A stretch of DNA of 64,000 bases from Alteromonadaceae bacterium BrNp21-10 (GTDB lineage Bacteria > Pseudomonadota > Gammaproteobacteria > Enterobacterales > Alteromonadaceae). This document shows positions 1 through 64,000 of this stretch, one piece after another (position 1 is the first letter of the stretch; each line of letters opens with the position of its first letter). The stretch is taken from assembly GCA_030418115.1 (NCBI GenBank), contig JAUHQD010000001.1:372001-436000 (forward strand), written 5' to 3'. A model generated the notes under the pieces. That model made no database searches, was not told where the DNA came from, and was given only the letters and a program-made list of their open reading frames with translations. The position numbers and the translations under genes were made by a program.

Positions 1-423
1 TAAGGGTGTAAATTTTTTTTAATGCGGTTTTCCGCGTTAGCACTTTGCTTAAGCGCTTATCTAGCTCGACCACGGTGAAAGGTTTTACTAAAAAGTCATC
101 GGGTTGTAGCTCAACAATGCTGCGCACAATATCCACAGTGGTTTCCGCGCTAATAAAAATAAAGGTGGTTGCCGGCGATAACAATTTATTTTCTATGAGT
201 CGTTCATAGAGGTGGTAGCCTTCCTGCTCACGTTTAAGATGGTAAGAGCACAAGATTAAATCGAAGTGATTATCGCGAATATGGTTGAACGCTTTTTCCG
301 CATGTTCCATGTACGTAATGGATTCAAAGCCAAGCTCCTGCAGAGAATACTTCATGTAACCCTGAGCAAGCACATGGTCATCAATGATTAACACGGCGAT
401 ATTTTTAGAAAGACGTCGATCCA
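1..423 (-). CDS. Response regulator receiver protein without the phospho-acceptor Asp (3' end outside window)
   Basis: The gene reads right to left from an ATG at 423 and runs off the left edge, so 141 residues are visible. They form a CheY-like receiver domain: acidic pair D15-D16 after the first beta strand, the S92 region (FIFISAET) and the conserved K114 in FLVKPF. The fold resembles VieB-type receivers with a C-D-Y motif, but the phospho-acceptor position here reads L-I-L-C-S-Y, with Ser60 instead of Asp. Family knowledge says the Asp is needed for phosphorylation, so this is probably a phosphorylation-independent or pseudo-receiver. What follows the receiver (TPR or output domain) lies outside the window. 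Confidence 0.8.
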
Positions 424-595
424 TAAGCCACACAGATTATTTATACCAAGTACTAGGTTATCGGAAAATGGCTAGAAAATATAAGGAGTTATGCCGTTAG
501 CATTGAATATTTTTGTTTGACGTAAGTAAACACGAGCCAGATTATGATGCAGTAAAATAGAGACTGAGTGGAATAAATTGAAATTAATAAAAGAG

Positions 596-671
596 TGGTG
601 GACGCTACTGGGCTTGAACCAGTGACCCTCGCCTTGTAAGGGCGATGCTCTCCCAACTGAGCTAAGCGTCC
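596..671 (-). tRNA. tRNA-Val (anticodon TAC)
   Basis: The complement folds as a 76-nt cloverleaf with encoded CCA. The acceptor stem is GGACGCT/AGCGTCC, the anticodon stem TCGCC/GGCGA closes loop CTTACAA with anticodon TAC, and the T-loop is TTCAAGC. It is the downstream of two identical copies separated by 21 bp and lies in the same transcript as the copy at 693-768. Confidence 0.96.
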
Positions 672-692
672 ATATTTTGAACAGAAGAAAAG

Positions 693-768
693 TGGTGGAC
701 GCTACTGGGCTTGAACCAGTGACCCTCGCCTTGTAAGGGCGATGCTCTCCCAACTGAGCTAAGCGTCC
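693..768 (-). tRNA. tRNA-Val (anticodon TAC), first of tandem pair
   Basis: Identical in sequence to the copy at 596-671: 76 nt, encoded CCA, anticodon TAC in loop CTTACAA. It is the promoter-proximal gene of the pair. The identity suggests recent duplication or gene conversion. Confidence 0.96.
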
Positions 769-812
769 GTTTTCTTCAACTTGAAACGACTTGTCGCCTC
801 AAGAGGAGCGCT

Positions 813-840
813 ATTATAGGTAGGCAAAATTTACTGTCAA
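813..840 (-). promoter_or_regulatory. Sigma-70 promoter of the tRNA-Val pair
   Basis: On the minus strand a TTGACA -35 box (840-835) and a perfect TATAAT -10 box (818-813) are separated by 16 bp. The sequence after the -10 box begins AGCGCTCC. The first tRNA starts about 45 bp downstream. No other gene lies in between, so the assignment is straightforward. Confidence 0.8.
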
Positions 841-966
841 CAGTATTTATAAAAAACTCAATCAAATGAACAATATCTGTGCAAAATGGCTGCTTTAGGA
901 TCTGCATATCGTCTTCAATGAGTTTTTGCTGTTGATAAATTAAACAATTCAGGTGCAAAGTTGCAT

Positions 967-1284
967 TTACGACAAGTAAATTTTGGCACCCGCGTAGGTT
1001 AAAAGCCCCATTAAAATGCTAATAAATAACCGTGGTTGTATCACGGCAGTAATAAACGCCGCAGTGGCTCCCCAAATATAAGGATTGCTCACAGCAATAA
1101 ATAGCTTGCCATCGGCATACAATGACGTTTGCACAATAATTACCGTCAATACGGCAATAGGCACATAATTTAGCGCTTGTTCTAGGGCGTGTGGCAGTCT
1201 AATACGACTAGCAAGGGCAAAGGGCAAGTAGCGCGGAATAAAAGTCACTAACACCATTCCTGCAATCAACCACCATTCATTCAT
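967..1284 (-). CDS. azlD: AzlD family branched-chain amino-acid transport subunit
   Basis: A 105-residue, strongly hydrophobic protein with about four membrane segments and the AzlD signature TFIPRYLPFAL near the N-terminus. AzlD (YgaH-like) works with AzlC as the small subunit of an inner-membrane exporter of branched-chain amino acids. I chose the ATG at 1284 (MNEWWLIAGM) because it overlaps the azlC stop by four bases (ATGA), the usual sign of translational coupling. A longer reading to 1404 adds an unrelated N-terminus. The pair is transcribed together. Family knowledge cannot fix the exact substrate here. Confidence 0.88.
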   Translation of the reverse strand: MNEWWLIAGMVLVTFIPRYLPFALASRIRLPHALEQALNYVPIAVLTVIIVQTSLYADGKLFIAVSNPYIWGATAAFITAVIQPRLFISILMGLLTYAGAKIYLS

Positions 1285-2012
1285 GAGGTTTCTCCTGCTT
1301 TTGGTGTTTGATTGTTGTTGCGGGCGGAATAAATATTTTCTGCAATAACACCGGCGGCAATAGCCATACAAGACGAAAACAATAAACCGGTTTGATTCGG
1401 CCATGCATAGGTTAGGGTGCCACTAACGGCAGCTACAGCCGCACAAATCCAATGGCTGGGCAAACGCAAGTTGGCAACAACAATACCCACAAAAGCAACC
1501 ACCATGGCGATATCTAAACCAAAATCCGTGAGTTGTGGAAATTGATTGCCTGCGACAATGCCCAAGTAAGTACAAAACACCCAATTGCTGTACATCAAAA
1601 TACCAGAGCCTAAATAGTAACGGCTAAAGTCATTGCCAAGTTGAGCTTGGCTGATTCGATTGATAACCGTCGCGTAGGTTTCATCGGTGACTAAAAAGCC
1701 CATGGCTAGTCGCATTCGATGAGACAAACTGCGCACATAAGGCAGTAAACTGAAGGCATACAAAATGTGCCGTAAGTTGACAATGAAGGTGGTGACAATA
1801 ATAACCGGTAGGGCAGCACCGGAAGCGAGCAAGGTGATAGCAATGAATTGCGAAGAGCCAGCAAATACCAATATTGAAAATGCCATGGTGACCACATCAC
1901 TAAGCCCAAGAGACTTAGCCATGGCACCAAAGACAATGCCAAATGGCATAGAGGGAAAAATCAGCGGTAGGCTGTCTCTAGCACCATCAAAAATGATCCG
2001 GCGGTTATTCAC
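1281..2012 (-). CDS. azlC: AzlC family branched-chain amino-acid exporter, large subunit
   Basis: A 243-residue protein with the AzlC/YgaZ pattern: N-terminal LPLIFPSMPFGIVFGAMA, then FAGSSQFIAITLLASGA and FIVNLRHILYAFSL, spread over about six membrane segments. It forms the exporter with the AzlD subunit encoded immediately downstream (4-bp overlap). The start at 2012 is a GTG; I see no better ATG upstream. The C-terminus ends in a polar tail (SARNNNQTPKAGETS) that probably lies in the cytoplasm. Known homologues export valine, leucine or isoleucine and sometimes methionine; the substrate here is not proven. Confidence 0.88.
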   Translation of the reverse strand: MNNRRIIFDGARDSLPLIFPSMPFGIVFGAMAKSLGLSDVVTMAFSILVFAGSSQFIAITLLASGAALPVIIVTTFIVNLRHILYAFSLLPYVRSLSHRMRLAMGFLVTDETYATVINRISQAQLGNDFSRYYLGSGILMYSNWVFCTYLGIVAGNQFPQLTDFGLDIAMVVAFVGIVVANLRLPSHWICAAVAAVSGTLTYAWPNQTGLLFSSCMAIAAGVIAENIYSARNNNQTPKAGETS

Positions 2013-2074
2013 TGTTAATCCAATCAGAGCAATAAAACGCGATAGTCGCTGAAATTTAAAAATGGTTCAACGTT

Positions 2075-2090
2075 TAGCAAGCGTTTGCAT
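2075..2090. promoter_or_regulatory. Possible PurR/LacI-type operator between azlC and gltX
   Basis: TAGCAAGCGTTTGCAT is a near-perfect palindrome centred on CG and resembles the PurR box (GCAAACGTTTGC core) with two changes. It lies about 60 bp upstream of azlC and 100 bp upstream of gltX, so it could serve either divergent gene. No LacI-family gene is adjacent. A single match of this length can occur by chance. Confidence 0.3.
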
Positions 2091-2191
2091 TCAAGCAGCT
2101 GTAAACATAAAAATAAGCGTGTTGATGCATCGCATTGGCCTGGCCTTTACGGTAAAATGCCGCCAAATTTTTCAAGCGAGATTGTTCTATT

Positions 2192-3601
2192 ATGACGGTA
2201 GTCACCCGATTTGCCCCTAGCCCAACTGGATACCTTCACGTTGGTGGTGCGCGTACTGCGCTTTACTCTTGGTTATATGCCAAAAGCCAAGGCGGCGAAT
2301 TCGTCTTACGTATTGAAGATACCGACATCGAACGCTCTACTCAGGGCGCCATTGATGCCATTTTAGAAGGCATGGAGTGGTTAGGTTTAACTTGGGATGA
2401 TGGTCCTTATTATCAGACCAAGCGTTTTGATCGTTATAAATCTTTTGTTCAGCAGCTATTAGACGAAGACAAAGCATATAAGTGCACTTGTTCCCGTGAG
2501 CGCTTAGATGCCTTACGTGAACAACAAATGGCCGACGGCGAAAAGCCTAAGTATGACGGTAAGTGTCGTGCAGGCGGAGCCAATGGTGCTACTAGTGATT
2601 TTGTTATTCGTTTCAAAAACCCTGAACAAGGTAGTGTGGTGATCAACGATCATATCCGCGGCAACATCGAAATTAATAACAGCGAGTTGGATGATTTAAT
2701 TATTCAACGTAGCGATGGCGTACCCACTTATAATTTCTGTGTGGTTATTGATGATTGGGATATGAAAATTAGTCACGTTGTGCGTGGTGAAGATCATATC
2801 AACAATACTCCTCGCCAAATTAACATCTTAAACGCCCTAGGAGCACCGGTACCTGAATATGCTCACGTTTCGATGATTTTGGGTGATGACGGTAAAAAAC
2901 TGTCTAAACGCCATGGTGCGGTCAGCGTAATGCAGTATCGTGATGATGGTTTCTTGCCGCAAGCGCTATTAAATTATTTGGTACGTTTAGGCTGGTCACA
3001 CGGTGATCAAGAAATTTTCAGTATTGAAGAAATGATTGAGCACTTTAGTCTTGATGGTATTGGTCAGTCAGCCTCAGCATTTAATACCGAAAAGCTAATT
3101 TGGTTAAACCAGCACTACATTAAAACCATGCCTGTCAGCGAAGTAGCAGAATATGCAAAATGGCATTTTGAGCAACAAGGTATTGATACCAGCAATGGTC
3201 CTTCATTAGAGTCTGTTATTGCGATTCAGGCTGATCGCGTGAAAACCTTAAAAGAGCTAGCGGAAATTAGCCGTTATTTCTATGAGGAATATCAAGAGTT
3301 TGATGCTAATGCTGCGAAAAAACATTTGCGTCCAGTGGCACAAGAAGCGTTGGAGCTAATTAAGACAAAATTATCAGAGTTAACCTTTTGGACTGCTGAA
3401 ACAATTCATCAAGCCATTAATGCCACTGCAGAGGAATTAGAAGTGGGTATGGGTAAGGTGGGCATGCCTTTACGAGTCGCTGCCACTGGCTCGGGTAACT
3501 CGCCATCATTGGATGTGACTCTAGAATTGCTAAGTTTTGAGCAAGTTGCGCAACGAATAGACAAAGCGTTGGAATTTATAGCAAACAGAGCAAATTCCTA
3601 A
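2192..3601 (+). CDS. gltX: Glutamyl-tRNA synthetase
   Basis: A 469-residue class I aminoacyl-tRNA synthetase of normal length for bacterial GluRS. It charges tRNA-Glu with glutamate in the cytoplasm. Visible signatures are the HIGH-region motif [18 protein letters not shown] at the N-terminus, the zinc-binding Cys cluster ([15 protein letters not shown], then KYDGKC) around residues 95-125, and the KMSKS-type loop KKLSKRHGA. The start ATG lies in sequence matching the family N-terminus ([12 protein letters not shown]). It stands alone but sits directly upstream of a tRNA operon encoding its own substrate, tRNA-Glu, a common arrangement in Alteromonadales. Confidence 0.98.
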
Positions 3602-3610
3602 AAAAAATCG

Positions 3611-3649
3611 TTGACATAAAAAGGGTGGATGCCTAGAATGCGCCCCGCT
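3611..3649 (+). promoter_or_regulatory. Sigma-70 promoter with GC-rich discriminator for the tRNA-Ala/Glu operon
   Basis: TTGACA (3611-3616) and TAGAAT (3634-3639) are separated by exactly 17 bp. They are followed by the GC-rich stretch GCGCCCCGCT typical of stringently controlled stable-RNA promoters. Transcription would start near 3646, about 24 bp before tRNA-Ala. It begins only a few bases after the gltX stop. Confidence 0.85.
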
Positions 3650-3669
3650 GTCAGGGAACACGACAACAC

Positions 3670-3745
<76 letters not shown>

Positions 3746-3847
3746 ATATTCAAGGAACGTTTGGCATCATACCTAGATGAGTCAAATAAGAAGACGGGAG
3801 AAAGATTTATCTTTCTTCGCAAAAGATTTAAGTTGTTTGTACGGATT

Positions 3848-3940
3848 AGGTCGCTCCTCTCGCAGGCTCGACTCGCCTTACAAAAAACTGTTTTTTTGGA
3901 AGGTTAAGGTCGCTCAGTTCGCTGGCTCACTTCGCCTTAC
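3848..3940 (+). repeat. Two copies of a GGTCGCTC stem-loop repeat between tRNA-Ala and tRNA-Glu
   Basis: Two related units (about 3848-3882 and 3905-3940) share the pattern GGTCGCTC ... CTCGC/TTCGC ... GGCTC ... CTTCGCCTTAC. Each can fold with AAGGYCG-type 5' bases pairing to CGCCTT at the 3' end. A third copy lies at 4362-4396 before the second tRNA-Glu. The surrounding spacer (atacctaga ... agacggg, 3770-3798) also recurs at 4273-4300, so the whole tRNA-Glu spacer has been duplicated and has diverged. Confidence 0.65.
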
Positions 3941-3980
3941 AAAAAATCCGCAAAACATGTTTTGCGAAAATGATTTTTTG
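3940..3980 (+). repeat. Hairpin abutting the 5' end of tRNA-Glu copy 1
   Basis: A 9-bp outer stem (CAAAAAATC at 3940-3948 with GATTTTTTG at 3972-3980) encloses an inner 7-bp stem (GCAAAAC/GTTTTGC with a 2-nt loop). The last base of the outer stem is nucleotide 1 of the tRNA. The equivalent hairpin before copy 2 keeps the same geometry with compensatory base changes, which suggests the RNA structure itself is maintained, perhaps for RNase P or 5'-leader processing. Confidence 0.7.
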
Positions 3981-4055
3981 TCCCCATCGTCTAGAGGCCT
4001 AGGACACCGCCCTTTCACGGCGGTAACAGGGGTTCGAATCCCCTTGGGGACGCCA
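3980..4055 (+). tRNA. tRNA-Glu (anticodon TTC), copy 1
   Basis: A 76-nt cloverleaf: acceptor GTCCCCA/TGGGGAC, anticodon stem CCGCC/GGCGG closing loop CTTTCAC with anticodon TTC, T-arm AGGGG TTCGAAT CCCCT, and 3' GCCA giving discriminator G plus encoded CCA. Identical to the second copy at 4436-4511. Confidence 0.97.
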
Positions 4056-4092
4056 TATAGTTTGAATCGAGATGAAGCACGGAAATTAAGCG

Positions 4093-4216
4093 TCATCATG
4101 GGGTGAGAACCCCTGCGGTTCGACCAATTTGTCAGGAACAAATTGGAATGCGCTTTAGCGCAGCCTCGAAGAGGTGAGTATCAGGATGATACGAATAATC
4201 CCCCTGGGGATGCAAT
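4093..4216 (+). repeat. Hairpin array A inside a degenerate tRNA-Glu 3' half
   Basis: The ends (GCGGTTCGA near 4115-4123, then ATCCCCCTGGGGATGCA at 4198-4214) look like the T-arm and acceptor end of tRNA-Glu, split inside the T-loop. The insert holds several hairpins: CCAATTTGT/ACAAATTGG (9 bp, loop CAGGA, 4124-4146), TGCGC/GCGCA (loop TTTA), CCTC/GAGG (loop GAA) and GTATC/GATAC (loop AGGAT, 4178-4192). The same hairpins, with different stem sequences but similar loops, recur at 4588, 4763, 4938 and 5011. Confidence 0.75.
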
Positions 4217-4354
4217 TTTAAAAAGGTGTAAGGATTACACTTTAAGCAACAAAGCACGGAACATTTGATTTATACCTAGATAAATTAGATAAGTAGACGG
4301 GGATAGTTTGATTACATTAGTAATTAAGTTGTCTCGCAGAAAACATTCGTTTTG

Positions 4355-4396
4355 TAAGGTTAAGGTCGCTCAGTTCGCTGGCTCACTTAGCTTTAC
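4355..4396 (+). repeat. GGTCGCTC stem-loop repeat before tRNA-Glu copy 2
   Basis: Nearly identical to 3899-3940: GGTTAAGGTCGCTCAG is followed by TTCGCTGGCTCACTT, then a diverged 3' arm AGCTTTAC in place of CGCCTTAC. It occupies the same position relative to tRNA-Glu as the first copy, which supports a unit duplication of about 456 bp (tRNA start to tRNA start). Confidence 0.65.
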
Positions 4397-4436
4397 AGAA
4401 ACTTATCGAAGCTTGCTTCGATAAAAAAAGTTTCTG
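4396..4436 (+). repeat. Hairpin abutting the 5' end of tRNA-Glu copy 2
   Basis: The outer stem CAGAAACTT (4396-4404) pairs over 9 bp with AAGTTTCTG (4428-4436). The inner stem TATCGAAGC/GCTTCGATA has 9 bp and a 2-nt loop. Against copy 1, three outer pairs change on both arms (A-T to G-C, A-T to C-G, C-G to T-A) and the inner stem is unrelated in sequence but equally well paired. Confidence 0.7.
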
Positions 4437-4511
4437 TCCCCATCGTCTAGAGGCCTAGGACACCGCCCTTTCACGGCGGTAACAGGGGTTCGAATCCCCT
4501 TGGGGACGCCA
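4436..4511 (+). tRNA. tRNA-Glu (anticodon TTC), copy 2
   Basis: Identical in sequence to the copy at 3980-4055, 76 nt with encoded CCA and anticodon TTC. It is the last tRNA of the operon and is followed after 9 bp by a strong terminator hairpin. Confidence 0.97.
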
Positions 4512-4520
4512 AATAAAATA

Positions 4521-4546
4521 GCCCGGTCTTTTGACCGGGCTTTTTT
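4521..4546 (+). terminator. Rho-independent terminator of the tRNA operon
   Basis: GCCCGGTC, loop TTTT, GACCGGGC (8 perfect GC-rich pairs), then six T residues. The 3' half plus T-run (ttgaccgggctttttt) is copied again at 4706 and 4881 without the 5' arm, so those later copies cannot form the same hairpin. Confidence 0.92.
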
Positions 4547-5070
4547 ATTTGTGGTATTCCTTGTGAAATGAGAATCCCTCGGTTCGACAAAATCGTCTGG
4601 AACGATTTTGAACGCACTTCAGTGCGGCCCGCAGGGCGAAGTACAGGATGTACTTCGTAATCCCCAGCTCACCATTACACTCGTAAGTTAAGATAATAGC
4701 GGCTTTTGACCGGGCTTTTTTATTTGTGGTATTCCTTGTGAAATGAGAACCCCTCGGTTCGACAAAATCGTCTGGAACGATTTTGAACGCACTTCAGTGC
4801 GGCCCGCAGGGCGAAGTACAGGATGTACTTCGTAATCCCTAGCTCACCATTACACTCGTAAGTTAAGATAATAGCGGCTTTTGACCGGGCTTTTTTATTT
4901 GTGGTATTCCTTGTGAAATGAGAACCCCTCGGTTCGACAAAATCGTCTGGAACGATTTTGAACGTCGCTCGCGACGGCCTAAAGAGGTGAGTATCAGGAT
5001 GATACGAATACAAAATCGTCTGGAACGATTTTGAACGCACTTCAGTGCGGCCTCGAAGAGGCGAGGGCAG
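4531..5070 (+). repeat. Tandem 175-bp repeats carrying hairpin arrays B-E downstream of tRNA-Glu
   Basis: The unit starts in the terminator 3' half and recurs at 4531, 4706 and 4881 with an exact 175-bp period; the third copy changes partway and is followed by a partial extra array (5011-5062). Each unit contains a T-arm-like break (CGGTTCGA ... AATCCC, then AGCTCACCA) filled by hairpins with loops CTGGA and, in four arrays overall, AGGAT. Copy 3 has replaced the second and last hairpins with other stems of the same shape (CGTCG/CGACG; GTATC/GATAC). No ORF here looks real. 5100-5399 shows no further feature that I can recognise. Confidence 0.8.
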
Positions 5071-5399
5071 GGCAGCTCGAGTAACTCCTCACGCACAATT
5101 CACACATTATTTTCGATTATTCCTAGTCTCTTACCATCCCAACTCGTTTAATAAATCATAGTGACTAATGATTTTTATTCATTTATGTTACAGCTAAGTA
5201 CTTATATTTATGGAAAAATACCAGTGAATTGGAAGATAAATGGATTTAATTCGACTCTGAATTTCAGCTATAAACCTCTTTAATTGTGTCTTATTTATTT
5301 CTGTAAATGTTGAATTAAACACTATGCTAAAAATGAATAAAGGAAGGTTAAATATTCAATCCTTTTAAAGCTATGGACGAGTTTAAGTGATTAATATAT

Positions 5400-6110
5400 A
5401 TGTTATTTTTTAATGTTGGTGAAGAAATTATTCTAGGTAATGGAATGACATGCCTAGATAATTGTCCATGTGGTTCCACTCGCTTCTGGCCTATTACCGA
5501 ATTCAAATATTTATCTTTTGCAGCGTTGCCTATATTGCCAATGGGACACAACCATAGTCATTGCTGTGTTAACTGTTTTCGCGTAGCTAACAGAATAATG
5601 GATGAAGGGCATCAATACCCTAGGGTACAACCAATGATGAAATTGAGTAAATTCATTGGTTGGCCATTAATTTTCATTATTATTTATGGGCTCATTCTTT
5701 TTGTGGATAGTGTTCACCCTGAAGACATTCAATATAGGCAGTTGCCGATGGTTGGTGATGTTTATTTTTTCGATTACTATCAATTCTCAAATGATTTACA
5801 TCAGCACGAATACCCATTTCGGATGGCTAAAGTGACTAGCGTGAATCTAAATGAGAGTAATATCGAAATCAAACTGAGCCGATTTAGTTATTCGTCAGAA
5901 TGGGATCTTCTCCGAGATTATTCCATTAGAAGAGACGGCTATGATAGTTATTTTATGCCGGAAAATAAGAACTTTTCTATTCAGCTGTTATTGAATGATT
6001 CAATCGTTTTAAGTGTTCGACGTCGAATTGATGATATTAATATCGAAAGCTTGCAAATAAGAACGGAATACAAGCGGAAAACATTGCTTCACCCAACTTG
6101 GTGGCAATAA
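5400..6110 (+). CDS. Hypothetical membrane protein with N-terminal Cys-rich segment
   Basis: A 236-residue protein of no family I recognise. The first 65 residues carry a possible zinc ribbon (CLDNCPCGSTRF, then HNHSHCCVNCF). One membrane segment follows at about residues 85-104 (FIGWPLIFIIIYGLILFV). The remaining 130 residues are polar, contain strand-like stretches and would face the other side of the membrane. It stands alone between the repeat-rich tRNA region and the LysR gene. The region is AT-rich and the upstream sequence shows no strong ribosome site, so the start at 5400 is uncertain; later ATGs at 5446 and 5542 are possible. Confidence 0.6.
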   Translation: MLFFNVGEEIILGNGMTCLDNCPCGSTRFWPITEFKYLSFAALPILPMGHNHSHCCVNCFRVANRIMDEGHQYPRVQPMMKLSKFIGWPLIFIIIYGLILFVDSVHPEDIQYRQLPMVGDVYFFDYYQFSNDLHQHEYPFRMAKVTSVNLNESNIEIKLSRFSYSSEWDLLRDYSIRRDGYDSYFMPENKNFSIQLLLNDSIVLSVRRRIDDINIESLQIRTEYKRKTLLHPTWWQ

Positions 6111-6334
6111 AAATACCCATAATTTCCCCCAAATTATAAAAAGGCTGAATTGTTCAGATGCAGTGATAGCCCCATTATTATAGGTACGAATGAGATTGCT
6201 GCGATGCTTTGTCGCAAAGCATTCAATGTACCGGAGGAGTTTGCTTGATAAAAGGGATGGTTACACTGGGTGATAAAGGGTCGCAGCAGTTGTGCAACGC
6301 CAGCTTTCCACTACAGAGGGCCAACCGTTTATTG

Positions 6335-7240
6335 CTAGCCTAATACTTCCGCAAATTTCTCTTTAAGCCTATCCCGAAGTAGTAATACTGCTGGGGTTAC
6401 CTGTCTACGTGTGGGGGTCATGAGATTCAGGTCAATACTGGGTGACCGATACTCGGGCAATACTCTTACCACTTTCCCCGCTTGCAGGTCATCGCTCATA
6501 TCAAGCCTAGACTTAAAGGCAATGCCTTTGCCTGCAATTGCCCAACGCCTAACTGCATCACCGTCATTGGCTGTGCGGTTACTGGATACCTTTATTTTGA
6601 TGATTTCTGCACTTGTAGGTTGGGTGGAGACTAACTCCCACAGGTCGTTGGTGCGGCTGTTAAGTTGAAAGAGTAAGCAATTGTGCTGCAATAAATCTTG
6701 AGGCTTTGTTGGCATACCAAATTTTGCCAGATAACTGGGTGATGCGCACAATACGCGGTCGATGGTGGCTAATTTTAGGGCTATCATCGATGAGTCTTCT
6801 TGGTTGCCATAGCGAATAGCCAAGTCCACTTTGTCCTCATAAAAGTCGGCAATGGAATCGCCGAGTAATAAGTTGATGGATAAATCGGGGTGTTGCAGCA
6901 TTATTTCATCCATCCAATCGAGTAACATATTCCGCCCTAAATCGGAGGGGGCTGAAATACGTAGTTCTCCTGCAATTTTGCCGGTTAAGGCTTGCATGGA
7001 TTCTTTACCCGCTTGTAAATTATTGAGGGCTTTGCGGCAATAAACTAAAAAGCGTTCACCTTCAGCTGTTATGCGCAGTTGGCGGGTTGAGCGAATAAAT
7101 AAAGGCGTTTGTAGTTGTTTCTCTAAACGTTTGAGGGCGGCACTGGCTGCTGCAGTGGTGATATCCAGTTGCTCAGCGGCCCGAGTAATACTGCCACTAT
7201 CGGCGGTGTGAATAAAAAGTGCGAGGTCATGAGTATTCAT
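6335..7240 (-). CDS. LysR family transcriptional regulator
   Basis: About 301 residues, normal for LysR regulators. The N-terminus holds the winged HTH (DLALFIHTADSGSITRAAEQLDITTAAASAALKRLEKQL) and the rest is a periplasmic-binding-like effector domain (GELRISAPSDLGRNML ... HPDLSINLLLGD). It is transcribed divergently from the MDR oxidoreductase at 7409, the usual layout for a LysR regulator and its target. I chose the ATG at 7240; a TTG two codons upstream (7246) is the alternative. The effector is unknown. Sequence 6111-6334 upstream of its 3' end contains no gene I can support. Confidence 0.9.
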   Translation of the reverse strand: MNTHDLALFIHTADSGSITRAAEQLDITTAAASAALKRLEKQLQTPLFIRSTRQLRITAEGERFLVYCRKALNNLQAGKESMQALTGKIAGELRISAPSDLGRNMLLDWMDEIMLQHPDLSINLLLGDSIADFYEDKVDLAIRYGNQEDSSMIALKLATIDRVLCASPSYLAKFGMPTKPQDLLQHNCLLFQLNSRTNDLWELVSTQPTSAEIIKIKVSSNRTANDGDAVRRWAIAGKGIAFKSRLDMSDDLQAGKVVRVLPEYRSPSIDLNLMTPTRRQVTPAVLLLRDRLKEKFAEVLG

Positions 7241-7408
7241 TGTCAAAATAATTTTGATTATATTTCATTGATTACTGTGTTTATAGCATAGGTCAGTTCA
7301 TCAATAATAGCCTCACTGAATGACTACTGTTTTATTTAACGCTTTGGCAGGCCAATATTATGGCTGACCAAAAATCTAATTTTGAATACTGAAAATAAAG
7401 GATCACTT

Positions 7409-8452
7409 ATGAAAGCAATCGGCTATTTACAACCTCAAACTATTGATCAACAAGATGCGCTAATGGACATTGAACTGCCGATGCCACAAGCTAGCGGTAG
7501 AGATATATTGGTTAAAGTTCAGGCTGTGTCGGTCAATCCGGTGGATGTCAAAATTCGCGCTTCAGCTGCGCCTGTTGCTGGACAACATAAAGTCATCGGT
7601 TGGGATGCCGTTGGTGAAGTGGTGGCGGTGGGTGACCAAGTCGAATTGTTTAATGTCGGCGACCCAGTTTGGTATGCAGGAGATATTACCCGTTCTGGCT
7701 CCAATGCAGAGTTCCAGTTGGTTGACGAACGTATTGTTGGCCTTAAACCTAAATCCTTGTCAGTGGTTGAGGCCGCTGCCATGCCATTAACGGCCATTAC
7801 TGCATGGGAATTGCTGTTTGATCGTTTAGGCTTTACAGCAAATTTAAACTCCGATGTAGCTGCACAAGAGCCAACAATACCAGCATCTCGACTATTAATT
7901 ATTGGCGCAGCAGGTGGGGTGGGTTCGATACTCACACAGTTAGCGAAAAAATTAACCTCAGCCACAGTGATTGGTACCGCTTCACGAGAGCAAAGCCAAC
8001 AATGGGTAAAAGATTTGGGTGCTGACTTTGTGATCAATCATCACCAGCCGTTTGCACCGCAACTTAAAGCGCTGGGTATTGATGATGTCACGCATGTTAT
8101 TAGCTTAAATCAAACTGACCAGCATTTTGAACAAATCGTTGAAGTGTTGGCACCACAAGGGAAGTTGGCCTTAATTGATGATCCTCAAGGTCCAATAGAC
8201 ATTATGAAATTGAAGTTAAAATCGCTGTCATTGCATTGGGAGTTGATGTTCACACGTTCGATGTTCAACACCTGGGATATGCAAAAGCAGCACCAATTGC
8301 TGACGGATTTGGCTGAGCTGATTGATACAGGCGTGATCAAAACTACTTTAGGTGAGCATTACGGCACTATTAATGCTGAAAACCTAAAGCGCGCTCATAC
8401 CCATATAGAGACCAATAAAGCGGTAGGTAAAGTGGTGCTTGAAGGCTTTTAA
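7409..8452 (+). CDS. Zinc-type alcohol dehydrogenase-like / quinone oxidoreductase family protein (MDR)
   Basis: A 347-residue medium-chain dehydrogenase/reductase. The N-terminal GroES-like domain includes VNPVDVKIRA and GWDAVGEVVAVG; the Rossmann domain carries the nucleotide motif LLIIGAAGGVGSILTQLAK. I do not see the structural-zinc Cys cluster, so a zinc-independent NADPH:quinone or enone reductase is the best reading. The ATG at 7409 has a good AAAGGA ribosome site; a TTG 27 bp upstream is less likely. It is probably controlled by the divergent LysR gene and followed by an ABM monooxygenase, which together suggest handling of a quinone or reactive carbonyl compound. Confidence 0.88.
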   Translation: MKAIGYLQPQTIDQQDALMDIELPMPQASGRDILVKVQAVSVNPVDVKIRASAAPVAGQHKVIGWDAVGEVVAVGDQVELFNVGDPVWYAGDITRSGSNAEFQLVDERIVGLKPKSLSVVEAAAMPLTAITAWELLFDRLGFTANLNSDVAAQEPTIPASRLLIIGAAGGVGSILTQLAKKLTSATVIGTASREQSQQWVKDLGADFVINHHQPFAPQLKALGIDDVTHVISLNQTDQHFEQIVEVLAPQGKLALIDDPQGPIDIMKLKLKSLSLHWELMFTRSMFNTWDMQKQHQLLTDLAELIDTGVIKTTLGEHYGTINAENLKRAHTHIETNKAVGKVVLEGF

Positions 8453-8500
8453 AAAGCCTGAAATGCAATTGAGTAAAATGATCAAAATTAAGGATTAGTC

Positions 8501-8797
8501 GTGACGCAAATATTAACCATAGTGGCGCGTATTGAAGCTAAGGTCAGCACTATTGAATTAGTGAAAGCCGCACTATTAAAGCTGATAGCGCCCACCCTGA
8601 ATGAAGAAGGGTGCTTGCAATACGATTTACATCAGGATATCGAGAACCCACAAGTATTTATTTTTTATGAAAATTGGCAATCTCGTGCCTTATGGCAAAT
8701 TCACATGAATAGTACTCATTTGAAAAACTACATGCGGGAAACCGAAGGGGCAGTGGCAAGCTTTACATTAAATGAGATGCAGAGATTAACGGCTTAA
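8501..8797 (+). CDS. Antibiotic biosynthesis monooxygenase (ABM) domain protein, putative quinol monooxygenase
   Basis: A 98-residue single-domain protein with the ABM/YgiN pattern: VARIEAKVSTIELVKAALLKLIAPTLNEEGCLQYDLHQDIENPQVFIFYENW, then a C-terminal helix with HLKNYM. Such proteins form dimeric alpha-beta barrels; YgiN oxidises quinols without cofactor. Start is GTG at 8501 with AAGGATT upstream. It lies 48 bp after the MDR gene on the same strand and is likely cotranscribed, consistent with a quinone-related pair. The actual substrate is unknown. Confidence 0.85.
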   Translation: MTQILTIVARIEAKVSTIELVKAALLKLIAPTLNEEGCLQYDLHQDIENPQVFIFYENWQSRALWQIHMNSTHLKNYMRETEGAVASFTLNEMQRLTA

Positions 8798-8906
8798 TTT
8801 TATTCACTCCATCTTAGGCAAACATCAGTAAACGAGGCTTGCGCTAGCAGGCCTTGTTACTTCTAGCACCTATTTTCTGACTCCCTCAGCCTTTGAACAC
8901 TCACGG

Positions 8907-8923
8907 TGTACCAATTTGGTGCA
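8907..8923. promoter_or_regulatory. NtrC-type enhancer site upstream of the glucosylglycerate operon
   Basis: TGTACCA-ATT-TGGTGCA is a 7-3-7 inverted repeat differing by one base from the perfect NtrC palindrome (TGCACCA-N3-TGGTGCA, as at glnA). It lies about 140-150 bp upstream of the sigma-54-like promoter at 9059, a normal enhancer distance. The rest of 8798-9127 shows no gene. Confidence 0.6.
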
Positions 8924-9057
8924 AACTTGTTATCTACCTCTATTCCTTCCTATCCGCCGTTATAGCATTATTTTGTACCTTTAATTGATGGATGAACCGC
9001 CATGGTTACTCGCTTTCATCCAACATCATCTTAAACAGATAGACAAAATAAAGCGCA

Positions 9058-9074
9058 TTGGCACAGTACTTGTA
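9058..9074 (+). promoter_or_regulatory. Sigma-54 (-24/-12) promoter for the glucosylglycerate operon
   Basis: TTGGCAC-AGTAC-TTGTA matches the sigma-54 consensus (TGGCAC-N5-TTGCW) with correct spacing between GG at 9060-9061 and the -12 element; the only key deviation is GT instead of GC at -12. Transcription would start near 9085, about 65 bp before the first gene. It agrees with the NtrC-like site upstream. Confidence 0.6.
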
Positions 9075-9151
9075 CTTAAATTATCAGGACACAGTGAATT
9101 ATCGAATTGTTCAATTTGCTTTAATCAGTGCTAAGGATTTTTAAACCACTA

Positions 9152-10042
9152 ATGTTAACTACATTTATACAAGAACACCGGTTAGACAAGGGCTTTGAGG
9201 AGACTGCACAACAATGGTTTGTACCCTTTGCTGAAATGTTGCACGCGCACCAAAAAGATGCAAAACGACCTTTTTTTGTGGGCGTGAATGGGTGCCAAGG
9301 CTCGGGTAAATCGACGTTATCTGATTTCCTAAAGCGTTATTTTGAAGTCAATCATGGTTTATCCGTGGTAGTCATGTCATTAGACGATTTCTATTATTCC
9401 CGTGAAGATCGCAATGCGCTAGCGCGCAATGTTCATCCATTACTGCAAACTCGCGGTGTACCAGGTACTCATGATGTGTCGCTGGTAAAATCGGTATTGG
9501 ATGCGTTGGCCACAGGTGTATCTACTACTATTCCGCGCTTCAATAAGGCCGTAGACGACACTGCACCGATTAGCCATTGGACTCAAGTGCCCCATCGGGT
9601 TGATATGGTCATTTTTGAAGGTTGGTGTTGGGGCGTACCCGCGCAAGATGAATCTAATTTGTCTGAACCTATCAATGAATTAGAGCGTAAACAGGATCCG
9701 CAATCCATCTGGCGACAATACGTCAATCGCCAAGTACGCCAGCTCTATAGTCACCTTTATCAAAAAATGAACTATTGGATCATGCTCAAAGCGCCGTCGT
9801 TTGATTGTGTATACCAATGGCGTTTGCAGCAGGAACAGAAGTTAGCCGCAATCAGTAGTAAGCAGGCATCACAGGGGATTATGAGTGAAGCTGAAATTGC
9901 TAACTTTATTCAATATTATCAACGATTAACCGAGCATGGTTTACGAGAATTACCGGCGTTGTGCAATACGGTGTTTGAGCTAGATAACCAGCGACAAATC
10001 CAGCAGCGAATCGATAACAACATTAACAGGGAGTCAGTATGA
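9152..10042 (+). CDS. D-glycerate kinase (PRK-like P-loop kinase)
   Basis: About 296 residues of the GLYK-type P-loop kinase family, which phosphorylates D-glycerate to 3-phosphoglycerate. The Walker A loop GVNGCQGSGKST lies near residues 44-55, followed by VVVMSLDDFYYSREDR and the IFEGWCWGVPA Walker B-like segment. I prefer the ATG at 9152 (MLTTFIQEHRLDKGFEE, like homologues); a GTG at 9128 would add eight residues. It overlaps the next gene by four bases. With the synthase, phosphatase and phosphorylase downstream, it can recycle glycerate released from glucosylglycerate. Confidence 0.85.
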   Translation: MLTTFIQEHRLDKGFEETAQQWFVPFAEMLHAHQKDAKRPFFVGVNGCQGSGKSTLSDFLKRYFEVNHGLSVVVMSLDDFYYSREDRNALARNVHPLLQTRGVPGTHDVSLVKSVLDALATGVSTTIPRFNKAVDDTAPISHWTQVPHRVDMVIFEGWCWGVPAQDESNLSEPINELERKQDPQSIWRQYVNRQVRQLYSHLYQKMNYWIMLKAPSFDCVYQWRLQQEQKLAAISSKQASQGIMSEAEIANFIQYYQRLTEHGLRELPALCNTVFELDNQRQIQQRIDNNINRESV

Positions 10043-10857
10043 TCCAGCAGTACGTTATTTTTACCGATATGGATGGCACCTTACTTGACCATAACAATTA
10101 CGATTATCAAGATGCCGTACCCACGCTCACCCGTTTAAAGAAACGTGGGATCACTGTTATTCCTAACACCAGCAAAACCTTTGCTGAAGTGATGGCTTGG
10201 CGCACTAAATTACAACTTACAGGGCCATTTATTGTTGAAAATGGTGCCGCCATTTATATCCCAGAAAATTTTTTCCCAACCCCACCACAACATTGTGAAT
10301 TGGTGAACGGTTACTGGGTGTACCAATTCAGCGCTAACCGTTCACAGTGGATTGCCTTACTGAAAACCATGCATAGTCAGTTTGGTGATTTATATAACAG
10401 TTTTACAGAGATGAGTCTGGAGCAAATTAGCAAACTGACAGGGTTAAGCTTGCACGATACCGAGCTTGCCGCTCAACGAAAATATGGTGAGCCGGTGCAC
10501 TGGTTAGGTAACGATTCCCAAAAAGAACAGTTTATTGAACAGCTGGAGGAGCAAGGAGCGACTATTTTACAGGGAGGGCGCTTTATTCATGTGTCGGATC
10601 ATTGTGATAAAGGGCTGGCATTACAGTGGCTGTTCGATGAATTTAAACGTCAATTTCCACAGCAGTCTTTAACCTCTATCGCTTTAGGTGATAGCCACAA
10701 CGATATCGCTATGCTCGAGCAAGCCGATGTCGCTATTCGTATCCGTTCCGATCATCACCTGTTACCTAAAGTCAGCGCTAATAATCTGTTAATTACCAGT
10801 AGTTATGCCGGCCCCAAGGGTTGGGCGGAATGTATTACTGAAATTTTAAATCAATAA
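10039..10857 (+). CDS. HAD phosphatase, glucosyl/mannosyl-3-phosphoglycerate phosphatase
   Basis: A 272-residue HAD-superfamily (IIB cap) phosphatase. The nucleophile motif FTDMDGTLLDHNNYDY has D10 and D12; motif II is VIPNTSKT and the C-terminal acidic motif is LGDSHNDIAML. It belongs to the MpgP/YedP family, which removes phosphate from mannosyl- or glucosyl-3-phosphoglycerate. Next to a GT81 synthase, the substrate is most likely glucosyl-3-phosphoglycerate, giving glucosylglycerate. It starts inside the glycerate kinase stop (ATGA) and ends 12 bp before the synthase. Confidence 0.88.
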   Translation: MIQQYVIFTDMDGTLLDHNNYDYQDAVPTLTRLKKRGITVIPNTSKTFAEVMAWRTKLQLTGPFIVENGAAIYIPENFFPTPPQHCELVNGYWVYQFSANRSQWIALLKTMHSQFGDLYNSFTEMSLEQISKLTGLSLHDTELAAQRKYGEPVHWLGNDSQKEQFIEQLEEQGATILQGGRFIHVSDHCDKGLALQWLFDEFKRQFPQQSLTSIALGDSHNDIAMLEQADVAIRIRSDHHLLPKVSANNLLITSSYAGPKGWAECITEILNQ

Positions 10858-10869
10858 CTTGGAGTTCAC

Positions 10870-12093
10870 ATGGCAGACTTTTATCAAAATGGCATTGTCA
10901 CTACGTTACACAATTTGTCGGATAGACCGGTTGAAGAGTTAGAATCCGAGTTAATGGGCTTTGCGGAACAACGACCAATGGCGCTAATTTTGCCATCGTT
11001 GTTTTCGGAATTGGAAGGCGTAGCCTTACCGAATATTGTTGAGCACCTGACTAAAGTGCCTTATCTCAATCAAATTGTCATAGGTTTAGACAGGGCAGAC
11101 AAAGAACAGTATAAACACGCCCTAAAGTTTTTTGACAAACTCCCCCAGCAACACCGCGTGTTGTGGAATGAAGGCCCGCGTTTACAAGCTCTGGATGCAG
11201 AACTAACTGAGTTAGGCTTAGCTCCCAAAGAATTAGGTAAAGGACGGAATGTTTGGTATTGCATGGGGTATGTACTGGCTTCCGGTAAGGCGGAATCTAT
11301 TGCCTTACATGATTGCGATATTTTGACTTATGACCGTTCATTATTGGCGCGTTTAATTTATCCCGTGGCGAATCCGCAGTTTAACTACGAGTTTTGTAAG
11401 GGCTTTTATGCCCGCGTTGCCGACAGTAAAATGAACGGTCGGGTTTCACGCTTACTCGTCACGCCGTTGATTAGGGCATTACAGCGGGTCATGGGCCACA
11501 GCGAATATCTAGAATACATGGATAGCTTTCGCTACCCGTTAGCAGGGGAGTTTTCATTCCGCCGTGATGTATTGACCGATATTCGTATTCCTAGCGATTG
11601 GGGCTTAGAAATCGGTGTGCTTTCAGAAATGCAGCGCAACTACGCCAATAATCGTTTGTGCCAAGCTGATATTGCTCAAACCTATGACCATAAGCATCAG
11701 GATTTATCTTTGCAAAGTGATCAGGGCGGCTTATCGAAGATGTCCATTGATATCACCAAAGCATTCTTCCGTAAATTGGCTACCCAAGGTGAAACTTTTA
11801 GTACCGAAACCTTCCGTTCTATTAAGGCAACGTACTTCCGTATCGCTTTAGATTTTATCGAGACTTACCACAATGATGCAATTATGAATGGCTTGGATTT
11901 AGATATTCATAATGAAGAAAAAGCCGTGGAAATGTTTGCGCAAAACATTATGAAGGCTGGCCAACACTTTTTAGAAAATCCTATGGATACGCCGTTTATT
12001 CCTAGTTGGAACCGTGTTGTTAGTGCAATGCCTGATGTTTTAGATCGCTTACGTGAGGCAGTCGAGCTCGATACTCAAGAATTTAAGGGATAA
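10870..12093 (+). CDS. gpgS: Glucosyl-3-phosphoglycerate synthase (GT81)
   Basis: A 407-residue glycosyltransferase of the GT81 type with the GT-A fold. It would transfer glucose from a nucleotide sugar to 3-phosphoglycerate, the first step in making the compatible solute glucosylglycerate. Visible features are [14 protein letters not shown] and the metal-binding DxD in IALHDCDIL (D148, D150), plus [13 protein letters not shown] and [15 protein letters not shown] in the acceptor-binding half. A good ribosome site (TTGGAG) precedes the ATG. The matching phosphatase is directly upstream and the phosphorylase directly downstream. A related glycosyltransferase using another sugar donor cannot be excluded. 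Confidence 0.88.
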
Positions 12094-12095
12094 TC

Positions 12096-13850
12096 ATGCT
12101 AACCACAGAGCAACAGTTATTTGAAAAAGTCTGCCATCATCTGAATGTTGTGTACGCGAGTGTGGAATTGTCGCAATCGACGGAAAACATAGCCCAACAG
12201 CTGATTAAAACCATGGGGTTAAATGAGCCTGAAAATTGCCATGTTGTGCAATCCCACAGTAACAATTGGTCAGAGAAAGACATTATTTTGATCACCTATG
12301 GCGATAGTATCGAGGAGCCTGAAAAACGGCCGTTGCAATCGCTGCATCACTTTGTCCATCAATATTGCCCACACAGTATTAATGGTGTGCATATTCTGCC
12401 GTTTTTCCCTTATAGCTCAGATGACGGCTTTTCAGTTATCGATTATTCGAGCGTTAATGAATCCTTAGGTAACTGGCAGGATATTAAAGCTATTGCTGAT
12501 GATTACCGCCTGATGGCCGACTTGGTGATTAACCACTGCTCGGCACGCAGTGTGTGGTTTGATAATTTCGTTAAAGGTGAAGGTCTAGGTTGTGATTTTT
12601 TCTATACGGCGTCGCCGCTTGATGACTTATCTGCAGTGGTGCGCCCTCGTACGTCTGATTTACTGCGAGAAGTCGAAACTGCCGACGGTGTAAAGCACGT
12701 CTGGTGTACCTTTAGTCATGATCAGGTAGATTTTGATTTCCGCAATCCAGCAGTGCTCGATACCTTTGTGTCGATTATTCGTCAGTATCTGGACAACGGT
12801 GTACGTATTTTTCGTCTAGATGCGGTGGCATTTTTATGGAAAGAGATAGGCACCGAATGTATTAATTTGGAGCAAACTCATGAAGCGGTAAGATTACTAC
12901 GCACCCTGATTGAACACGCTCAACCGGATGCGGTGATTATTACCGAAACCAATGTGCCCAATCGGCAAAACCTGATGTACTTTGGTAATGCTAACGAAGC
13001 GCACGCTGTGTATAACTTTTCGCTACCACCGTTACTGGTTAATACGCTGATCACAGGGAATTGTCGTTATCTAAAAACTTGGATGATGAGCATGCCACCG
13101 GCGCAAAACGGCACAACCTATTTTAATTTTATTGCCTCCCATGATGGTATTGGTTTGCGTCCAGCCGAGGGTTTACTCAACGAAGAAGAGTTAAATGTTT
13201 TGCTCAATACCATGGGTATGTTTGGCGGTAAGGTTTCTTGGCGCGTGTCGGAAAATGGCAGCCAGAAACCCTATGAAATTAACATCGCGCTATTTGATGC
13301 CTTGCAAGGGACGATTAAAGGACCAGATAAGTGGGGACTGGAGCGCTTTATTTGTGCTCATGCCATTATGCTCGGATTGGAGGGGATTCCGGGGATTTAT
13401 ATTCACAGCATGCTTGGCACCGGTAATGATGAAGAGAAAGTCAAAAACACCAGTCAGAATCGTGGCATTAATCGCCATCGTTGGCATTATCCATTGTTAC
13501 AGCAAGAACTGGCTAATCCTCAAAGCCAGCATCATAAGGTGTTAAGTCGCATGAATAGACTGCTGGAGATACGTCAGCAGCAACCTGCATTTCACCCTAA
13601 TGCCACCCAATTTACTTTACAGTTAGGTTTACAGTTGTTTGGCTATTGGCGCCAGAGTTTGAATAGACGTCAGAGTATTTTCTGCATCACGAATGTTACC
13701 GACGAGGTACTTACCATTGCTCTATCGGATATCAATCTAATTGGTACTGATAGCTGGAAGGATCTTATTAGCGGTAAGGTGTTTGTAGAAACTGACGATA
13801 GTCTAGAGTTTCAACCCTATCAAACAGTGTGGATCAGTAATGTGTTCTAA
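12096..13850 (+). CDS. GH13_18 sugar phosphorylase, probable glucosylglycerate phosphorylase
   Basis: A 584-residue member of the sucrose-phosphorylase-like group (GH13 subfamily 18). The (beta/alpha)8 barrel shows nucleophile D242 in [14 protein letters not shown], acid/base E284 in IITETNVPN and transition-state stabiliser D350 in ASHDGIG. Members include sucrose phosphorylase and glucosylglycerate phosphorylase (YcjM type), which makes glucose-1-phosphate and glycerate. The operon context (GT81 synthase, phosphatase, glycerate kinase) favours glucosylglycerate over sucrose. It starts 2 bp after the synthase stop. Without structural comparison, sucrose or glucosylglycerol as substrate is not excluded. 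Confidence 0.85.
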
Positions 13851-14128
13851 ATTATTAGAATAATACAAAGAGAAATATCGGTTAATCGAAAACCCCCAGC
13901 TCCGCTTTCATTCATTTCTGCTTGGCGCGAACGGATGTAATAGGGGATGGGGTCCTTCAACATAAAGCGCCGTGGCATTTATGATAATTGGTTATTTGCG
14001 CGCAGTAATTTATTTCTTTAACAAATATCATAATAAACTAACAAATGCTCACAATTGTCATTGTTCTAGCAATCATTTACTAACTATCCCCCCTCTTAAT
14101 ATTGAAAAAATTCATATCGAGCTACTCC

Positions 14129-16801
14129 ATGACCAAAACCTTTTTAACATCAACACTTTGTTCTATCTTATTTTTGCTCTTGGGGTGTCAAAACCAGAAT
14201 GATATTTCGACATCGAATACGACAAGTGATGAAGTGAATCAAAGTAGCCAAGTTCATCAGCAGGATGAAGGCGGCGAGGAGCATCACAACGAACATCACG
14301 ATGAACAAATTGAAGGATTACCACCACTAGACTCTCTGGCAACGATGGTTGTGCAAGATGGTTTTAAAATGGAATTGGTGGCTCATGAGCCTATGGTAGA
14401 AGAGCCGGTCTTATTAGCTTTTGATGGCAATGGCCGCATGTACGTAGCTGAAATGCTAACTTATATGCAAGATGCCGATGGCAACGGCCAAATGAATCCT
14501 GTTAGTCGTATCAAGCGCCTTGAAGATACCAACAATGATGGTGTGATGGACAGTTATACTATTTTTGCCGAAAACTTATTGTTGCCACGTATGATTCTGC
14601 CCTTAGGGGACGGAAAAATTATTGCTCGTGAAACCAATACCTTTGATCTGCTATTACTTGAAGACTTAGATGGCGACGGAGTAGCTGAAAAACGTAGTAC
14701 CATTTATAAGGGCGGCCCTAGAGGAGGTAATCTAGAACATCAACCCAATGGACTTATTTGGGGGATTGATAATTGGCTTTATGTTACCTACACCAACAAA
14801 CGTTATCGCATAGAAGGTGACAAAGTTATCGCCCAAGAGACTCGTTATGGTGGTGGTCAATGGGGTTTGGGCCAAGATGAAATGGGTCGATTATATTATT
14901 CAGCTGCGGGTGCAGAAAATCCGGCATTCAGTTTTCAATACCCCAGTGTGTACGGCATGATCCCAGTGGAAGGGGAAACGACCCCTGGCTTTAATGAAGT
15001 ATTTCCAATAGAGATGATTCCAGATGTACAAGGTGGCAGACCAAGGTTACGCGACGACAACACGCTTAACCATTTTACTGGTATTGCCGGTCAAAGCGTT
15101 TATTTAGGCGATAAGTTTCCAGAGATTTACGGCAGTTATATTGCACCAGAACCCGTGGGTAACCTGATCCGCCGAGCCGACATTAAACGTAATGATGGTT
15201 ACACGGTAATTGATCATCCTTATCAAGCACAACGAAAAGAATTTATTGCCTCTACCGACACCGCATTTAGACCGGTTTGGAGTGAAACCGGGCCCGACGG
15301 CACTATTTATGTGGTGGATATGTATCGCGGTATTATTCAAGAAGGCAATTGGACCAAAAAAGGCTCTTTTCTTCGCGAAATGATCGAAAAATTTGGCTTA
15401 GATAAAATTATTGGCCGTGGTCGTATATATCGCATCACCAAAGATGATGTTGACTTGGGTGAGAAGCCCAACATGTACGCACAAACGCCAATGCAACAGC
15501 TTCAATACTTATCTCACGCTAATCAGTGGTGGCGTCTTAATGCGCAGAAATTTATTGTATTAGCGCAAGATAAATCTGTGGTACCAGCACTGAAAAAAAT
15601 GGCCACCAGCCATAACAATCCATTGGCTCGTTTGCACGCATTGTGGACGCTGGAAGGCTTAGGCAGTTTGGACAAAAACTTATTAATTGATAAGTTTTCA
15701 GATGTCGATGAACGTGTTCGTGTGGCTGCGGTGCGCATCTCGGAACAGTTAGTCACTAAAGATGATCAATCTATGCTAGCAGTCTGGCAGTCATTAATTA
15801 GCAATGCCGATTTAGAGTTAACACAGCAGATCTTCTTGTCTAGTTTTTATGTTGATGTTCCAGAGCAAATGAGTAGTAGCATCCGCGATAAGATATTAGC
15901 CAAATATCCCGATAAAAAGGGTATCGCGGCTATTGATAAAGCAATGAGCTATCTAATAAAAGAAAAACAAATTCAAGCCACACTCGCCAAAGGTAATAAA
16001 CAATTAGCCATGTCGGTAGGTCGAGGTAAACAACACTTTGATTCACTTTGTGCTAGTTGTCACGGCCCTGATGGTAAAGGTGCCCCCGCAGGTGACCAAT
16101 TAATCGCCCCATCATTTGAAAAAAATGCACGAATTAATGGTGACCTGTCTATATTAGGGCGCATTGTCTTAGATGGTTTAACTGGCTCGATTGAAGATAA
16201 GAACTATGTAGGCGGCATAATGGCATCGATTGCGTCAAATGATGACCAATGGATCGCCGATGTATTAACCTACATTAGAAATAACTTTGGCAACCAAGCA
16301 TCGATGGTAACACCGGAGCAGATAGCCACACTTAGAACTTTGGATGAGCGCCAGAGTCCTTGGACGTTAACAGAATTGAATCAAACCTTTGCTAACCAGC
16401 TCACTAATAAAACGGAATGGAAATTCAGTGCCAGCCATAATTCGAAGAACTTTGATGCCTTAATTGATGGCAAACCCGGTTGGCCAAAATGGGACAGCGA
16501 GGCGCTGCAAAGTGTTGGTATGTGGTTACAACTGGAGTTACCGCAAACTTATAATATAAGTCGTGTGGAAATGGAGTGCCGTAATTGGGTATGGAATTGT
16601 GCAACGGCGTTTGATTTACAATTTTCAGTTGATGGTGAGAATTGGCAGACCGTTGATAATAATATTCAAAAAGGTGACCAAAGAATCAGTGATACTTTAG
16701 GCCAACCAGCACGTTTTATTAAATTTGTTTTGAAAAACGGCAGTTCAACTCATGCGTGGTCGGTAACCGAACTCGACTTATACGGCAGCCTGCTTAACTA
16801 A
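14129..16801 (+). CDS. PVC-type cytochrome c lipoprotein (dehydrogenase beta-propeller, HEAT-like, CxxCH, discoidin-like)
   Basis: About 890 residues. A lipoprotein signal (FLTSTLCSILFLLLGC) is followed by a His/Glu-rich linker (HQQDEGGEEHHNEHHDEQ), a propeller-type dehydrogenase domain with VAEMLTYMQDADGNG and VDMYRGIIQEGNW, a HEAT-like helical stretch, one cytochrome c site (C641-A-S-C-H), and a C-terminal F5/8-type carbohydrate-binding-like domain. This is the architecture called PVC-type heme-binding protein, abundant in Planctomycetes. I chose the ATG at 14129; a TTG at 14102 would lengthen the n-region. It stands alone, anchored in the envelope, and probably oxidises a sugar or polyol. 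Confidence 0.82.
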   Translation: MTKTFLTSTLCSILFLLLGCQNQNDISTSNTTSDEVNQSSQVHQQDEGGEEHHNEHHDEQIEGLPPLDSLATMVVQDGFKMELVAHEPMVEEPVLLAFDGNGRMYVAEMLTYMQDADGNGQMNPVSRIKRLEDTNNDGVMDSYTIFAENLLLPRMILPLGDGKIIARETNTFDLLLLEDLDGDGVAEKRSTIYKGGPRGGNLEHQPNGLIWGIDNWLYVTYTNKRYRIEGDKVIAQETRYGGGQWGLGQDEMGRLYYSAAGAENPAFSFQYPSVYGMIPVEGETTPGFNEVFPIEMIPDVQGGRPRLRDDNTLNHFTGIAGQSVYLGDKFPEIYGSYIAPEPVGNLIRRADIKRNDGYTVIDHPYQAQRKEFIASTDTAFRPVWSETGPDGTIYVVDMYRGIIQEGNWTKKGSFLREMIEKFGLDKIIGRGRIYRITKDDVDLGEKPNMYAQTPMQQLQYLSHANQWWRLNAQKFIVLAQDKSVVPALKKMATSHNNPLARLHALWTLEGLGSLDKNLLIDKFSDVDERVRVAAVRISEQLVTKDDQSMLAVWQSLISNADLELTQQIFLSSFYVDVPEQMSSSIRDKILAKYPDKKGIAAIDKAMSYLIKEKQIQATLAKGNKQLAMSVGRGKQHFDSLCASCHGPDGKGAPAGDQLIAPSFEKNARINGDLSILGRIVLDGLTGSIEDKNYVGGIMASIASNDDQWIADVLTYIRNNFGNQASMVTPEQIATLRTLDERQSPWTLTELNQTFANQLTNKTEWKFSASHNSKNFDALIDGKPGWPKWDSEALQSVGMWLQLELPQTYNISRVEMECRNWVWNCATAFDLQFSVDGENWQTVDNNIQKGDQRISDTLGQPARFIKFVLKNGSSTHAWSVTELDLYGSLLN

Positions 16802-17002
16802 AATGAATGAGCCAAGGATGGCTATGAAAATAATTCATGATTGACGTCATTTGCCAATCTAGTGGATAGTGTGCCCAAATTATTTGGGCTGCGGAAAATA
16901 GTGGGGCATGGATAGCTTTCCTTTGCTCTCTATTTTTATTTTAATTTCGATAGTGTTGACCTATCCCATTAATGAATAAGTCATACTTCTCAACTGTAAA
17001 AA

Positions 17003-17692
17003 CTAATCACATTCCCGCAAGGCTTTAAGCACTTTAGAATGAAACTCACGATGGTACAGTACTAGTACTACTAACACGGTAGTTGCCATAAATAATCTGG
17101 GATCGATAAACCACGCTAATGTGGATAATGACAAGTAAATGGCGCGTAAACCGTAATTAAATGAATGGCCGGCCTGATCAATTACTTTGGCTGCGCGGTT
17201 AGCGAATTGTAGCAATTTGTCTTGTTCCATTTTATTACCATTGGGAGCCGCGCCCACTAATACACCTGCAAAGCCATATTGGCGTAACGACCAGGTAAAT
17301 TGAAAGAAAGCAAACACGAAAATATAGATCATCAGTAGCACTTTTATTTGAATTTGTTCTGGGCTTTGGGGTAACGAAGGTACGATTTGGTGAATGACTT
17401 GCGACAGCTTATCTGATGAAGATAGCGCCGTTAACAAACCCGCTAATATAAGCAAAGAGCTAGAAGCAAAAAAGCTGATATTACGTTCGAGGGCGGAAAT
17501 AATCGACACATCGGCAATACGGTTATCCCGAGTCATCATTTCTGCCATCCATTGGTCTCGTTTTGAGCGCAATACACTGGCTAAACACACGATTTTACGG
17601 GCTCTACGCTTAGCAAACCACGTATAACCCACCCATAAAAAAATAAACCATGCTAAGCCAATTAAATCGAGAGTTGTCAGTATTGACGTCAT
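17003..17692 (-). CDS. DUF599 family membrane protein
   Basis: A 229-residue inner-membrane protein. Visible are an N-terminal membrane segment (LIGLAWFIFLWVGYTWF), the family-typical stretch RDNRIADVSIISALERNISFFASSSLLILAGLLTAL, and two further hydrophobic segments. DUF599 proteins have no established function. It is convergent with the cytochrome lipoprotein and divergent from dusC. The start ATG at 17692 is the first in the frame. The 200-bp stretch between it and the lipoprotein gene holds a 17-bp palindrome (16873-16889) without a T-run. Confidence 0.85.
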   Translation of the reverse strand: MTSILTTLDLIGLAWFIFLWVGYTWFAKRRARKIVCLASVLRSKRDQWMAEMMTRDNRIADVSIISALERNISFFASSSLLILAGLLTALSSSDKLSQVIHQIVPSLPQSPEQIQIKVLLMIYIFVFAFFQFTWSLRQYGFAGVLVGAAPNGNKMEQDKLLQFANRAAKVIDQAGHSFNYGLRAIYLSLSTLAWFIDPRLFMATTVLVVLVLYHREFHSKVLKALRECD

Positions 17693-17802
17693 GGGGTGTG
17701 GTATTCCTTGTAAGTGATGGTGCAGAATAATGAGGTTACTACTTTTAAGTTATTCATTTTGCTATACTTCGCGCCCTTTTTTAAGTCTCACCTGATGGTT
17801 TT

Positions 17803-18732
17803 ATGCAAATAATTTTGGCGCCGATGGAAGGTGTGGTTGATCACATCATGCGCGACATGTTGACACAAATTGGCGGCTTTGACCTGTGCGTGACCGAATT
17901 TGTACGTGTAGTGGACTTATTACTGCCAGCACGGGTATTTTATCGCCTATGTCCAGAGTTGCATAATGATGGCCGCACGCCAGCAGGAGTGCCGGTTAAA
18001 GTACAATTATTAGGGCAAGAGCCGCAATGTTTGGCCGAAAATGCCGCCAGAGCTATTGAACTGGGTTCTCATGGTGTGGATCTCAATTTTGGCTGTCCTG
18101 CAAAAATGGTCAACAAACATAAAGGTGGCGCAGCGCTGCTAAGAGAAACCGCCGCGTTATTTAATATTATCAGTGTCGTGCGCCAAGCGGTGCCTAAAGA
18201 ACACCCGGTCACCGCTAAAATTCGCTTAGGTTATGAAGATAAATCTTTGGCCATAGATAATGCCTTGGCCATTGAAGCGGCGGGGGCTAGTCAGTTAGTA
18301 GTGCATGCCCGTACCAAAGTGGAAGGTTATAAACCGCCTGCTTATTGGGATTGGATAGATAAAATCCGTCAGCAGGTGAGCATACCGGTTATTGCCAATG
18401 GCGAAATATGGAATTTAGCCGACGCTAAACAATGCCAGCAGCAATCGGGTTGCGACGATTTAATGCTTGGTCGTGGCGTATTGTCGCTGCCTAATTTGGC
18501 TCAAGTGATACGTCAAAAGCAGCAGCCAATGCCATGGGTGCAGATGCAGCAGCAGTTGTCTGCGTATTCTGGTTATGATGTCTTTGGCGATCAAAACCAG
18601 TATTTCCCAAATCGCATTAAACAGTGGTTACGTTATCTCAGCCGCGAGTATCCTCAAGCTCAAGAGATGTTTGCAAAGATCCGTGCACTAAAGAGTGCAG
18701 CTGAAATTCGCCAAATACTTGATCAACAGTGA
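17803..18732 (+). CDS. dusC: tRNA-dihydrouridine(16) synthase DusC
   Basis: A 309-residue flavoprotein that reduces uridine to dihydrouridine in tRNA; the DusC group acts at U16. The N-terminus IILAPMEGVVDHIMRDMLT and the catalytic motif DLNFGCPAKMVNKHKGG (C98) are characteristic, as are HARTKVEGYKPPAYW and IANGEIW in the FMN-binding barrel. Length matches the family. It is monocistronic, with divergent DUF599 upstream and the amidohydrolase pair starting about 100 bp downstream. Confidence 0.95.
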   Translation: MQIILAPMEGVVDHIMRDMLTQIGGFDLCVTEFVRVVDLLLPARVFYRLCPELHNDGRTPAGVPVKVQLLGQEPQCLAENAARAIELGSHGVDLNFGCPAKMVNKHKGGAALLRETAALFNIISVVRQAVPKEHPVTAKIRLGYEDKSLAIDNALAIEAAGASQLVVHARTKVEGYKPPAYWDWIDKIRQQVSIPVIANGEIWNLADAKQCQQQSGCDDLMLGRGVLSLPNLAQVIRQKQQPMPWVQMQQQLSAYSGYDVFGDQNQYFPNRIKQWLRYLSREYPQAQEMFAKIRALKSAAEIRQILDQQ

Positions 18733-18829
18733 TTGTGCCATTAGTCTGATTTACAACGAGTAATTAGGCTGTCTAGAAAACGCTTTGCTCATTTATAAAA
18801 ACAAATCAACAGCCCTATCAAGGATCAAC

Positions 18830-20251
18830 ATGAACCGTAACAAACACATTAAGCGACCGTTGTTGGCGATGCTCTGTGTTGCTGTTAGTACTCTGATTGC
18901 CTGCGGCAGCGAAGAGTCAGCTAAATCACAAGCACCTTTAGTTGAAATCAATAAAAATCCCTTTCCAAGTAGCTATGTACCTTTACCCTCGACCATGACC
19001 TTATTTACCAACGCCAATATTTTGGATGGTGTTGGTGGGCATATTGAAAACGGCAGTGTGTTGATGATGGATGGCAAAATTGCCGCTATCGGCGAAAGTG
19101 TTGATGCTCCAGTCGATGCCCAAGTTATCGATGTAAAGGGCAAGTGGCTAACGCCGGGTATTATCGACGCACATTCCCACTTGGGGGTTTACCCTAATCC
19201 AGCCACCGCGTCTCATGCAGATGGTAACGAAATGACTAAGCCGGTGACGGCGCAAGTGTGGGCTGAGCATTCTGTCTGGCCACAAGACCCGAGTTTTGAT
19301 CGAGCCTTAGCTGGTGGTGTGACGGTATTACAAATTTTACCTGGTTCAGCCAATTTAGTGGGTGGCCGTTCGGTAACAGTAAAGAATTTACCTAATCGCA
19401 CAGTGCAAGACATGAAGTTTCCTGATGCCCCTTATGGTTTGAAAATGGCCTGTGGTGAAAACCCTAAACGAGTTTATGGTAAGAAAGGCGGCCCCAGCAC
19501 TCGAATGGGGAATGTGGCAGGTTATCGTCAAGCATGGGCCGATGCGCAAAATTATCAGCGCAGTTGGGATAAATATTATGCCGACTATAAGGCCGAGAAA
19601 GATCCTAAAGCGCCTAAGCGCGATCTTATGTTGGACACCCTTGCTGGGGTGTTAGCCGGTGATATTTTAGTGCATATGCATTGTTACCGCGCGGACGATA
19701 TGGGCACCATGCTTGATGTAATGAAAGAGTTTAATTATCAGATCACCTCATTCCATCACGCCGTTGAGTCATACAAAATTGCCGATAAATTGGCAGACAA
19801 TAATGTTTGCTCAGCAATGTGGGCCGATTGGTGGGGCTTTAAAATGGAAGCCTATGATGGCATCCGCGAAAATATTCCTATGGTGCATAAAGCGGGCGCT
19901 TGCGCCATTGTGCATTCGGACAGTGATTTAGGCATTCAACGTTTGAACCAAGAAGCCGCCAAAGCCTTGGGTGATGGGCAACGTGCAGGTATCGACATTA
20001 GCAAAGCCGAAGCATGGCAATGGCTGTCGGCCAATCCCGCCAAGTCGCTAGGTATTTTCGATAAAACAGGTTCCTTGGAAGTAGGCAAAAATGCCGATGT
20101 GGTGTTGTGGAGTGCGGATCCGTTTTCTACCTATGCGCAAGCCGAGAAAGTCTACATTGATGGTGGACTCGCTTATGACAGATTGGCCCCAGAAACATGG
20201 CCGGTGAGTGATTTCGAGTTAGGCCAACCCGGCGAAGGAGATGCCAAATGA
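18830..20251 (+). CDS. Secreted amidohydrolase lipoprotein (imidazolonepropionase-like)
   Basis: About 473 residues. An N-terminal lipoprotein signal (MLCVAVSTLIAC) predicts an envelope-anchored protein. The amidohydrolase fold shows the metal site HSHLGV after GIIDAH, then HMHCYRADDM, FHHAVESYK and HSDSDLG, so all expected metal and catalytic ligands are present. I chose the ATG at 18830, which has AAGGA upstream; a TTG reading at 18785 lacks support. It overlaps the next gene by four bases. The substrate (a dipeptide, lactam or cyclic amide) is unknown. Confidence 0.88.
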   Translation: MNRNKHIKRPLLAMLCVAVSTLIACGSEESAKSQAPLVEINKNPFPSSYVPLPSTMTLFTNANILDGVGGHIENGSVLMMDGKIAAIGESVDAPVDAQVIDVKGKWLTPGIIDAHSHLGVYPNPATASHADGNEMTKPVTAQVWAEHSVWPQDPSFDRALAGGVTVLQILPGSANLVGGRSVTVKNLPNRTVQDMKFPDAPYGLKMACGENPKRVYGKKGGPSTRMGNVAGYRQAWADAQNYQRSWDKYYADYKAEKDPKAPKRDLMLDTLAGVLAGDILVHMHCYRADDMGTMLDVMKEFNYQITSFHHAVESYKIADKLADNNVCSAMWADWWGFKMEAYDGIRENIPMVHKAGACAIVHSDSDLGIQRLNQEAAKALGDGQRAGIDISKAEAWQWLSANPAKSLGIFDKTGSLEVGKNADVVLWSADPFSTYAQAEKVYIDGGLAYDRLAPETWPVSDFELGQPGEGDAK

Positions 20252-21537
20252 GACATTTTAAAAGTATGCTTATTATTGGTTTGATGGTGTTTAGCTATTC
20301 AGCCATAGCGCAGAAGCTCGCCATCGTTGGTGGTACGTTGCACACCATGGGTGAACAAGGGTCGCTAACGGATAAAGCTTTACTGATTGATGAAGGGCGA
20401 ATTAAAGGTATTGTCGCTAAAGACAGAGTACCAGCCGGTTATCAACAAATTGATGCCAATGACAAAATTATCACTCCCGGCATTATCGGAGCCCATACAC
20501 ACTTAGGTTTAGTGGAAGTGAGTTCTTCTGCCGGTACAGTGGATGCCACAGCGGATAACGTGGCATTTTCACCTTTAGGGGCGGCGTTAGATGTGTCTTA
20601 CGCTATTAATCCCGATTCTACTTTAATGGCCATTAGCCGTATTGAAGGCGTGACCAGTGCTGCTACTGGGATGTCCAGTACTCATACCTTGTTCCAAGGG
20701 CAGGGCGCAGTTATCAGTTTAGCCGATGTTGCTGAACTGAATTCACCATTGATTAAATCCCAAGCCTTTATGCGACTTAGTCTGAATAACGATGGCGCCG
20801 ATGATAATGGCGGCAGCCGCGCGGCGTTGTGGCCATTATTACTTAGTACTTTAAATGAAGCTCAGCAACGTGATGGCCGCCCAATAAGCACCAATGAAGA
20901 ATGGTTTGGTAATACAGCCAAAGCAGATATAAACGCTTTACTAGGTGTGGAAAATGGCACCGTTCCCTTGGTGATAGAAGTAAATCGTGTTGCCGATATT
21001 CGTCACGTTATTCAGCTAAAACAGCAGCATCAACAACTTAAGCTGGTATTAGTTGGCGCTGCAGAAGCATGGATGGTGGCTACAGCCCTTGCTGAAAATG
21101 ATATTGCGGTGATCCTCGACCCAGAATCCAATATTGCTTATACCTTCGATAGTTTAGGTACCACCTTAGCCAATGCAGGTCGACTCAGCGCCGAAGGGGT
21201 AACAGTAGCGATTGGTGCTAATACCCACAACATTCGTTTAGCTACCCAGCATGCAGGTAATGCAGTGGCTAATGGTCTCGCTTGGATGGATGGCTTAGCC
21301 GCGTTAACTATTAATGTGGCAAAAATTTACGGCATCGATAACGACTATGGCAGTTTAGAAGCAGGTAAAGTGGCCGATGTGGTCATTTGGTCAGCGGATC
21401 CTTTAGAGGTGATGTCAGCGGCAGAGCAGGTGTTTATTCATGGTCAGCCCATTAAAATGCAATCCAGACAAACCAAACTGCGCGACCGTTATATGGCAGA
21501 CATTAAAACCCGCCCTGCACGTTATAATCGTCCTTAG
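20248..21537 (+). CDS. Secreted amidohydrolase paralogue with degenerate metal site
   Basis: A 429-residue protein with a cleavable signal (MLIIGLMVFSYSAIAQ), translationally coupled (ATGA) to the upstream amidohydrolase. It keeps the first metal motif (GAHTHLGLVEVSS) and the C-terminal NAKxxGxxxxxGSLEAGKVADVVIWSADPL pattern. Aligned by eye to its neighbour, FHHAVESYK becomes VLVGAAEAW and HSDSDLG becomes GANTHNI, so later metal ligands are lost. It is probably a non-catalytic partner or a subunit, as seen in some paired amidohydrolases. A bidirectional terminator follows. Confidence 0.85.
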   Translation: MRHFKSMLIIGLMVFSYSAIAQKLAIVGGTLHTMGEQGSLTDKALLIDEGRIKGIVAKDRVPAGYQQIDANDKIITPGIIGAHTHLGLVEVSSSAGTVDATADNVAFSPLGAALDVSYAINPDSTLMAISRIEGVTSAATGMSSTHTLFQGQGAVISLADVAELNSPLIKSQAFMRLSLNNDGADDNGGSRAALWPLLLSTLNEAQQRDGRPISTNEEWFGNTAKADINALLGVENGTVPLVIEVNRVADIRHVIQLKQQHQQLKLVLVGAAEAWMVATALAENDIAVILDPESNIAYTFDSLGTTLANAGRLSAEGVTVAIGANTHNIRLATQHAGNAVANGLAWMDGLAALTINVAKIYGIDNDYGSLEAGKVADVVIWSADPLEVMSAAEQVFIHGQPIKMQSRQTKLRDRYMADIKTRPARYNRP

Positions 21538-21551
21538 TTAATTCAACAAAT

Positions 21552-21580
21552 AAAAATGCCAGCTTCGTGCTGGCATTTTT
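21552..21580. terminator. Bidirectional terminator
   Basis: AAAAATGCCAGC, loop TTCGT, GCTGGCATTTTT: a perfect 12-bp stem with A and T runs at both ends, serving the amidohydrolase operon on one strand and the small gene at 21605 on the other. Confidence 0.88.
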
Positions 21581-21604
21581 GATCTGTGCTTTAAATGAAA
21601 TTTT

Positions 21605-21790
21605 CTAAATCTGCGTATCAACCACTGTGCCTACTCGTTGCTCAGGTGCCGGTGCGGCTTGGGCTTGTGAAGATTCTATTTGTGCTTGCTCCTGCGCTTG
21701 ATCGGCTTGCTTGACTTGATTGCTTTGCTGACTCGGGGAATTTTGTTGCAATGTCGCAGGTGAAGTTGATGTACCTGATCCGATTTCCAT
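21605..21790 (-). CDS. Small Gln/Ala-rich hypothetical protein
   Basis: A 61-residue, low-complexity protein rich in Gln, Ala and Ser, with a conserved-looking C-terminus (QRVGTVVDTQI). I chose the ATG at 21790 because AGAGGA lies six bases upstream; the longer reading from 21838 has no ribosome site. No signal peptide or membrane segment is visible. The style (Q/S-rich with VGTVVDTQI end) resembles small proteins of unknown role in other Alteromonadales, but I cannot name a family. It is followed by the bidirectional terminator. Confidence 0.5.
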   Translation of the reverse strand: MEIGSGTSTSPATLQQNSPSQQSNQVKQADQAQEQAQIESSQAQAAPAPEQRVGTVVDTQI

Positions 21791-21896
21791 TTTTAATCCT
21801 CTACCTAAAGGGCAATGTTCATTGAGTATAGTCAACAAAAAGCGGACTAACTAAAAAATTCCAGATCATTAGCCGCAAAAATACGTCCTAGTTACT

Positions 21897-22505
21897 CTAT
21901 TCAAAGTAGCCCGATAGCTGTTGTTGCATATATTCACTGATTTGCGGCTGGGCTTCGGCTTTGGGATGAATACCATCGCGCTGCATTAGTTCGGGATTAA
22001 GCGCAATATCTTCCAGTAAAAACGGAATTAAACCCACTGCATATTCGGCGGCCAGTTCATCATAAGCTTTTTCAAATTGCTGAGTGTAACGGCGGCCATA
22101 GTTAGTGGGGATGCGCATTTTTTGCAGGATAACCACGATGTTTTGGCTTTTGGCCATCTCAATCATTTTGCCAAGATTGGTTTTCATTTTGGCCACAGGA
22201 TAGCCCTGTAGGCCATCATTACCACCGAGTTCAATAAGTAAGTGGCTAGGCTGAGTTTGCTCCAGTAATGCCGGTAATCGACCTAAGCCACCATCGGTGG
22301 TATCACCGCTAATGGCACCATCAATTACCTCGATATTTTTGGTTTTCCAAGCATTTTGTAACAAAGTTACCCAACCTTGCTCTTGCTTCAACCCATAGGC
22401 AGCACTTAGGCTATCACCTAAGATAAGCAATTTGTGTGACTGTGCCCAGGATGTCAGTGGCAATAACAGCAGGGATACAAGCAGCAGTGTTACTTTACAA
22501 CGCAT
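21897..22505 (-). CDS. tesA: Periplasmic multifunctional acyl-CoA thioesterase / lysophospholipase L1 (TesA)
   Basis: A 202-residue SGNH hydrolase with a cleavable signal (LLLVSLLLLPLTSWAQ). The family blocks are complete: GDSLSAAYG (catalytic S32), ISGDTTDGG, GGNDGLQG (N96) and RDGIHP (D177, H180). TesA hydrolyses acyl thioesters, esters and lysophospholipids in the periplasm. It is divergent from the YbbA/YbbP ABC genes with only 19 bp between start codons, the same arrangement as in E. coli, which argues for a conserved functional link. Confidence 0.95.
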   Translation of the reverse strand: MRCKVTLLLVSLLLLPLTSWAQSHKLLILGDSLSAAYGLKQEQGWVTLLQNAWKTKNIEVIDGAISGDTTDGGLGRLPALLEQTQPSHLLIELGGNDGLQGYPVAKMKTNLGKMIEMAKSQNIVVILQKMRIPTNYGRRYTQQFEKAYDELAAEYAVGLIPFLLEDIALNPELMQRDGIHPKAEAQPQISEYMQQQLSGYFE

Positions 22506-22524
22506 TTAAAAGGTTCTCCGAATT

Positions 22525-23223
22525 ATGATTGAAACCAAAGCTATCTCCAAAACCGTATCGACTTCAGAAGGATTGCTGACCATCCTTAAGCCAATTGATG
22601 TGCTTGTCAAGTCAGGTGAGACCGTCGCCATCGTTGGTGCGTCGGGCTCCGGCAAATCCACATTACTCGGTTTATTGGCTGGATTAGATACCGTTAGCAC
22701 CGGTGAAATTTATTTGGATGGTCAACCGCTTCATAGCATGGATGAAGAACAGCGGGCGCAATTGCGCGGTGAAAAAGTGGGCTTTATCTTCCAGAGTTTT
22801 ATGTTGGTGCAAAGCTTAACTGCGTTAGAAAATATTATGCTACCAGCACAAATTGCTGGTTTAGCCGATGCTAAACAGCGTGGGCAGGAAATTTTAGAAT
22901 TAGTTGGTTTAGGTCATCGTAGTCATCATTACCCTAACCAGTTAAGTGGTGGTGAGCAGCAACGAGTGGCCATTGCTCGGGCGTTTATTGCACGTCCCAA
23001 GATCTTATTTGCTGATGAGCCTACAGGTAATTTGGACTCGGAAAATAGCGACAAAATTGAAGATTTATTATTTAAGCTTAATGAAGATTCCAACACGACG
23101 TTAATACTTGTAACTCATGACCATGAACTGGCACAGCGCTGCCAGCGGCAGTTACATATGCATGCCGGTGAGCTAAGCGAAGCCTCAAGTGATATTAGTC
23201 AGGGGGCAGCTCGTGTCGGGTAA
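22525..23223 (+). CDS. ybbA: ABC transporter ATP-binding protein YbbA
   Basis: A 232-residue ATPase of the MacB/LolD type. Walker A is GASGSGKST, the Q-loop follows at FIFQSF, the signature is LSGGEQQR, and Walker B is [12 protein letters not shown], all intact. It pairs with the large permease encoded immediately downstream, whose start overlaps its end by 11 bp. The divergent neighbour tesA suggests a shared role in envelope lipid or toxic-compound handling, though the substrate is unknown. Confidence 0.94.
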
Positions 23224-25738
23224 GGCTATGTGGGGTGATTTGGCTTGGCGACTATTTCGTCATGAGGCACGCCGTGGTGAATTAAGTATTATCTTAGCGG
23301 CCATTGTATTGTCGGTGGCGGCGGTGTTGTCGTTATCCTTGTTCAGTGCGCGATTACAAACGGCGTTGAGTGCTAAGAGTGCTGAGTTTATGGCCTCTGA
23401 TCGTCAATTGACTTCCAATAGTGCTGTTGACCCCGAGTGGCTGGATAAAGCACGAGAATCTGGTTTAAACACCGCGCAGCAGCGCGGTATGCGCTCCATG
23501 GTGTTTGCCAATGACAATATGGTGTTGGCCGACGTACGAGCGGTCAATGAGCAATATCCGCTAAAAGGTAAAGTAAAATCCAGCGATGATCCGTTTGCAA
23601 TCGGTGTTGAAACGGATTCCTTGCCCGAGCCCGGCAATGTGTGGATTGATTCAAGATTATTTCAGGTACTCAAGCTGAATATCGGCGATAAGCTGGAAAT
23701 TGGTGATGCGTTATTTACCGTAAGCAAAGTGGTAGCAGATATCCCCGATCGTGGCTTTAGCGTCTTCGGCAATGATCACTTGGTGCTGATGCGGTTGGTG
23801 GATCTAGATTCTACCAATTTAGCAGGGCCGGGAAGTCGTGTTGGTTATCGCTACTTCTTTACTGGCAGCTCAGGGGATTTAGATAGTTATTATGATTGGT
23901 TAGAGCCGCAGTTAAACAGCGAGCTGCACCGTTGGGTTTCAATTGAAGATGATGACACTGCCATTGGTAACTCGGTACGTAGAGCCGAACGCTTTTTCTT
24001 ATTAGCTAGTTTGTTGGCGATTGTGTTGGCTTCGGTGTCAATTGCAGTGGCCGCACAGCGTTATAGCCAACGGCATTTTGACCCTGTCGCCATCATGAAA
24101 ACCTTAGGCGCTAGCCGCAGTTGGGTACAAAAAGTGTACCTTACGCAAATATTATTGATCACGGTATTCGGTATTATTCTCGGCGTCATTGTTGGCTATA
24201 GCATTCAACAGCTAGTGGTTTGGTTGGTGGCTGAGCGAGTACCGGTGAGTATCGATAGCTGGCATTGGCGACCCTTAGTGGTTGCCGTGTTTACCGGTTT
24301 TATATGCGCGGTGTTATTTTCGTTATATCCGTTGATGAAGTTGTTTTCTGTACCGCCGCTGCGTGTTTTACGCCGTGACTTAGGTGCAGGAATGAGTGCT
24401 CGATTTATTCAGTTTTTAGCTTCAGGTAGTGCCATATTTTTACTGATGTGGGCTTATAGTGGCAATTTGCGTATTAGCCTTATTTTGTTTGTCTGTGGTG
24501 TACTGCTGGTGTTGGGGTTATTGCTGGTGACCATGGGGTTGATACGTGTCGGCCGCAAATTGGGTCAGGGCAATATAGGGCCATGGCAATTGGCGTGGGC
24601 GCGAATTCGTCGCCGTGCGATGGATAACTCAGTACAGCTGATCAGCTTTTCGGTGACCTTATTATTGCTATTAGTGGTATTGGTGATGCGCAATGATATG
24701 GTCAGCCAGTGGCGTCAGCAATTACCCGAAGGTACGCCAAATTATTTCCTTGCCAATATTACCGATAACAAACTGGCCAATTTTCAACAGCATTTTGCCG
24801 ATCTCAATGTTGAGACCGGTGATCTATATCCCATCGTGCGTGGTCGCTTAGCGGCTATTGATCAGGAATCCGTGCGCACTGCCGTGAGTAAAGAGGATGA
24901 AGACGAAGAAGAAAATAATGGCCGAGGCGGGCTAGGCCGCGAAGCGAATTTAAGCTGGACCGATACTTTGCAAGAGGGCAATACCATTATTGCCGGTGAG
25001 TGGCTTAGTGCCGATATCACCAATGGCCCGGAAGTCTCCGTAGAACAAGGGGTTGCAGAGCGTTTAGATATTAAATTAAACGATATGCTGAGCTTTAATA
25101 TCGGCGGACAAACCATGGAGGCCAAAGTCACCAGCTTGCGAGAAGTTAATTGGCAAAGCATGCGGCCGAATTTCTTCTTTATATTGCAGCCAGCAGCTAT
25201 GGCAGATTTCTCGCCGACCTACATAACTAGCTTTCATTTACCGCCAGAGCGTAAGAGCGAGTTAACCCAGTTGATGGCACCGTTTAGCAGTGTCAGTTTG
25301 TTTGATATTGATGCGCGCATAAATCAACTGCGGGAGATTATTGATCAAGTGTCACTGGCCGTAGAGTTTATCTTGATCCTAGTGCTAGCGGCTGGCTCAC
25401 TGGTACTCATTGCACAGGTGCAATCGAGTATGGATGAACGTCTGCAAGAATTAGCCATATTGCGTACCTTAGGTGCTAAAGGGCGGCTGATTCGCTTAAG
25501 CGTTATCTTTGAATTTGTGATCATTGGTGTGGTTGCCGGTGCCATGGCCGCAATAGCCAATGAGTTAACCTTGTACTTATTACAAACCCAGATTTTCAAC
25601 ATGGAAGCCAACATGCATTGGGATTTTTGGTTATTATCACCTTTGATGGGCGCGGCTATTGTTGGCGTGTTAGGTGCTGTTAGTTGCTGGCGTTTATTGC
25701 GCTTAAATACTGCGGCTATACTAAGGCAAATGCTCTGA
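23213..25738 (+). CDS. ybbP: ABC transporter permease YbbP (FtsX-like domains)
   Basis: About 841 residues with two FtsX-like units: membrane segments near the N-terminus, a large periplasmic region, then three segments around residues 255-400, two more segments, another extracytoplasmic region, and a final three-segment FtsX domain (EFILILVLAAGSLVLIAQVQSS). It forms the transporter with YbbA. I chose GTG at 23213 because AGGGGG lies just upstream, giving an 11-bp overlap with ybbA; ATG at 23228 is the alternative. Oddity: an acidic run at residues 560-566 (EDEDEEEN). Confidence 0.92.
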   Translation: MSGKAMWGDLAWRLFRHEARRGELSIILAAIVLSVAAVLSLSLFSARLQTALSAKSAEFMASDRQLTSNSAVDPEWLDKARESGLNTAQQRGMRSMVFANDNMVLADVRAVNEQYPLKGKVKSSDDPFAIGVETDSLPEPGNVWIDSRLFQVLKLNIGDKLEIGDALFTVSKVVADIPDRGFSVFGNDHLVLMRLVDLDSTNLAGPGSRVGYRYFFTGSSGDLDSYYDWLEPQLNSELHRWVSIEDDDTAIGNSVRRAERFFLLASLLAIVLASVSIAVAAQRYSQRHFDPVAIMKTLGASRSWVQKVYLTQILLITVFGIILGVIVGYSIQQLVVWLVAERVPVSIDSWHWRPLVVAVFTGFICAVLFSLYPLMKLFSVPPLRVLRRDLGAGMSARFIQFLASGSAIFLLMWAYSGNLRISLILFVCGVLLVLGLLLVTMGLIRVGRKLGQGNIGPWQLAWARIRRRAMDNSVQLISFSVTLLLLLVVLVMRNDMVSQWRQQLPEGTPNYFLANITDNKLANFQQHFADLNVETGDLYPIVRGRLAAIDQESVRTAVSKEDEDEEENNGRGGLGREANLSWTDTLQEGNTIIAGEWLSADITNGPEVSVEQGVAERLDIKLNDMLSFNIGGQTMEAKVTSLREVNWQSMRPNFFFILQPAAMADFSPTYITSFHLPPERKSELTQLMAPFSSVSLFDIDARINQLREIIDQVSLAVEFILILVLAAGSLVLIAQVQSSMDERLQELAILRTLGAKGRLIRLSVIFEFVIIGVVAGAMAAIANELTLYLLQTQIFNMEANMHWDFWLLSPLMGAAIVGVLGAVSCWRLLRLNTAAILRQML

Positions 25739-25775
25739 TGCATTTGCCCGATTTTACATTTTGCAAGGAGTGTCT

Positions 25776-25997
25776 GTGAGTCATAATATTGAACAAGAAA
25801 CCCTAAATGCGTTGAAAATCGCTTTTAGTTATATGCCTAAAGCCATTGAAGTCACTAAGTATGAATATGGTGATGATTATCAACGGATACTGGATCACAT
25901 CGAAACGGTGCGCGAAGCATTGTTGCTAAACGATATCGATCCAGAAGAAGTGGATGGCGATGTCAACCCTGATAGTAGCCCGAATTCCTGTTATTAG
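25776..25997 (+). CDS. Small acidic hypothetical protein
   Basis: A 73-residue protein beginning with GTG at 25776, preceded by a clear AAGGAG ribosome site. It is acidic and helical (ALKIAFSYMPKAIEVTKYEYGDDYQRILDHIETVREALLLNDIDPEEV), with no signal peptide or motif that I recognise. It lies 37 bp after ybbP on the same strand and may be cotranscribed. Translation quality and ribosome site make it look real, but function is unknown. Confidence 0.6.
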   Translation: MSHNIEQETLNALKIAFSYMPKAIEVTKYEYGDDYQRILDHIETVREALLLNDIDPEEVDGDVNPDSSPNSCY

Positions 25998-26169
25998 ACG
26001 ATGAGGTATGGACACACATACTGACAACAGAGTATCTTGTTTTAGCTATCTAATTTGCTTCGTTATGGCTACTTTAAAGTGGCAATTTTGTGAGTAATGA
26101 TGTTTTAAGTAGCCTACGATAAACTCATTTAAATCCCACATTATCAGCGCTTAAATTAACGGAGAGATC

Positions 26170-27372
26170 ATGACCTCAATTCAAATACGAAGTCTCGCAA
26201 TGGTGATGCTAACACTAATATTCAGTGCAACTTGCCAAGCTGAGCCAGACGCTTATTCAGATGATTTTCTTGCGGTTAAAAAACTCTTTTCTGATATGGA
26301 AGTGGAGGCTCTTGCTCAAGTCTTTGAAGGCGTAAGAACTTCTAAGGGAAAGGAAACTGGATTATTTCCTCTTCGTAAAACTGGGGTAACAACGGCACCG
26401 ATTGTAGCAGCGGCCAAGGCATATCTAGAATTGCTTAGTACACCTGACCTTATCCGTAGCCAGTTTGCCGTAGACGACCCTGAATGGCGCCGCTGGTTCA
26501 ATGTTGATAACGGTATTTATGTACGCCAAGGCCTGAGTTTAAAGGAAATGACGGATAAGCAACGCACAGCAGCGTGGAGCATTCTGGAGGCGTCTCTGAG
26601 TGCCAAAGGTGTAGATTTGAGTCAGCGTATTATGCATACAGATCGCACACTCGCGGAGTTAAATAACAGTCAATTTCTCGATGAAGATTTGTATTTCTTA
26701 ACGATCATGGGAAATCCCTCTGAAACAGAGCCATGGGGCTGGCAACTGGATGGCCACCACCTTGTGATTAATTTTTTCGTTGTGGGTGACCAAGTCGTGA
26801 TGACACCCACTTTTCTTGGTGCAGAGCCCGCTGTGGCAACAAGCGGAAAATATAGCGGTAACGAAGTGCTACAGGCTGAGCAAGATATGGGAATGGCCTT
26901 CATGCAATCACTAACGTCATCGCAGCAACAATCAGCCACTCTAGATCATCGCAAACCGCACGACAATATGCTTGCTGCCGCCCACAAAGACAACCTTGTA
27001 CTTGATTATGCTGGTCTTAAAGTCGCTAGTCTTGATACCACGCACAAACAGGCATTATTGGATTTGGTTCAGATGTATGTAGCTAACATGAAAGAAGGCC
27101 ATGCGAACATTCGTATGGATGAGGTGCGAAAGCATTTGGACAATACTTGGTTTGCATGGGTAGGCGCGGTTGAAGACGATAGCGTATTTTATTACCGCAT
27201 TCACAGCCCAGTTATTTTGATTGAGTTTGATCATCAAGTGCCTGTTGGCACCAGCATGTTACATAAAGAAAATGTGCCAATTCGCGATCATATTCATGTG
27301 GTTATTCGCACGCCAAATGGCAACGATTATGGCAAAGATCTGTTGAGTCAGCATTTGGCTAATCATCATTAA
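26170..27372 (+). CDS. DUF3500 domain-containing secreted protein
   Basis: A 400-residue protein with a signal peptide (MAMVMLTLIFSATCQA region). The mature part matches DUF3500 in style: a conserved central stretch with PSETEPWGWQLDGHHLVINFFVVGDQVVMTPTFLGAEPA and a C-terminal HSPVILIEFDHQVPVG ... IPIRDHIHVVIRTPNGNDYGKDLL. The repeated His and Asp in these blocks suggest metal binding, but no activity has been established for the family that I know of. The ATG has GGAGAGATC upstream. It is monocistronic. Confidence 0.86.
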   Translation: MTSIQIRSLAMVMLTLIFSATCQAEPDAYSDDFLAVKKLFSDMEVEALAQVFEGVRTSKGKETGLFPLRKTGVTTAPIVAAAKAYLELLSTPDLIRSQFAVDDPEWRRWFNVDNGIYVRQGLSLKEMTDKQRTAAWSILEASLSAKGVDLSQRIMHTDRTLAELNNSQFLDEDLYFLTIMGNPSETEPWGWQLDGHHLVINFFVVGDQVVMTPTFLGAEPAVATSGKYSGNEVLQAEQDMGMAFMQSLTSSQQQSATLDHRKPHDNMLAAAHKDNLVLDYAGLKVASLDTTHKQALLDLVQMYVANMKEGHANIRMDEVRKHLDNTWFAWVGAVEDDSVFYYRIHSPVILIEFDHQVPVGTSMLHKENVPIRDHIHVVIRTPNGNDYGKDLLSQHLANHH

Positions 27373-27474
27373 GATTAAAAGAACAGCAAGCAAAGGCTGA
27401 TGGCGTTAAATGTTGAATTAAAGCCTATTTGATAATTTAACAGTCATATAGTGGCAAGATTAACCGGGTTGGGG

Positions 27475-28452
27475 TTAATCTTCCTCACTCACTTTTAACC
27501 ACTGATTGTTGTGTTTTATCACTTCAAAACGCGCCCATTGGTGCAGTTCACTACGCAAACAAATGCCGGTTTCGTAATCGCCCGCACCTGCCAACACCTT
27601 ATAAATTACTTTATCTTTTTGCGGGTTGCTGCCCGCAGGCGAGGCATCAATTACCTGACGAATACTCCACAAGCTGCCAAGTTTACCGTTGCTGTAAAAA
27701 TGCCCAGGAATAATCTCATCGGGGTGGGTGGTGTTACGTTCGGCATGCTGTTTGGCCAGCTCCATTAAATCGGTTAGACCTTCGGTGGTAATATCCACGT
27801 AGGAATCTAATTCTTGCATGGCTGCCGCAAAATCTTCTTGGGTAAGTTCAAATTGGCGATCGATAGGCATAGGGGGAACTGGTGTTTTTAACTTATGCGC
27901 CAAATGTGCGGGATAACGTCGCCAGCCAAATGCCCAGTTAAATAAAAACGCCACCAACAAAATTGCCACCACGTTGGCGAGTATTGGTACTAGCATAAAT
28001 TCATAACCTAGTTGCACCACACTTGCACTGCCAATAACCCCAGTGAGAGCCGTAGCGCCGCCGGGGGGATGAATGCAACGTAAGTAGTACATGGCACCAA
28101 TAGCACCGCCCACAGCTAATCCAGCAACCCAAGGTGCCTGACCAAAAAGTTTATAACAACTGATGCCAATAAAAGCAGAAATAAGGTGACCGCCAAATAC
28201 CGCCCAAGGCTGAGACAATGCCCCGTGAGGCACGGCAAACAGCAATACCGCACTGGCACCCATGGAGGCGATGATTAAAAAGTGACTATTGCTGTCAATA
28301 ATGCCGACATCTAAGGTTAATTGGGTTAGCCAATAGACTATGGTGATACTTAAGAAGCCACCGAAGGCAGAGATAATTTTTTCATTGTGACTGGTGGTTT
28401 GCCGATCGAGACCGATCAGTAACCTAAGTTCATTTAATACCGGTTTTGACAT
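27475..28452 (-). CDS. HPP family membrane protein with C-terminal cytoplasmic domain
   Basis: A 325-residue protein. The N-terminal 165 residues form four to five membrane segments with the signature IHPPGGATALTGVIG that names the HPP family; a separate C-terminal domain of about 130 residues (FELTQEDFAAAMQELDSYVDITTEGLTDLMELAKQHAERN ... HFYSNGKLGSLWSIRQVI) follows. HPP proteins have been linked to nitrite transport in plants and cyanobacteria; the role here is inferred only. It converges with the DUF3500 gene; a hairpin (AAGATTAACC / GGTTAATCTT) overlaps its stop. Confidence 0.88.
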   Translation of the reverse strand: MSKPVLNELRLLIGLDRQTTSHNEKIISAFGGFLSITIVYWLTQLTLDVGIIDSNSHFLIIASMGASAVLLFAVPHGALSQPWAVFGGHLISAFIGISCYKLFGQAPWVAGLAVGGAIGAMYYLRCIHPPGGATALTGVIGSASVVQLGYEFMLVPILANVVAILLVAFLFNWAFGWRRYPAHLAHKLKTPVPPMPIDRQFELTQEDFAAAMQELDSYVDITTEGLTDLMELAKQHAERNTTHPDEIIPGHFYSNGKLGSLWSIRQVIDASPAGSNPQKDKVIYKVLAGAGDYETGICLRSELHQWARFEVIKHNNQWLKVSEED

Positions 28453-28595
28453 AAAGCAGAATGTACCAGTGCACCAAAATAGCGCAATAGACTACGGTTA
28501 TCACATACACGCTGCAAGTGGTAAATGCGACTAGCTAAGATAAAAAGCTCATAAGGTTATAGGAGATAATTGCTTGTTATTTGTCATCAAGTTAA

Positions 28596-28617
28596 TATGT
28601 ACAAATAAACGTACATG
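28596..28617. promoter_or_regulatory. Operator-like inverted repeat upstream of yefM
   Basis: ATGTAC-N8-GTACAT (28597-28602 and 28611-28616) is a perfect inverted repeat containing the TGTACA core known from the E. coli yefM-yoeB operator. It ends about 20 bp before the yefM ATG, where antitoxin binding would block transcription. Confidence 0.55.
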
Positions 28618-28635
28618 AACATATTGGAGTATCTA

Positions 28636-28887
28636 ATGGATGCAATAAGTTATACGGCAGCGAGAGCCAATTTAGCCAGTACAATGGCGAATGTTTGTAA
28701 TGATCATGCGCCAATTATTATTACACGTAAAAGTGAAGCGCCTGTGGTTATGATGTCTTTAGAAGACTATAACGCCATGCAGGAAACAACTTACTTACTT
28801 AGATCTCCCGCTAATGCGCGAGAGCTTTTGGAATCAATTGCTGAGCTAGAAGCAGGTAATGGTACAGAAAGAGCACTTCTTGAATGA
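28636..28887 (+). CDS. yefM: Antitoxin YefM (Phd/YefM family)
   Basis: An 83-residue antitoxin of standard YefM length. The N-terminal DNA-binding part contains SYTAARANLASTMANVCNDHAPIIITRKSEAPVVMMSLEDYNAMQET and the C-terminal part (LESIAELEAGNGTERALLE) would wrap the toxin. I chose the ATG at 28636 with GGAG upstream; an upstream ATG at 28615 lies inside the operator-like repeat. It overlaps the toxin gene by four bases, giving coupled translation, and probably represses the operon with the toxin as corepressor. Confidence 0.94.
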   Translation: MDAISYTAARANLASTMANVCNDHAPIIITRKSEAPVVMMSLEDYNAMQETTYLLRSPANARELLESIAELEAGNGTERALLE

Positions 28888-29144
28888 AGCTGTGCTTCTC
28901 AACTAAAGCGTGGGAACAATATCTTTATTGGCAAAGCAATGACAAAAAAGTACTGAAGCGTATTAATTTGCTCATCAAAGATATTCAAAGAACACCCAAC
29001 GAAGGCATTGGCAAACCCGAACCGTTAAAGCACGGATTATCAGGGTATTGGTCACGCCGCATAAACGACGAACACCGCATAGTCTACAAACCAATAGACA
29101 ACACCATTCTCATAGCGCAACTACGATACCATTACGGTACATAA
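28884..29144 (+). CDS. yoeB: Toxin YoeB (ribosome-dependent mRNA endonuclease)
   Basis: An 86-residue RelE-fold toxin. Typical motifs are present: FSTKAWEQYLYWQSNDKKVLKRINLLIKDIQRTP, GKPEPLKHGLSGYWSRRINDEHRIVYK and a C-terminal RYHYGT. In YoeB the C-terminal Glu/Arg/His/Tyr set cleaves mRNA in the ribosomal A site; E46-, R65-, H83- and Y84-like residues can be seen. It is coupled to yefM (ATGA). The MITE-like element begins just after its stop codon. Confidence 0.94.
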   Translation: MKLCFSTKAWEQYLYWQSNDKKVLKRINLLIKDIQRTPNEGIGKPEPLKHGLSGYWSRRINDEHRIVYKPIDNTILIAQLRYHYGT

Positions 29145-29151
29145 CACTATT

Positions 29152-29384
29152 TAACCTCAACTCTGGATAAGAAATGTCGACGATATAAATATAATCATTT
29201 AATTTCAATAGGTTATATATTTAATATTAAACGAACATGGTTTTTATTCGGTATAGTGCGGCTATTTTTGTTCATATCAAGGCGCTTGTCTTGTTGTTTA
29301 GTTATTCTAAACCCAAGGCGAGCAACGCCGAGAGGGGCAAAAATAGCAGTGCTGTAAGGCGTTGCTTATCCAGAGTTGAGGTTA
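29152..29384. mobile_element. MITE-like element with 20-bp terminal inverted repeats
   Basis: TAACCTCAACTCTGGATAAG at 29152-29171 is repeated exactly in inverse orientation at 29365-29384, bounding 233 bp. Nested inside are further inverted arms (GCTATTTTTG near 29261, CAAAAATAGC near 29338) and a GC-rich palindromic core. There is no ORF, so it is non-autonomous; no transposase lies in the window. I could not settle a target duplication because the flanks are AT-rich. Its right terminus provides the TAA stop of folX on the minus strand. Confidence 0.75.
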
Positions 29385-29744
29385 TTTAACGCACGATAAA
29401 CACAACGACACCGAGTCCGCAAAGCGCAGCGCATGGGGCTTGTCGATTTCTACTTCGGCGAATTTTACCCATGGGTGTTCCGCAGCAATATTCAGTACAT
29501 CGGCGGTGAGTTTTTCCAGTAAGGAGAAACGATTATTTTCGACTAACTCAATAATGCGTTTAGTTATGGTGCGATAGTTAAGGGCATCATCCATATTGTC
29601 TGAATCGGTGGCTTGGTCTGCGCTATATTGGATTTTGACATTAACCACCACATCTTGCCTATTTTGAATTTCATCTTCATTAATACCAATATAGGTGCGT
29701 AGGCGAAGGTTTTTGATGCGTATTGTTGCCAAGTCCAGTTTCAT
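29382..29744 (-). CDS. folX: Dihydroneopterin triphosphate 2'-epimerase FolX
   Basis: A 120-residue tunnelling-fold protein that aligns closely with E. coli FolX along its whole length: [65 protein letters not shown] and [20 protein letters not shown]. It epimerises dihydroneopterin triphosphate; the paralogue FolB is an aldolase in folate synthesis, and the FolX-like ending and spacing decide for FolX. The stop codon TAA lies within the terminal repeat of the MITE-like element, yet the length equals that of intact homologues. Confidence 0.92.
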
Positions 29745-29842
29745 TTAGTGGGATCCAAAGGTTGCTAACAAATTGATTTTTAAACATTATACAATTCTCA
29801 GGGAAGGGTCACAAATCGCCCTGCCAATACAGGATACTTATT

Positions 29843-30946
29843 ATGCAAGTTAAAACCAGTAATTCAGCGCGGATACTGTTGGTGATGGCGTCGGTGGTGG
29901 TTATTTTAGCCGGCATCAAAACTGCCAGTACGGTATTAGTGCCGTTTTTATTATCTATTTTTATTGCGATTTCCTGCTACCCCTTAATTGAATTGGCAGG
30001 CCGCTATCGTGTGCCCAGATGGTTAGCGATTTTATTAGTGATCATGCTGATTATTGTCATGGGCTTGTTTTTAGCCGGTTTGGTCGGCAAGTCGATGAAT
30101 GACTTTTCGGCACAAATGCCGATGTATCAAGAAAAACTCGGCGATAAGTTTGCGTTGTTATCAGAAAAACTTGCGGTGCTAGACATTAAAATAGATAGAC
30201 AGCAATTACTGTCTTATCTCGACCCCGGCATGGCCATGGGTGTGGTGAGTAATTTATTGTCCAGCGTCGGTGGGGTGATGACCAATTTCATGCTGATATT
30301 GCTAACAGTGGTGTTTATGTTGTTCGAAGCCGATAGCTTCCCGCGCAAGGTGCATATTGCGCTGGCTGATCCCACCATGAAAATTCAGCACATCGACCGC
30401 TTTTTAAAATCAGTTAAAAACTACTTAGCCATTAAAACCGTTGTCAGTTTAGGCACAGGTATTTTAGCCGGATTGTTATTATACTTTTTAGAGGTTGACC
30501 ATTTTATGCTGTGGGCAACGGCCGCCTTTTTACTTAACTATGTGCCGAATATAGGCTCTATTATTGCCGCCTTACCACCGATGTTACTAGCGCTAGTGCA
30601 AATTGGCCCCAGCACTGCGGGCTTTGTTGGCTTAGGCTTTTTTATGATCAACATGGTCATGGGTAATGTGATTGAGCCACGTTACATGGGCCGCGGTTTA
30701 GGCTTGTCAACGCTGGTTGTGTTCTTATCGTTGATATTCTGGGGTTGGTTATTAGGTGCGGTGGGCATGTTGTTGTCGGTGCCACTGACAATGATTGTTA
30801 AAATTGCCTTGGAAAGTAACGAGGATAGCCGTTGGTTAGGCATGTTATTGAGCTCAGAAGATGCCGCAGAAGCGAAAGCGGATGAAGTTGTCTCTGAGGT
30901 TGAAGAAGTTGAGACATCTAAAGCAGCAAAAGACCAGCAAGCCTAA
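29843..30946 (+). CDS. AI-2E family transporter (PerM/TqsA-like)
   Basis: A 367-residue inner-membrane protein with about eight segments in the AI-2E pattern: an N-terminal pair (ILLVMASVVVILAGIKTASTVLVPFLLSIFIAISCYPLIE), a soluble region (residues 90-130), then LLNYVPNIGSIIAALPPMLLAL and FFMINMVMGNVIEPRYMGRGLGLSTLVVFLSLIFWGWLLG. Family members export small molecules, AI-2 or ions; the substrate is not predictable. The C-terminal tail is acidic and charged. It converges with the sensor kinase gene, 15 bp apart. Confidence 0.88.
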   Translation: MQVKTSNSARILLVMASVVVILAGIKTASTVLVPFLLSIFIAISCYPLIELAGRYRVPRWLAILLVIMLIIVMGLFLAGLVGKSMNDFSAQMPMYQEKLGDKFALLSEKLAVLDIKIDRQQLLSYLDPGMAMGVVSNLLSSVGGVMTNFMLILLTVVFMLFEADSFPRKVHIALADPTMKIQHIDRFLKSVKNYLAIKTVVSLGTGILAGLLLYFLEVDHFMLWATAAFLLNYVPNIGSIIAALPPMLLALVQIGPSTAGFVGLGFFMINMVMGNVIEPRYMGRGLGLSTLVVFLSLIFWGWLLGAVGMLLSVPLTMIVKIALESNEDSRWLGMLLSSEDAAEAKADEVVSEVEEVETSKAAKDQQA

Positions 30947-30961
30947 TTTTTTAATCTAAAC

Positions 30962-32275
30962 CTATAGCGGAAAAGTCAGGCGTATGCTGGTGCCAGTGTT
31001 GTTATCTAAAAATTCGATACTGGCATCGTAGGCCTCCAGCAAATCGGCGACGATGGCCATGCCAATACCTTGGCCTTCGGCGTAAGTGTCTAAACGTTTA
31101 CCGCGCTGCATAAGCATGTCCCGTTGCTCTGGCGCTATGCCGGGGCCATCATCTTCAATAATTAACACCAGTTGTTTGGCGCTGCCTTGAATTTTTACTT
31201 CCACTTTCGATTGCGCCGCTTTACAGGCGTTATCGAGGATATTACCCAATAACTCCATTAGGTCGGTTTTATCGCCGCGAAACTGCCCCGCATATTCTTT
31301 GTGTAATTGAATGGTTAATTGGCGAGATTGATAGACCTTGCTCAAGGCATTAATAACTTGTTCGGCAATCGGCGCGACCTCAATGGATTTCTGCCAGCCA
31401 CTACCCTTGCCACCAACTGCTCGTTTTAATTGGCGTTGAATTTGGTTATTGATTTGGGTCAGGGGTTGTTGCGCATCCGCTGGTAAGTCTGTAAGCCCTT
31501 GTAAAACCGCTAACGGGGTTTTAAGGCTATGGGCTAAATCGCTTAAACTGTTGTGGTAACGTTGGCGCTGCTTCTCTTCGACTTCGATTAAGTGATTAAT
31601 ACTGTCTTTGAGTTTTTCTAACTCAGAGGGATAGTAGTTATCAATACGTTGTTTATCGCCTTTTTCCACTGCGCGAATTTGTTGAATTAAGTTGCTTATG
31701 GGGCGCAGTGCCGTAGACAGGCTGAATAACAGCAATACCACTAAAATCAGCGCCATTAAGCCTAACCACTTCCATAATGTGGCGCGAAAGGCGTCACGCT
31801 CATCATTAAAAATTTGTTGGTTTTGTAAAATATGAAAAGTAATCGGGAAGACAAAATCACCGTCTTCAAATTCGGCGGTAAAACTAAACTGAAAATAACT
31901 TTCGTCGTTTACTTCAATGCTTTGAAATAGTTCGTTTCCGGCCGAAGGCCGCGATAGCTCGGGCGGCTCCTCCCATGCCACGGTAGAGGAAGATTGCCAA
32001 GCAGGTACACGGTGTATAGCGATAAAAGCATAGGTGCCAGAGCTAGGCAGATTAAGGGCGTCGTTAAACAGAATAAATGGCATATGGATAGTGCCGTCGA
32101 CTAATTCAAATTCGGAGATCAGCCCAAGGTTCTGAATACGCAGTTGTTCCTGAATCGATTGAGTTAAGCTGTTTACAAAGGCTTTTTCTAAGGTCAACGC
32201 GGTTAGCGGGATAAATACCAGCAGCACCAACATGGCGGCAATAAAACTGCGCCGTTTGAGTGACAGTTTACTCAT
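30962..32275 (-). CDS. Sensor histidine kinase, PhoQ-like
   Basis: A 437-residue membrane kinase: a first membrane segment near residues 12-28, a periplasmic sensor of about 135 residues rich in acidic residues (VAWEEPPELSRPSAGNELFQSIEVNDESYFQFSFTAEFEDGDF), a second segment (WLGLMALILVVLLLFSLSTAL), a HAMP region, the phosphorylated His in SDLAHSLKTPLAVLQG, and an ATPase domain with DNACKAAQ, DDGPGI and GQGIGMAIV. The acidic sensor suggests a divalent-cation or cationic-peptide signal as in PhoQ. Its start overlaps the regulator stop by four bases. Confidence 0.9.
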   Translation of the reverse strand: MSKLSLKRRSFIAAMLVLLVFIPLTALTLEKAFVNSLTQSIQEQLRIQNLGLISEFELVDGTIHMPFILFNDALNLPSSGTYAFIAIHRVPAWQSSSTVAWEEPPELSRPSAGNELFQSIEVNDESYFQFSFTAEFEDGDFVFPITFHILQNQQIFNDERDAFRATLWKWLGLMALILVVLLLFSLSTALRPISNLIQQIRAVEKGDKQRIDNYYPSELEKLKDSINHLIEVEEKQRQRYHNSLSDLAHSLKTPLAVLQGLTDLPADAQQPLTQINNQIQRQLKRAVGGKGSGWQKSIEVAPIAEQVINALSKVYQSRQLTIQLHKEYAGQFRGDKTDLMELLGNILDNACKAAQSKVEVKIQGSAKQLVLIIEDDGPGIAPEQRDMLMQRGKRLDTYAEGQGIGMAIVADLLEAYDASIEFLDNNTGTSIRLTFPL

Positions 32276-32946
32276 AGCTGACGATTAATGCGGTAACCAC
32301 GGCCCCGTAGGGTTTCGATAGGTTTAAGTTGATTATCAGGGTCGAGCTTTTTACGTAAGCGGCCGACAAAGACTTCGATAACATTACTGTCTAAATCAAA
32401 ATCTTGATCGTAAATATGTTCGGTTAACTCGGTTTTGGACACGATCTTATTCGGGTTAAGCACCAGATATTCCAGCACCTTGTATTCGTAAGCCGTGAGG
32501 TCCACCGCCACCCCTTCTACTTTGACCTCTTCGGCGAGGGTGTCGAGTATTAACGGGCCTTTTTCAATCAGTGGGCTAGCTTGGCCAGCAGCACGGCGAA
32601 TAAGGGCTTTGGTTCTAGCTAGCAACTCTTCATTATGAAAAGGCTTGGTGAGGTAATCATCGGCACCCACATCAAGGCCTTCGACTTTTTCTTGCCAGCG
32701 ATCACGGGCGGTTAAAATAAGTATGGGGCAGGCTACGTGATTTTTGCGCGCCTTTTGAATAAGCTCTAAACCATCAATTTTGGGTAAACCAATATCAACA
32801 ATGGCTAAATCGTAAGGGTATTCTTGAATTAAAAATAAACCATGCTCGCCATTGTCGGCTAAATCAACGCTGTAGCCGTTTTGTTGCAATAAACTATCAA
32901 GTTGGGTCAATAGTCGGCTGTCATCCTCGACGAGCAATATACGCAT
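32272..32946 (-). CDS. OmpR/PhoP-type response regulator
   Basis: A 224-residue regulator of normal length. Receiver domain: acidic pair after the first strand (VEDDSR), phospho-acceptor D51 in LAIVDIGLPKIDG, ILTARD and DYLTKPF. C-terminal winged HTH: LTAYEYKVLEYLVLNPNKIVSKTELTEHIY and NVIEVFVGRLRKKLD ... RGRGYRI. Together with the overlapping kinase gene it forms a PhoP-PhoQ-like pair. It also overlaps the upstream PepSY gene by one base, so all three form an operon. Confidence 0.94.
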   Translation of the reverse strand: MRILLVEDDSRLLTQLDSLLQQNGYSVDLADNGEHGLFLIQEYPYDLAIVDIGLPKIDGLELIQKARKNHVACPILILTARDRWQEKVEGLDVGADDYLTKPFHNEELLARTKALIRRAAGQASPLIEKGPLILDTLAEEVKVEGVAVDLTAYEYKVLEYLVLNPNKIVSKTELTEHIYDQDFDLDSNVIEVFVGRLRKKLDPDNQLKPIETLRGRGYRINRQL

Positions 32947-33215
32947 TACTTCTTATCCTTTTGCTTTGGTTGTGTCACTTTGCCAGATTTTTTATCCACA
33001 TCCACTTGCACTACGCGCCCTGATTTTTGTAACACCTTAACGCGGTACTTATCTTTGTCTTGATTAACTTTAAGTACGCGGCCATTGGTGTCTTTTTTGG
33101 CACGCTCAATGGCCTGTGCTCTGTCGACGGCTTGTTTGTCATCCTCTTTGGCATTAGCACTAAAGCTAAGGCCGAGGATAATCAACAATATGAGTTTTAA
33201 CCTTGTGTTTAACAT
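32946..33215 (-). CDS. PepSY domain periplasmic protein
   Basis: An 89-residue protein with a cleavable signal (LILLIILGLSFSANA) and a single PepSY-like domain (AIERAKKDTNGRVLKVNQDKDKYRVKVLQKSGRVVQVDVDKKSGKVTQ) that is rich in lysine. I chose the ATG at 33215 because an earlier ATG at 33239 would put extra residues ahead of the signal. It is the first gene of the kinase-regulator operon and overlaps the regulator by one base. PepSY domains inhibit proteases or modulate kinases, so it may act as an accessory sensor for this pair. Confidence 0.85.
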   Translation of the reverse strand: MLNTRLKLILLIILGLSFSANAKEDDKQAVDRAQAIERAKKDTNGRVLKVNQDKDKYRVKVLQKSGRVVQVDVDKKSGKVTQPKQKDKK

Positions 33216-33260
33216 AAAGACTCTCGATGTAGTAAACATACATCACAGTCTACCTCGTTA

Positions 33261-33743
33261 TTACCCACGTATAAAACTATGAGTAGTATGAACTTTTACT
33301 TTTATTTTTTTGCCGGGGCGTTTCGCCATCATCGTATGAAAACGCTCGCCTTTGTAACGGTAAGTCACTTTGTATCCTAAGAACTTAGGCGCTCTATCCA
33401 CCTTATCAATGCAATGAGTAGAGGGATTGTGACGAGTAGATAATTGATGGGCAAGGGTGCCACCCAGCGCCGCACCTGCTAGGGTGGATAGCTTTTTATG
33501 TGAACTATTTTGGCCCATAGCATTACCAATTGCGCCACCGAGTATGACACCGAAAAGAGTCGGTGCCGCATTTTGGCGATGGTGAGCAACTGAGTGGCAA
33601 GTCTTGTTATAGCGAGAATTCGATGGCTGCTCATAAACCTTTTGTACGTGCTCCACTCTGGCGTAATCGTAAATAACACGTTTATGCGTGGCTAAGGCAG
33701 TGGTGGATATGAACATTAGACTGATAAGTAATAGTGAACGCAT
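33261..33743 (-). CDS. Glycine-zipper 2TM envelope protein
   Basis: A 160-residue protein with a signal peptide (MRSLLLISLMFISTTALA). The central region FGVILGGAIGNAMGQNSSHKKLSTLAGAALGGTLAHQLS is a glycine-zipper 2TM domain like that in outer-membrane lipoproteins SlyB and RcnB neighbours. The C-terminus is basic (KRPGKKIKVKVHTTHSF). It lies 45 bp upstream of the PepSY gene on the same strand and could be part of the same regulon; SlyB is a known PhoP target in enterobacteria. Exact role unknown. Confidence 0.82.
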   Translation of the reverse strand: MRSLLLISLMFISTTALATHKRVIYDYARVEHVQKVYEQPSNSRYNKTCHSVAHHRQNAAPTLFGVILGGAIGNAMGQNSSHKKLSTLAGAALGGTLAHQLSTRHNPSTHCIDKVDRAPKFLGYKVTYRYKGERFHTMMAKRPGKKIKVKVHTTHSFIRG

Positions 33744-34360
33744 GTTGTTTCTCCGTTAGTTCTTGGTAAACAGAGTAGGGACACACGCCTGAATCAAAAC
33801 TGAATTGAATTTGAATGGGGCTGAGAGACTTGAGTAAGTAATAGCACTAGCACGTTGGGATAGTAGAGATATAACAGCAAGTTAGCTGCATAAAGTACTT
33901 TTACAAAAACACGCGACTAATTTTGATAGTTACCAGTGAGCGAAAAACAGATAATTTAAAAGTTGTCTGATAATCTGGATAAAAGTCGGCTGTCAACCCA
34001 TAGCAGACCTTACTGATCCGCCTATACGACTGGTAAAAATGAGCGTTCAACAGACATTGGAGATATTCTGTTTTTGATTGAGTTATCGCTCCAAAGCAGC
34101 CATTAATGCTTTGCACATGGGACAAATATTTGTTGCCTAAGTCACAGCTCCGCTGTCGTAAGCTCACCAATGGATGGGGCACGGTAAGCTTTAGACTTAA
34201 GCACTTTAATTCTGGACGATAATTCACTCAGAAAAACCATTGCGAAAATGTACAGCAACCCGTAAATTCACCCATCTAAAGAAGATATATTTTTGTTTTA
34301 AAAAACATTTACTTAAGAAATGAATATAACTCTTAGTAGAAGACTTTTAAGGAGTAATAG
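33744..34360. other. Gene-free stretch at left edge of the accessory island
   Basis: About 617 bp without a convincing gene. A 108-codon minus-strand frame (33901-34227) lacks a ribosome site and any recognisable domain. It reads like a degenerate intergenic remnant and is reported in the rejected list. An AAGGAG ribosome site for the first island gene lies at 34349-34354. Confidence 0.5.
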
Positions 34361-35146
34361 ATGGCAACGCCATTAAGGAAAAATGATCTACATGGAACTC
34401 CGTATAAAAGACGATCTATTGTTGAAAAAATAATTGATGAATTAGAAGAACTGCCTTTCAATGAGTTGATAAAAAAATGTACCGCTTTTGAAAGGCCAAT
34501 ACCAATAGAGGTGTTGCTGTATTTTCTAAGGAATAAGGCTGAACACTCTAATTCTCCATACTTTAAAAGATTGTTTGAAGCATTCTATACAAGGCTGGAA
34601 CTCAGTGTTACCAAGTCTATTTCTGAAAAACAATATTTGAATGCCCATCATATACGGGAAGAAATTATTGGCAAAGTACTTGAGTTTTTAGTCTTAGATT
34701 GCAGCGGTGAAAATCTAAAATTAGATTATTATGAAGTTAATTTTAACGACGCCCTCCAAAAGTTACGATGGAGTATACTTAGGAAAATAGGACCATCGAG
34801 CGATAAAGATCCTCTCTCTAATTCAGTACCTTTGACAATAGACAATGCAGATGAAAATGAAGTTTCACCTGAGGTAGAAGTTGCTGCTGCGGATTTTTTT
34901 GCTTCTTCAACGACTAAATTAGACGATGAAAATTTCCGGTTTCAATTAAAAGGTGCGATTAATAAACTACCAGATAAAGAACGAAGAGTTATTGGCTTGA
35001 TGTTGCAAGGTATGCAAGTCGAATCAATTGATCCTGAAGTGCCAACAATATCAAAAGCTTTAAACTGCACCGAAAGAACAGTGAGAAACCGTTTAAAAAG
35101 CGCGTATGGTAAATTACAGGAAATACTCCCTGTGGAGGAAAAATAA
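34361..35146 (+). CDS. Sigma-70-like RNA polymerase sigma factor
   Basis: A 261-residue protein. The N-terminal half is an unusual helical region that only loosely resembles sigma region 2 (YFKRLFEAFYTRLELSVTKSISEKQYLNAHHIREEIIGKVLEFLV). The C-terminal 55 residues look like sigma region 4: INKLPDKERRVIGLMLQGMQVESID ... ISKALNCTERTVRNRLKSAYGKLQEIL, with an HTH. AAGGAG precedes the ATG by six bases. It opens a six-gene run, overlapping the next gene by one base, and probably directs or modulates transcription of that cassette. A HTH regulator without true sigma activity is the alternative. Confidence 0.7.
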   Translation: MATPLRKNDLHGTPYKRRSIVEKIIDELEELPFNELIKKCTAFERPIPIEVLLYFLRNKAEHSNSPYFKRLFEAFYTRLELSVTKSISEKQYLNAHHIREEIIGKVLEFLVLDCSGENLKLDYYEVNFNDALQKLRWSILRKIGPSSDKDPLSNSVPLTIDNADENEVSPEVEVAAADFFASSTTKLDDENFRFQLKGAINKLPDKERRVIGLMLQGMQVESIDPEVPTISKALNCTERTVRNRLKSAYGKLQEILPVEEK

Positions 35147-35748
35147 TGACACCAAAATTTGATGAGTCAAAAGAGGACGTATTATGCGCCTTTTCAATTG
35201 AATCAGTTAAAGACAACTTAACACTTAATAAGTACCTGGAAAAATATCCACAGTATCGTGAAGAATTGGTCGATTTATCCATTGATTTGTTTCTATCTCC
35301 TTCCCCTGAAGAAACATTAGAAGGAGAAGAAACAAGTCCAAATGCAGAACTTGCATGGGAAAAATTTCAGACGATGCTTACTCAATCTGTCGAATCGTCA
35401 GAATTCGAAGAGTTGCCAGATCCTTTAACAGAGCTAAATAAACAACAATTCAAAGAGTTAGCTAAGAAGTTAAACCTTAGTAGATTGTTCCTCACCCGCT
35501 TGCGTGATAGAACAATTGTTTATTCAAGCATCCCACAAAAGTTTATTAAAGCACTGTCTAATGCTGTTGGCGTTAGCATGGAGCAAATATCTGCATCATT
35601 AGTAGGTTCTCCAAGGATTTCTGTAGCTGAAAACTTTAAGGCTGATGGAAAACCTTCCGCTTCTTCGCAAATATCATTTGATGAAGCTATTGAAGCATCT
35701 AATTTATCTGAAGTACAAAAAGTATTGTTAAAAAATTATGAGAATTGA
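35146..35748 (+). CDS. HTH-like accessory protein, possible anti-sigma or repressor
   Basis: A 200-residue acidic protein of no named family. The first 90 residues are helical and acidic (LNKYLEKYPQYREELVDLSIDLFLSP ... EETLEGEE). Residues about 105-165 look like a lambda-repressor-type HTH (FKELAKKLNLSRLFLTRLRDRTIVYSSIPQKFIKALSNAVGVSMEQISASL). It begins within the stop of the sigma-like gene, with GGAGG upstream, and ends 3 bp before the ImmA-helicase gene. In other systems ImmA/IrrE peptidases cleave HTH repressors, so this protein is a reasonable substrate for the neighbouring peptidase domain. Confidence 0.6.
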   Translation: MTPKFDESKEDVLCAFSIESVKDNLTLNKYLEKYPQYREELVDLSIDLFLSPSPEETLEGEETSPNAELAWEKFQTMLTQSVESSEFEELPDPLTELNKQQFKELAKKLNLSRLFLTRLRDRTIVYSSIPQKFIKALSNAVGVSMEQISASLVGSPRISVAENFKADGKPSASSQISFDEAIEASNLSEVQKVLLKNYEN

Positions 35749-35751
35749 TAG

Positions 35752-38700
35752 ATGGATGCTATCGAATCAGCAAGGAAGAAAGCAGAACAACTACATTTAG
35801 AAGTAGCTTCAGTTGGTGGAGACATATGTGATCCCCTTAGTTTTGTTCTCATTGAGATTGCTCGACGAGATATAGAGGTAAGTAAAGTCACAATTGATGA
35901 TCCTCAATTGAAGGGAGGCAAAGCTGTATACGATAGCCAAGCGGAAACAATTATCTATTCAAAATCGGATTCTAAATTTGAAGAAGCTTTTCTAATCGCA
36001 CATGAATTAGCTCATATAGTATTAGAAGGAGGAAAGGAAGATTTTGTTTCAGAGAGCGTTGATTTCGAAAGGTCCAGTGAGGAGCCTGCCATTGGAGTTG
36101 AACGGGTGTTGGATTATGGAAGTCATGAGCGCAGAGAAGTCACAATGGACATCTTTGCTAGAGAGTTTCTATTGCCTAGATCTGTTCTGAGAGACTGGTA
36201 TTTAAAAGAAAAACTAAATTCCATCAGCATTTCAAAACGCACATGTGTACCTGTAACCGTCATTCAGCAACAATTGATAGATGCACTACTTTTACCTCCT
36301 CATCAAACGTCAGAAGATAGTGAAGCCAAAAAGTTGGTTAAACCTGATGCATCCCAAAAAATCGCTGCAAGTCACAGAGGATCTCCTTTTCAACTCCAAG
36401 CAGGTCCAGGAACAGGAAAGACAAGTACGCTAGTCCATCGTATTGTTGGTCTTTTAGATGAGGGGGTAGATCCATCGAGTATTTTAGTCCTGACTTTTTC
36501 AAATAAAGCAGCGGGTGAACTTCGAGAGCGAGTTGCTTCCATGCGCCCAGATTCAGTAGCAATGTTGTGGATTGGAACTTTTCACGCTTTTGGCTTGGAT
36601 ATTGTTCACCGTTTTCATCAACTTCTAAGTTATTCTGAAAATCCTTTGGTGATTGGAAAGTTTGATGCAGTTGAGTTACTGGAAAGCGAAATAGCCAAAT
36701 TACAGCTAAAACATTATCGTAACTTTTACGATCCTACCCTTGATTTGAATGATATTCTCAATGCTATATCCAGAGCTAAAGATGAAGTCACTGACTCTAG
36801 TCAATATCAGGATTTGGCCGAAAAAATGTTGGCTAATGCTCAAGACGAGCCGGCACATGAACAAGCCGAAAAGTGTCTTGAAGTGGCCGCTGTGTATAAG
36901 CTATATGAACGCTTACTAAAAGAACGAGATACTGTCGACTTTGGCGATTTGGTTCGTTTGCCGGTTACTCTAATTGAATCAAATAAAGAAGTTAGAGAAT
37001 CGCTTGCTGCGAGACATCAACATGTGTTGGTCGACGAATATCAGGATGTTAATCGTGCATCAGTTCGCTTGTTAAAATCTATTGTTGGACAAGGGGAAAG
37101 GTTATGGGTCGTAGGAGACTCTCGCCAATCAATCTATCGATTTAGGGGAGCCTCATCAATAAACATGCGACGCTTTTCTTCGGACTTTCCTGAAGCTAGA
37201 GCCAAACAATTGGATGTTAACTACCGCTCTCACAAAGAGATTGTTAACTTATTTACCATATTTTCGAATGACATGAAAGCGTCCGAAGGCGCAATACCTC
37301 TCAATCTTGAAGCTCAAAAAGCTAGCTGTGGAGCAATACCCGAGCTTCGAATAGCCAATAATCAAGAAGACGAAATTTCAGCTATTGCCGCTGGAATTGT
37401 AGAACATCATGACCAAGGATTTGATTATGAGCAGCAAGCCGTTTTGTGTACCTCTAATTCGAGACTAGCAGCAATAGCAACAGAACTTGAACAACGAGGC
37501 ATCCCTGTCTTACATTTAGGAAGCTTGTTTGAGCGCGATGAAATTAGAGATTTGCTGTCACTACTATCCTTATTAACTGACAAAAAGGCACTAGGACTAA
37601 TTCGAGCTGCAAATTTTTCTAACATGAACTGTCCACTCGAAGATCTTAAGATTATTAGTCGAGCAATTAGAGAAGCCGATTCCCCTCCAATGGAATGGCT
37701 TGGACTCAGTGAGAAAATGTCAGATCTATCCGATGCTGGCCACGAAGCTCTACTGGAAATTTCAAGAGTACTTGAAGGTTTCAAAAAAACAGATACCCCT
37801 TGGACTGTCTTAGCAACTTTGATTATTGACCGATTACGTTTGGCTGAAAGAATAGCTATTTCTGATAACCTTAAAGATAAAATGCAAGGTGTTGCGATCT
37901 GGCAACTATTGAATTTTTGCCATCAAAAAATTCATGGTAAAGGTCTGTTCATAGATAGATTATTACTTAGAATTAGGCGCATCGTCCAATTGTCTGAGGA
38001 CGGGAGTCTCCGTCAGTTACCAAACTCTGCAAATGCTCTAAAAGGCGTACGTATAATGACAATCCATGCGAGTAAAGGGCTGGAGTTTAAAGTTGTGCAC
38101 ATGCCAGGCCTTGTAACCAATGGGCTACCTGCATCCAACAGATCACCAAGATGCTTACCGCCAGACTCCATGATTGAGGGAACAAATGGAATGACTGGTA
38201 AAGAAGCAATTAAGCTGGGCCATGATGAAGAGGAAGAATGTAAATTTTTTGTCGGTGTTTCGCGAGCTAAAGATAGACTAATGCTTTATGCATATTCAAA
38301 AATGGCGGATGGAAAGAATAGAAGTAAATCCAAGTATATTAGTCGTATCCAAGGCTCACTGAACCAAAACGACAAACCACCATTAAAATTACTCCAAACA
38401 AATACCAGTCAGCAAGTCGTTATGGATATTGCAAGTGATTTAGAAGTAACTGACTCTCAACTTAGCTCGTTTGATCGGTGCCCAAGACGATTCTTTTATT
38501 CTCATGTTTTAGAGTTAGGGGGAAAGCGTATTGAAAGCCCATTCGTTCAAATGCATTCCGTTGTTTATGATGTATTAGACTGGCTAAAAGCGAATGTTGC
38601 CGAATCTAGTCCTTCCATAAGTGATGTGGCTGAGCAATTTGATAAATCATGGCTTATTAAAGGCCCCATAGACCATGGATACTCAGACACATACCGAGAA

Positions 38701-39165
38701 ATTGGCTTTCGATTTGTAGAGTTTTTATTAGAGACTCGTCAAGGCAAAACTTTATTGAAGCCAGAGCCATTAAAGGTAACCTTCCCCGATGGAAACATTG
38801 TTATCCAACCAGATGAGGTTTTTATAGATGATTCGGGTATTCATAAAGTTAGGCGAATACGTTCAGGTAAACTGAGTTCAAAAGAGCATGAGCGGATAGA
38901 GTACTCTGTCCTGTTAGAGGCGGCGGAGCTGCATTATGGTAAAGGAACACAAGTAGAAAGTGTGCATTTAACATGTGAAACGCAGAAGACTATGAAGCTT
39001 AGTGCTAAGCAAAGGCAAGGACGTCTTGATAAATCAGCCAATGTGCTTAAATCTGTTTCGGAAGGTAATTACCCAATATCACCATCCAGTCGAAATTGTC
39101 CTACTTGTCCTAACTTTTTTATCTGTGGTGACGTACCTAAGGGAAAAGTTATTATAAAAATCTAA
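35752..39165 (+). CDS. ImmA/IrrE metallopeptidase - UvrD helicase - PD-(D/E)XK-like fusion
   Basis: A 1137-residue three-part protein. Residues 60-150: ImmA/IrrE peptidase with zinc motif HELAH (84-88) and FAREFLLPRSVL. Residues 200-870: UvrD/Rep helicase with Walker A AGPGTGKT (217-224), VDEYQDVNRA, GDSRQSIYRFRGA, LDVNYRSH, TIHASKGLEFKVVHMPGL and VGVSRAKDRLMLYA. Residues 900-1137: an AddB/Cas4-like domain with a four-Cys iron-sulfur pattern (C910, C1116, C1119, C1125). Where active nucleases have DxK, this one reads RRIRSGK (1034-1040), so the nuclease is probably dead. It lies 3 bp after the HTH gene and 59 bp before the ubiquitin-like gene. Confidence 0.88.
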   Translation: MDAIESARKKAEQLHLEVASVGGDICDPLSFVLIEIARRDIEVSKVTIDDPQLKGGKAVYDSQAETIIYSKSDSKFEEAFLIAHELAHIVLEGGKEDFVSESVDFERSSEEPAIGVERVLDYGSHERREVTMDIFAREFLLPRSVLRDWYLKEKLNSISISKRTCVPVTVIQQQLIDALLLPPHQTSEDSEAKKLVKPDASQKIAASHRGSPFQLQAGPGTGKTSTLVHRIVGLLDEGVDPSSILVLTFSNKAAGELRERVASMRPDSVAMLWIGTFHAFGLDIVHRFHQLLSYSENPLVIGKFDAVELLESEIAKLQLKHYRNFYDPTLDLNDILNAISRAKDEVTDSSQYQDLAEKMLANAQDEPAHEQAEKCLEVAAVYKLYERLLKERDTVDFGDLVRLPVTLIESNKEVRESLAARHQHVLVDEYQDVNRASVRLLKSIVGQGERLWVVGDSRQSIYRFRGASSINMRRFSSDFPEARAKQLDVNYRSHKEIVNLFTIFSNDMKASEGAIPLNLEAQKASCGAIPELRIANNQEDEISAIAAGIVEHHDQGFDYEQQAVLCTSNSRLAAIATELEQRGIPVLHLGSLFERDEIRDLLSLLSLLTDKKALGLIRAANFSNMNCPLEDLKIISRAIREADSPPMEWLGLSEKMSDLSDAGHEALLEISRVLEGFKKTDTPWTVLATLIIDRLRLAERIAISDNLKDKMQGVAIWQLLNFCHQKIHGKGLFIDRLLLRIRRIVQLSEDGSLRQLPNSANALKGVRIMTIHASKGLEFKVVHMPGLVTNGLPASNRSPRCLPPDSMIEGTNGMTGKEAIKLGHDEEEECKFFVGVSRAKDRLMLYAYSKMADGKNRSKSKYISRIQGSLNQNDKPPLKLLQTNTSQQVVMDIASDLEVTDSQLSSFDRCPRRFFYSHVLELGGKRIESPFVQMHSVVYDVLDWLKANVAESSPSISDVAEQFDKSWLIKGPIDHGYSDTYREIGFRFVEFLLETRQGKTLLKPEPLKVTFPDGNIVIQPDEVFIDDSGIHKVRRIRSGKLSSKEHERIEYSVLLEAAELHYGKGTQVESVHLTCETQKTMKLSAKQRQGRLDKSANVLKSVSEGNYPISPSSRNCPTCPNFFICGDVPKGKVIIKI

Positions 39166-39224
39166 TTTTTTCTTTCCGGTTTGAAAATTTATTGCGATTA
39201 ACGTCTTGAAGGGCATAAAACTGC

Positions 39225-40427
39225 ATGTCGCAGTCCGCCACTTTAAGAGAGTTAATAATTATGAGTAATAATAGTTCAACAAATGAATCAGTAATCCCAC
39301 TTGAAGATATTACTGAATGCGTGCGTTTACAGAGACCGCCACGTTTTGCGGACAGCTATCAAGTGTCTATCGCTGATCAAAATTTAACGCAGCAAAGCGT
39401 TTGTATCAGCGACCCAGTTCCAACAGGTCGACAAATACTGGAAGCATCAAATCGTTTCCCTGCCGAAAATTTTATGTTGCTGATGCGCCAAGCATCAGGA
39501 AACGTAGAAGAAATTGGTCTATCAGAAACAGTCAATGTTTATCAACAGGGAGTGGAACAGTTTATTGCTTTTGAAGTTGACAGGCTCTTTTATTTTGAGC
39601 TAAACGGGAGAAGGCTTCCATGGGGCGACAAGTTTATCACTGAGAATATTCTGCGTATCCTTGGTGGCATAGACTCAAATCAGTCTCTTTGGTTAACCGA
39701 TAGAAGCGCTGAAGATAAAATGTTGAATGACGCTGACAAGGTAAATCTCTCTAAAAAAGGGCTGGAGATAATATATTCAAAAGCTATGAGTTGGAAGCTG
39801 AATGTGCATGGGGTAGTTATAACATCGGATACACCAACGATCTTGGCATCCGAAGCTATGATACAGGCTGGATTCGACCCATCAGAAGATTGGAATCTTA
39901 TCCTTAAAGTGAAAGGCCAACCCAAAAAGCCCATTTCTACAGATGATGAAATTGACCTAACTCAGTCAGGTATTGAGAAGTTAAGGCTCATGCGCAAGGA
40001 AATCGTTAATGGAGAAAAACCAATAGACCTGCGTTCTGAGTTTGTGCTCTTAGACAAGGATACTAAGTACTTAAATGCTTTGGAGGTTCATTGGGAAACA
40101 TTGCTGGATGGGTCCAGACGCTGGCTCATTATAAAAGATTTTCAGTTGCCTAATGGCTATAACCAGGAAAAAACGGATATAGCGATCGATATTCCACCAG
40201 CATACCCAGATGCAGCGTTAGATATGTTTTATTGCAATCCACCACTCAATTTGAAGTCGGGAGCAGTAATAGCTCAAACAAATTCTCAACAAGCTATCGC
40301 CGGGAGTTCATATCAGCGCTGGAGTCGACACCTTGCTCCTTCAACACGGTGGAATCCAAAAGTCGACAGCGTGATCACGCAGATGACGGTTGTAGAAGAG
40401 TCATTATTAAGGGAGGTGGGGCAATGA
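39225..40427 (+). CDS. Multi-ubiquitin domain protein fused to E2-like domain
   Basis: A 400-residue protein. Three consecutive beta-grasp-like segments (about 40-118, 121-185, 189-255) match the bacterial multi-ubiquitin pattern, for example LFYFELNGRRLPWGD with KVNLSKKGLEIIYS. The C-terminus (about 265-395) resembles prokaryotic E2 family E: WLIIKDFQLPNGYN, DIAIDIPPAYPDAALDMFYCNPPL and YQRWSRHL. C337 is the only Cys near the active-site position and may or may not be catalytic. No Gly-Gly end is visible on any segment. The start at 39225 (AAGGG upstream) competes with ATG 39261. It overlaps the JAB-E1 gene by four bases. Confidence 0.82.
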   Translation: MSQSATLRELIIMSNNSSTNESVIPLEDITECVRLQRPPRFADSYQVSIADQNLTQQSVCISDPVPTGRQILEASNRFPAENFMLLMRQASGNVEEIGLSETVNVYQQGVEQFIAFEVDRLFYFELNGRRLPWGDKFITENILRILGGIDSNQSLWLTDRSAEDKMLNDADKVNLSKKGLEIIYSKAMSWKLNVHGVVITSDTPTILASEAMIQAGFDPSEDWNLILKVKGQPKKPISTDDEIDLTQSGIEKLRLMRKEIVNGEKPIDLRSEFVLLDKDTKYLNALEVHWETLLDGSRRWLIIKDFQLPNGYNQEKTDIAIDIPPAYPDAALDMFYCNPPLNLKSGAVIAQTNSQQAIAGSSYQRWSRHLAPSTRWNPKVDSVITQMTVVEESLLREVGQ

Positions 40428-41830
40428 AAACATCATCTAGACTTGCAATTTCCAAGCTCCATCACGAGCATTTAAAACACCACCTCTTTCCTGGTGACGG
40501 GCTAGAGGCAGCCGCAATTTTGCTATGTTCTAAAAGCAGTGCTAGTCGATTATTGGTTAAACACGTAAGGCTTGTACCTTATGAATTATGCAAAGAACGG
40601 CTACCCGACAGGATTAATTGGCCAGGTACCGCGATAGAAGAAGCAATAGATGTAGCGGAATCAGAAAATCTGTCGATTATTCTTATTCACTCCCATCCTG
40701 GCGGTATGTTTGATTTTTCAAGTCATGATGATGAAAGTGATCATCAAGTTATTCCGTGCATTTATCAGGCTGTTAGTAAGTCTGGTATTATGCATGGTTC
40801 GGCTATCATGATCGAAGACGGAGCTATACGAGCTCGAATCTATAAAAATAATATGAGTATTGAGCCAGTTAAGTTTGTTACATGTGCATCTGACGACATA
40901 TCACTTTGGTCTCCTTCTGTGCTGGGGACTGTACAAAAAAGGCCAATGACGTTTACCTCTGAAATGCAGCAAGATTTGAATAATCTAACAGCATGTATAG
41001 CTGGCGTATCAGGAACAGGCTCAATTGTTGCCGAGCAACTAGCCCGAATGGGTATTGGGAAGCTGATATTAATTGATTTCGATAAGACAGAATTTAAAAA
41101 CCTCAATCGTATCTTAAATTCAACAATTGAGGACGCAAAATCTGGTCGATTAAAGACTGAAATGCTCGCTTCAAAAATTTTACAATATCGTGATGACATA
41201 GAAATTCAGTGTATCAATTCCAGTATTGGTTGTCGGGAAGCGATCATGGAAACTGGGGATGCTGACGTAATATTCTGTTGTGTCGATAGCTTAGACGGCA
41301 GGCAAATTTGCGATAGAATCAGTTCTGCATTTTTACAGCCTCTTTTAGATGTAGGAGTGACTATTCCTACAAGAAGGACTAATAAAGGTGAGCCGGCCAT
41401 TGCAGACGTCTTAGGTCGGATAGATTACGTTTACCCAGGTAGTTCTACATTGCTCGACCGAGGCGTATATTCTCCTGAGGGGTTACGGAAAGAGTACTTA
41501 AAACTAGTTGCCCCAAAAGACTACGATACTCAGGTTGCTGAGGGATACATAAAAGGTCTTGTGGAAGAAGCTCCTTCGGTTATCACATTGAATATGCGAG
41601 CAGCAAGTTCATGTGTAATGGAGTTTATTGCACGCTGTTATCCATTTAGGCACGAACAGAATGACAAGTTTAACAGGTTGTTTTTTTCTATAGCTGAAAG
41701 TGAAGAGGAATACGACAGACATACTACATCCAATATTTCACAGGATGAGCTACTTGCTCGAGGACTAGAAGAGCCGTTGTTAGGAATGCCTTGTTTTCAC
41801 TCTGAAAAGGTAAAAGGAGAAGCCGCGTGA
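40424..41830 (+). CDS. JAB deubiquitinase - ThiF/E1 adenylyltransferase fusion
   Basis: A 468-residue two-domain protein. The N-terminal JAB/MPN domain has a complete JAMM site: E28, then H89-x-H91-x7-S99-x2-D102 (HSHPGGMFDFSSHD), so it should be an active zinc isopeptidase. The C-terminal ThiF/E1 domain has the nucleotide loop GVSGTGS (194-200), acidic D218/D220 in LIDFDKTEFKNLNR and R/N residues typical of ubiquitin-activating enzymes; I cannot pinpoint the catalytic Cys. The ATG at 40424 overlaps the upstream stop (ATGA) and has GGAGG before it; longer readings run into the previous gene. It overlaps the DUF6527 gene by four bases. Confidence 0.9.
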   Translation: MKTSSRLAISKLHHEHLKHHLFPGDGLEAAAILLCSKSSASRLLVKHVRLVPYELCKERLPDRINWPGTAIEEAIDVAESENLSIILIHSHPGGMFDFSSHDDESDHQVIPCIYQAVSKSGIMHGSAIMIEDGAIRARIYKNNMSIEPVKFVTCASDDISLWSPSVLGTVQKRPMTFTSEMQQDLNNLTACIAGVSGTGSIVAEQLARMGIGKLILIDFDKTEFKNLNRILNSTIEDAKSGRLKTEMLASKILQYRDDIEIQCINSSIGCREAIMETGDADVIFCCVDSLDGRQICDRISSAFLQPLLDVGVTIPTRRTNKGEPAIADVLGRIDYVYPGSSTLLDRGVYSPEGLRKEYLKLVAPKDYDTQVAEGYIKGLVEEAPSVITLNMRAASSCVMEFIARCYPFRHEQNDKFNRLFFSIAESEEEYDRHTTSNISQDELLARGLEEPLLGMPCFHSEKVKGEAA

Positions 41831-42156
41831 AAAAACCAAAGTGGTTTTTAAAATGTATTGAGTTTGTATTACCGACTCGTAAAACATTAGTTGTGGAGGG
41901 TGATTCCCCTCCTAATATTTTGCCTTATCGAAATTTAGTGTTGGCTCGAGAAGGTGGTGAAGACTGGGCTGTCGGGTTCATGTGTCCTTGCGGATGCGGG
42001 AAAAAACTTGAAATTATGCTTATTCAAGAAGTAAAACCTCACTGGAAACTGATGGTCGATCATAGTAATCGACCAACATTACATCCCTCTGTTTGGCTAA
42101 AAACAGGGTGCCAATCACATTTTTGGCTGAGAAATGGTAGAGTGATTTGGTGTTAA
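41827..42156 (+). CDS. DUF6527 zinc-ribbon protein
   Basis: A 109-residue protein matching the DUF6527 type. It has a Cys knuckle MCPCGCGKKLEI (C53, C55, C57), then HPSVWLKTGCQSHFWLRNGRVIW (C95, H98), which together could bind zinc. DUF6527 genes commonly sit next to bacterial ThiF/E1 and E2-like genes. It overlaps the JAB-E1 stop by four bases, so it belongs to the same translation unit and is probably a target-binding or E3-like accessory; that role is inference. Confidence 0.82.
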   Translation: MKKPKWFLKCIEFVLPTRKTLVVEGDSPPNILPYRNLVLAREGGEDWAVGFMCPCGCGKKLEIMLIQEVKPHWKLMVDHSNRPTLHPSVWLKTGCQSHFWLRNGRVIWC

Positions 42157-42394
42157 GTCATTCACTATAAACCTCCGTTTTAGCCAGAAATCGAAACTAT
42201 CGGGGTCAGAACAAAGTTAAATTATTCGTGATGAAACCTGCGGGGTTCAGGTTCGCTGAAACGTATTATTTGTCACCAAGTTTACCGTTCAACCCGTTAA
42301 GTTTTTTAGTCCGCTTTGGGCGTAAAGCAGGAGTGCATTTATGTCCGCTTTTGTCCAATAGCCAAAGTTACAACTAAAAGCCTAAATGTGCGCA
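42157..42394. other. Right edge of the accessory island, gene-free
   Basis: A 238-bp stretch without a gene. It contains CGGGGTCAGAACAAAGTTAA near 42200, a sequence style often seen at decayed mobile-element ends, and a diverged partial repeat (GTCCGCTTTGGGCGTAAAGCA near 42310). No integrase, transposase or tRNA junction is visible, so the mechanism that brought in the island is unknown. Confidence 0.35.
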
Positions 42395-43927
42395 CTAACC
42401 CAGCTGCTTAACAATTTCCCGCACTTGCGGCAAAAAGCGTCTGCTGATGGGGATGTCGTCACAGCTACTCAGCACTAAGGTCGCACTATTATTGTTGTTT
42501 TTTAATGTGGTGATGGCGGTAACGTCATCCAAGTTCACAATAAAAGAACGATGCACTTTGACGAAGGTTGAAGGTAGTTGCTCCTCTAAACTTTTTAATG
42601 AACCACTAAACAACACTTGTTTGTTATCCCGTAGAAACAGCTCTACATAATCACCGGATGCTTTGCAGTAAATGATGTTCTGCGTAGGCATTAATTCGGT
42701 TTTACCGGCACTGGTTATTTTCAGTTTGCTGGGGGTTTGTTGTTGCTGAATTTGTTGCAGCTTAAATTGCAGTTTCAGTACTTGTTGCTCTTCTGCCGCC
42801 CTTAAAGATTTTTCTACTACTAGCTCATTGGCTTTACTGACAATTAAAAAGGCCATCATCGCTGTGACGATGTAGTAAAAATAAATGGCATGGAAAGCGT
42901 TAAAGGTCAGCAATATGGTCAGTGGGAATAGGGCATAGGCCGTTAAGTAAGCCAGTAGTACTAAGGTTCGTGATTTAAGATAACGCAGGGTAACAATCAC
43001 CAAGCTGAATATGGCCGGTACTAATATGGCTAAGGCGGTCTTGCCGTCAAATCCGGGCAATATAATGACTGCCGCTAAGGTGAGGGCAACACCTGCATAA
43101 AACCAGTGGCGTTGACGGGCCTTGGCAAATTTATCAATGGAAAACGCCAAAAAGCTAATACCAAAAGCCACGGCCAATGCAGTGATAATCAACAAGCGAA
43201 CATCATGGAAGGGATAGCTGTAATTAAACAGCGTGCGGGAGACTTCCATAAACAATTGGGCGCTGGATGCCAGCGCCATCAATAAAATATACAGGCTACT
43301 TTTTTTGTTGGCTGATTGGATAACTAGCGTCGTTAGGTAGGCGCTGCCTAATAATAATGCCCCTAACAAACACAATGACACCAACAGGTTTTGTTCAAAG
43401 AAGGCATTGGGGTTTGCATATTCAGCTAGGCCAATAAAATTAATGGGTACGGCTAAGGTGAGCAGGCCATGATGGGCGGATGCATGGATAACAACGTCGT
43501 TGGTGCCTTGCTTAATGATTTCCGGTGGCACGTAAAAACGGCTGTCCATATTGCCGGCGAATTCAGCATCGGCTAAAAAACTCGGTGTGCCATTGTTGCC
43601 CAATGCATGGCCATTAAAAAACACCTCACTGGACATTTTGCCAAATACAAACAATGCCGACGGTTGTGCTCGTTGTAAGTAATTTGCGCTGACATTGATA
43701 CTAGCTTTAAACCAAACTTCTTTACCTTGAGGATCTACATTGAATAGGTTGGTGGTGTTACATTCGGCGGCGCTAAAGTTGGGTATGGATTGCGTTGCGG
43801 ATGAAAACTCACAGACTATGATGGATTGATTATCAATTGACAGCACAGATTGCGCCATGGCATAGGTTGGTAGTAAACAACAAATTAACCAACATAAACG
43901 AGCCAGCGAGCAGCTAACGCTTTTCAT
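42395..43927 (-). CDS. LytTR transcriptional regulator with periplasmic sensor and seven-TM region
   Basis: A 510-residue membrane-bound regulator. After a signal (LCWLICCLLPTYAMA) comes a periplasmic beta-rich domain (residues 25-170) like 7TMR-DISM sensor domains, about seven membrane segments (180-380), a coiled Gln-rich linker (LKLQFKLQQIQQQQ), and a C-terminal LytTR DNA-binding domain (IIYCKASGDYVELFLRDNKQVLFSGSLKSLEEQLPSTFVKVHRSFIVNL). It is divergent from a secreted alpha/beta hydrolase, so that gene is a likely target. The ligand is unknown. Confidence 0.85.
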   Translation of the reverse strand: MKSVSCSLARLCWLICCLLPTYAMAQSVLSIDNQSIIVCEFSSATQSIPNFSAAECNTTNLFNVDPQGKEVWFKASINVSANYLQRAQPSALFVFGKMSSEVFFNGHALGNNGTPSFLADAEFAGNMDSRFYVPPEIIKQGTNDVVIHASAHHGLLTLAVPINFIGLAEYANPNAFFEQNLLVSLCLLGALLLGSAYLTTLVIQSANKKSSLYILLMALASSAQLFMEVSRTLFNYSYPFHDVRLLIITALAVAFGISFLAFSIDKFAKARQRHWFYAGVALTLAAVIILPGFDGKTALAILVPAIFSLVIVTLRYLKSRTLVLLAYLTAYALFPLTILLTFNAFHAIYFYYIVTAMMAFLIVSKANELVVEKSLRAAEEQQVLKLQFKLQQIQQQQTPSKLKITSAGKTELMPTQNIIYCKASGDYVELFLRDNKQVLFSGSLKSLEEQLPSTFVKVHRSFIVNLDDVTAITTLKNNNNSATLVLSSCDDIPISRRFLPQVREIVKQLG

Positions 43928-44079
43928 CTTTAATCCCTTTACCGCTTATCGAAAAAATCCTACCGCTCAACTGCTTAGCCTTTAAATACGCTGCCTTTGA
44001 GCGAATATTACATGCTTTGCCTACCACAAGTAAGTTTTAATCCAGCAACAATGCAGTGCACTACCTAAGGATTAAAACC

Positions 44080-45564
44080 ATGTTAAGCAAACTAATAAAG
44101 CTATCGAAGTTGATGCTAATCGGCAGCCTATTAATGAATGTCGCCATTGCCAATGAACAAGACGGAACAAGGATTTATGCAAATGAGCAAGCCATAGTTT
44201 TTGAAACCATGGATGGACTCACCACCGACGCTTTTAGCGGTTTTATGCTGGTGCCGGAAAATAGAAACAACCCCAAAAGCCGCATGATCACCGTTAAGTA
44301 TGTGCGCTTTCCGGCAACCGGAAAAAGCCACGTAACACCGATTATTTACTTATCCGGCGGGCCAGGTGGTTCGGGGATTGATACGGCTAAATATCCTAAT
44401 TTTCGTTTTCCATTGTTTATGGCATTGCGCGAGTTTGGCGATGTGATTGCATTAGACCAGCGTGGCACCGGTGCTTCTAACGACACGCCTAAATGTGTCT
44501 CATCGCAAGTGATTGGTTTAACCGATGTATTAACCGAGCCGTTGGTGACTCAACGTTACCAACAGGCGGTAACAGAGTGCGTCGCATTTTGGCAGAGTAA
44601 GGATATTGATGTACTGGGCTACACCACGGTGCAAAGCGCGTTGGATATTAATGATTTACGATTGCACTTTAAAGCTGAAAAAGTAACGTTATGGGGGATT
44701 TCTTACGGTAGTCATCTCGCGTTAGCGGCAATGAAAATTATGCCAGACAATATTGATAAAGTAGTGATGGCTAGTGCCGAAGGACTGAACCAAACCGTTA
44801 AGTTACCGGCACAAACCGACGCTTATTTTGGCAGATTGCAACAGGCTATTAATACCCAGCCAGCAGCAGCGGCGCAGTTTCCTGACATTATCGCTATGAT
44901 AAAACGGGTGCATAAACGCTTAGGTGAAAAACCTATGCTGGTGGGTATGCCACAAAAAGATGGCGCTTCAAAAGATTTGTTATTACAAACCCCGCACTTA
45001 CAGGGGATGGCCTCGGCATTGGTAGCCGATCCTCATCGTGGCGTTGGTCATCTGTTAGCGCTGTACTTTACTCTTGATAAGGGCAGCGATGTGGTGCTGC
45101 AAGAAATGCTCAAGCACGGGTTTATCAATGATGAACCTATCACACTTAACCTGATGTCGACGGCGATGGATATCGCGTCAGGTATCTCTGATGAAAGATT
45201 GGCATTGGTTAACCAACAGGCCAAAACCGCATTGCTGGGTGCGGCTTTAAACTTCCCAATGCCGCTACTTAACAAGGCCATTGCCAATTTAGATTTAGGT
45301 GATGACTTTCGCCAAGGGCCAGTGAACAACATTCCCACTTTATTGTTGACCGGTACCTTAGACGGTCGAACTTATATAGAGGGCCAGCAAGAGGCCACAG
45401 CAGGGCTTAAAGCGTTAACCCAGGTGATGGTAGTGAATGGAGGCCACAATGTGTTTATGCTTTCGCCCAAGGTGACTGACGTAATTAAAACCTTCTTAAA
45501 AGGCGAGGCGGTTACCACCGCTGCTATTGAGGTGGATTTGCCTTCATTTGCAATGAAGCATTAA
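44080..45564 (+). CDS. Secreted alpha/beta hydrolase (proline iminopeptidase / TAP-like family)
   Basis: About 494 residues with a signal peptide (LSKLMLIGSLLMNVAIA). Alpha/beta-hydrolase elements: SGGPGGSG oxyanion motif, DQRGTGASND, nucleophile elbow WGISYGSHLAL, and late TGTLDGRTY ... VNGGHNVF with the catalytic Asp and His. This matches secreted tripeptidyl/prolyl aminopeptidase-like hydrolases. I chose the ATG at 44080 (TAAGGA upstream). It is divergent from a LytTR regulator with a sensor domain, which may control it, and is followed by a terminator. Confidence 0.86.
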   Translation: MLSKLIKLSKLMLIGSLLMNVAIANEQDGTRIYANEQAIVFETMDGLTTDAFSGFMLVPENRNNPKSRMITVKYVRFPATGKSHVTPIIYLSGGPGGSGIDTAKYPNFRFPLFMALREFGDVIALDQRGTGASNDTPKCVSSQVIGLTDVLTEPLVTQRYQQAVTECVAFWQSKDIDVLGYTTVQSALDINDLRLHFKAEKVTLWGISYGSHLALAAMKIMPDNIDKVVMASAEGLNQTVKLPAQTDAYFGRLQQAINTQPAAAAQFPDIIAMIKRVHKRLGEKPMLVGMPQKDGASKDLLLQTPHLQGMASALVADPHRGVGHLLALYFTLDKGSDVVLQEMLKHGFINDEPITLNLMSTAMDIASGISDERLALVNQQAKTALLGAALNFPMPLLNKAIANLDLGDDFRQGPVNNIPTLLLTGTLDGRTYIEGQQEATAGLKALTQVMVVNGGHNVFMLSPKVTDVIKTFLKGEAVTTAAIEVDLPSFAMKH

Positions 45565-45587
45565 TGTTAAAGTTTATCGTTAATTAA

Positions 45588-45622
45588 AAAAGCGAACCCT
45601 AGTTCTCTAAGGTTCGCTTTTA
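45588..45622. terminator. Terminator between convergent genes
   Basis: AAAAGCGAACC (45588-45598), a 12-nt loop, GGTTCGCTTTT (45611-45621), flanked by A-run and T-run. It can serve the hydrolase on the plus strand and the phytase-like lipoprotein on the minus strand. Confidence 0.85.
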
Positions 45623-45653
45623 TTAGTTAACGTTCAGTGGCTAACCGCGTAGG

Positions 45654-47231
45654 TTATAGCTCAAGGTTTTCGATAATGTATAAGGTGTTACCATCAATAT
45701 TGGTATAACCCGCATCAAGGTACTTCTGCTCAAGCACACCACCGGTAGACCACGTAGCAAAATCATCATCGTTAATTACACCGATAGTCGAATCGTTAAT
45801 TAACCATAATCCCTCTAGCTTATCGTGTGGGTAAGCGACTTCGTCAACTAAATCGGCAATTAGGGTTTTGGTTACAGTGGTAATACCCGCATTTTCGATG
45901 ACAGACCAGCCTTCATCAGCTAATGTCACCTGTTCAAGGGTTTGACCATCAATGGTTAGGCCTAACGCATCATCTTGGGCAATGTTGCCGTTGGCACTGA
46001 TGGTTTCTATATCGGTCGCACTGCTAATGTCAATTTTGTAGAGGTGTTTCATGGCGGTGGCATCTTGATTATAAAATTTACCATCACGCTCAATAACCAC
46101 AAATTCTGTAGCGCTTAACGCCACTATTCCGGATTGTGAGTTTTGGTTGAGTTCTTGTTTGTACAAGAACTGGCTAACGGCTCCATCATCTAAATTCACG
46201 GTAACAATACGTACTAATTTATTGTTTTTAACGGCACCAGATGGATTGTGCATAGTGGATTGCATAATACCGACTAAGGTTTTTTCATCTGGAGTAACTG
46301 CTAAGCCTTCCATACCGCGATTCGCACGGCGATTGGCAAATTCAGCAGGTAAGGTAAAAACATTACGTTGGTCATCAGCAAAGGCGTTAATGCGGCCTAT
46401 CTCTTTACCTTCAGCATCAAAGTGCACCATATGCGGACCATATTCATCACTGACCCAAAACGTACCGTCGGATAAGGCAACTAAGCCTTCGCCATCCAAA
46501 CCATAATTATCCAGTTTAATGGGGTTGGTGTTTTCGTCATAAGGCTGAGACATATCTTCGACAATTACATTACCATCAGCATCATAGGGTGTTTCGCCGG
46601 TGCCACCAAAAGCGGATGTATTAGGCAAACCCGTTATTTCGGTGCCATCGGGGCGTTTTAGCAAAATCTCTTGGATCTGTTTTACATCACCGTTTGCTTG
46701 TAATTCAAATAAACCAATACGTGGAGTGTAATCTGGTGTTGGAAACGTTTTACCTGAGCCTAATGCGCCAGTGAAATTGGCGTTAGGACCGCGATCCGTA
46801 AGTGCGTAAAATTGTGTTGGATTAGTTGGGTGAGCCACCATGTCTGAGCCGTAACCACCGTTACGAATTTCCATTTTGCTACCTGGGATCAGGCCATTAT
46901 CAATGTCTGCACTAAGTACCGAATAGGGTAAGCGTGAACCAGCGGTGCTGACAGTATTGGCATTACATTGAAGACTGGTATCGGTAATTTCACTTTCATC
47001 AAGTACCGAGTCGCTATTGATGTCTAAACCTGATTGCACTTTAAGGCCACCAAAGAAACAGTCCGTAGAACCAGTACTTAATGTGTTGTGGGTGATTAAG
47101 CTGTTAAGACCACCACTGCCATTAGTGCCATTTTCACCGTTGATTCCATCTTTACCATTGTCGCCATCATCGGCACAAGCGGATAAACCTAATACGGCAA
47201 CAACCGCAAGACTGAGCATACTTTTATTCAA
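45654..47231 (-). CDS. Lipoprotein with esterase-like activity of phytase domain
   Basis: About 525 residues. The lipobox (SLAVVAVLGLSAC) is followed by a collagen-like Gly-rich linker (GDNGKDGINGENGTNGSGG), a calcium-loop-like motif (DINSDSVLDESE), and a large domain beginning DMVAHPTNPTQFYALTDRGPNANF, as in phytase-like esterase proteins. I prefer a TTG start at 47231: AAGGAA lies seven bases upstream and it gives the signal MNKSMLSLAVV; ATG at 47219 is the alternative, and the longest reading from 47297 does not place the signal at the end. It probably works in phosphate or ester scavenging outside the cell. Confidence 0.82.
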   Translation of the reverse strand: MNKSMLSLAVVAVLGLSACADDGDNGKDGINGENGTNGSGGLNSLITHNTLSTGSTDCFFGGLKVQSGLDINSDSVLDESEITDTSLQCNANTVSTAGSRLPYSVLSADIDNGLIPGSKMEIRNGGYGSDMVAHPTNPTQFYALTDRGPNANFTGALGSGKTFPTPDYTPRIGLFELQANGDVKQIQEILLKRPDGTEITGLPNTSAFGGTGETPYDADGNVIVEDMSQPYDENTNPIKLDNYGLDGEGLVALSDGTFWVSDEYGPHMVHFDAEGKEIGRINAFADDQRNVFTLPAEFANRRANRGMEGLAVTPDEKTLVGIMQSTMHNPSGAVKNNKLVRIVTVNLDDGAVSQFLYKQELNQNSQSGIVALSATEFVVIERDGKFYNQDATAMKHLYKIDISSATDIETISANGNIAQDDALGLTIDGQTLEQVTLADEGWSVIENAGITTVTKTLIADLVDEVAYPHDKLEGLWLINDSTIGVINDDDFATWSTGGVLEQKYLDAGYTNIDGNTLYIIENLEL

Positions 47232-47614
47232 AACTGGTTCCTTATTATTGTTTGATTTAATAAAACTGAGGAATAAGGTAGTAGGCACAGATGACAACGA
47301 TATGAATGTTAGATGACAACTTGCTGTTGTTTTAAAAGGAATGGAGGGGCAATGGGAGTTTATAATACGGTTAATATGATGATTTGATGGTTGTTTTTGT
47401 TAAGTGATGTTTACTATTTTCAACTTTGTGTCATTTCTATTTTAGATAAGAGTATTGGATAGCATTGCTTAAAAACTCACTGACGCTATTCTTTGCTGCG
47501 TACTTATTTTTAAATTCAAAAATATTGAAACAGTCCCACAAAAACCTTTGATTACGTTATTTCTCTTAGATTGAGGTTTGTAGATTAAAGGAAGTGGATT
47601 AAAAGGAAATTGAC

Positions 47615-49570
47615 ATGATAATAAAAAGAATAGGCCTAGCCACGTTGTGCTTAGCCAGTGTTAGTGCGTTTGCAAGTAGCCCTTATGATGCAACTCCTGA
47701 AGAAATAGCGACTCATTGCCAAAGCTATATCGATACCTTTAATACTCAAATGACGGCGTTAACTACCTCAAAGGAAGCTGCTACCTATGAAACGGTAATG
47801 CGGCCCTTCGATGCCATGATGATGGAATTTGGCGCACCATTGTTGCACGACAATTTAATGAAAAATGTACACACCGATGAAGCGATACGTAAAGCCAGCA
47901 CCGAATGTACCTTAAAAGGTTTTGCTATTTTTAATGGTATGTCGATGAATCGCCCCTTATATGAGCGTATTTCGCAAGTCAGTACGGAAGGTTTAGAGCC
48001 TGCTCAAGCTTACACTGTTAACTATTGGATGAAGCAATTTGAAGCTTCTGGCATAGGTAAAGACCAAGCTACACGGGATAAAATACAAGCTCAGTTGGAT
48101 GAAATTACTGATATTAGTAATACCTTCAGTCAGAATATTACCGATGATGTACGTTCGATATCGGTAGCCGCTGAACGACTAGCCGGTGCCCCTGCCGATT
48201 ATATTGCAGGTCATCCCGTCGATGATAAAGGTATGGTCACTATTACCACTAGTTATTCCGATATTAGTCCCATCTTTAAATATGTGCATGACAGGGCGCT
48301 ACGCAAAGACGTTTTGACGATGTTCAATAGTCGGGCATACCCACAAAATAAGGCCGTGTTGGAGGAGTTAATTGCTAAACGTTATGAACTCGCCAGAATG
48401 CTCGACCATGACAATTATGCACAGCTCGATATGGTTGGCACTATGGTAGAAGAGCCTAACAAGGTTGAAACCTTTACGGCGTCTTTAAGTGCTGCCATTA
48501 AAGCACCTGTGGTAAGAGAAAAGGCACGTTTATTAGCACGTATGCAAAAAGTGGATAAGGGTATTAAAACCCTTGAATCTTGGGATGCTAGCTACGCCTC
48601 TAACTTGATCCGTGAAGAAGACTATCAATTAGATTCCAAACAAGTACGTGAGTATTTTGATTATGACAAAGTGCGCGACGGTATTGTTGAATTAGCCCAA
48701 GATTTATTCAGCATTGCTATTAAGCCAGTCACCGTAGCAACCTGGCATGAGAGCGTTGAGGCCTATGAGGTTTATGAAAATGACAAGCTGATTGGTAAGT
48801 TCTTTTTTGATTCTCATCCGCGTGCCGGCAAATATACCCATGCAGCACAGTTTGGTCTTAAGTTGGGCAAAGCAGGTGTTGAATTGCCGGAAGCCGCCTT
48901 GTTGATGAATTTCCCCAAAGGCTTAATGGAACACGGCCAGGTAGAAACCTTTCTGCATGAATTTGGTCATTTATTGCATTTTATCTTTGCAGGGCAAAAT
49001 GATATTGGTTTTAGCCGATTCCAAGGTGAAGCCGACTTTGGTGAAGCGCCATCTACCATGCTAGAAGAGTGGGTGTGGGATTACGATACCTTAAAGAAAT
49101 TTGCTACCAATGCTAAAGGTGAAGTTATTCCTAAAGCCTTAGTTGAAAAAATGAATAAGGCTCGCTATTTTGGTCAAGCCTTAGGTACCGCGACTCAGCT
49201 GACCTATACCGCTTTATCATTACAGCTTTATAACCAACCACCACAAGGCTTAGAGTTGGACGAATTTGAACGCAAAATTTATGCTGAGTATGCCAACTAT
49301 GATCTAATGGAAGGCACGCATCCATACGCTTCATTTGGACATTTAGCTGGCTACGGCGCTAAGTACTACACCTACCAATGGTCGAATGCCATTGCCGAAG
49401 AGTTGTTGTCGCGCTTTAAAAAAGAAGGCTTGCGTAACAAACAAACCGCTAACGACTATCGCCACAAGGTATTAGCCGTAACCGGTACACGCAGCTCAGG
49501 TGAGTTAGTCAAAGATTTTCTCGGTCGTGATTTTGGTGTTAAAGCCTACGCTGATAAGCTGAGTAAATAG
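47615..49570 (+). CDS. M3 family zinc metallopeptidase (thimet oligopeptidase/Dcp-like), exported
   Basis: A 651-residue M3 peptidase with a signal peptide (IGLATLCLASVSAFA). The catalytic zinc motif HEFGHLLHFIFAG has H448, E449 and H452, followed downstream by the glutamate-bearing helix EAPSTMLEEWVWD. It cleaves short peptides; family members are usually cytoplasmic, so export is notable. The length is normal. A 384-bp gene-free stretch precedes it and a strong terminator follows. Substrate is unproven. Confidence 0.9.
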   Translation: MIIKRIGLATLCLASVSAFASSPYDATPEEIATHCQSYIDTFNTQMTALTTSKEAATYETVMRPFDAMMMEFGAPLLHDNLMKNVHTDEAIRKASTECTLKGFAIFNGMSMNRPLYERISQVSTEGLEPAQAYTVNYWMKQFEASGIGKDQATRDKIQAQLDEITDISNTFSQNITDDVRSISVAAERLAGAPADYIAGHPVDDKGMVTITTSYSDISPIFKYVHDRALRKDVLTMFNSRAYPQNKAVLEELIAKRYELARMLDHDNYAQLDMVGTMVEEPNKVETFTASLSAAIKAPVVREKARLLARMQKVDKGIKTLESWDASYASNLIREEDYQLDSKQVREYFDYDKVRDGIVELAQDLFSIAIKPVTVATWHESVEAYEVYENDKLIGKFFFDSHPRAGKYTHAAQFGLKLGKAGVELPEAALLMNFPKGLMEHGQVETFLHEFGHLLHFIFAGQNDIGFSRFQGEADFGEAPSTMLEEWVWDYDTLKKFATNAKGEVIPKALVEKMNKARYFGQALGTATQLTYTALSLQLYNQPPQGLELDEFERKIYAEYANYDLMEGTHPYASFGHLAGYGAKYYTYQWSNAIAEELLSRFKKEGLRNKQTANDYRHKVLAVTGTRSSGELVKDFLGRDFGVKAYADKLSK

Positions 49571-49620
49571 TAAAATATCGCTCGGTTGTTCTTTGTTCTA
49601 GCTTAATATTCCTACCTCTA

Positions 49621-49662
49621 TCAGCAATCTATTTGAATTAAGATAGATTGCTGATTTTTTTT
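49621..49662 (+). terminator. Rho-independent terminator after the M3 peptidase gene
   Basis: TCAGCAATCTAT (49621-49632), a 10-nt loop, ATAGATTGCTGA (49643-49654), then eight T residues. The perfect 12-bp stem lies 50 bp after the stop. Confidence 0.9.
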
Positions 49663-49695
49663 GTCATTTTACTTACCCTAACCACGCTATTTACA

Positions 49696-50529
49696 TTAGT
49701 GAATATTGGCGGCTTTTACGCTTTCAGCATAGGTGCGTGAAATAGGCACCTCTAGGTTATTAATTAACGACAACGTCGTTTTTCGTCCTTCTTTATTCAT
49801 TGCTGTAATGGCGCTCAACGCTACCCACCAAGAGCGATGTGTTTGTAACCCGGGATACTGCGCCAACTTTGTTAGGGCATCCGAAAAACGCATCAGCAGT
49901 AAATGGTGGCCTTTTTCGGTATAGACTTTTAGATAATGATCTTCCATTTCAAGGCAAATCAACTCGCCGCGTTTATCAATGGGCAATAACGCCATAAAGT
50001 CTTCAACATCTTGATTAATCAGTTTTGTGGCATGTTGTTGCTGTTTTTCGTTCAGCATTTTTTGCGCCGCGAGTTCTTCTTTCTGGGCTGTTAAATAATC
50101 TTGTAACAAGCTCGCAAAGGTGAGCACGCCGCCAATCACTATCGCTTTTGAGAAAACATCCCAGAATTGTTCCGCTAAATGAATTTTTGTTGAGAATATT
50201 AGCCAGGTGATTATTGGGACGATAAAGCTCATGACTATACTTGCCACAAAAGCGCACAGGGCAATTCGGCACCAGTGAATCGGTAATATCTTGGTTAACC
50301 AGCGATTCCCATAAAAGATGGTGGGTAAATAAATCACATAGCCAATTATGCAGGTAATGATCCAATAAAACATCGACCAATACATGGGGATCTCGTCCAT
50401 CCCAAATGGTGATAAAAAGCCAATAAATGTACCCGCGGTTAAACAAATAATCAGCGCGTTTCGCAGTGTGCCTTTAGTAAATAAAGTATCTACTTGTTGA
50501 TTTATATCGACAATTTCACGATTCGCCAA
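49696..50529 (-). CDS. LytTR transcriptional regulator with four-TM region
   Basis: A 277-residue regulator: four hydrophobic segments in the N-terminal half (residues 25-165), then a LytTR DNA-binding domain (ELICLEMEDHYLKVYTEKGHHLLLMRFSDALTKLAQYPGLQTHRSWWVALSAITAM). It lacks the periplasmic sensor of the regulator at 42395-43927. It is divergent from the DUF2141-carotenoid oxygenase operon, making that operon a likely target. Signal unknown. Confidence 0.87.
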   Translation of the reverse strand: MANREIVDINQQVDTLFTKGTLRNALIICLTAGTFIGFLSPFGMDEIPMYWSMFYWIITCIIGYVIYLPTIFYGNRWLTKILPIHWCRIALCAFVASIVMSFIVPIITWLIFSTKIHLAEQFWDVFSKAIVIGGVLTFASLLQDYLTAQKEELAAQKMLNEKQQQHATKLINQDVEDFMALLPIDKRGELICLEMEDHYLKVYTEKGHHLLLMRFSDALTKLAQYPGLQTHRSWWVALSAITAMNKEGRKTTLSLINNLEVPISRTYAESVKAANIH

Positions 50530-50701
50530 TGGTCATTCATCCTTATTAGTGTTTTTTACGAATAGTATGCAACGGTTCACGTAATGCCACTTTTTATTCC
50601 AATTTTCAGATTTTATCCTATTTGCAAGCCGAAGTAATTGTAAGTGCGAAAGCTTACTTATTTCTCTTTGAAACCCAACAGAATGAGTTAAGGAACCTAA
50701 A

Positions 50702-51133
50702 ATGAAACATTTATTAAAGCCATTATTAGTCGCCTGTGCGGTGATATCTTCCAGCCTAGTTCAGGCCAGCGATATAGAATTTGAGATAGCGGGTATTAAT
50801 AACGATAACGGCAAAATAATGATTCAGCTTTTTAAAGGTGAACAAAATTATGATCAAGGCAAAGCCGAATCCGCATTAATTAAGGCCGCCACCAAAGGCA
50901 CAATAACCATCATCTTTAATGATCTGGAAGCCGGTGAATACGCAGTGCGCTTTTTTCACGATGAAGATAATAGCGGTGAACTCGAAACTAACTTATTTGG
51001 TCTGCCTGTTGAAGGATATGGTTTTTCAAATAATGCCAAACCTAATTTTGGTCCAGTGAGTTACAGCGATATAAAATTTCTTATCCCCGCTAATGAAAGC
51101 GTAGTGAAAAACCAAACAACGGTAATTTATTAA
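50702..51133 (+). CDS. DUF2141 family secreted protein
   Basis: A 143-residue protein with a signal peptide (LLVACAVISSSLVQA). The mature part is the DUF2141 beta-sandwich: IEFEIAGINNDNGKIMIQLFKG, DLEAGEYAVRFFHDEDNSGELETN, LFGLPVEGYGFSNNAKPNFGPVSYSDIKF. The N/D-rich loops could bind calcium. It begins 170 bp from the divergent LytTR regulator and overlaps nothing; the carotenoid oxygenase gene follows almost directly (27 bp). DUF2141 genes often accompany carotenoid or membrane-lipid enzymes; function is unproven. Confidence 0.88.
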   Translation: MKHLLKPLLVACAVISSSLVQASDIEFEIAGINNDNGKIMIQLFKGEQNYDQGKAESALIKAATKGTITIIFNDLEAGEYAVRFFHDEDNSGELETNLFGLPVEGYGFSNNAKPNFGPVSYSDIKFLIPANESVVKNQTTVIY

Positions 51134-51159
51134 TGGCACTTAAAATAGGAGGCAAGCAG

Positions 51160-52695
51160 ATGCAACGTCGACAACTTTTAAAGAGCATGGTATCGCTTGG
51201 CGCAGGGTCGTTATTGCTGAACACGCCATTCAATGCGCTGGCTAAGGTTAATTCACCTCAGCAGGCAGTTAACTTCAAATTACTTTTTAATCAAGCGTTG
51301 GTAAGTCACCCAGAGTTAATTGGTTTTGCTAATGTTGAAGATAATTTTCAGCCGCAAGTTTTGTCCATTGAAGGTGTTCTTCCTAAGGACCTGGTCGGTA
51401 CTTTTTATCGTAATGGGCCAGCAAAGCATGAAAGAGGGGAAGCGCGCTATCAGCACCTATTTGAGGGGGACGGTATGTTGCAACGCTTTACCTTCAGTGA
51501 TGGCAAAATTAAGCATCAAGGCAAGTTTATTGCTACGCCTAAATTTCAAAAAGAACAACAAGCTCAGCGCTTTCTGTATTCTGGGCCCGAGACAATAATC
51601 CAACAGCCGTTGCCGGTGTCTAATGCGGATATGATAAATACTGCCAATACCAATATTATTGCAGTGGGGAATGATTTATGGGCGCTGTGGGAAGCGGGGT
51701 CACCGACAAAAGTTGATGAGCAAACCTTGGAATACAAAGGGCAAATTAACTTAGGGGCCGGTGGAAAATATCAAAATAGTTTACAAGGCTTACCGTTTTC
51801 GGCACATCCAAAAATAGAAGCCAACGGTGACATCTGGAATTTTGGTCTTAACGCTACTGGCCATGTGGTTTTGTATCATTTAGCCGCCAATGGGCAGGTT
51901 AAAAATGTCGGGTTAATCAATGCTGAATATCATGGCGGTATGTTGCACGACTTTTTAATCACCGATAAACACTTGCTCGTTATTTTACCCTCGTTGAATG
52001 TAGGTCATTCATCCGATAAAAATCGCCAAGGGTTGTTTTCTCGGATTGAATTTGATCAAAACCAGCCAATGCGCGTATTGGTGATCAGCAAAGTTGATTT
52101 ATCCATCCAAAAACAATATGAACTGCCTGCCGGTTTTGCGTTTCACTATGGTAATGCGTGGGAAGAAAAAGACGGCACCATTCGATTTGATGCTAGTTTA
52201 TATGCCAATGTGGACGTGTTGCAGAACCTCTCAAATATAATGCAGGGGAATATGGACAATGCCAATACGGATGCAAAAACAGTGTTATTCACCCTTAACC
52301 CTAATGGTACGGCAATGCGTAATGTTATGGATCTGAACAGTGAATTCCCGCGAATATGCAATCATTTAACCGGTTTGAGAAACCAGTACTTGTATCAGCT
52401 TTCTTCATCGCACAATAGCTTGTGGAGCGATACGGTATGTTCACTCAATCTTGAAACGGGTAAACAAGACAGTTTTGACTTTGGCAAAGACTATCAGGTT
52501 GAAGAACACATCATTGTTTGCCCAAAGAAAGTTGAAGGCACGGGCTATTTAATTGGAACTGCTTTGCATGTGCCAAGTAAACGCACTTGTTTGAATGTGT
52601 TTAAAGCCGACGATTTAGCCAGTGGACCAATGGCGAGAGCTTGGTTGTCGCATCATCTGCCGTTAGGATTTCATGGCAATTTTAAACATGCCTAA
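51160..52695 (+). CDS. Carotenoid oxygenase (RPE65 family), Tat-exported
   Basis: About 511 residues. It starts with a Tat-type signal (QRRQLLKSMVSLGAGSLLLNTPFNALA), followed by the RPE65/carotenoid oxygenase propeller: GVLPKDLVGTFYRNGPAKHERG, HLFEGDGMLQRFTF and AYHGGMLHDFLITDKH with the iron-binding His residues. It would cleave carotenoids or related lignostilbenes with oxygen. The ATG at 51160 has a strong AGGAGG site; an upstream in-frame ATG at 51133 overlaps the DUF2141 stop. The regulator is probably the divergent LytTR gene. Confidence 0.88.
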   Translation: MQRRQLLKSMVSLGAGSLLLNTPFNALAKVNSPQQAVNFKLLFNQALVSHPELIGFANVEDNFQPQVLSIEGVLPKDLVGTFYRNGPAKHERGEARYQHLFEGDGMLQRFTFSDGKIKHQGKFIATPKFQKEQQAQRFLYSGPETIIQQPLPVSNADMINTANTNIIAVGNDLWALWEAGSPTKVDEQTLEYKGQINLGAGGKYQNSLQGLPFSAHPKIEANGDIWNFGLNATGHVVLYHLAANGQVKNVGLINAEYHGGMLHDFLITDKHLLVILPSLNVGHSSDKNRQGLFSRIEFDQNQPMRVLVISKVDLSIQKQYELPAGFAFHYGNAWEEKDGTIRFDASLYANVDVLQNLSNIMQGNMDNANTDAKTVLFTLNPNGTAMRNVMDLNSEFPRICNHLTGLRNQYLYQLSSSHNSLWSDTVCSLNLETGKQDSFDFGKDYQVEEHIIVCPKKVEGTGYLIGTALHVPSKRTCLNVFKADDLASGPMARAWLSHHLPLGFHGNFKHA

Positions 52696-52876
52696 TGCTC
52701 TTTTGTAAAAAGCATCACGACTAATTGAAATGAGTTATCGATGGTGGATTCAATTTTACATTGAGGGGCTGAGCGGTCGTGAATAATCGTCTTCCAAAGA
52801 TGGTTAAGCATTTTAACACTAGCGTTACTGCTTTAGCCCTGAATTCTATCAAAGGAAACTACACAAAAGAGGGGGA

Positions 52877-55021
52877 TTATTTTGCCAATTTATACTTTTG
52901 GTACTCAGGTACTCGCGCAACTAAATAATTCAGCCACTTACCTTCTTTTTGGTAGTAAGCCATCATTTTAGGATGAGTAATAATCAAACGATAGATTAAG
53001 TGAGAGGCCGCCATACCATCTAACCCAGACCATTGTGGGTATTGTTGTTTAAAGGCCAACACTTTATTCACGGCTTGTTCAATATCCAAATGTGACAAAG
53101 CAATAATAACCGCCCCGAAATCCCTAATTGAACTACTGACTAACATATTGCGTATTAATTCTTCAGCTTTAGCGCGTTCGTCAACCGTAATATAAGACAT
53201 AGCTAAGGCTGATTTAGCAAAGAAAAGCCAAAATCCAGTCAATTCTTTTTCATGTTTTGGGAAGGTCGATATTATCTGTTGTGCAATGTTCTCAGCGTTA
53301 CTTATATCTTGATGATTTAGGTAGATTGCTTGAATGTGTGTCAATAAATAATAATATGAGCCCATTTTTGCTACAGACGGGCTATCGTCAATATTAAAAT
53401 CTTCTAGTAACTTTATGATTGCAGGCTCGTCATTTAATGATTGAAACAGATCTACTTTGAAATCAACTCCACCATCCTTAACACTGCCATCACTGGTCAT
53501 TGGATCAACGCTTAAACTGATCATCTTTTGCAAATCGTTAATGAGGTCTTCATCTGCTGTTGCCCTAAATTGTTCTTCAATATTAAACAACCTGGCTAAG
53601 TGGTTAACCTTACCTAGTGTTTTATCAAGCCTATTATAAAGTAGGTCAGATGTTTTTTGATCTCCTACTTGGTTGAAATAGTGGAATGCACCTTGCACTA
53701 TACGTACATTTAAAGGGTCGAGTTCAAGAGCTTTCAAAAAGGGACCTTCAGCCAAATCATTTTCTCCTGCAAGTTGATACCACCAACCTAAGGTATACCA
53801 AACCATAGCTTCATTAGGATAGAGAATCGCGGCCTTATCCAAGGTCTTTTTTCTTTCAATATTGAACTCCGGGTTGTGTTCTGCAACCGAATCACTGGCC
53901 ATTGCCATCAGAGTTTCAAAATTATTTTCATCTAATGCCATTGCTTTATTTAACGCAAATTTGGCTCTGGCTGAATAGCTGTTTAACAACTCTGTACGTT
54001 CATTGTCTGAAAACCAACCATTCGATTTAATGTTACGGATGGTGTGATCGTAGGCTTCATTTAATAAGCCCCAAGCTGCTACAAAATCTCCATCTAATGC
54101 TACCGCTTTTTCCAATAAAGCAATTTGCTTTGTCATGCTTAGTTCACTTTCGGGCTCAACACGATCAATACTTTTTGCTTCTAAATAAAAATTATAAGCC
54201 TGTAAATTATGGGTAGGCATACTCTCTAAAGAGGTTGCTGAATTGGGCTGCAAAGCCGATTGCAATGCTTGACTAATTTCTTTGGCAATTGCAGATTGAA
54301 CTGAAAAAATATCGGTCAGTTCTCTATCATAATTATTTGCCCATAAATGGGTGTCGGTGGTCGCATCAATCAATTGCACAGTGACTCTTACATAATTATC
54401 AGCCCGTCTAACGGACCCCTCAACAATGTATCGGACTTTAAGTTCTTTACCAATATCAGTGGTGTTTAAGTCAGTGGTGCTATAGCGCATTGCAGAAGTG
54501 CGTGACGTTACTTTGAGGGCTTTAATGTAAGATAAGTTAGTGAGTATCTCTTCATGAATACCACCAGCAAAAAATGCATTTTCGGCCACTGCACTCATGT
54601 TCAATAAAGGTAAAACGGCAATCGAAATATCTTGCTGATCAGAGCTGCTGTTATTTAATGTCGGCTCATTAATTTCCGTTGAAAAATAGTTATCAAAAGT
54701 AACAAAAATCAAGGCCAGCAGAAGCAGACCAATCAATATAAAATCGAGCTTACGGCCAGTTGAATAGACTTTTGAATCCTTGCTTTCAACTTCGGTGCTT
54801 AGCTTAATTCCTTCAGGCGTTAACTCAAATGCCCAGGCAAAAAATAAAGCGATGGGGAAGCCAATAAAGCTTATATAGAAAACAATGCTGTTTAAACTAG
54901 TGGGTAAATTTAATGCGGGTACCGCAAGTGACGTTACTTGAATGATAATCCATCCAAGTGCAAGGTAAGCGAGGCCAACCTTGAAGACGTTTCGCCGTTT
55001 TAACTCCGCAAAAAAAGACAT
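52877..55021 (-). CDS. TPR membrane protein with TolB-N/adenylate-cyclase-like domain
   Basis: A 714-residue protein common in Alteromonadales: an N-terminal region with two or three membrane segments (FKVGLAYLALGWIIIQVTSLAVPAL, FYISFIGFPIALFFAWAFEL, and 95-115), a domain with IAVLPLLNMSAVAENAFFAGGIHEEILTNLSYIKALKVTSRTSAMRY and VRYIVEGSVRRADNYVRVTVQLIDATTDTHLWANNYDR, then TPR repeats to the end. Such proteins are often annotated as adenylate-cyclase-like but lack the cyclase catalytic domain. It stands alone and probably acts as a scaffold or sensor. 52696-52876 shows nothing. Confidence 0.8.
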   Translation of the reverse strand: MSFFAELKRRNVFKVGLAYLALGWIIIQVTSLAVPALNLPTSLNSIVFYISFIGFPIALFFAWAFELTPEGIKLSTEVESKDSKVYSTGRKLDFILIGLLLLALIFVTFDNYFSTEINEPTLNNSSSDQQDISIAVLPLLNMSAVAENAFFAGGIHEEILTNLSYIKALKVTSRTSAMRYSTTDLNTTDIGKELKVRYIVEGSVRRADNYVRVTVQLIDATTDTHLWANNYDRELTDIFSVQSAIAKEISQALQSALQPNSATSLESMPTHNLQAYNFYLEAKSIDRVEPESELSMTKQIALLEKAVALDGDFVAAWGLLNEAYDHTIRNIKSNGWFSDNERTELLNSYSARAKFALNKAMALDENNFETLMAMASDSVAEHNPEFNIERKKTLDKAAILYPNEAMVWYTLGWWYQLAGENDLAEGPFLKALELDPLNVRIVQGAFHYFNQVGDQKTSDLLYNRLDKTLGKVNHLARLFNIEEQFRATADEDLINDLQKMISLSVDPMTSDGSVKDGGVDFKVDLFQSLNDEPAIIKLLEDFNIDDSPSVAKMGSYYYLLTHIQAIYLNHQDISNAENIAQQIISTFPKHEKELTGFWLFFAKSALAMSYITVDERAKAEELIRNMLVSSSIRDFGAVIIALSHLDIEQAVNKVLAFKQQYPQWSGLDGMAASHLIYRLIITHPKMMAYYQKEGKWLNYLVARVPEYQKYKLAK

Positions 55022-55148
55022 GCTATTCCATTATTATTATTCTCTAGTTTATAACAATAATGGATTCTGACTGTGTTCGCCATGTATTTAATTGTATAGG
55101 CTTGCTTCATTTATTATTTCAAAAAGTGCCAAGATTAAGAGGGATTAT

Positions 55149-55544
55149 TTACAAATGTAGCAAAATGGATTGCTGATCTTTCTTGGTCATTTTACTCACC
55201 ACTAATTTAAACGAATTATCCATCATGCGTTCAATTTCCCCTTGTGGGATTGAGCCATCTAATACCACAGTATTCCATAGGCGTTTGCTCATATGGTAAC
55301 CGGGGATCACGCTGGGGAATATATCTCTCAATGCTTGGGCTTCGTCAGGGTCGCATTTGAGGTTCATCCAATAAAAGCGCTTTTCTGCCTCGGCTTGGTG
55401 GGTGCCCACAGCTAGGTGTCCCAAGGCCAATGTGGCAAACATTTTATTCTTCACTTTAAACACCATTACCTCTTCACCGAAGGGGTAATCCAAAGTGCTG
55501 AAAGGTTTTTGTAATAAGTAAGTTTGGGCTTGTTGCTGATCCAT
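55149..55544 (-). CDS. MmcQ/YjbR family protein
   Basis: About 131 residues with the YjbR pattern: FPFGEEVMVFKVKNKMFATLA, WMNLKCDPDEAQALRDIFPSVIPGYHMSKRLWNTVVLDGSIPQGEIERMMDNSFKLVVSKM. The fold resembles a double-wing DNA-binding domain; no clear cellular role is known to me. I chose the ATG at 55544; the upstream ATG at 55562 adds six residues. It is divergent from the LacI gene and probably unrelated to the glycan locus. Confidence 0.88.
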   Translation of the reverse strand: MDQQQAQTYLLQKPFSTLDYPFGEEVMVFKVKNKMFATLALGHLAVGTHQAEAEKRFYWMNLKCDPDEAQALRDIFPSVIPGYHMSKRLWNTVVLDGSIPQGEIERMMDNSFKLVVSKMTKKDQQSILLHL

Positions 55545-55628
55545 GGCTTGTCCGTTGCGCAATTAAAACAGAGGTAAATAATAGCCATTTTAGGCTAACG
55601 TTGTCTGTAGTGAATTGGTACGGGATCC

Positions 55629-55642
55629 TGTAAGCGCTTGCA
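55629..55642. promoter_or_regulatory. LacI-type operator upstream of the lacI-family gene
   Basis: TGTAAGCGCTTGCA is an almost perfect 14-bp palindrome centred on CG, matching the LacI/GalR consensus (TGNAANCGNTTNCA). It lies 76 bp before the regulator start, suggesting autoregulation. No copy is seen near the TonB receptor promoter. Confidence 0.65.
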
Positions 55643-55717
55643 TAATATTCTTAAAGACATAACAATGCCTGCATCTATTTGGTTCCCCCTCTTAATGTAA
55701 TGCGGGTCGTATAAATT

Positions 55718-56731
55718 ATGTTGAGTATTAAAGAAATCGCTAAATTGGCTGACGTTTGTCCGGCCACAGTGTCGCGGGTACTTCGTCATCCGCATCTGGT
55801 TTCTGAAGAAAAACGTGATCGTGTTAACTCCATCGTTAAGCAAACTGGTTATGTACCAAATAATCTCGCCGTTAATTTACGCAATACCAAAACCTACAAG
55901 ATTATGGCCATCATTCCTGAGGTTATCCGCGCCTACAACAATGTCATTATCCGCAGCATGCAGGATATTGCCATTGAGCATGGTTACTCGGTGTTACTAG
56001 GGGATACCCAGTCATTGCAAAGTCGTGAAAAAGCCTTTGCCGATATGGCGCGCACGCGGGAAGTGGACGGCATTGTGCTGTTTTGTAGTCGTTTCCCTTT
56101 TGATATTGATCATACTGTGGACCTCGCCACACAATTACCGCCCATGGTACATGCCTGTGAATCGACAGATATGTTGGGGATCCCTAAGGTCAATATCGAT
56201 AATGTCGCCGCCGCACGTGAGGGGACTGAGTATTTAGCTTCATTAGGGCATAAGTTAATTGGTGTGGTTGCAGGGCATTCATTGACTCCCAGTACTGAGA
56301 GTCGCTTGGCGGGTTATCGTCAGGCAATTGATTCTGCCAATATCAATTACAATCCCAACCTAATCAGCACCGGTAACTATGATCTGAATATGGCAGAGGA
56401 GGCCACACAGTACTTAATGTCATTACGCCCTCGACCCACGGCGATTTTTGCCTTTAGTGATGAAATGGCCATTGGCTGTTTAAGTGCCCTGCATAAGCTG
56501 AAAATTAAAATACCAGAAGAAGTGTCGGTATTAGGGTTTGATGGTATTAGTTATGGGCCGTTCTTAAATCCGGCGTTATCTACGGTGGCACAACCTCTGC
56601 AACAAATTGGTCAAGCCTGTATGCAATTATTGTTGCCACAATTAAATGGCGAGCCGATGCAAGATTGTAATCGGGTTTTGCCCCATGAATTAGTGATTAG
56701 GCAAAGTACGGCACCAGCACCGGTTTACTGA
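55718..56731 (+). CDS. LacI family transcriptional regulator
   Basis: A 337-residue LacI/GalR regulator. The N-terminal HTH and hinge are clear: LSIKEIAKLADVCPATVSRVLRHPHLVSEEKRDRVNSIVKQTGYVPNNLAVNLR. The remainder is a periplasmic-binding-like effector domain (VILGFDGISYGPFLNPALSTVAQPLQQIG). It opens the glycan locus upstream of the TonB receptor, halogenase-like pair and GH97 gene, and probably senses an alpha-glucan breakdown product. The operator at 55629 suggests autoregulation. Confidence 0.94.
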   Translation: MLSIKEIAKLADVCPATVSRVLRHPHLVSEEKRDRVNSIVKQTGYVPNNLAVNLRNTKTYKIMAIIPEVIRAYNNVIIRSMQDIAIEHGYSVLLGDTQSLQSREKAFADMARTREVDGIVLFCSRFPFDIDHTVDLATQLPPMVHACESTDMLGIPKVNIDNVAAAREGTEYLASLGHKLIGVVAGHSLTPSTESRLAGYRQAIDSANINYNPNLISTGNYDLNMAEEATQYLMSLRPRPTAIFAFSDEMAIGCLSALHKLKIKIPEEVSVLGFDGISYGPFLNPALSTVAQPLQQIGQACMQLLLPQLNGEPMQDCNRVLPHELVIRQSTAPAPVY

Positions 56732-56923
56732 TTACTACGTTCTTTGCAAAAACGAAAACCTCAGAGTTGTCTTTTTGTAGACAAATATTTGCTGGTTTAA
56801 CTCCGTAAAGAAAATTCATTGCGGCTAACCTTCCAACAATCTGATCATATCTCTTGTTAAAAACGTCTATTTTGTAACCTTAAAATCTCGCTGCTGAATT
56901 GGCTTTTAAATTTTCATGAAAAA

Positions 56924-56984
56924 TGAAATCCATTTCATTTTTTGTGAAACCCATTTCATTTTCATGAAACCCATTTCATTTCTA
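56924..56984. promoter_or_regulatory. Array of three 20-21 bp operator-like repeats before the TonB receptor gene
   Basis: TGAAAYCCATTTCA occurs at 56924, 56945 and 56965, each followed by a spacer of T/C-rich sequence, giving a 20-21 bp period, about two helical turns. The core is an imperfect inverted repeat (TGAAA-N4-TTTCA). It differs from the LacI consensus (no central CG), so a different regulator may bind. It ends about 115 bp before the receptor start. The rest of 56732-57098 holds nothing I recognise. Confidence 0.6.
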
Positions 56985-57098
56985 AGTGCCTGTAGACAAA
57001 CGAAAATTCCCACTTATATTGTTCACAACTTTGTAACAAATGACGGGGTGTTACATCGTTATTCATATAACTACACTAACTAATATGGGGTTTACAAA

Positions 57099-60000
57099 AT
57101 GAGTTATCAGCGAGGCTTTAAGAAGAATATTCTAGCCACTGCGGTTGCATCATGTTTAGTCTCTGTTTCGGCAGGGAATGCGATTGCCGCAGAGAATGAC
57201 AATGAAGAAGTAACCGAAATTATTCAGATTACTGGGGTAAAAGGCGCACAATTTACCGCCAGAGAAACCAAACGAACGGCTAGTTCTATTGTTGATGCGA
57301 TTGCTGCAGAAGATATCGGTAAATTACCGGATGCGACATTGACCGATTCTTTACAACGTATCACCGGTGTGCAAATTCAGCGTAGTGCTGGCGAAGGCAG
57401 TAGTTTAAGTATTCGTGGTATGCAGCAGGTGTCGGTATTGCTCAACGGTGAGCAGTTCTTAGCGGCAGGTAATTTGTTCTCGGCGCAACCTAATTTTAAT
57501 GATGTACCGGCGCAGTTGTTAAAGGCGGCTACGGTATACAAAAGTACCGATGTCAGTAATGCGCAGTCTGGCATTACCGGGACTATCGATATTGAAACCT
57601 TCCGACCGCTAGATTTTAAAGATGGCTTTAGTAGCGCCGTTGGTGCGGAATTGTCGCGGGGTAGCATAAGTAAAACAACTGATCATACGGTAAATGGCCT
57701 TATTGCGTGGCGTAACGATGATATTGGTGTGCTGTTTTCTGCGGTGACCGGTGTGCGTAATTTAGCTAATGACTATGCTGGTCGTGCTAGTGGCGATCCA
57801 AATGGTTTTGAAATGGGGCCGGGTTCTAATTTTAATGGTCAGTGGACGGTTACCCATGGTCATGGTTTTGAATATTTCAGTGCCGAAGATGATCGTGATC
57901 GTACCGGTATCAATGGTTCAATACAGGCTGATTTGGGTAATGGTATTAAAGTATTGGTTGAAGGATTTTATACCGATGCCTTGGAATACAAGCGTTCCGT
58001 TGGTTTAAATATTTCAAACCGTTGGCAAGGTCAAGGCAGTACTAGCGATTATCAAAAATCCTTATGGCATTCTCGCTACAGTGATCCTAATGGTTGGAGT
58101 GGCGCTAATATTGCGGTGCCAACCGCCGCGTCTGAGACTATTACCGGTGCCGATGGCAGACAATGGATAGTGGGCAGTGAATATGATGTCGAAGCGCTGT
58201 GGATCTATTCCAATACCAAAAATCAAAAAGTCAAAACTGCATCGAAAAACTTTAACTTTCAGTTAGATTTTGACAATGGTTCACCCTTGACCGGTGGCTT
58301 ACGTTTGGTTGCGGGCAAAGCCAATAACAATTCTACGTTAGCGACAGTACAGGGCGGTATAAACAATTTCCGTCAAGATACGGTGCAGCAATTAAATGGT
58401 CACTTTTATCCTGTTTCCGCGATTGAAGATTACGGTTTAACACTAGATCCGGATCGTTTAGATGAGGTAGGTGTTGATGGTGGTCGTTTTGTATTACCCA
58501 ATCCTTATGGTTATGGCGAAGATCCAAATCTGCATGTGGCCTATAACGGCTTTGATGCCGCATGGAGTGGCTTTGATCAAACTATCAATGGTGGTTTAGG
58601 TAATGCGTCCGTAGCGCAATACATGGCCAATAAAGACAGCTGGATCAAAGAAGGTCTGCAAATGGAGATCAACAACGATACAGAATCTTCGATGCGTGCT
58701 GCCAGTGGATTTGCTAAATACTCCTTCGATGATTCTATGATCAAAGATGTGGAGTTTGGTGTTCGTCAAAGCACCCGTTCAGTAAGCAAAGAAGATTATG
58801 ATTACTGGGCGCAATTCTATGTGGATTCAGATAACCGCATCACTAGCCCTGAATTTCCTAGTGCCAGTAATATTGTTGGTTGTTATGCCCAGTGGCGCTC
58901 AATAGACCAATTGTTTAATGGTGGAGGCAGTGGCTCGGAATGTTCTGCTGGTGAAAGAATGGTCGGTGCTGAAGGTGATGCAACATCATTTACGCCATAC
59001 TTCATTTTGCCCCCTCAAGGTTTAGATGCCAATCAGGGTGAAACCGCGGTGTTTATTGAGGATTTAGGTGATCACGTTAGTGGCATTCCGGGTTTCTGGG
59101 CGGTTGATCCTCGTTCTTTGGATAATGCTGAAGATTATAACCGTGCAGTATTTGGCGATATTAAGAAAATTATCAATCCGGGTACCAGCTACGATATCGA
59201 TATTGATGAAGCGACAGCCTACTTTGTAGCTAATTTCGAAACCGATAGCATTATTGGTAGCATTGGTGCTCGTTATATCAAAACCGATATTGCCGCCAAT
59301 ATTTACGAAACTACCCCCATCACCCGTACTAATGGTGGTTCGGTGTATTACTCCGGTCGTCAGTTACAAGAAAAATCCCGTTCGTTCTTCTTGCCTACTT
59401 TTAACATGACCTACACCCCGAATGATGAATGGGCTTTCCGTGTTGCGGTGTCACGTAACAAGCAAGACTTGGATCTTAATCAGTATGGTAGCAGCTTAAC
59501 TATTTTCACTGGTCCTGATCCTGATGACGCAACGCAACGAGTACCTAGTGGCTGGAACTCGTCAGGCAGTATTGATTTAGAGCCTTGGTTGAGTACCAAC
59601 TACGATGTGTCAGCGGAATACTATTTTGGTGAAGCGAGTATGGCTGCTATCGGTGGATTCTGGGTCGATATCGATACCTTTGTGGAAACACAGGGGAGCC
59701 AGATGACCGTTGATTACAATGGCCGTACTTACACTATTGATGGTACCGGGCCTGTTGAAGGTAACGGCGGTGAAGTGAAAGGCATTGAGCTAGGCACTAA
59801 ATTGGCCTTAAGCGATGTGGTCGGCAGTGATAGCTTCTTAAGTAGTTTTGGTATTGATGCTAACTACACCTATTCACCTAGTGAACGTCCTGGGGAATCT
59901 TCCAGTGTTACCGGTGAAAAATATCCTTTCGCCAACAACTCTGAACATACCTACAACCTAGTGGTTTGGTATCAAGAAGGGCCGTTGCAAGGGCGGATTG

Positions 60001-60260
60001 CTGTCAATGGTCGTAGTGAGCGGTTCGATCGCGACTTTATGGGCCAATACGGTTTTTCTACCTACACCCCATCAAGTACCTACATGGATATGAATGTCAG
60101 CTATGACGTAATGGAAGATGTCACCGTGTATTTGCAAGGTTCAAACCTTACCGGTGAAGACTATGAGCAAGTTTATCGTTTAGCCGATGGTGTTGAGCAA
60201 CAGGGATTTGTGTATGACAACGAAGCCCGTTATTCAGTAGGTGTAAGAGCGAAGTTCTAA
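57099..60260 (+). CDS. TonB-dependent receptor (CarB/glycan type)
   Basis: A 1053-residue outer-membrane receptor. A signal peptide (residues 10-30, SAGNAIAA) is followed by the plug domain (IVDAIAAEDIGKLPDATLTDSLQRITGVQIQRSAGEGSSLSIRGMQQVSVLLNGEQFLAAGN) and a long beta-barrel ending in SVGVRAKF with a terminal aromatic residue. It is the large family used by Alteromonadales for oligosaccharide uptake. Followed by the halogenase-like pair and GH97, it probably imports an alpha-glucan. Regulation may involve the LacI gene and the repeat array in its promoter region. Confidence 0.93.
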   Translation: MSYQRGFKKNILATAVASCLVSVSAGNAIAAENDNEEVTEIIQITGVKGAQFTARETKRTASSIVDAIAAEDIGKLPDATLTDSLQRITGVQIQRSAGEGSSLSIRGMQQVSVLLNGEQFLAAGNLFSAQPNFNDVPAQLLKAATVYKSTDVSNAQSGITGTIDIETFRPLDFKDGFSSAVGAELSRGSISKTTDHTVNGLIAWRNDDIGVLFSAVTGVRNLANDYAGRASGDPNGFEMGPGSNFNGQWTVTHGHGFEYFSAEDDRDRTGINGSIQADLGNGIKVLVEGFYTDALEYKRSVGLNISNRWQGQGSTSDYQKSLWHSRYSDPNGWSGANIAVPTAASETITGADGRQWIVGSEYDVEALWIYSNTKNQKVKTASKNFNFQLDFDNGSPLTGGLRLVAGKANNNSTLATVQGGINNFRQDTVQQLNGHFYPVSAIEDYGLTLDPDRLDEVGVDGGRFVLPNPYGYGEDPNLHVAYNGFDAAWSGFDQTINGGLGNASVAQYMANKDSWIKEGLQMEINNDTESSMRAASGFAKYSFDDSMIKDVEFGVRQSTRSVSKEDYDYWAQFYVDSDNRITSPEFPSASNIVGCYAQWRSIDQLFNGGGSGSECSAGERMVGAEGDATSFTPYFILPPQGLDANQGETAVFIEDLGDHVSGIPGFWAVDPRSLDNAEDYNRAVFGDIKKIINPGTSYDIDIDEATAYFVANFETDSIIGSIGARYIKTDIAANIYETTPITRTNGGSVYYSGRQLQEKSRSFFLPTFNMTYTPNDEWAFRVAVSRNKQDLDLNQYGSSLTIFTGPDPDDATQRVPSGWNSSGSIDLEPWLSTNYDVSAEYYFGEASMAAIGGFWVDIDTFVETQGSQMTVDYNGRTYTIDGTGPVEGNGGEVKGIELGTKLALSDVVGSDSFLSSFGIDANYTYSPSERPGESSSVTGEKYPFANNSEHTYNLVVWYQEGPLQGRIAVNGRSERFDRDFMGQYGFSTYTPSSTYMDMNVSYDVMEDVTVYLQGSNLTGEDYEQVYRLADGVEQQGFVYDNEARYSVGVRAKF

Positions 60261-60321
60261 TTCAGGGGAATTAGCGCTATTAACGCGGCGGTACGTTGTC
60301 CTTACCGCCGCACTTTTTAAG

Positions 60322-61833
60322 GTGAATGGCTTGCAAAAATCGGATCATTTCAACATTGTTATTGTCGGCGGCGGAACCGCGGGCTGGATGACGGCGGCTA
60401 GTTTGAGCCAGCATTATTCTGCATTGGCGAATATTACCTTGATCGATTCTGCGGATATTGGCACCGTGGGGGTGGGGGAGGCGACAATCCCAACCATACG
60501 GCAATTTTGTCATAGTCTGGGTATTAGTGATCAGGAACTGATCAACTCCACCGAGGCTACCTGTAAGCTAGGTATTGAATTTAAAGATTGGTCCCAACCG
60601 GGGCGGCATTTTTTTCATCCTTTCGGCATTTTCGGACAAAAAATGGCGGGGATAGATTTTCACCAATATTGGTTAAAACTCAAAAATGAAGGCTTAGAAA
60701 GTGATTTTTGGGATTTCTCTCTCGCCAGTCAATTAGCTAAAGCCCACCGTTTTGCATTACCAAACCAACAGCCATCATCGGAACTGTCGGTATTCGATTG
60801 GGCAATGCACATAGATGCAGGGCTGTTTAGCCAGTTAATGCAGAAAAAGGCCTTAGCTAATGGCGTTAAACATATTAAGCAAACCATTCAACAAGTAGAG
60901 CTATGCAAACAAACCGGCAACATTGCACAGCTAGCTTTGGAAAATGGCCAACACATTCAGGCTGATTTTTTTGTTGATTGCAGTGGCTTTAAAGGGTTGC
61001 TGATAGAAGAAGCCTTACACAGCGGTTATAAAAATTGGCAGCAATGGCTGTTTTGTGACAGTGCCTATGCTATGCAATGTCAGTCGCAATCAACGTTACC
61101 GCCTTTTACTACGGTTAGTGCGCAACCTGCTGGCTGGACGTGGAGCATTCCACTGCAGCATCGTATTGGTCAGGGCCATGTGTTTTCCAGTCAATATACC
61201 AGCGATGCCGCAGCCCTAGAGTTGCTATTAACCCAAGCCACAACCGGCATTGTTAAAGAGCCTAAAAAACTCACTTTTGTACCCGGGCGACGTAAGCTGG
61301 TTTGGCAGAAAAATTGTGTAGCTATAGGGCTGTCAGCTGGATTTTTAGAGCCTCTGGAAAGTACCAGTATTGCTCTTATCCAAACCGGAATTGAACGCTT
61401 AGTCGCGGCATTGTCCACATTTAATCTGAGCCAAGCGGTAAAAGATGAATTTAATCAAACTACGGCGTTGGAATACGAACGCGCCCGTGACTTTTTGATC
61501 ATGCACTATGCCTTGAATCAACGTCAGCATGATGATTTTTGGCAACATTGCCGGCAAATGGAATTACCTGAATCTTTACAACATAAATTAGATGTCTATC
61601 AAGCCACTGGGCAGGTAGTGAATTTGCGCTGGGAAATTTTTCATCAGCCCAGCTGGCTGGCGGTACTGTTTGGTATGCAACATTTTCCAGAGCAGTTTGA
61701 TCAACGTATCCAGACCTTGGTTAACAACCAAACACTACAAAATTTGTTGAATAAAATGAAGTTGAATATCGAATCCGCAGTAGCTGAAACGGTAGAGCAT
61801 CGCGCCTTTATTCGGCAGTATTGCCGGACATGA
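60322..61833 (+). CDS. Flavin-dependent tryptophan halogenase-like protein 1
   Basis: A 503-residue FAD protein with the halogenase-family signatures: nucleotide loop IVGGGTAGWMTAASL, the GVGEATIPTIRQF segment, the WxWxIP motif in GWTWSIPLQHRIG, and EPLESTSIALIQTGIERL. It matches the TonB-linked tryptophan-halogenase group rather than pathway halogenases. The start at 60322 is GTG (an in-frame TTG nine bases on also fits the ribosome site). The second homologue starts 14 bp after its stop. These proteins are common in marine glycan loci, with unknown real substrate. Confidence 0.9.
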   Translation: MNGLQKSDHFNIVIVGGGTAGWMTAASLSQHYSALANITLIDSADIGTVGVGEATIPTIRQFCHSLGISDQELINSTEATCKLGIEFKDWSQPGRHFFHPFGIFGQKMAGIDFHQYWLKLKNEGLESDFWDFSLASQLAKAHRFALPNQQPSSELSVFDWAMHIDAGLFSQLMQKKALANGVKHIKQTIQQVELCKQTGNIAQLALENGQHIQADFFVDCSGFKGLLIEEALHSGYKNWQQWLFCDSAYAMQCQSQSTLPPFTTVSAQPAGWTWSIPLQHRIGQGHVFSSQYTSDAAALELLLTQATTGIVKEPKKLTFVPGRRKLVWQKNCVAIGLSAGFLEPLESTSIALIQTGIERLVAALSTFNLSQAVKDEFNQTTALEYERARDFLIMHYALNQRQHDDFWQHCRQMELPESLQHKLDVYQATGQVVNLRWEIFHQPSWLAVLFGMQHFPEQFDQRIQTLVNNQTLQNLLNKMKLNIESAVAETVEHRAFIRQYCRT

Positions 61834-61846
61834 AGTGAGTAATAAT

Positions 61847-63346
61847 ATGAACAGTATTTCTAAATATGTGATTGTTGGTGGTGGCACTACAGGCTGGATA
61901 GCTGCCTGTGTTTTAGCCAATCAATTTCGCGATCAAGCCTGCAGTATTCAACTGATTGAGTCGGATCAAATCGGTACCATTGGCGTCGGTGAATCAACCA
62001 TCCCGCCATTTCTAGAGTTATTACAATCGTTGAATATTGATGAAGTGGACTTTATCAAAAAGACTCAAGCCAGCTTTAAATTAGGTATTGAATTTAACGA
62101 CTGGCGGGTTAAAGGGGAGTCTTATTTTCATCCCTTTGGCAGCATAACTGCAGGTATGGACGAATATAGTTTTTATCAATTGTGGTTAAAGAAACAACGG
62201 CAGAACAACTTGCCAGGACTTCAGAGCTTTTCTATCAATAGCGTGATGGCGCAGCAGCAAAAGTTTTTTATGCCTCAACAAGGTCAAACGCCGTTGGCGG
62301 ACTCTCGATATGCATTACACCTAGATGCCACATTGGTGGCCAAATATCTCAAAAACTACGCATTAGAAGCAGGGGTGGTGCGTACCGAGGGTAAATTGGT
62401 TGACGTTTACCAAGCAAACAAACACATCACTAAGGTCACTTTGGACAATGGTGCGGAAATTCGCGGGGACTTCTTTATTGATTGTACGGGTTTTAACGCC
62501 TTATTAATCGATAAGCATATGGGCGTGAAATATATTGATTGGTCACAGTATTTACCTTGTGATCGAGCGGTGGTGGCGCAAACCAAAGGGCCAACCGAGA
62601 TCACGCCAAATACCAAAGCCAGTGCCAGTGATGCTGGCTGGATATGGCGTATTCCATTACAAACCAGAGTGGGCAATGGCTACGTTTATGCCAGTGAATA
62701 TTGCACCGATGAAGAGGCTAAAGCGACTTTGCTTGCCCAACTTGATGGTGAATTACTGACAGAACCCCGAGTGATCCATTTTAAAACCGGTATGCGTGAG
62801 CAAGTATGGCAAGGCAACTGTTTATCTTTGGGATTGGCTTCGGGCTTTATAGAGCCATTGGAATCGACGGCGATCCACTTGGTCGTCAGGGGTATGGTGC
62901 ATTTTATGCGTAACCTGCCGAATAAGAAATGCCAAGCGGCGCTGCGTAATGAATTCAACCGCCGTATTCGTATGGACTATGAGGAAATCCGCGACTTCAT
63001 TGTGTTGCATTATTGTTTAACACAAAGAGAAGACACACCGTTCTGGCGTTATTGTAAATCCATGGCACTGCCTGATTCACTGCAGCATACGTTGGATTAC
63101 TTTAAAGCCTCGGGCAGTTTACCTGAGCAAATGGATCCGTTGTTTTCACCAGTCAGCTGGCGCTCGGTTTGTGAGGGCATGGGTTTTTCCCCAGAGAGCC
63201 ACAGTCCGCTGGTTAATTCACAAGACAATCACCAATTAACTGAACAGCTGCAGGACTACGCCGAGTCGTTGACGAACTTTGTCGAGCAGTTGCCAAGTCA
63301 TACCGATTTTATTCAACACCATTGTGCAAGCACTGCTGAGCACTAA
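61847..63346 (+). CDS. Flavin-dependent tryptophan halogenase-like protein 2
   Basis: About 499 residues, homologous to the preceding protein (GGGTTGWIAACVLA, GVGESTIPPFLELLQ, GWIWRIPLQTR, FIEPLESTAIHLVVRGM) but clearly diverged, so the duplication is old. I chose ATG at 61847; a GTG at 61835 is in frame. It lies between halogenase 1 and the GH97 gene and is likely cotranscribed. Whether it halogenates anything is not known; the family motif WxWxIP and FAD loop are intact. Confidence 0.88.
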   Translation: MNSISKYVIVGGGTTGWIAACVLANQFRDQACSIQLIESDQIGTIGVGESTIPPFLELLQSLNIDEVDFIKKTQASFKLGIEFNDWRVKGESYFHPFGSITAGMDEYSFYQLWLKKQRQNNLPGLQSFSINSVMAQQQKFFMPQQGQTPLADSRYALHLDATLVAKYLKNYALEAGVVRTEGKLVDVYQANKHITKVTLDNGAEIRGDFFIDCTGFNALLIDKHMGVKYIDWSQYLPCDRAVVAQTKGPTEITPNTKASASDAGWIWRIPLQTRVGNGYVYASEYCTDEEAKATLLAQLDGELLTEPRVIHFKTGMREQVWQGNCLSLGLASGFIEPLESTAIHLVVRGMVHFMRNLPNKKCQAALRNEFNRRIRMDYEEIRDFIVLHYCLTQREDTPFWRYCKSMALPDSLQHTLDYFKASGSLPEQMDPLFSPVSWRSVCEGMGFSPESHSPLVNSQDNHQLTEQLQDYAESLTNFVEQLPSHTDFIQHHCASTAEH

Positions 63347-63380
63347 TGGGCGCATGAGCTGTTATCAAGGAATATTAATA

Positions 63381-64000
63381 ATGAGAAATACCGTTGTTTT
63401 ACTATGTGTGATGTTCACCCTTTTAAGTTGTCAACATCAGCCCCCAAAAGAGGAACATAAAATGGTTTATAGCATTGCCTCACCCTCCGCTAGTACCCAA
63501 CTAGAGGTATTCTTAGATGAGCAAGGGCAAGTGTTTTATGAATACTCTTTTGATAATAAAAGAATTATTTCAAAGTCGCAGTTAGGTTTTAAGCTCCACT
63601 CCCTGTCGGGCCTAACTCGCGATTTTGAAGTAATGTCAGTAGCCCGCAATGAGCATGCAGAAACCTGGGAACAACCCTGGGGTGAGCAGCGCTTAATTGC
63701 CAATAATTACCAGCAACTGACATTATTTTTACAGCAAAAAGATGAGCAACATCGTCGACTAAATATTGAATTTAGAGTATTCGATGACGGCTTAGGTTTT
63801 CGTTATGTGTTTCCTGAACAGCCTAATCTCAGCTCTTTTGAGGTAAGCCAAGAGTTAACACAATTTAATGTAGCTAAAGATTTGCAAGCGTGGTGGACAC
63901 CGGCGCAAGCAGGTAACCAGTATGAGTACTTGTACCAAAATACGAACGTCAGCGACGTGGATTTAGTGCATACGCCATTAACCTTAATTGCTGATGATTA
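63381..64000 (+). CDS. GH97 family glycoside hydrolase (alpha-glucosidase type), truncated by window end
   Basis: The visible 206 codons start with a lipoprotein signal (LLCVMFTLLSC) and then the GH97 N-terminal domain: SPSASTQLEVFLDEQGQVFYEYSFDNKRIISKSQLGF, TWEQPWGEQRLIANNYQQLTLFL and IEFRVFDDGLGFRYVFPEQ. GH97 includes SusB-type alpha-glucosidases and alpha-galactosidases; the catalytic domain lies outside the window. AAGGA lies 10 bases before the ATG. It follows the halogenase-like pair by 34 bp, completing a LacI-TonB-halogenase-GH97 locus for alpha-linked oligosaccharides. Confidence 0.9.
   Translation, partial: MRNTVVLLCVMFTLLSCQHQPPKEEHKMVYSIASPSASTQLEVFLDEQGQVFYEYSFDNKRIISKSQLGFKLHSLSGLTRDFEVMSVARNEHAETWEQPWGEQRLIANNYQQLTLFLQQKDEQHRRLNIEFRVFDDGLGFRYVFPEQPNLSSFEVSQELTQFNVAKDLQAWWTPAQAGNQYEYLYQNTNVSDVDLVHTPLTLIADD

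What the first reader, a model, noticed from the sequence alone, without database searches (positions are those of the whole stretch)
34361..42156. Ubiquitin-like conjugation cassette fused to an ImmA-UvrD helicase module
Seen: six same-strand genes with overlaps or tiny gaps (one 59-bp gap) encode a sigma-like protein, an HTH-like protein, an ImmA/IrrE-UvrD-PD-(D/E)XK-like fusion, a triple ubiquitin-like plus E2 protein, a JAB-E1 fusion and DUF6527. Known: bacterial E1/E2/JAB/ubiquitin-like sets such as Bil and type II CBASS act in anti-phage defence, and UvrD-type helicases are common defence parts. Inference: the helicase detects foreign or damaged DNA and the cassette modifies a target. 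I do not know a described system with exactly this set.
Basis: partly seen in the sequence, partly recalled or inferred. Interest (0 to 1): 0.9.

Follow-up and report, generated by a model that had tools for sequence, protein, structure and literature searches.

The report
Sigma-factor switch for bacterial ubiquitin-like operon
Six adjacent genes in this bacterium form a conserved unit in which a dedicated transcription (sigma) factor, a small regulator and a protease fused to a DNA helicase very probably switch on a known bacterial ubiquitin-like protein-tagging operon, perhaps when DNA is damaged or invaded.

Summary
In detail: six same-strand genes at 34361-42156. The last three are a member of a known kind, the Bub (bacterial ubiquitination-like) cassette: Ubl x3-E2, JAB-E1 (best PDB match Citrobacter BubCD, E=1.5e-138) and DUF6527. 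The first three are a conserved triad: a diverged sigma factor, an XRE-type HTH protein, and an ImmA/IrrE peptidase-UvrD helicase-PD-(D/E)XK fusion whose nuclease site looks dead. The halves are not chance neighbours: of 66 public loci with the triad and 2.5 kb of downstream sequence, 64 have a ubiquitin-like cassette next, of several types. Related cassettes elsewhere carry other controllers (HTH+M78 peptidase, WYL, or a CapK+CapS-like pair), so the triad looks like an alternative controller. New evidence for how: an asymmetric, promoter-like motif TTWCCGG-N15/16-CGATT lies just before the Ubl gene and again inside the sigma gene. In 74 loci (1.38 Mb, both strands), 113 of 114 strict copies lie before Ubl, in the sigma gene or just before it; none lies upstream of 13 cassettes lacking the triad. 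Proposed: DNA processing activates the peptidase-helicase, which cleaves the HTH protein and frees the sigma factor to transcribe the cassette. The sigma-promoter step is well supported by sequence; sensing, cleavage and anti-phage function are inferred.

The parts
34361..35146 (+). P0001, diverged sigma factor (sigma-2-like plus sigma-4-like domains joined by a flexible linker)
   Evidence: Profile A4 matches FliA sigma, E=8e-4; AlphaFold model pLDDT 83.4; all 50 VIA-align rows shown are titled sigma factor or RNA polymerase complex or are RPSD/RPSB/RPSH models (that the aligned chains are sigma subunits is in part recalled), Z 9.1-7.3, e.g. SigK 4nqw rmsd 4.5 over 140 residues. Foldseek alone is not significant (best E 0.025).
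34933..34960 (+). Intragenic promoter-like motif TTTCCGG-N16-CGATT (site 2) inside the sigma gene, about 190 nt before the HTH gene
   Evidence: strict copy in 51 of 74 loci, nearly all at the same distance from the sigma stop codon; codon choice biased to TAC/CGG/GCG/ATT.
35146..35748 (+). P0002, XRE-type HTH protein with an N-terminal helical domain and a conserved K-x3-KP motif in its tail; proposed sigma inhibitor/repressor and peptidase substrate
   Evidence: Model pLDDT 84.3; HTH residues 89-156 resemble NGO0477 (Z 6.4), CapH N-terminal domain 7t5u (Z 4.8), DdrO (Z 4.5-4.6), but also 434 Cro and cyanase at like Z.
35752..39165 (+). P0003, ImmA/IrrE (M78) peptidase-UvrD helicase-PD-(D/E)XK fusion, proposed DNA sensor and protease
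   Evidence: HExxH, Walker A, DExQD and motif VI Arg invariant in 21 of 21 aligned.
35914..36204 (+). Peptidase_M78 (IrrE N-terminal-like) match within P0003 (residues 55-151)
   Evidence: Pfam E=3e-10; H84, E85, H88, E129, D133 invariant.
36352..38295 (+). UvrD-type helicase core within P0003 (residues 201-848)
   Evidence: Pfam E=6e-64 and 2e-34; PcrA best PDB match, E=4e-87.
38455..39126 (+). PD-(D/E)XK_1 domain within P0003 (residues 902-1125), probably nuclease-dead, four invariant Cys (C910, C1116, C1119, C1125; Fe-S type by recall)
   Evidence: Pfam E=5e-6; the position aligned with the AdnA catalytic Asp is non-acidic in 21 of 21.
39173..39199 (+). Promoter-like motif TTTCCGG-N15-CGATT (site 3) before the Ubl gene
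39204..39249 (+). Predicted leader stem-loop between site 3 and the Ubl start
   Evidence: z=-4.4 in the window; mean z -2.9 over 42 loci, mononucleotide shuffles.
39261..40427 (+). P0004, three Ubl domains fused to a Prok-E2_E domain (BubA-BubB type); ORF open from 39225
40424..41830 (+). P0005, JAB (JAMM) peptidase-E1 fusion (BubCD type)
   Evidence: Citrobacter BubCD 9ea4, E=1.5e-138, residues 5-458 of the kept protein, which begins one codon before the ATG.
41827..42156 (+). P0006, DUF6527 protein (the label BubE is recalled)
   Evidence: Pfam E=7e-24; no convincing PDB match (best E 0.04).

Best explanation
The six genes are one inducible system. The first three genes are a control switch, the last three a Bub ubiquitin-like conjugation cassette. 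P0001 is a dedicated sigma factor that directs RNA polymerase to the motif TTWCCGG-N15/16-CGATT (-35/-10). One copy in the gap before the Ubl gene drives the cassette; one copy inside the sigma gene drives the HTH and peptidase-helicase genes; in some lineages a further copy upstream gives autoregulation. P0002, an HTH protein of the CapH/DdrO fold class, keeps P0001 inactive. P0003 is the sensor and protease: its UvrD motor and nuclease-like domain engage single-stranded or broken DNA during damage or invasion, which activates its ImmA/IrrE peptidase to cleave P0002, free the sigma factor and switch on Ubl conjugation. Shown here by sequence: conservation and order, cassette and controller exchange, motif position and specificity, sigma-like fold prediction, intact peptidase and helicase motifs, non-acidic nuclease site. 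Inferred: that P0001 reads the motif, that P0002 inhibits it, cleavage, the DNA signal, and the purpose of conjugation.
For: Order conserved: of 73 public loci found by the sigma profile, 72 have the HTH gene, 71 the helicase gene, and 64 of the 66 with at least 2.5 kb after the helicase have an E1-like gene of a Ubl cassette there (one of the 64, L113, is only weakly ThiF-like). Motif: strict form in 66 of 82 gaps, 0.0 per set in mononucleotide shuffles; in 74 loci 114 strict copies: 57 in the gap, 51 in the sigma gene, 3 just upstream of the sigma gene, 2 just upstream of a displaced Ubl gene (L095, L100), 1 elsewhere; 47 of 74 loci have strict copies at both main sites; 0 of 13 cassettes without the triad have it in the 500 bp upstream, 3 of 3 further triad loci do. 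Codons at the intragenic site: CGG 47/51 (11.3 expected), GCG 51/51 (17.1), ATT 47/54 (15.5), TAC 43/43 (24.3). The two sites covary: third base A/A 35, T/T 9, T/A 2, A/T 0 (relatedness not corrected); Acinetobacter and Kluyvera-type loci have TTACCGA in both. The motif is asymmetric, as a promoter would be. Sigma. HTH resembles CapH and DdrO among other HTH proteins; those two are cleaved by M78-type peptidases on ssDNA (PMC10904395 passages). Related cassettes carry other controllers instead (PMC13373217 section 7). M78 and helicase motifs invariant.
Against: No experiment ties P0001 to the motif. P0002 has no significant sequence match to 5 HTH-bearing proteins of other Ubl loci and none to any Pfam family over its cut-off; its fold match (Z under 7) is shared by many HTH proteins, and it might itself bind the sites. 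The sigma-2 half rests on fold only; Foldseek E-values are not significant and the aligner warns that middling Z is common for helical models. The intragenic site overlaps conserved residues, so part of its conservation is protein-driven; 23 of 74 loci lack a strict copy there (some are near-misses or broken genes). No wider regulon: 22 loose motif hits in the genome against 17 for the reversed control. Nothing here shows a DNA signal, cleavage, or anti-phage activity.
Confidence: 0.6

Rival explanations
1. A CapH+CapP-like derepression switch: the HTH protein P0002 itself sits on the two motif sites as a repressor and P0003 cleaves it; P0001 is an accessory activator rather than a sigma factor.
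For: P0002 HTH resembles CapH and DdrO; P0003 has an intact M78 peptidase; HTH+M78 genes stand beside related cassettes (PMC13373217).
Against: The motif is not palindromic, unlike usual XRE operators (recalled); -35/-10-like halves at fixed spacing suit a sigma factor; the P0001 fold rows are sigma or RNA polymerase entries; no sequence kinship of P0002 to the HTH proteins tested.
Confidence: 0.22
2. The helicase protein is a working partner of the conjugation cassette (for instance it recruits or is modified by the Ubl machinery at invading DNA) and not mainly a regulator.
For: Near-obligate linkage: 64 of 66 loci; UvrD-type helicases occur in defence systems such as Gabija (PADLOC GajB models match the helicase core).
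Against: The same class of cassette stands elsewhere with unrelated controllers and no such helicase; the triad pairs with different cassette types; an M78 peptidase next to an HTH gene points to regulation; the nuclease site looks dead.
Confidence: 0.12
3. The repeated motif is not a promoter but a recombination site or RNA element, and the sigma factor acts elsewhere.
For: Two direct copies flank the HTH and helicase genes; a predicted leader hairpin lies next to site 3.
Against: Spacers of the two copies in one locus differ in sequence and sometimes in length; the motif stays next to the Ubl gene when that gene is displaced from the helicase (L095, L100); some loci have a third copy.
Confidence: 0.05
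4. Chance neighbourhood of two unrelated modules.
For: None found.
Against: Conserved order in loci titled Alpha-, Beta- and Gammaproteobacteria, Planctomyces, Terrimicrobiaceae (Verrucomicrobiota) and Myxococcus, some of them MAGs, and on a cyanobacterial plasmid.
Confidence: 0.01

Closest known systems
Bub (bacterial ubiquitination-like) operons, Citrobacter BubA/BubB/BubCD (PDB 9ea8, 9eav, 9ea4)
   Same: Ubl x3-E2 protein, JAB-E1 fusion and DUF6527 gene in one operon; P0005 aligns with BubCD over nearly its full length.
   Different: Here the operon is led by a sigma-HTH-ImmA/UvrD triad and a conserved promoter-like motif; PMC13373217 (abstract, term passages and section 7 seen) names CapW or CapH+CapP at 219 and CapK+CapS at 59 of 544 Bub operons and does not mention this triad in the parts seen.
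CapH+CapP (controllers of adjacent immune operons)
   Same: HTH protein plus ImmA/IrrE-type peptidase beside a Ubl cassette.
   Different: A sigma factor is added, the peptidase is fused to a UvrD helicase and PD-(D/E)XK domain, and the HTH protein has no significant sequence match to those tested.
PprI/IrrE-DdrO of Deinococcus
   Same: M78 peptidase acting on an HTH repressor in response to ssDNA (PMC10904395, passages) is the model for sensing and cleavage.
   Different: Repressor system without a sigma factor (recalled); no helicase fusion.
AddAB/AdnAB-type helicase-nucleases
   Same: UvrD-like motor with a C-terminal PD-(D/E)XK domain; four invariant Cys (Fe-S by recall).
   Different: N-terminal peptidase; catalytic Asp position non-acidic.
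Bil system
   Same: The Ubl part of P0004 also matches a chain titled Methylobacterium brachiatum Ubl-BilA (8u38, E=5e-18).
   Different: The BubA chain 9d59 (E=4e-42) and BubCD match far better.
ECF sigma/anti-sigma pairs
   Same: Two-domain sigma-like protein next to a small partner gene; -35/-10-like motif with 15-16 nt spacing.
   Different: Diverged, not recognised over Pfam cut-offs; partner is an HTH protein; proposed release by a cytoplasmic M78 peptidase.

Membership tests
Bub cassette | Multi-Ubl protein with E2, JAB-E1 related to BubCD | tested here: met
Bub cassette | DUF6527 gene in the operon (label BubE recalled) | tested here: met
   Pfam PF20137, E=7e-24; no convincing PDB match.
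Bub cassette | Conjugation of Ubl to targets | not testable with these tools
   Needs biochemistry.
CapH+CapP controller | M78 peptidase next to an HTH protein | tested here: met
CapH+CapP controller | Kinship of the HTH protein to CapH-like proteins of other Ubl loci | tested here: inconclusive
   No significant match to 5 HTH-bearing proteins from other loci; fold similarity only, Z 4.8.
CapH+CapP controller | Stand-alone peptidase without helicase | tested here: not met
   P0003 and its aligned relatives are M78-UvrD-PD-(D/E)XK fusions.
Sigma-70 family factor | Sigma region 4 | tested here: met
   Window protein alone just below cut-off (24.1 against 25.7 bits); 8 of 14 members match Sigma70_r4 at E 0.01; profile to FliA E=8e-4; fold.
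Sigma-70 family factor | Sigma region 2 | tested here: inconclusive
   No Pfam region-2 match at E 0.01 in 14 members; two-domain fold alignments.
Sigma-70 family factor | Directs transcription from a specific promoter | not testable with these tools
   Motif found; activity not tested.
M78 (ImmA/IrrE) peptidase | HExxH with further invariant acidic residues | tested here: met
   H84, E85, H88, E129, D133 invariant in 21 of 21.
AddAB/AdnAB helicase-nuclease | Catalytic Asp of PD-(D/E)XK | tested here: not met
   Position non-acidic in 21 of 21, as aligned; that alignment is weak (E=0.28) but anchored by the following TG.
Bil or type II CBASS | Closest E1/E2/JAB/Ubl relatives; cyclase for CBASS | tested here: inconclusive
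   BubCD and BubA chains match far better than any other chain, but a BilA chain also matches (E=5e-18); PADLOC E1-E2 models match only the ThiF part; no nucleotidyl cyclase among the six genes.

The most novel reading that the evidence does not exclude
A self-contained immune switch built on a dedicated sigma factor: a helicase-pseudonuclease-protease senses DNA processing, destroys an HTH inhibitor, and releases a sigma factor that reads two or three private promoters to turn on a ubiquitin-like conjugation operon, with an extra promoter and perhaps an internal ribosome-binding site written into the codons of the sigma gene. [quoted passage not shown]
Probability: 0.5. Interest if true: 0.85.

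Novelty: new variant of a known kind. Interest (0 to 1): 0.75.

Why it matters
Bub operons number in the hundreds, but phage protection has not been demonstrated for them (PMC13373217 passages). If this reading is right, triad-type operons could stay silent in heterologous tests unless their sigma factor and its trigger are present. The motif supplies a ready reporter for finding the inducer and makes the purpose of bacterial ubiquitin-like conjugation directly testable. It would also add a sigma factor to the controllers named for these operons.

Tried and rejected
Chance neighbours: rejected. Active helicase-nuclease effector such as Gabija: the PADLOC GajB and DRT matches fall on the UvrD core, and the nuclease site is non-acidic. 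Free-standing triad with non-ubiquitin outputs: not found among the loci seen. L013 and L113 at first looked different; both have a DUF7665 protein, a JAB-like protein below cut-off and a large protein that I read as E1-like (no Pfam match in L013; ThiF E=0.01, below cut-off, in L113). L049 has lost the cassette but keeps the motif; L081 has a shortened helicase ORF (953 aa). The genome scan used a pattern from 14 sigma proteins, most already Ubl-linked, so distant relatives with other outputs may be missed. In 295 genomes of the order, 33 had a match at E 0.001 but only two, the window's own genome among them, were strong. Wide regulon: no clear excess of motif copies in the genome. Recombination-site reading: rejected because spacers differ between copies. 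Kinship of the 215-219 aa extra gene of two HTH+M78 loci with the sigma factor: none. RNAalifold of the leader returned no common structure on a gappy alignment, so covariation was not formally tested. Empty site: the right-flank gene was found in 3 of 40 relatives, own genome included; in one same-genus genome similarity ends near window position 33000; no clean empty site was shown. For L018 the CapK-like protein has no ATPase match in Pfam, so CapK+CapS there is a reading from gene size and the wHTH neighbour; L174 has both domains. Papers: Gong 2025 and Ye 2026 are not held, so I cannot say whether they mention the triad. Searches listed no held paper that I could recognise as describing it. 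Of PMC13373217 I saw outline with abstract, term passages and section 7; of PMC10904395, PMC1779556 and PMC12687455 term passages only; of other papers the search listings only.
Full report
What is there. Six genes on the + strand at 34361-42156 are as described, with starts refined: the E1 gene begins at 40424 and the Ubl gene probably at 39261. Pfam and the PDB identify the last three as a Bub cassette: P0004 (three Multi_ubiq stretches plus Prok-E2_E) matches a multi-ubiquitin chain 9d59 (E=4e-42) and Citrobacter BubB and BubA chains, P0005 matches BubCD over residues 5-458 at E=1.5e-138, and P0006 is DUF6527. P0004 also matches a BilA chain (8u38, E=5e-18).

The two halves belong together. 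A plasmid search with P0001 found 77 records, and with P0002 76. Annotated regions, completed where a gene is not annotated or is broken, show the same six-gene order in Sinorhizobium, Agrobacterium, Acinetobacter, Klebsiella, Mesorhizobium, Rhizobium, Cereibacter and cyanobacterial Leptolyngbya plasmids. In P. koreensis an IS66 insertion follows the helicase; in Polymorphum the record ends within the helicase. A scan of one genome each of 84,980 species with the sigma profile A1 gave 73 loci. Of these, 72 have the HTH gene and 71 the helicase gene, whole or in part; 66 have at least 2.5 kb after the helicase, and 64 of those 66 carry an E1-like gene of a Ubl cassette there: 56 DUF6791-E1 type, 7 JAB-E1 type, 1 DUF7665 type. 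The last (L113) is E1-like only weakly (ThiF E=0.01, below cut-off). The two exceptions are L049, which has lost the cassette, and L081, which has a shortened helicase ORF. Caveat: A1 was built from loci that were mostly Ubl-linked.

The triad is an alternative controller. In a draw of 398 genomes of the phylum, 18 have DUF6527 at E 0.001; I took 17 stretches, leaving out the window's own and one on a short contig. Of 12 loci with a Ubl or E1 gene beside it, window included, 4 have the triad, 3 an HTH and an M78 peptidase (fused in one, below cut-off in another), 1 a CapK+CapS-like pair, 1 a WYL protein, and 3 are unresolved. Close relatives of the window cassette carry a wHTH gene with a larger neighbour (Enterobacter, CapK+CapS by my reading), HTH+M78 pairs (Bradyrhizobium and Nitratireductor) or a WYL protein (Synechocystis). 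A held paper reports CapW or CapH+CapP at 219 of 544 Bub operons and CapK+CapS at 59 (PMC13373217 section 7). On the helicase tree (75 rows, quick method, some long branches) the JAB-E1 label needs 4 changes, at least 3 of them forced by well-supported branches, so the triad has been re-paired with different cassettes.

A promoter-like motif. The gap between the helicase and Ubl genes carries TTWCCGG-N15/16-CGATT. The strict form is in 66 of 82 gaps (spacer 16 in 64, 15 in 2) and 0.0 times per set in mononucleotide shuffles. A second copy with spacer 16 lies inside the sigma gene, over the codons of [Y/F]-R-x5-A-I. In 74 loci (1,381,187 bases, both strands) strict copies number 114: 57 in the gap, 51 in the sigma gene, 3 just upstream of it, 2 just upstream of Ubl genes that are displaced from the helicase (L095, L100), and 1 elsewhere; 47 loci have both main copies, and 48 of the 51 intragenic copies lie 214-220 nt before the sigma stop codon. 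None of 13 cassettes without the triad has the motif within 500 bp upstream; 3 of 3 further triad loci do. Among 55 non-redundant loci with a gap to inspect, a relaxed form of the intragenic site was found in 49 and of the gap site in 51 (45 strict). Codon choice shows DNA-level constraint beyond the protein: CGG 47/51 against 11.3 expected, GCG 51/51 against 17.1, ATT 47/54 against 15.5, TAC 43/43 against 24.3 (55 sigma genes under 80% identity). The two sites covary at the third base (35 A/A, 9 T/T, 2 T/A, 0 A/T; Fisher p=5e-8, relatedness not corrected), and the TTACCGA variant occurs at both sites in Acinetobacter and Kluyvera-type loci. The motif is asymmetric, which fits -35/-10 recognition by a sigma factor. 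No regulon beyond the locus was seen (22 loose hits against 17 for the control).

The proteins. P0001: profile to FliA E=8e-4; two helical domains and a low-confidence linker; the 50 VIA-align rows shown are sigma factors or RNA polymerase complexes by title, with three integrative models (RPSD, RPSB, RPSH) that are sigma factors by recall (Z 9.1-7.3). Foldseek alone is not significant, and the tool warns that middling Z is common for helical models. P0002: an XRE-like HTH at residues 89-156 resembling NGO0477, the CapH N-terminal domain and DdrO (Z 6.4, 4.8, 4.5-4.6), but also other HTH proteins at like Z, and without a significant sequence match to 5 HTH-bearing proteins of other Ubl loci. 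P0003: H84-E85-H88 and E129/D133 of the peptidase, Walker A, DExQD, QSIYRFRG and R838 of the helicase, and Cys 910/1116/1119/1125 are invariant in 21 of 21. In the PD-(D/E)XK domain the residue aligned with the AdnA Asp (Asp in 6ppu, Ala in 6ppj, both seen) is R1035 in the window and non-acidic in 21 of 21. The alignment is weak (E=0.28) but anchored by the following TG motif. That 6ppj is a nuclease-dead mutant is recalled.

Mechanism. PprI cleaves DdrO when stimulated by ssDNA, and ssDNA likewise activates cleavage of CapH by CapP (PMC10904395 passages). By analogy I propose that P0003, with a DNA motor and a DNA-binding pseudonuclease, cleaves P0002 on meeting processed DNA and frees P0001, which transcribes from the gap site (cassette) and the intragenic site (HTH and helicase genes). 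The second part would need translation of the HTH gene, which overlaps the sigma stop codon. The strong preference for AGG at residue 209 (27/42 against 3.5), followed a few codons on by a Met codon in many loci, could be an internal ribosome-binding site that permits this. Cleavage, inhibition and signal are inference.

Known or new. The cassette is a member of a known kind (Bub); bacterial operons with tandem Ubl repeats were predicted in 2006 (PMC1779556, passages). The triad and its motif were not recognised in any held paper by the searches listed under Tried and rejected, but two key papers (Gong 2025, Ye 2026) are not held. I rate it a new variant of a known kind: a sigma-factor-based controller of a Bub operon.

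Noticed in passing
39204-39249 and the same place in 41 other loci: The Ubl mRNA leader is predicted to fold into a stem-loop (mean z -2.9 over 42 loci); stems differ in sequence but still pair (for example GCCGG/CCGGC, GCCAGG/CCUGGC, GGCGAG/CUCGCC), and in some loci the outer stem reaches the ribosome-binding site. No formal covariation test succeeded.
   Followed up: partly
sigma gene, codons for residues 203-213 (34967-34999): Codon choice downstream of the intragenic motif is also unusual (CTA at 203, CAA at 207, AGG at 209), perhaps an internal ribosome-binding site with an in-frame Met.
   Followed up: partly
L095 14767-16656; L100 14782-15130: In two Methylobacterium loci the Ubl gene is displaced from the helicase; the motif begins 78 and 26 nt before the Ubl ORF.
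   Followed up: yes
L049 14800-20790: Bradyrhizobium rifense keeps the triad and the gap motif but has a metallophosphoesterase gene (Pfam) and a large AAA-like gene (by eye) in place of a cassette.
   Followed up: partly
L013 16060-18994; L113 14945-17796: A different triad-linked gene set: small protein, DUF7665 protein, JAB-like protein and a roughly 485 aa protein read as E1-like. In L113 a variant TTCCGG...GGAAT occurs upstream of the sigma gene and in the gap.
   Followed up: partly
L083 5007-9822: A second group of ORFs with weak to moderate Ubl, E1 and DUF6527-like matches lies just upstream of the triad locus in a Sideroxydans MAG.
   Followed up: no
L014 18596-24552; L015 18574-24561: A PD-(D/E)XK nuclease plus UvrD helicase gene pair follows the DUF6527 gene in rhizobial plasmids.
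   Followed up: no
L168 7101-7757; L022 6856-7503: Two HTH+M78 Ubl loci have an extra 215-219 aa gene upstream of the HTH gene, the two copies looking alike by eye; no Pfam match for the L168 copy.
   Followed up: partly
L023; L117: Two contigs of the viral collection carry pieces of the triad.
   Followed up: no
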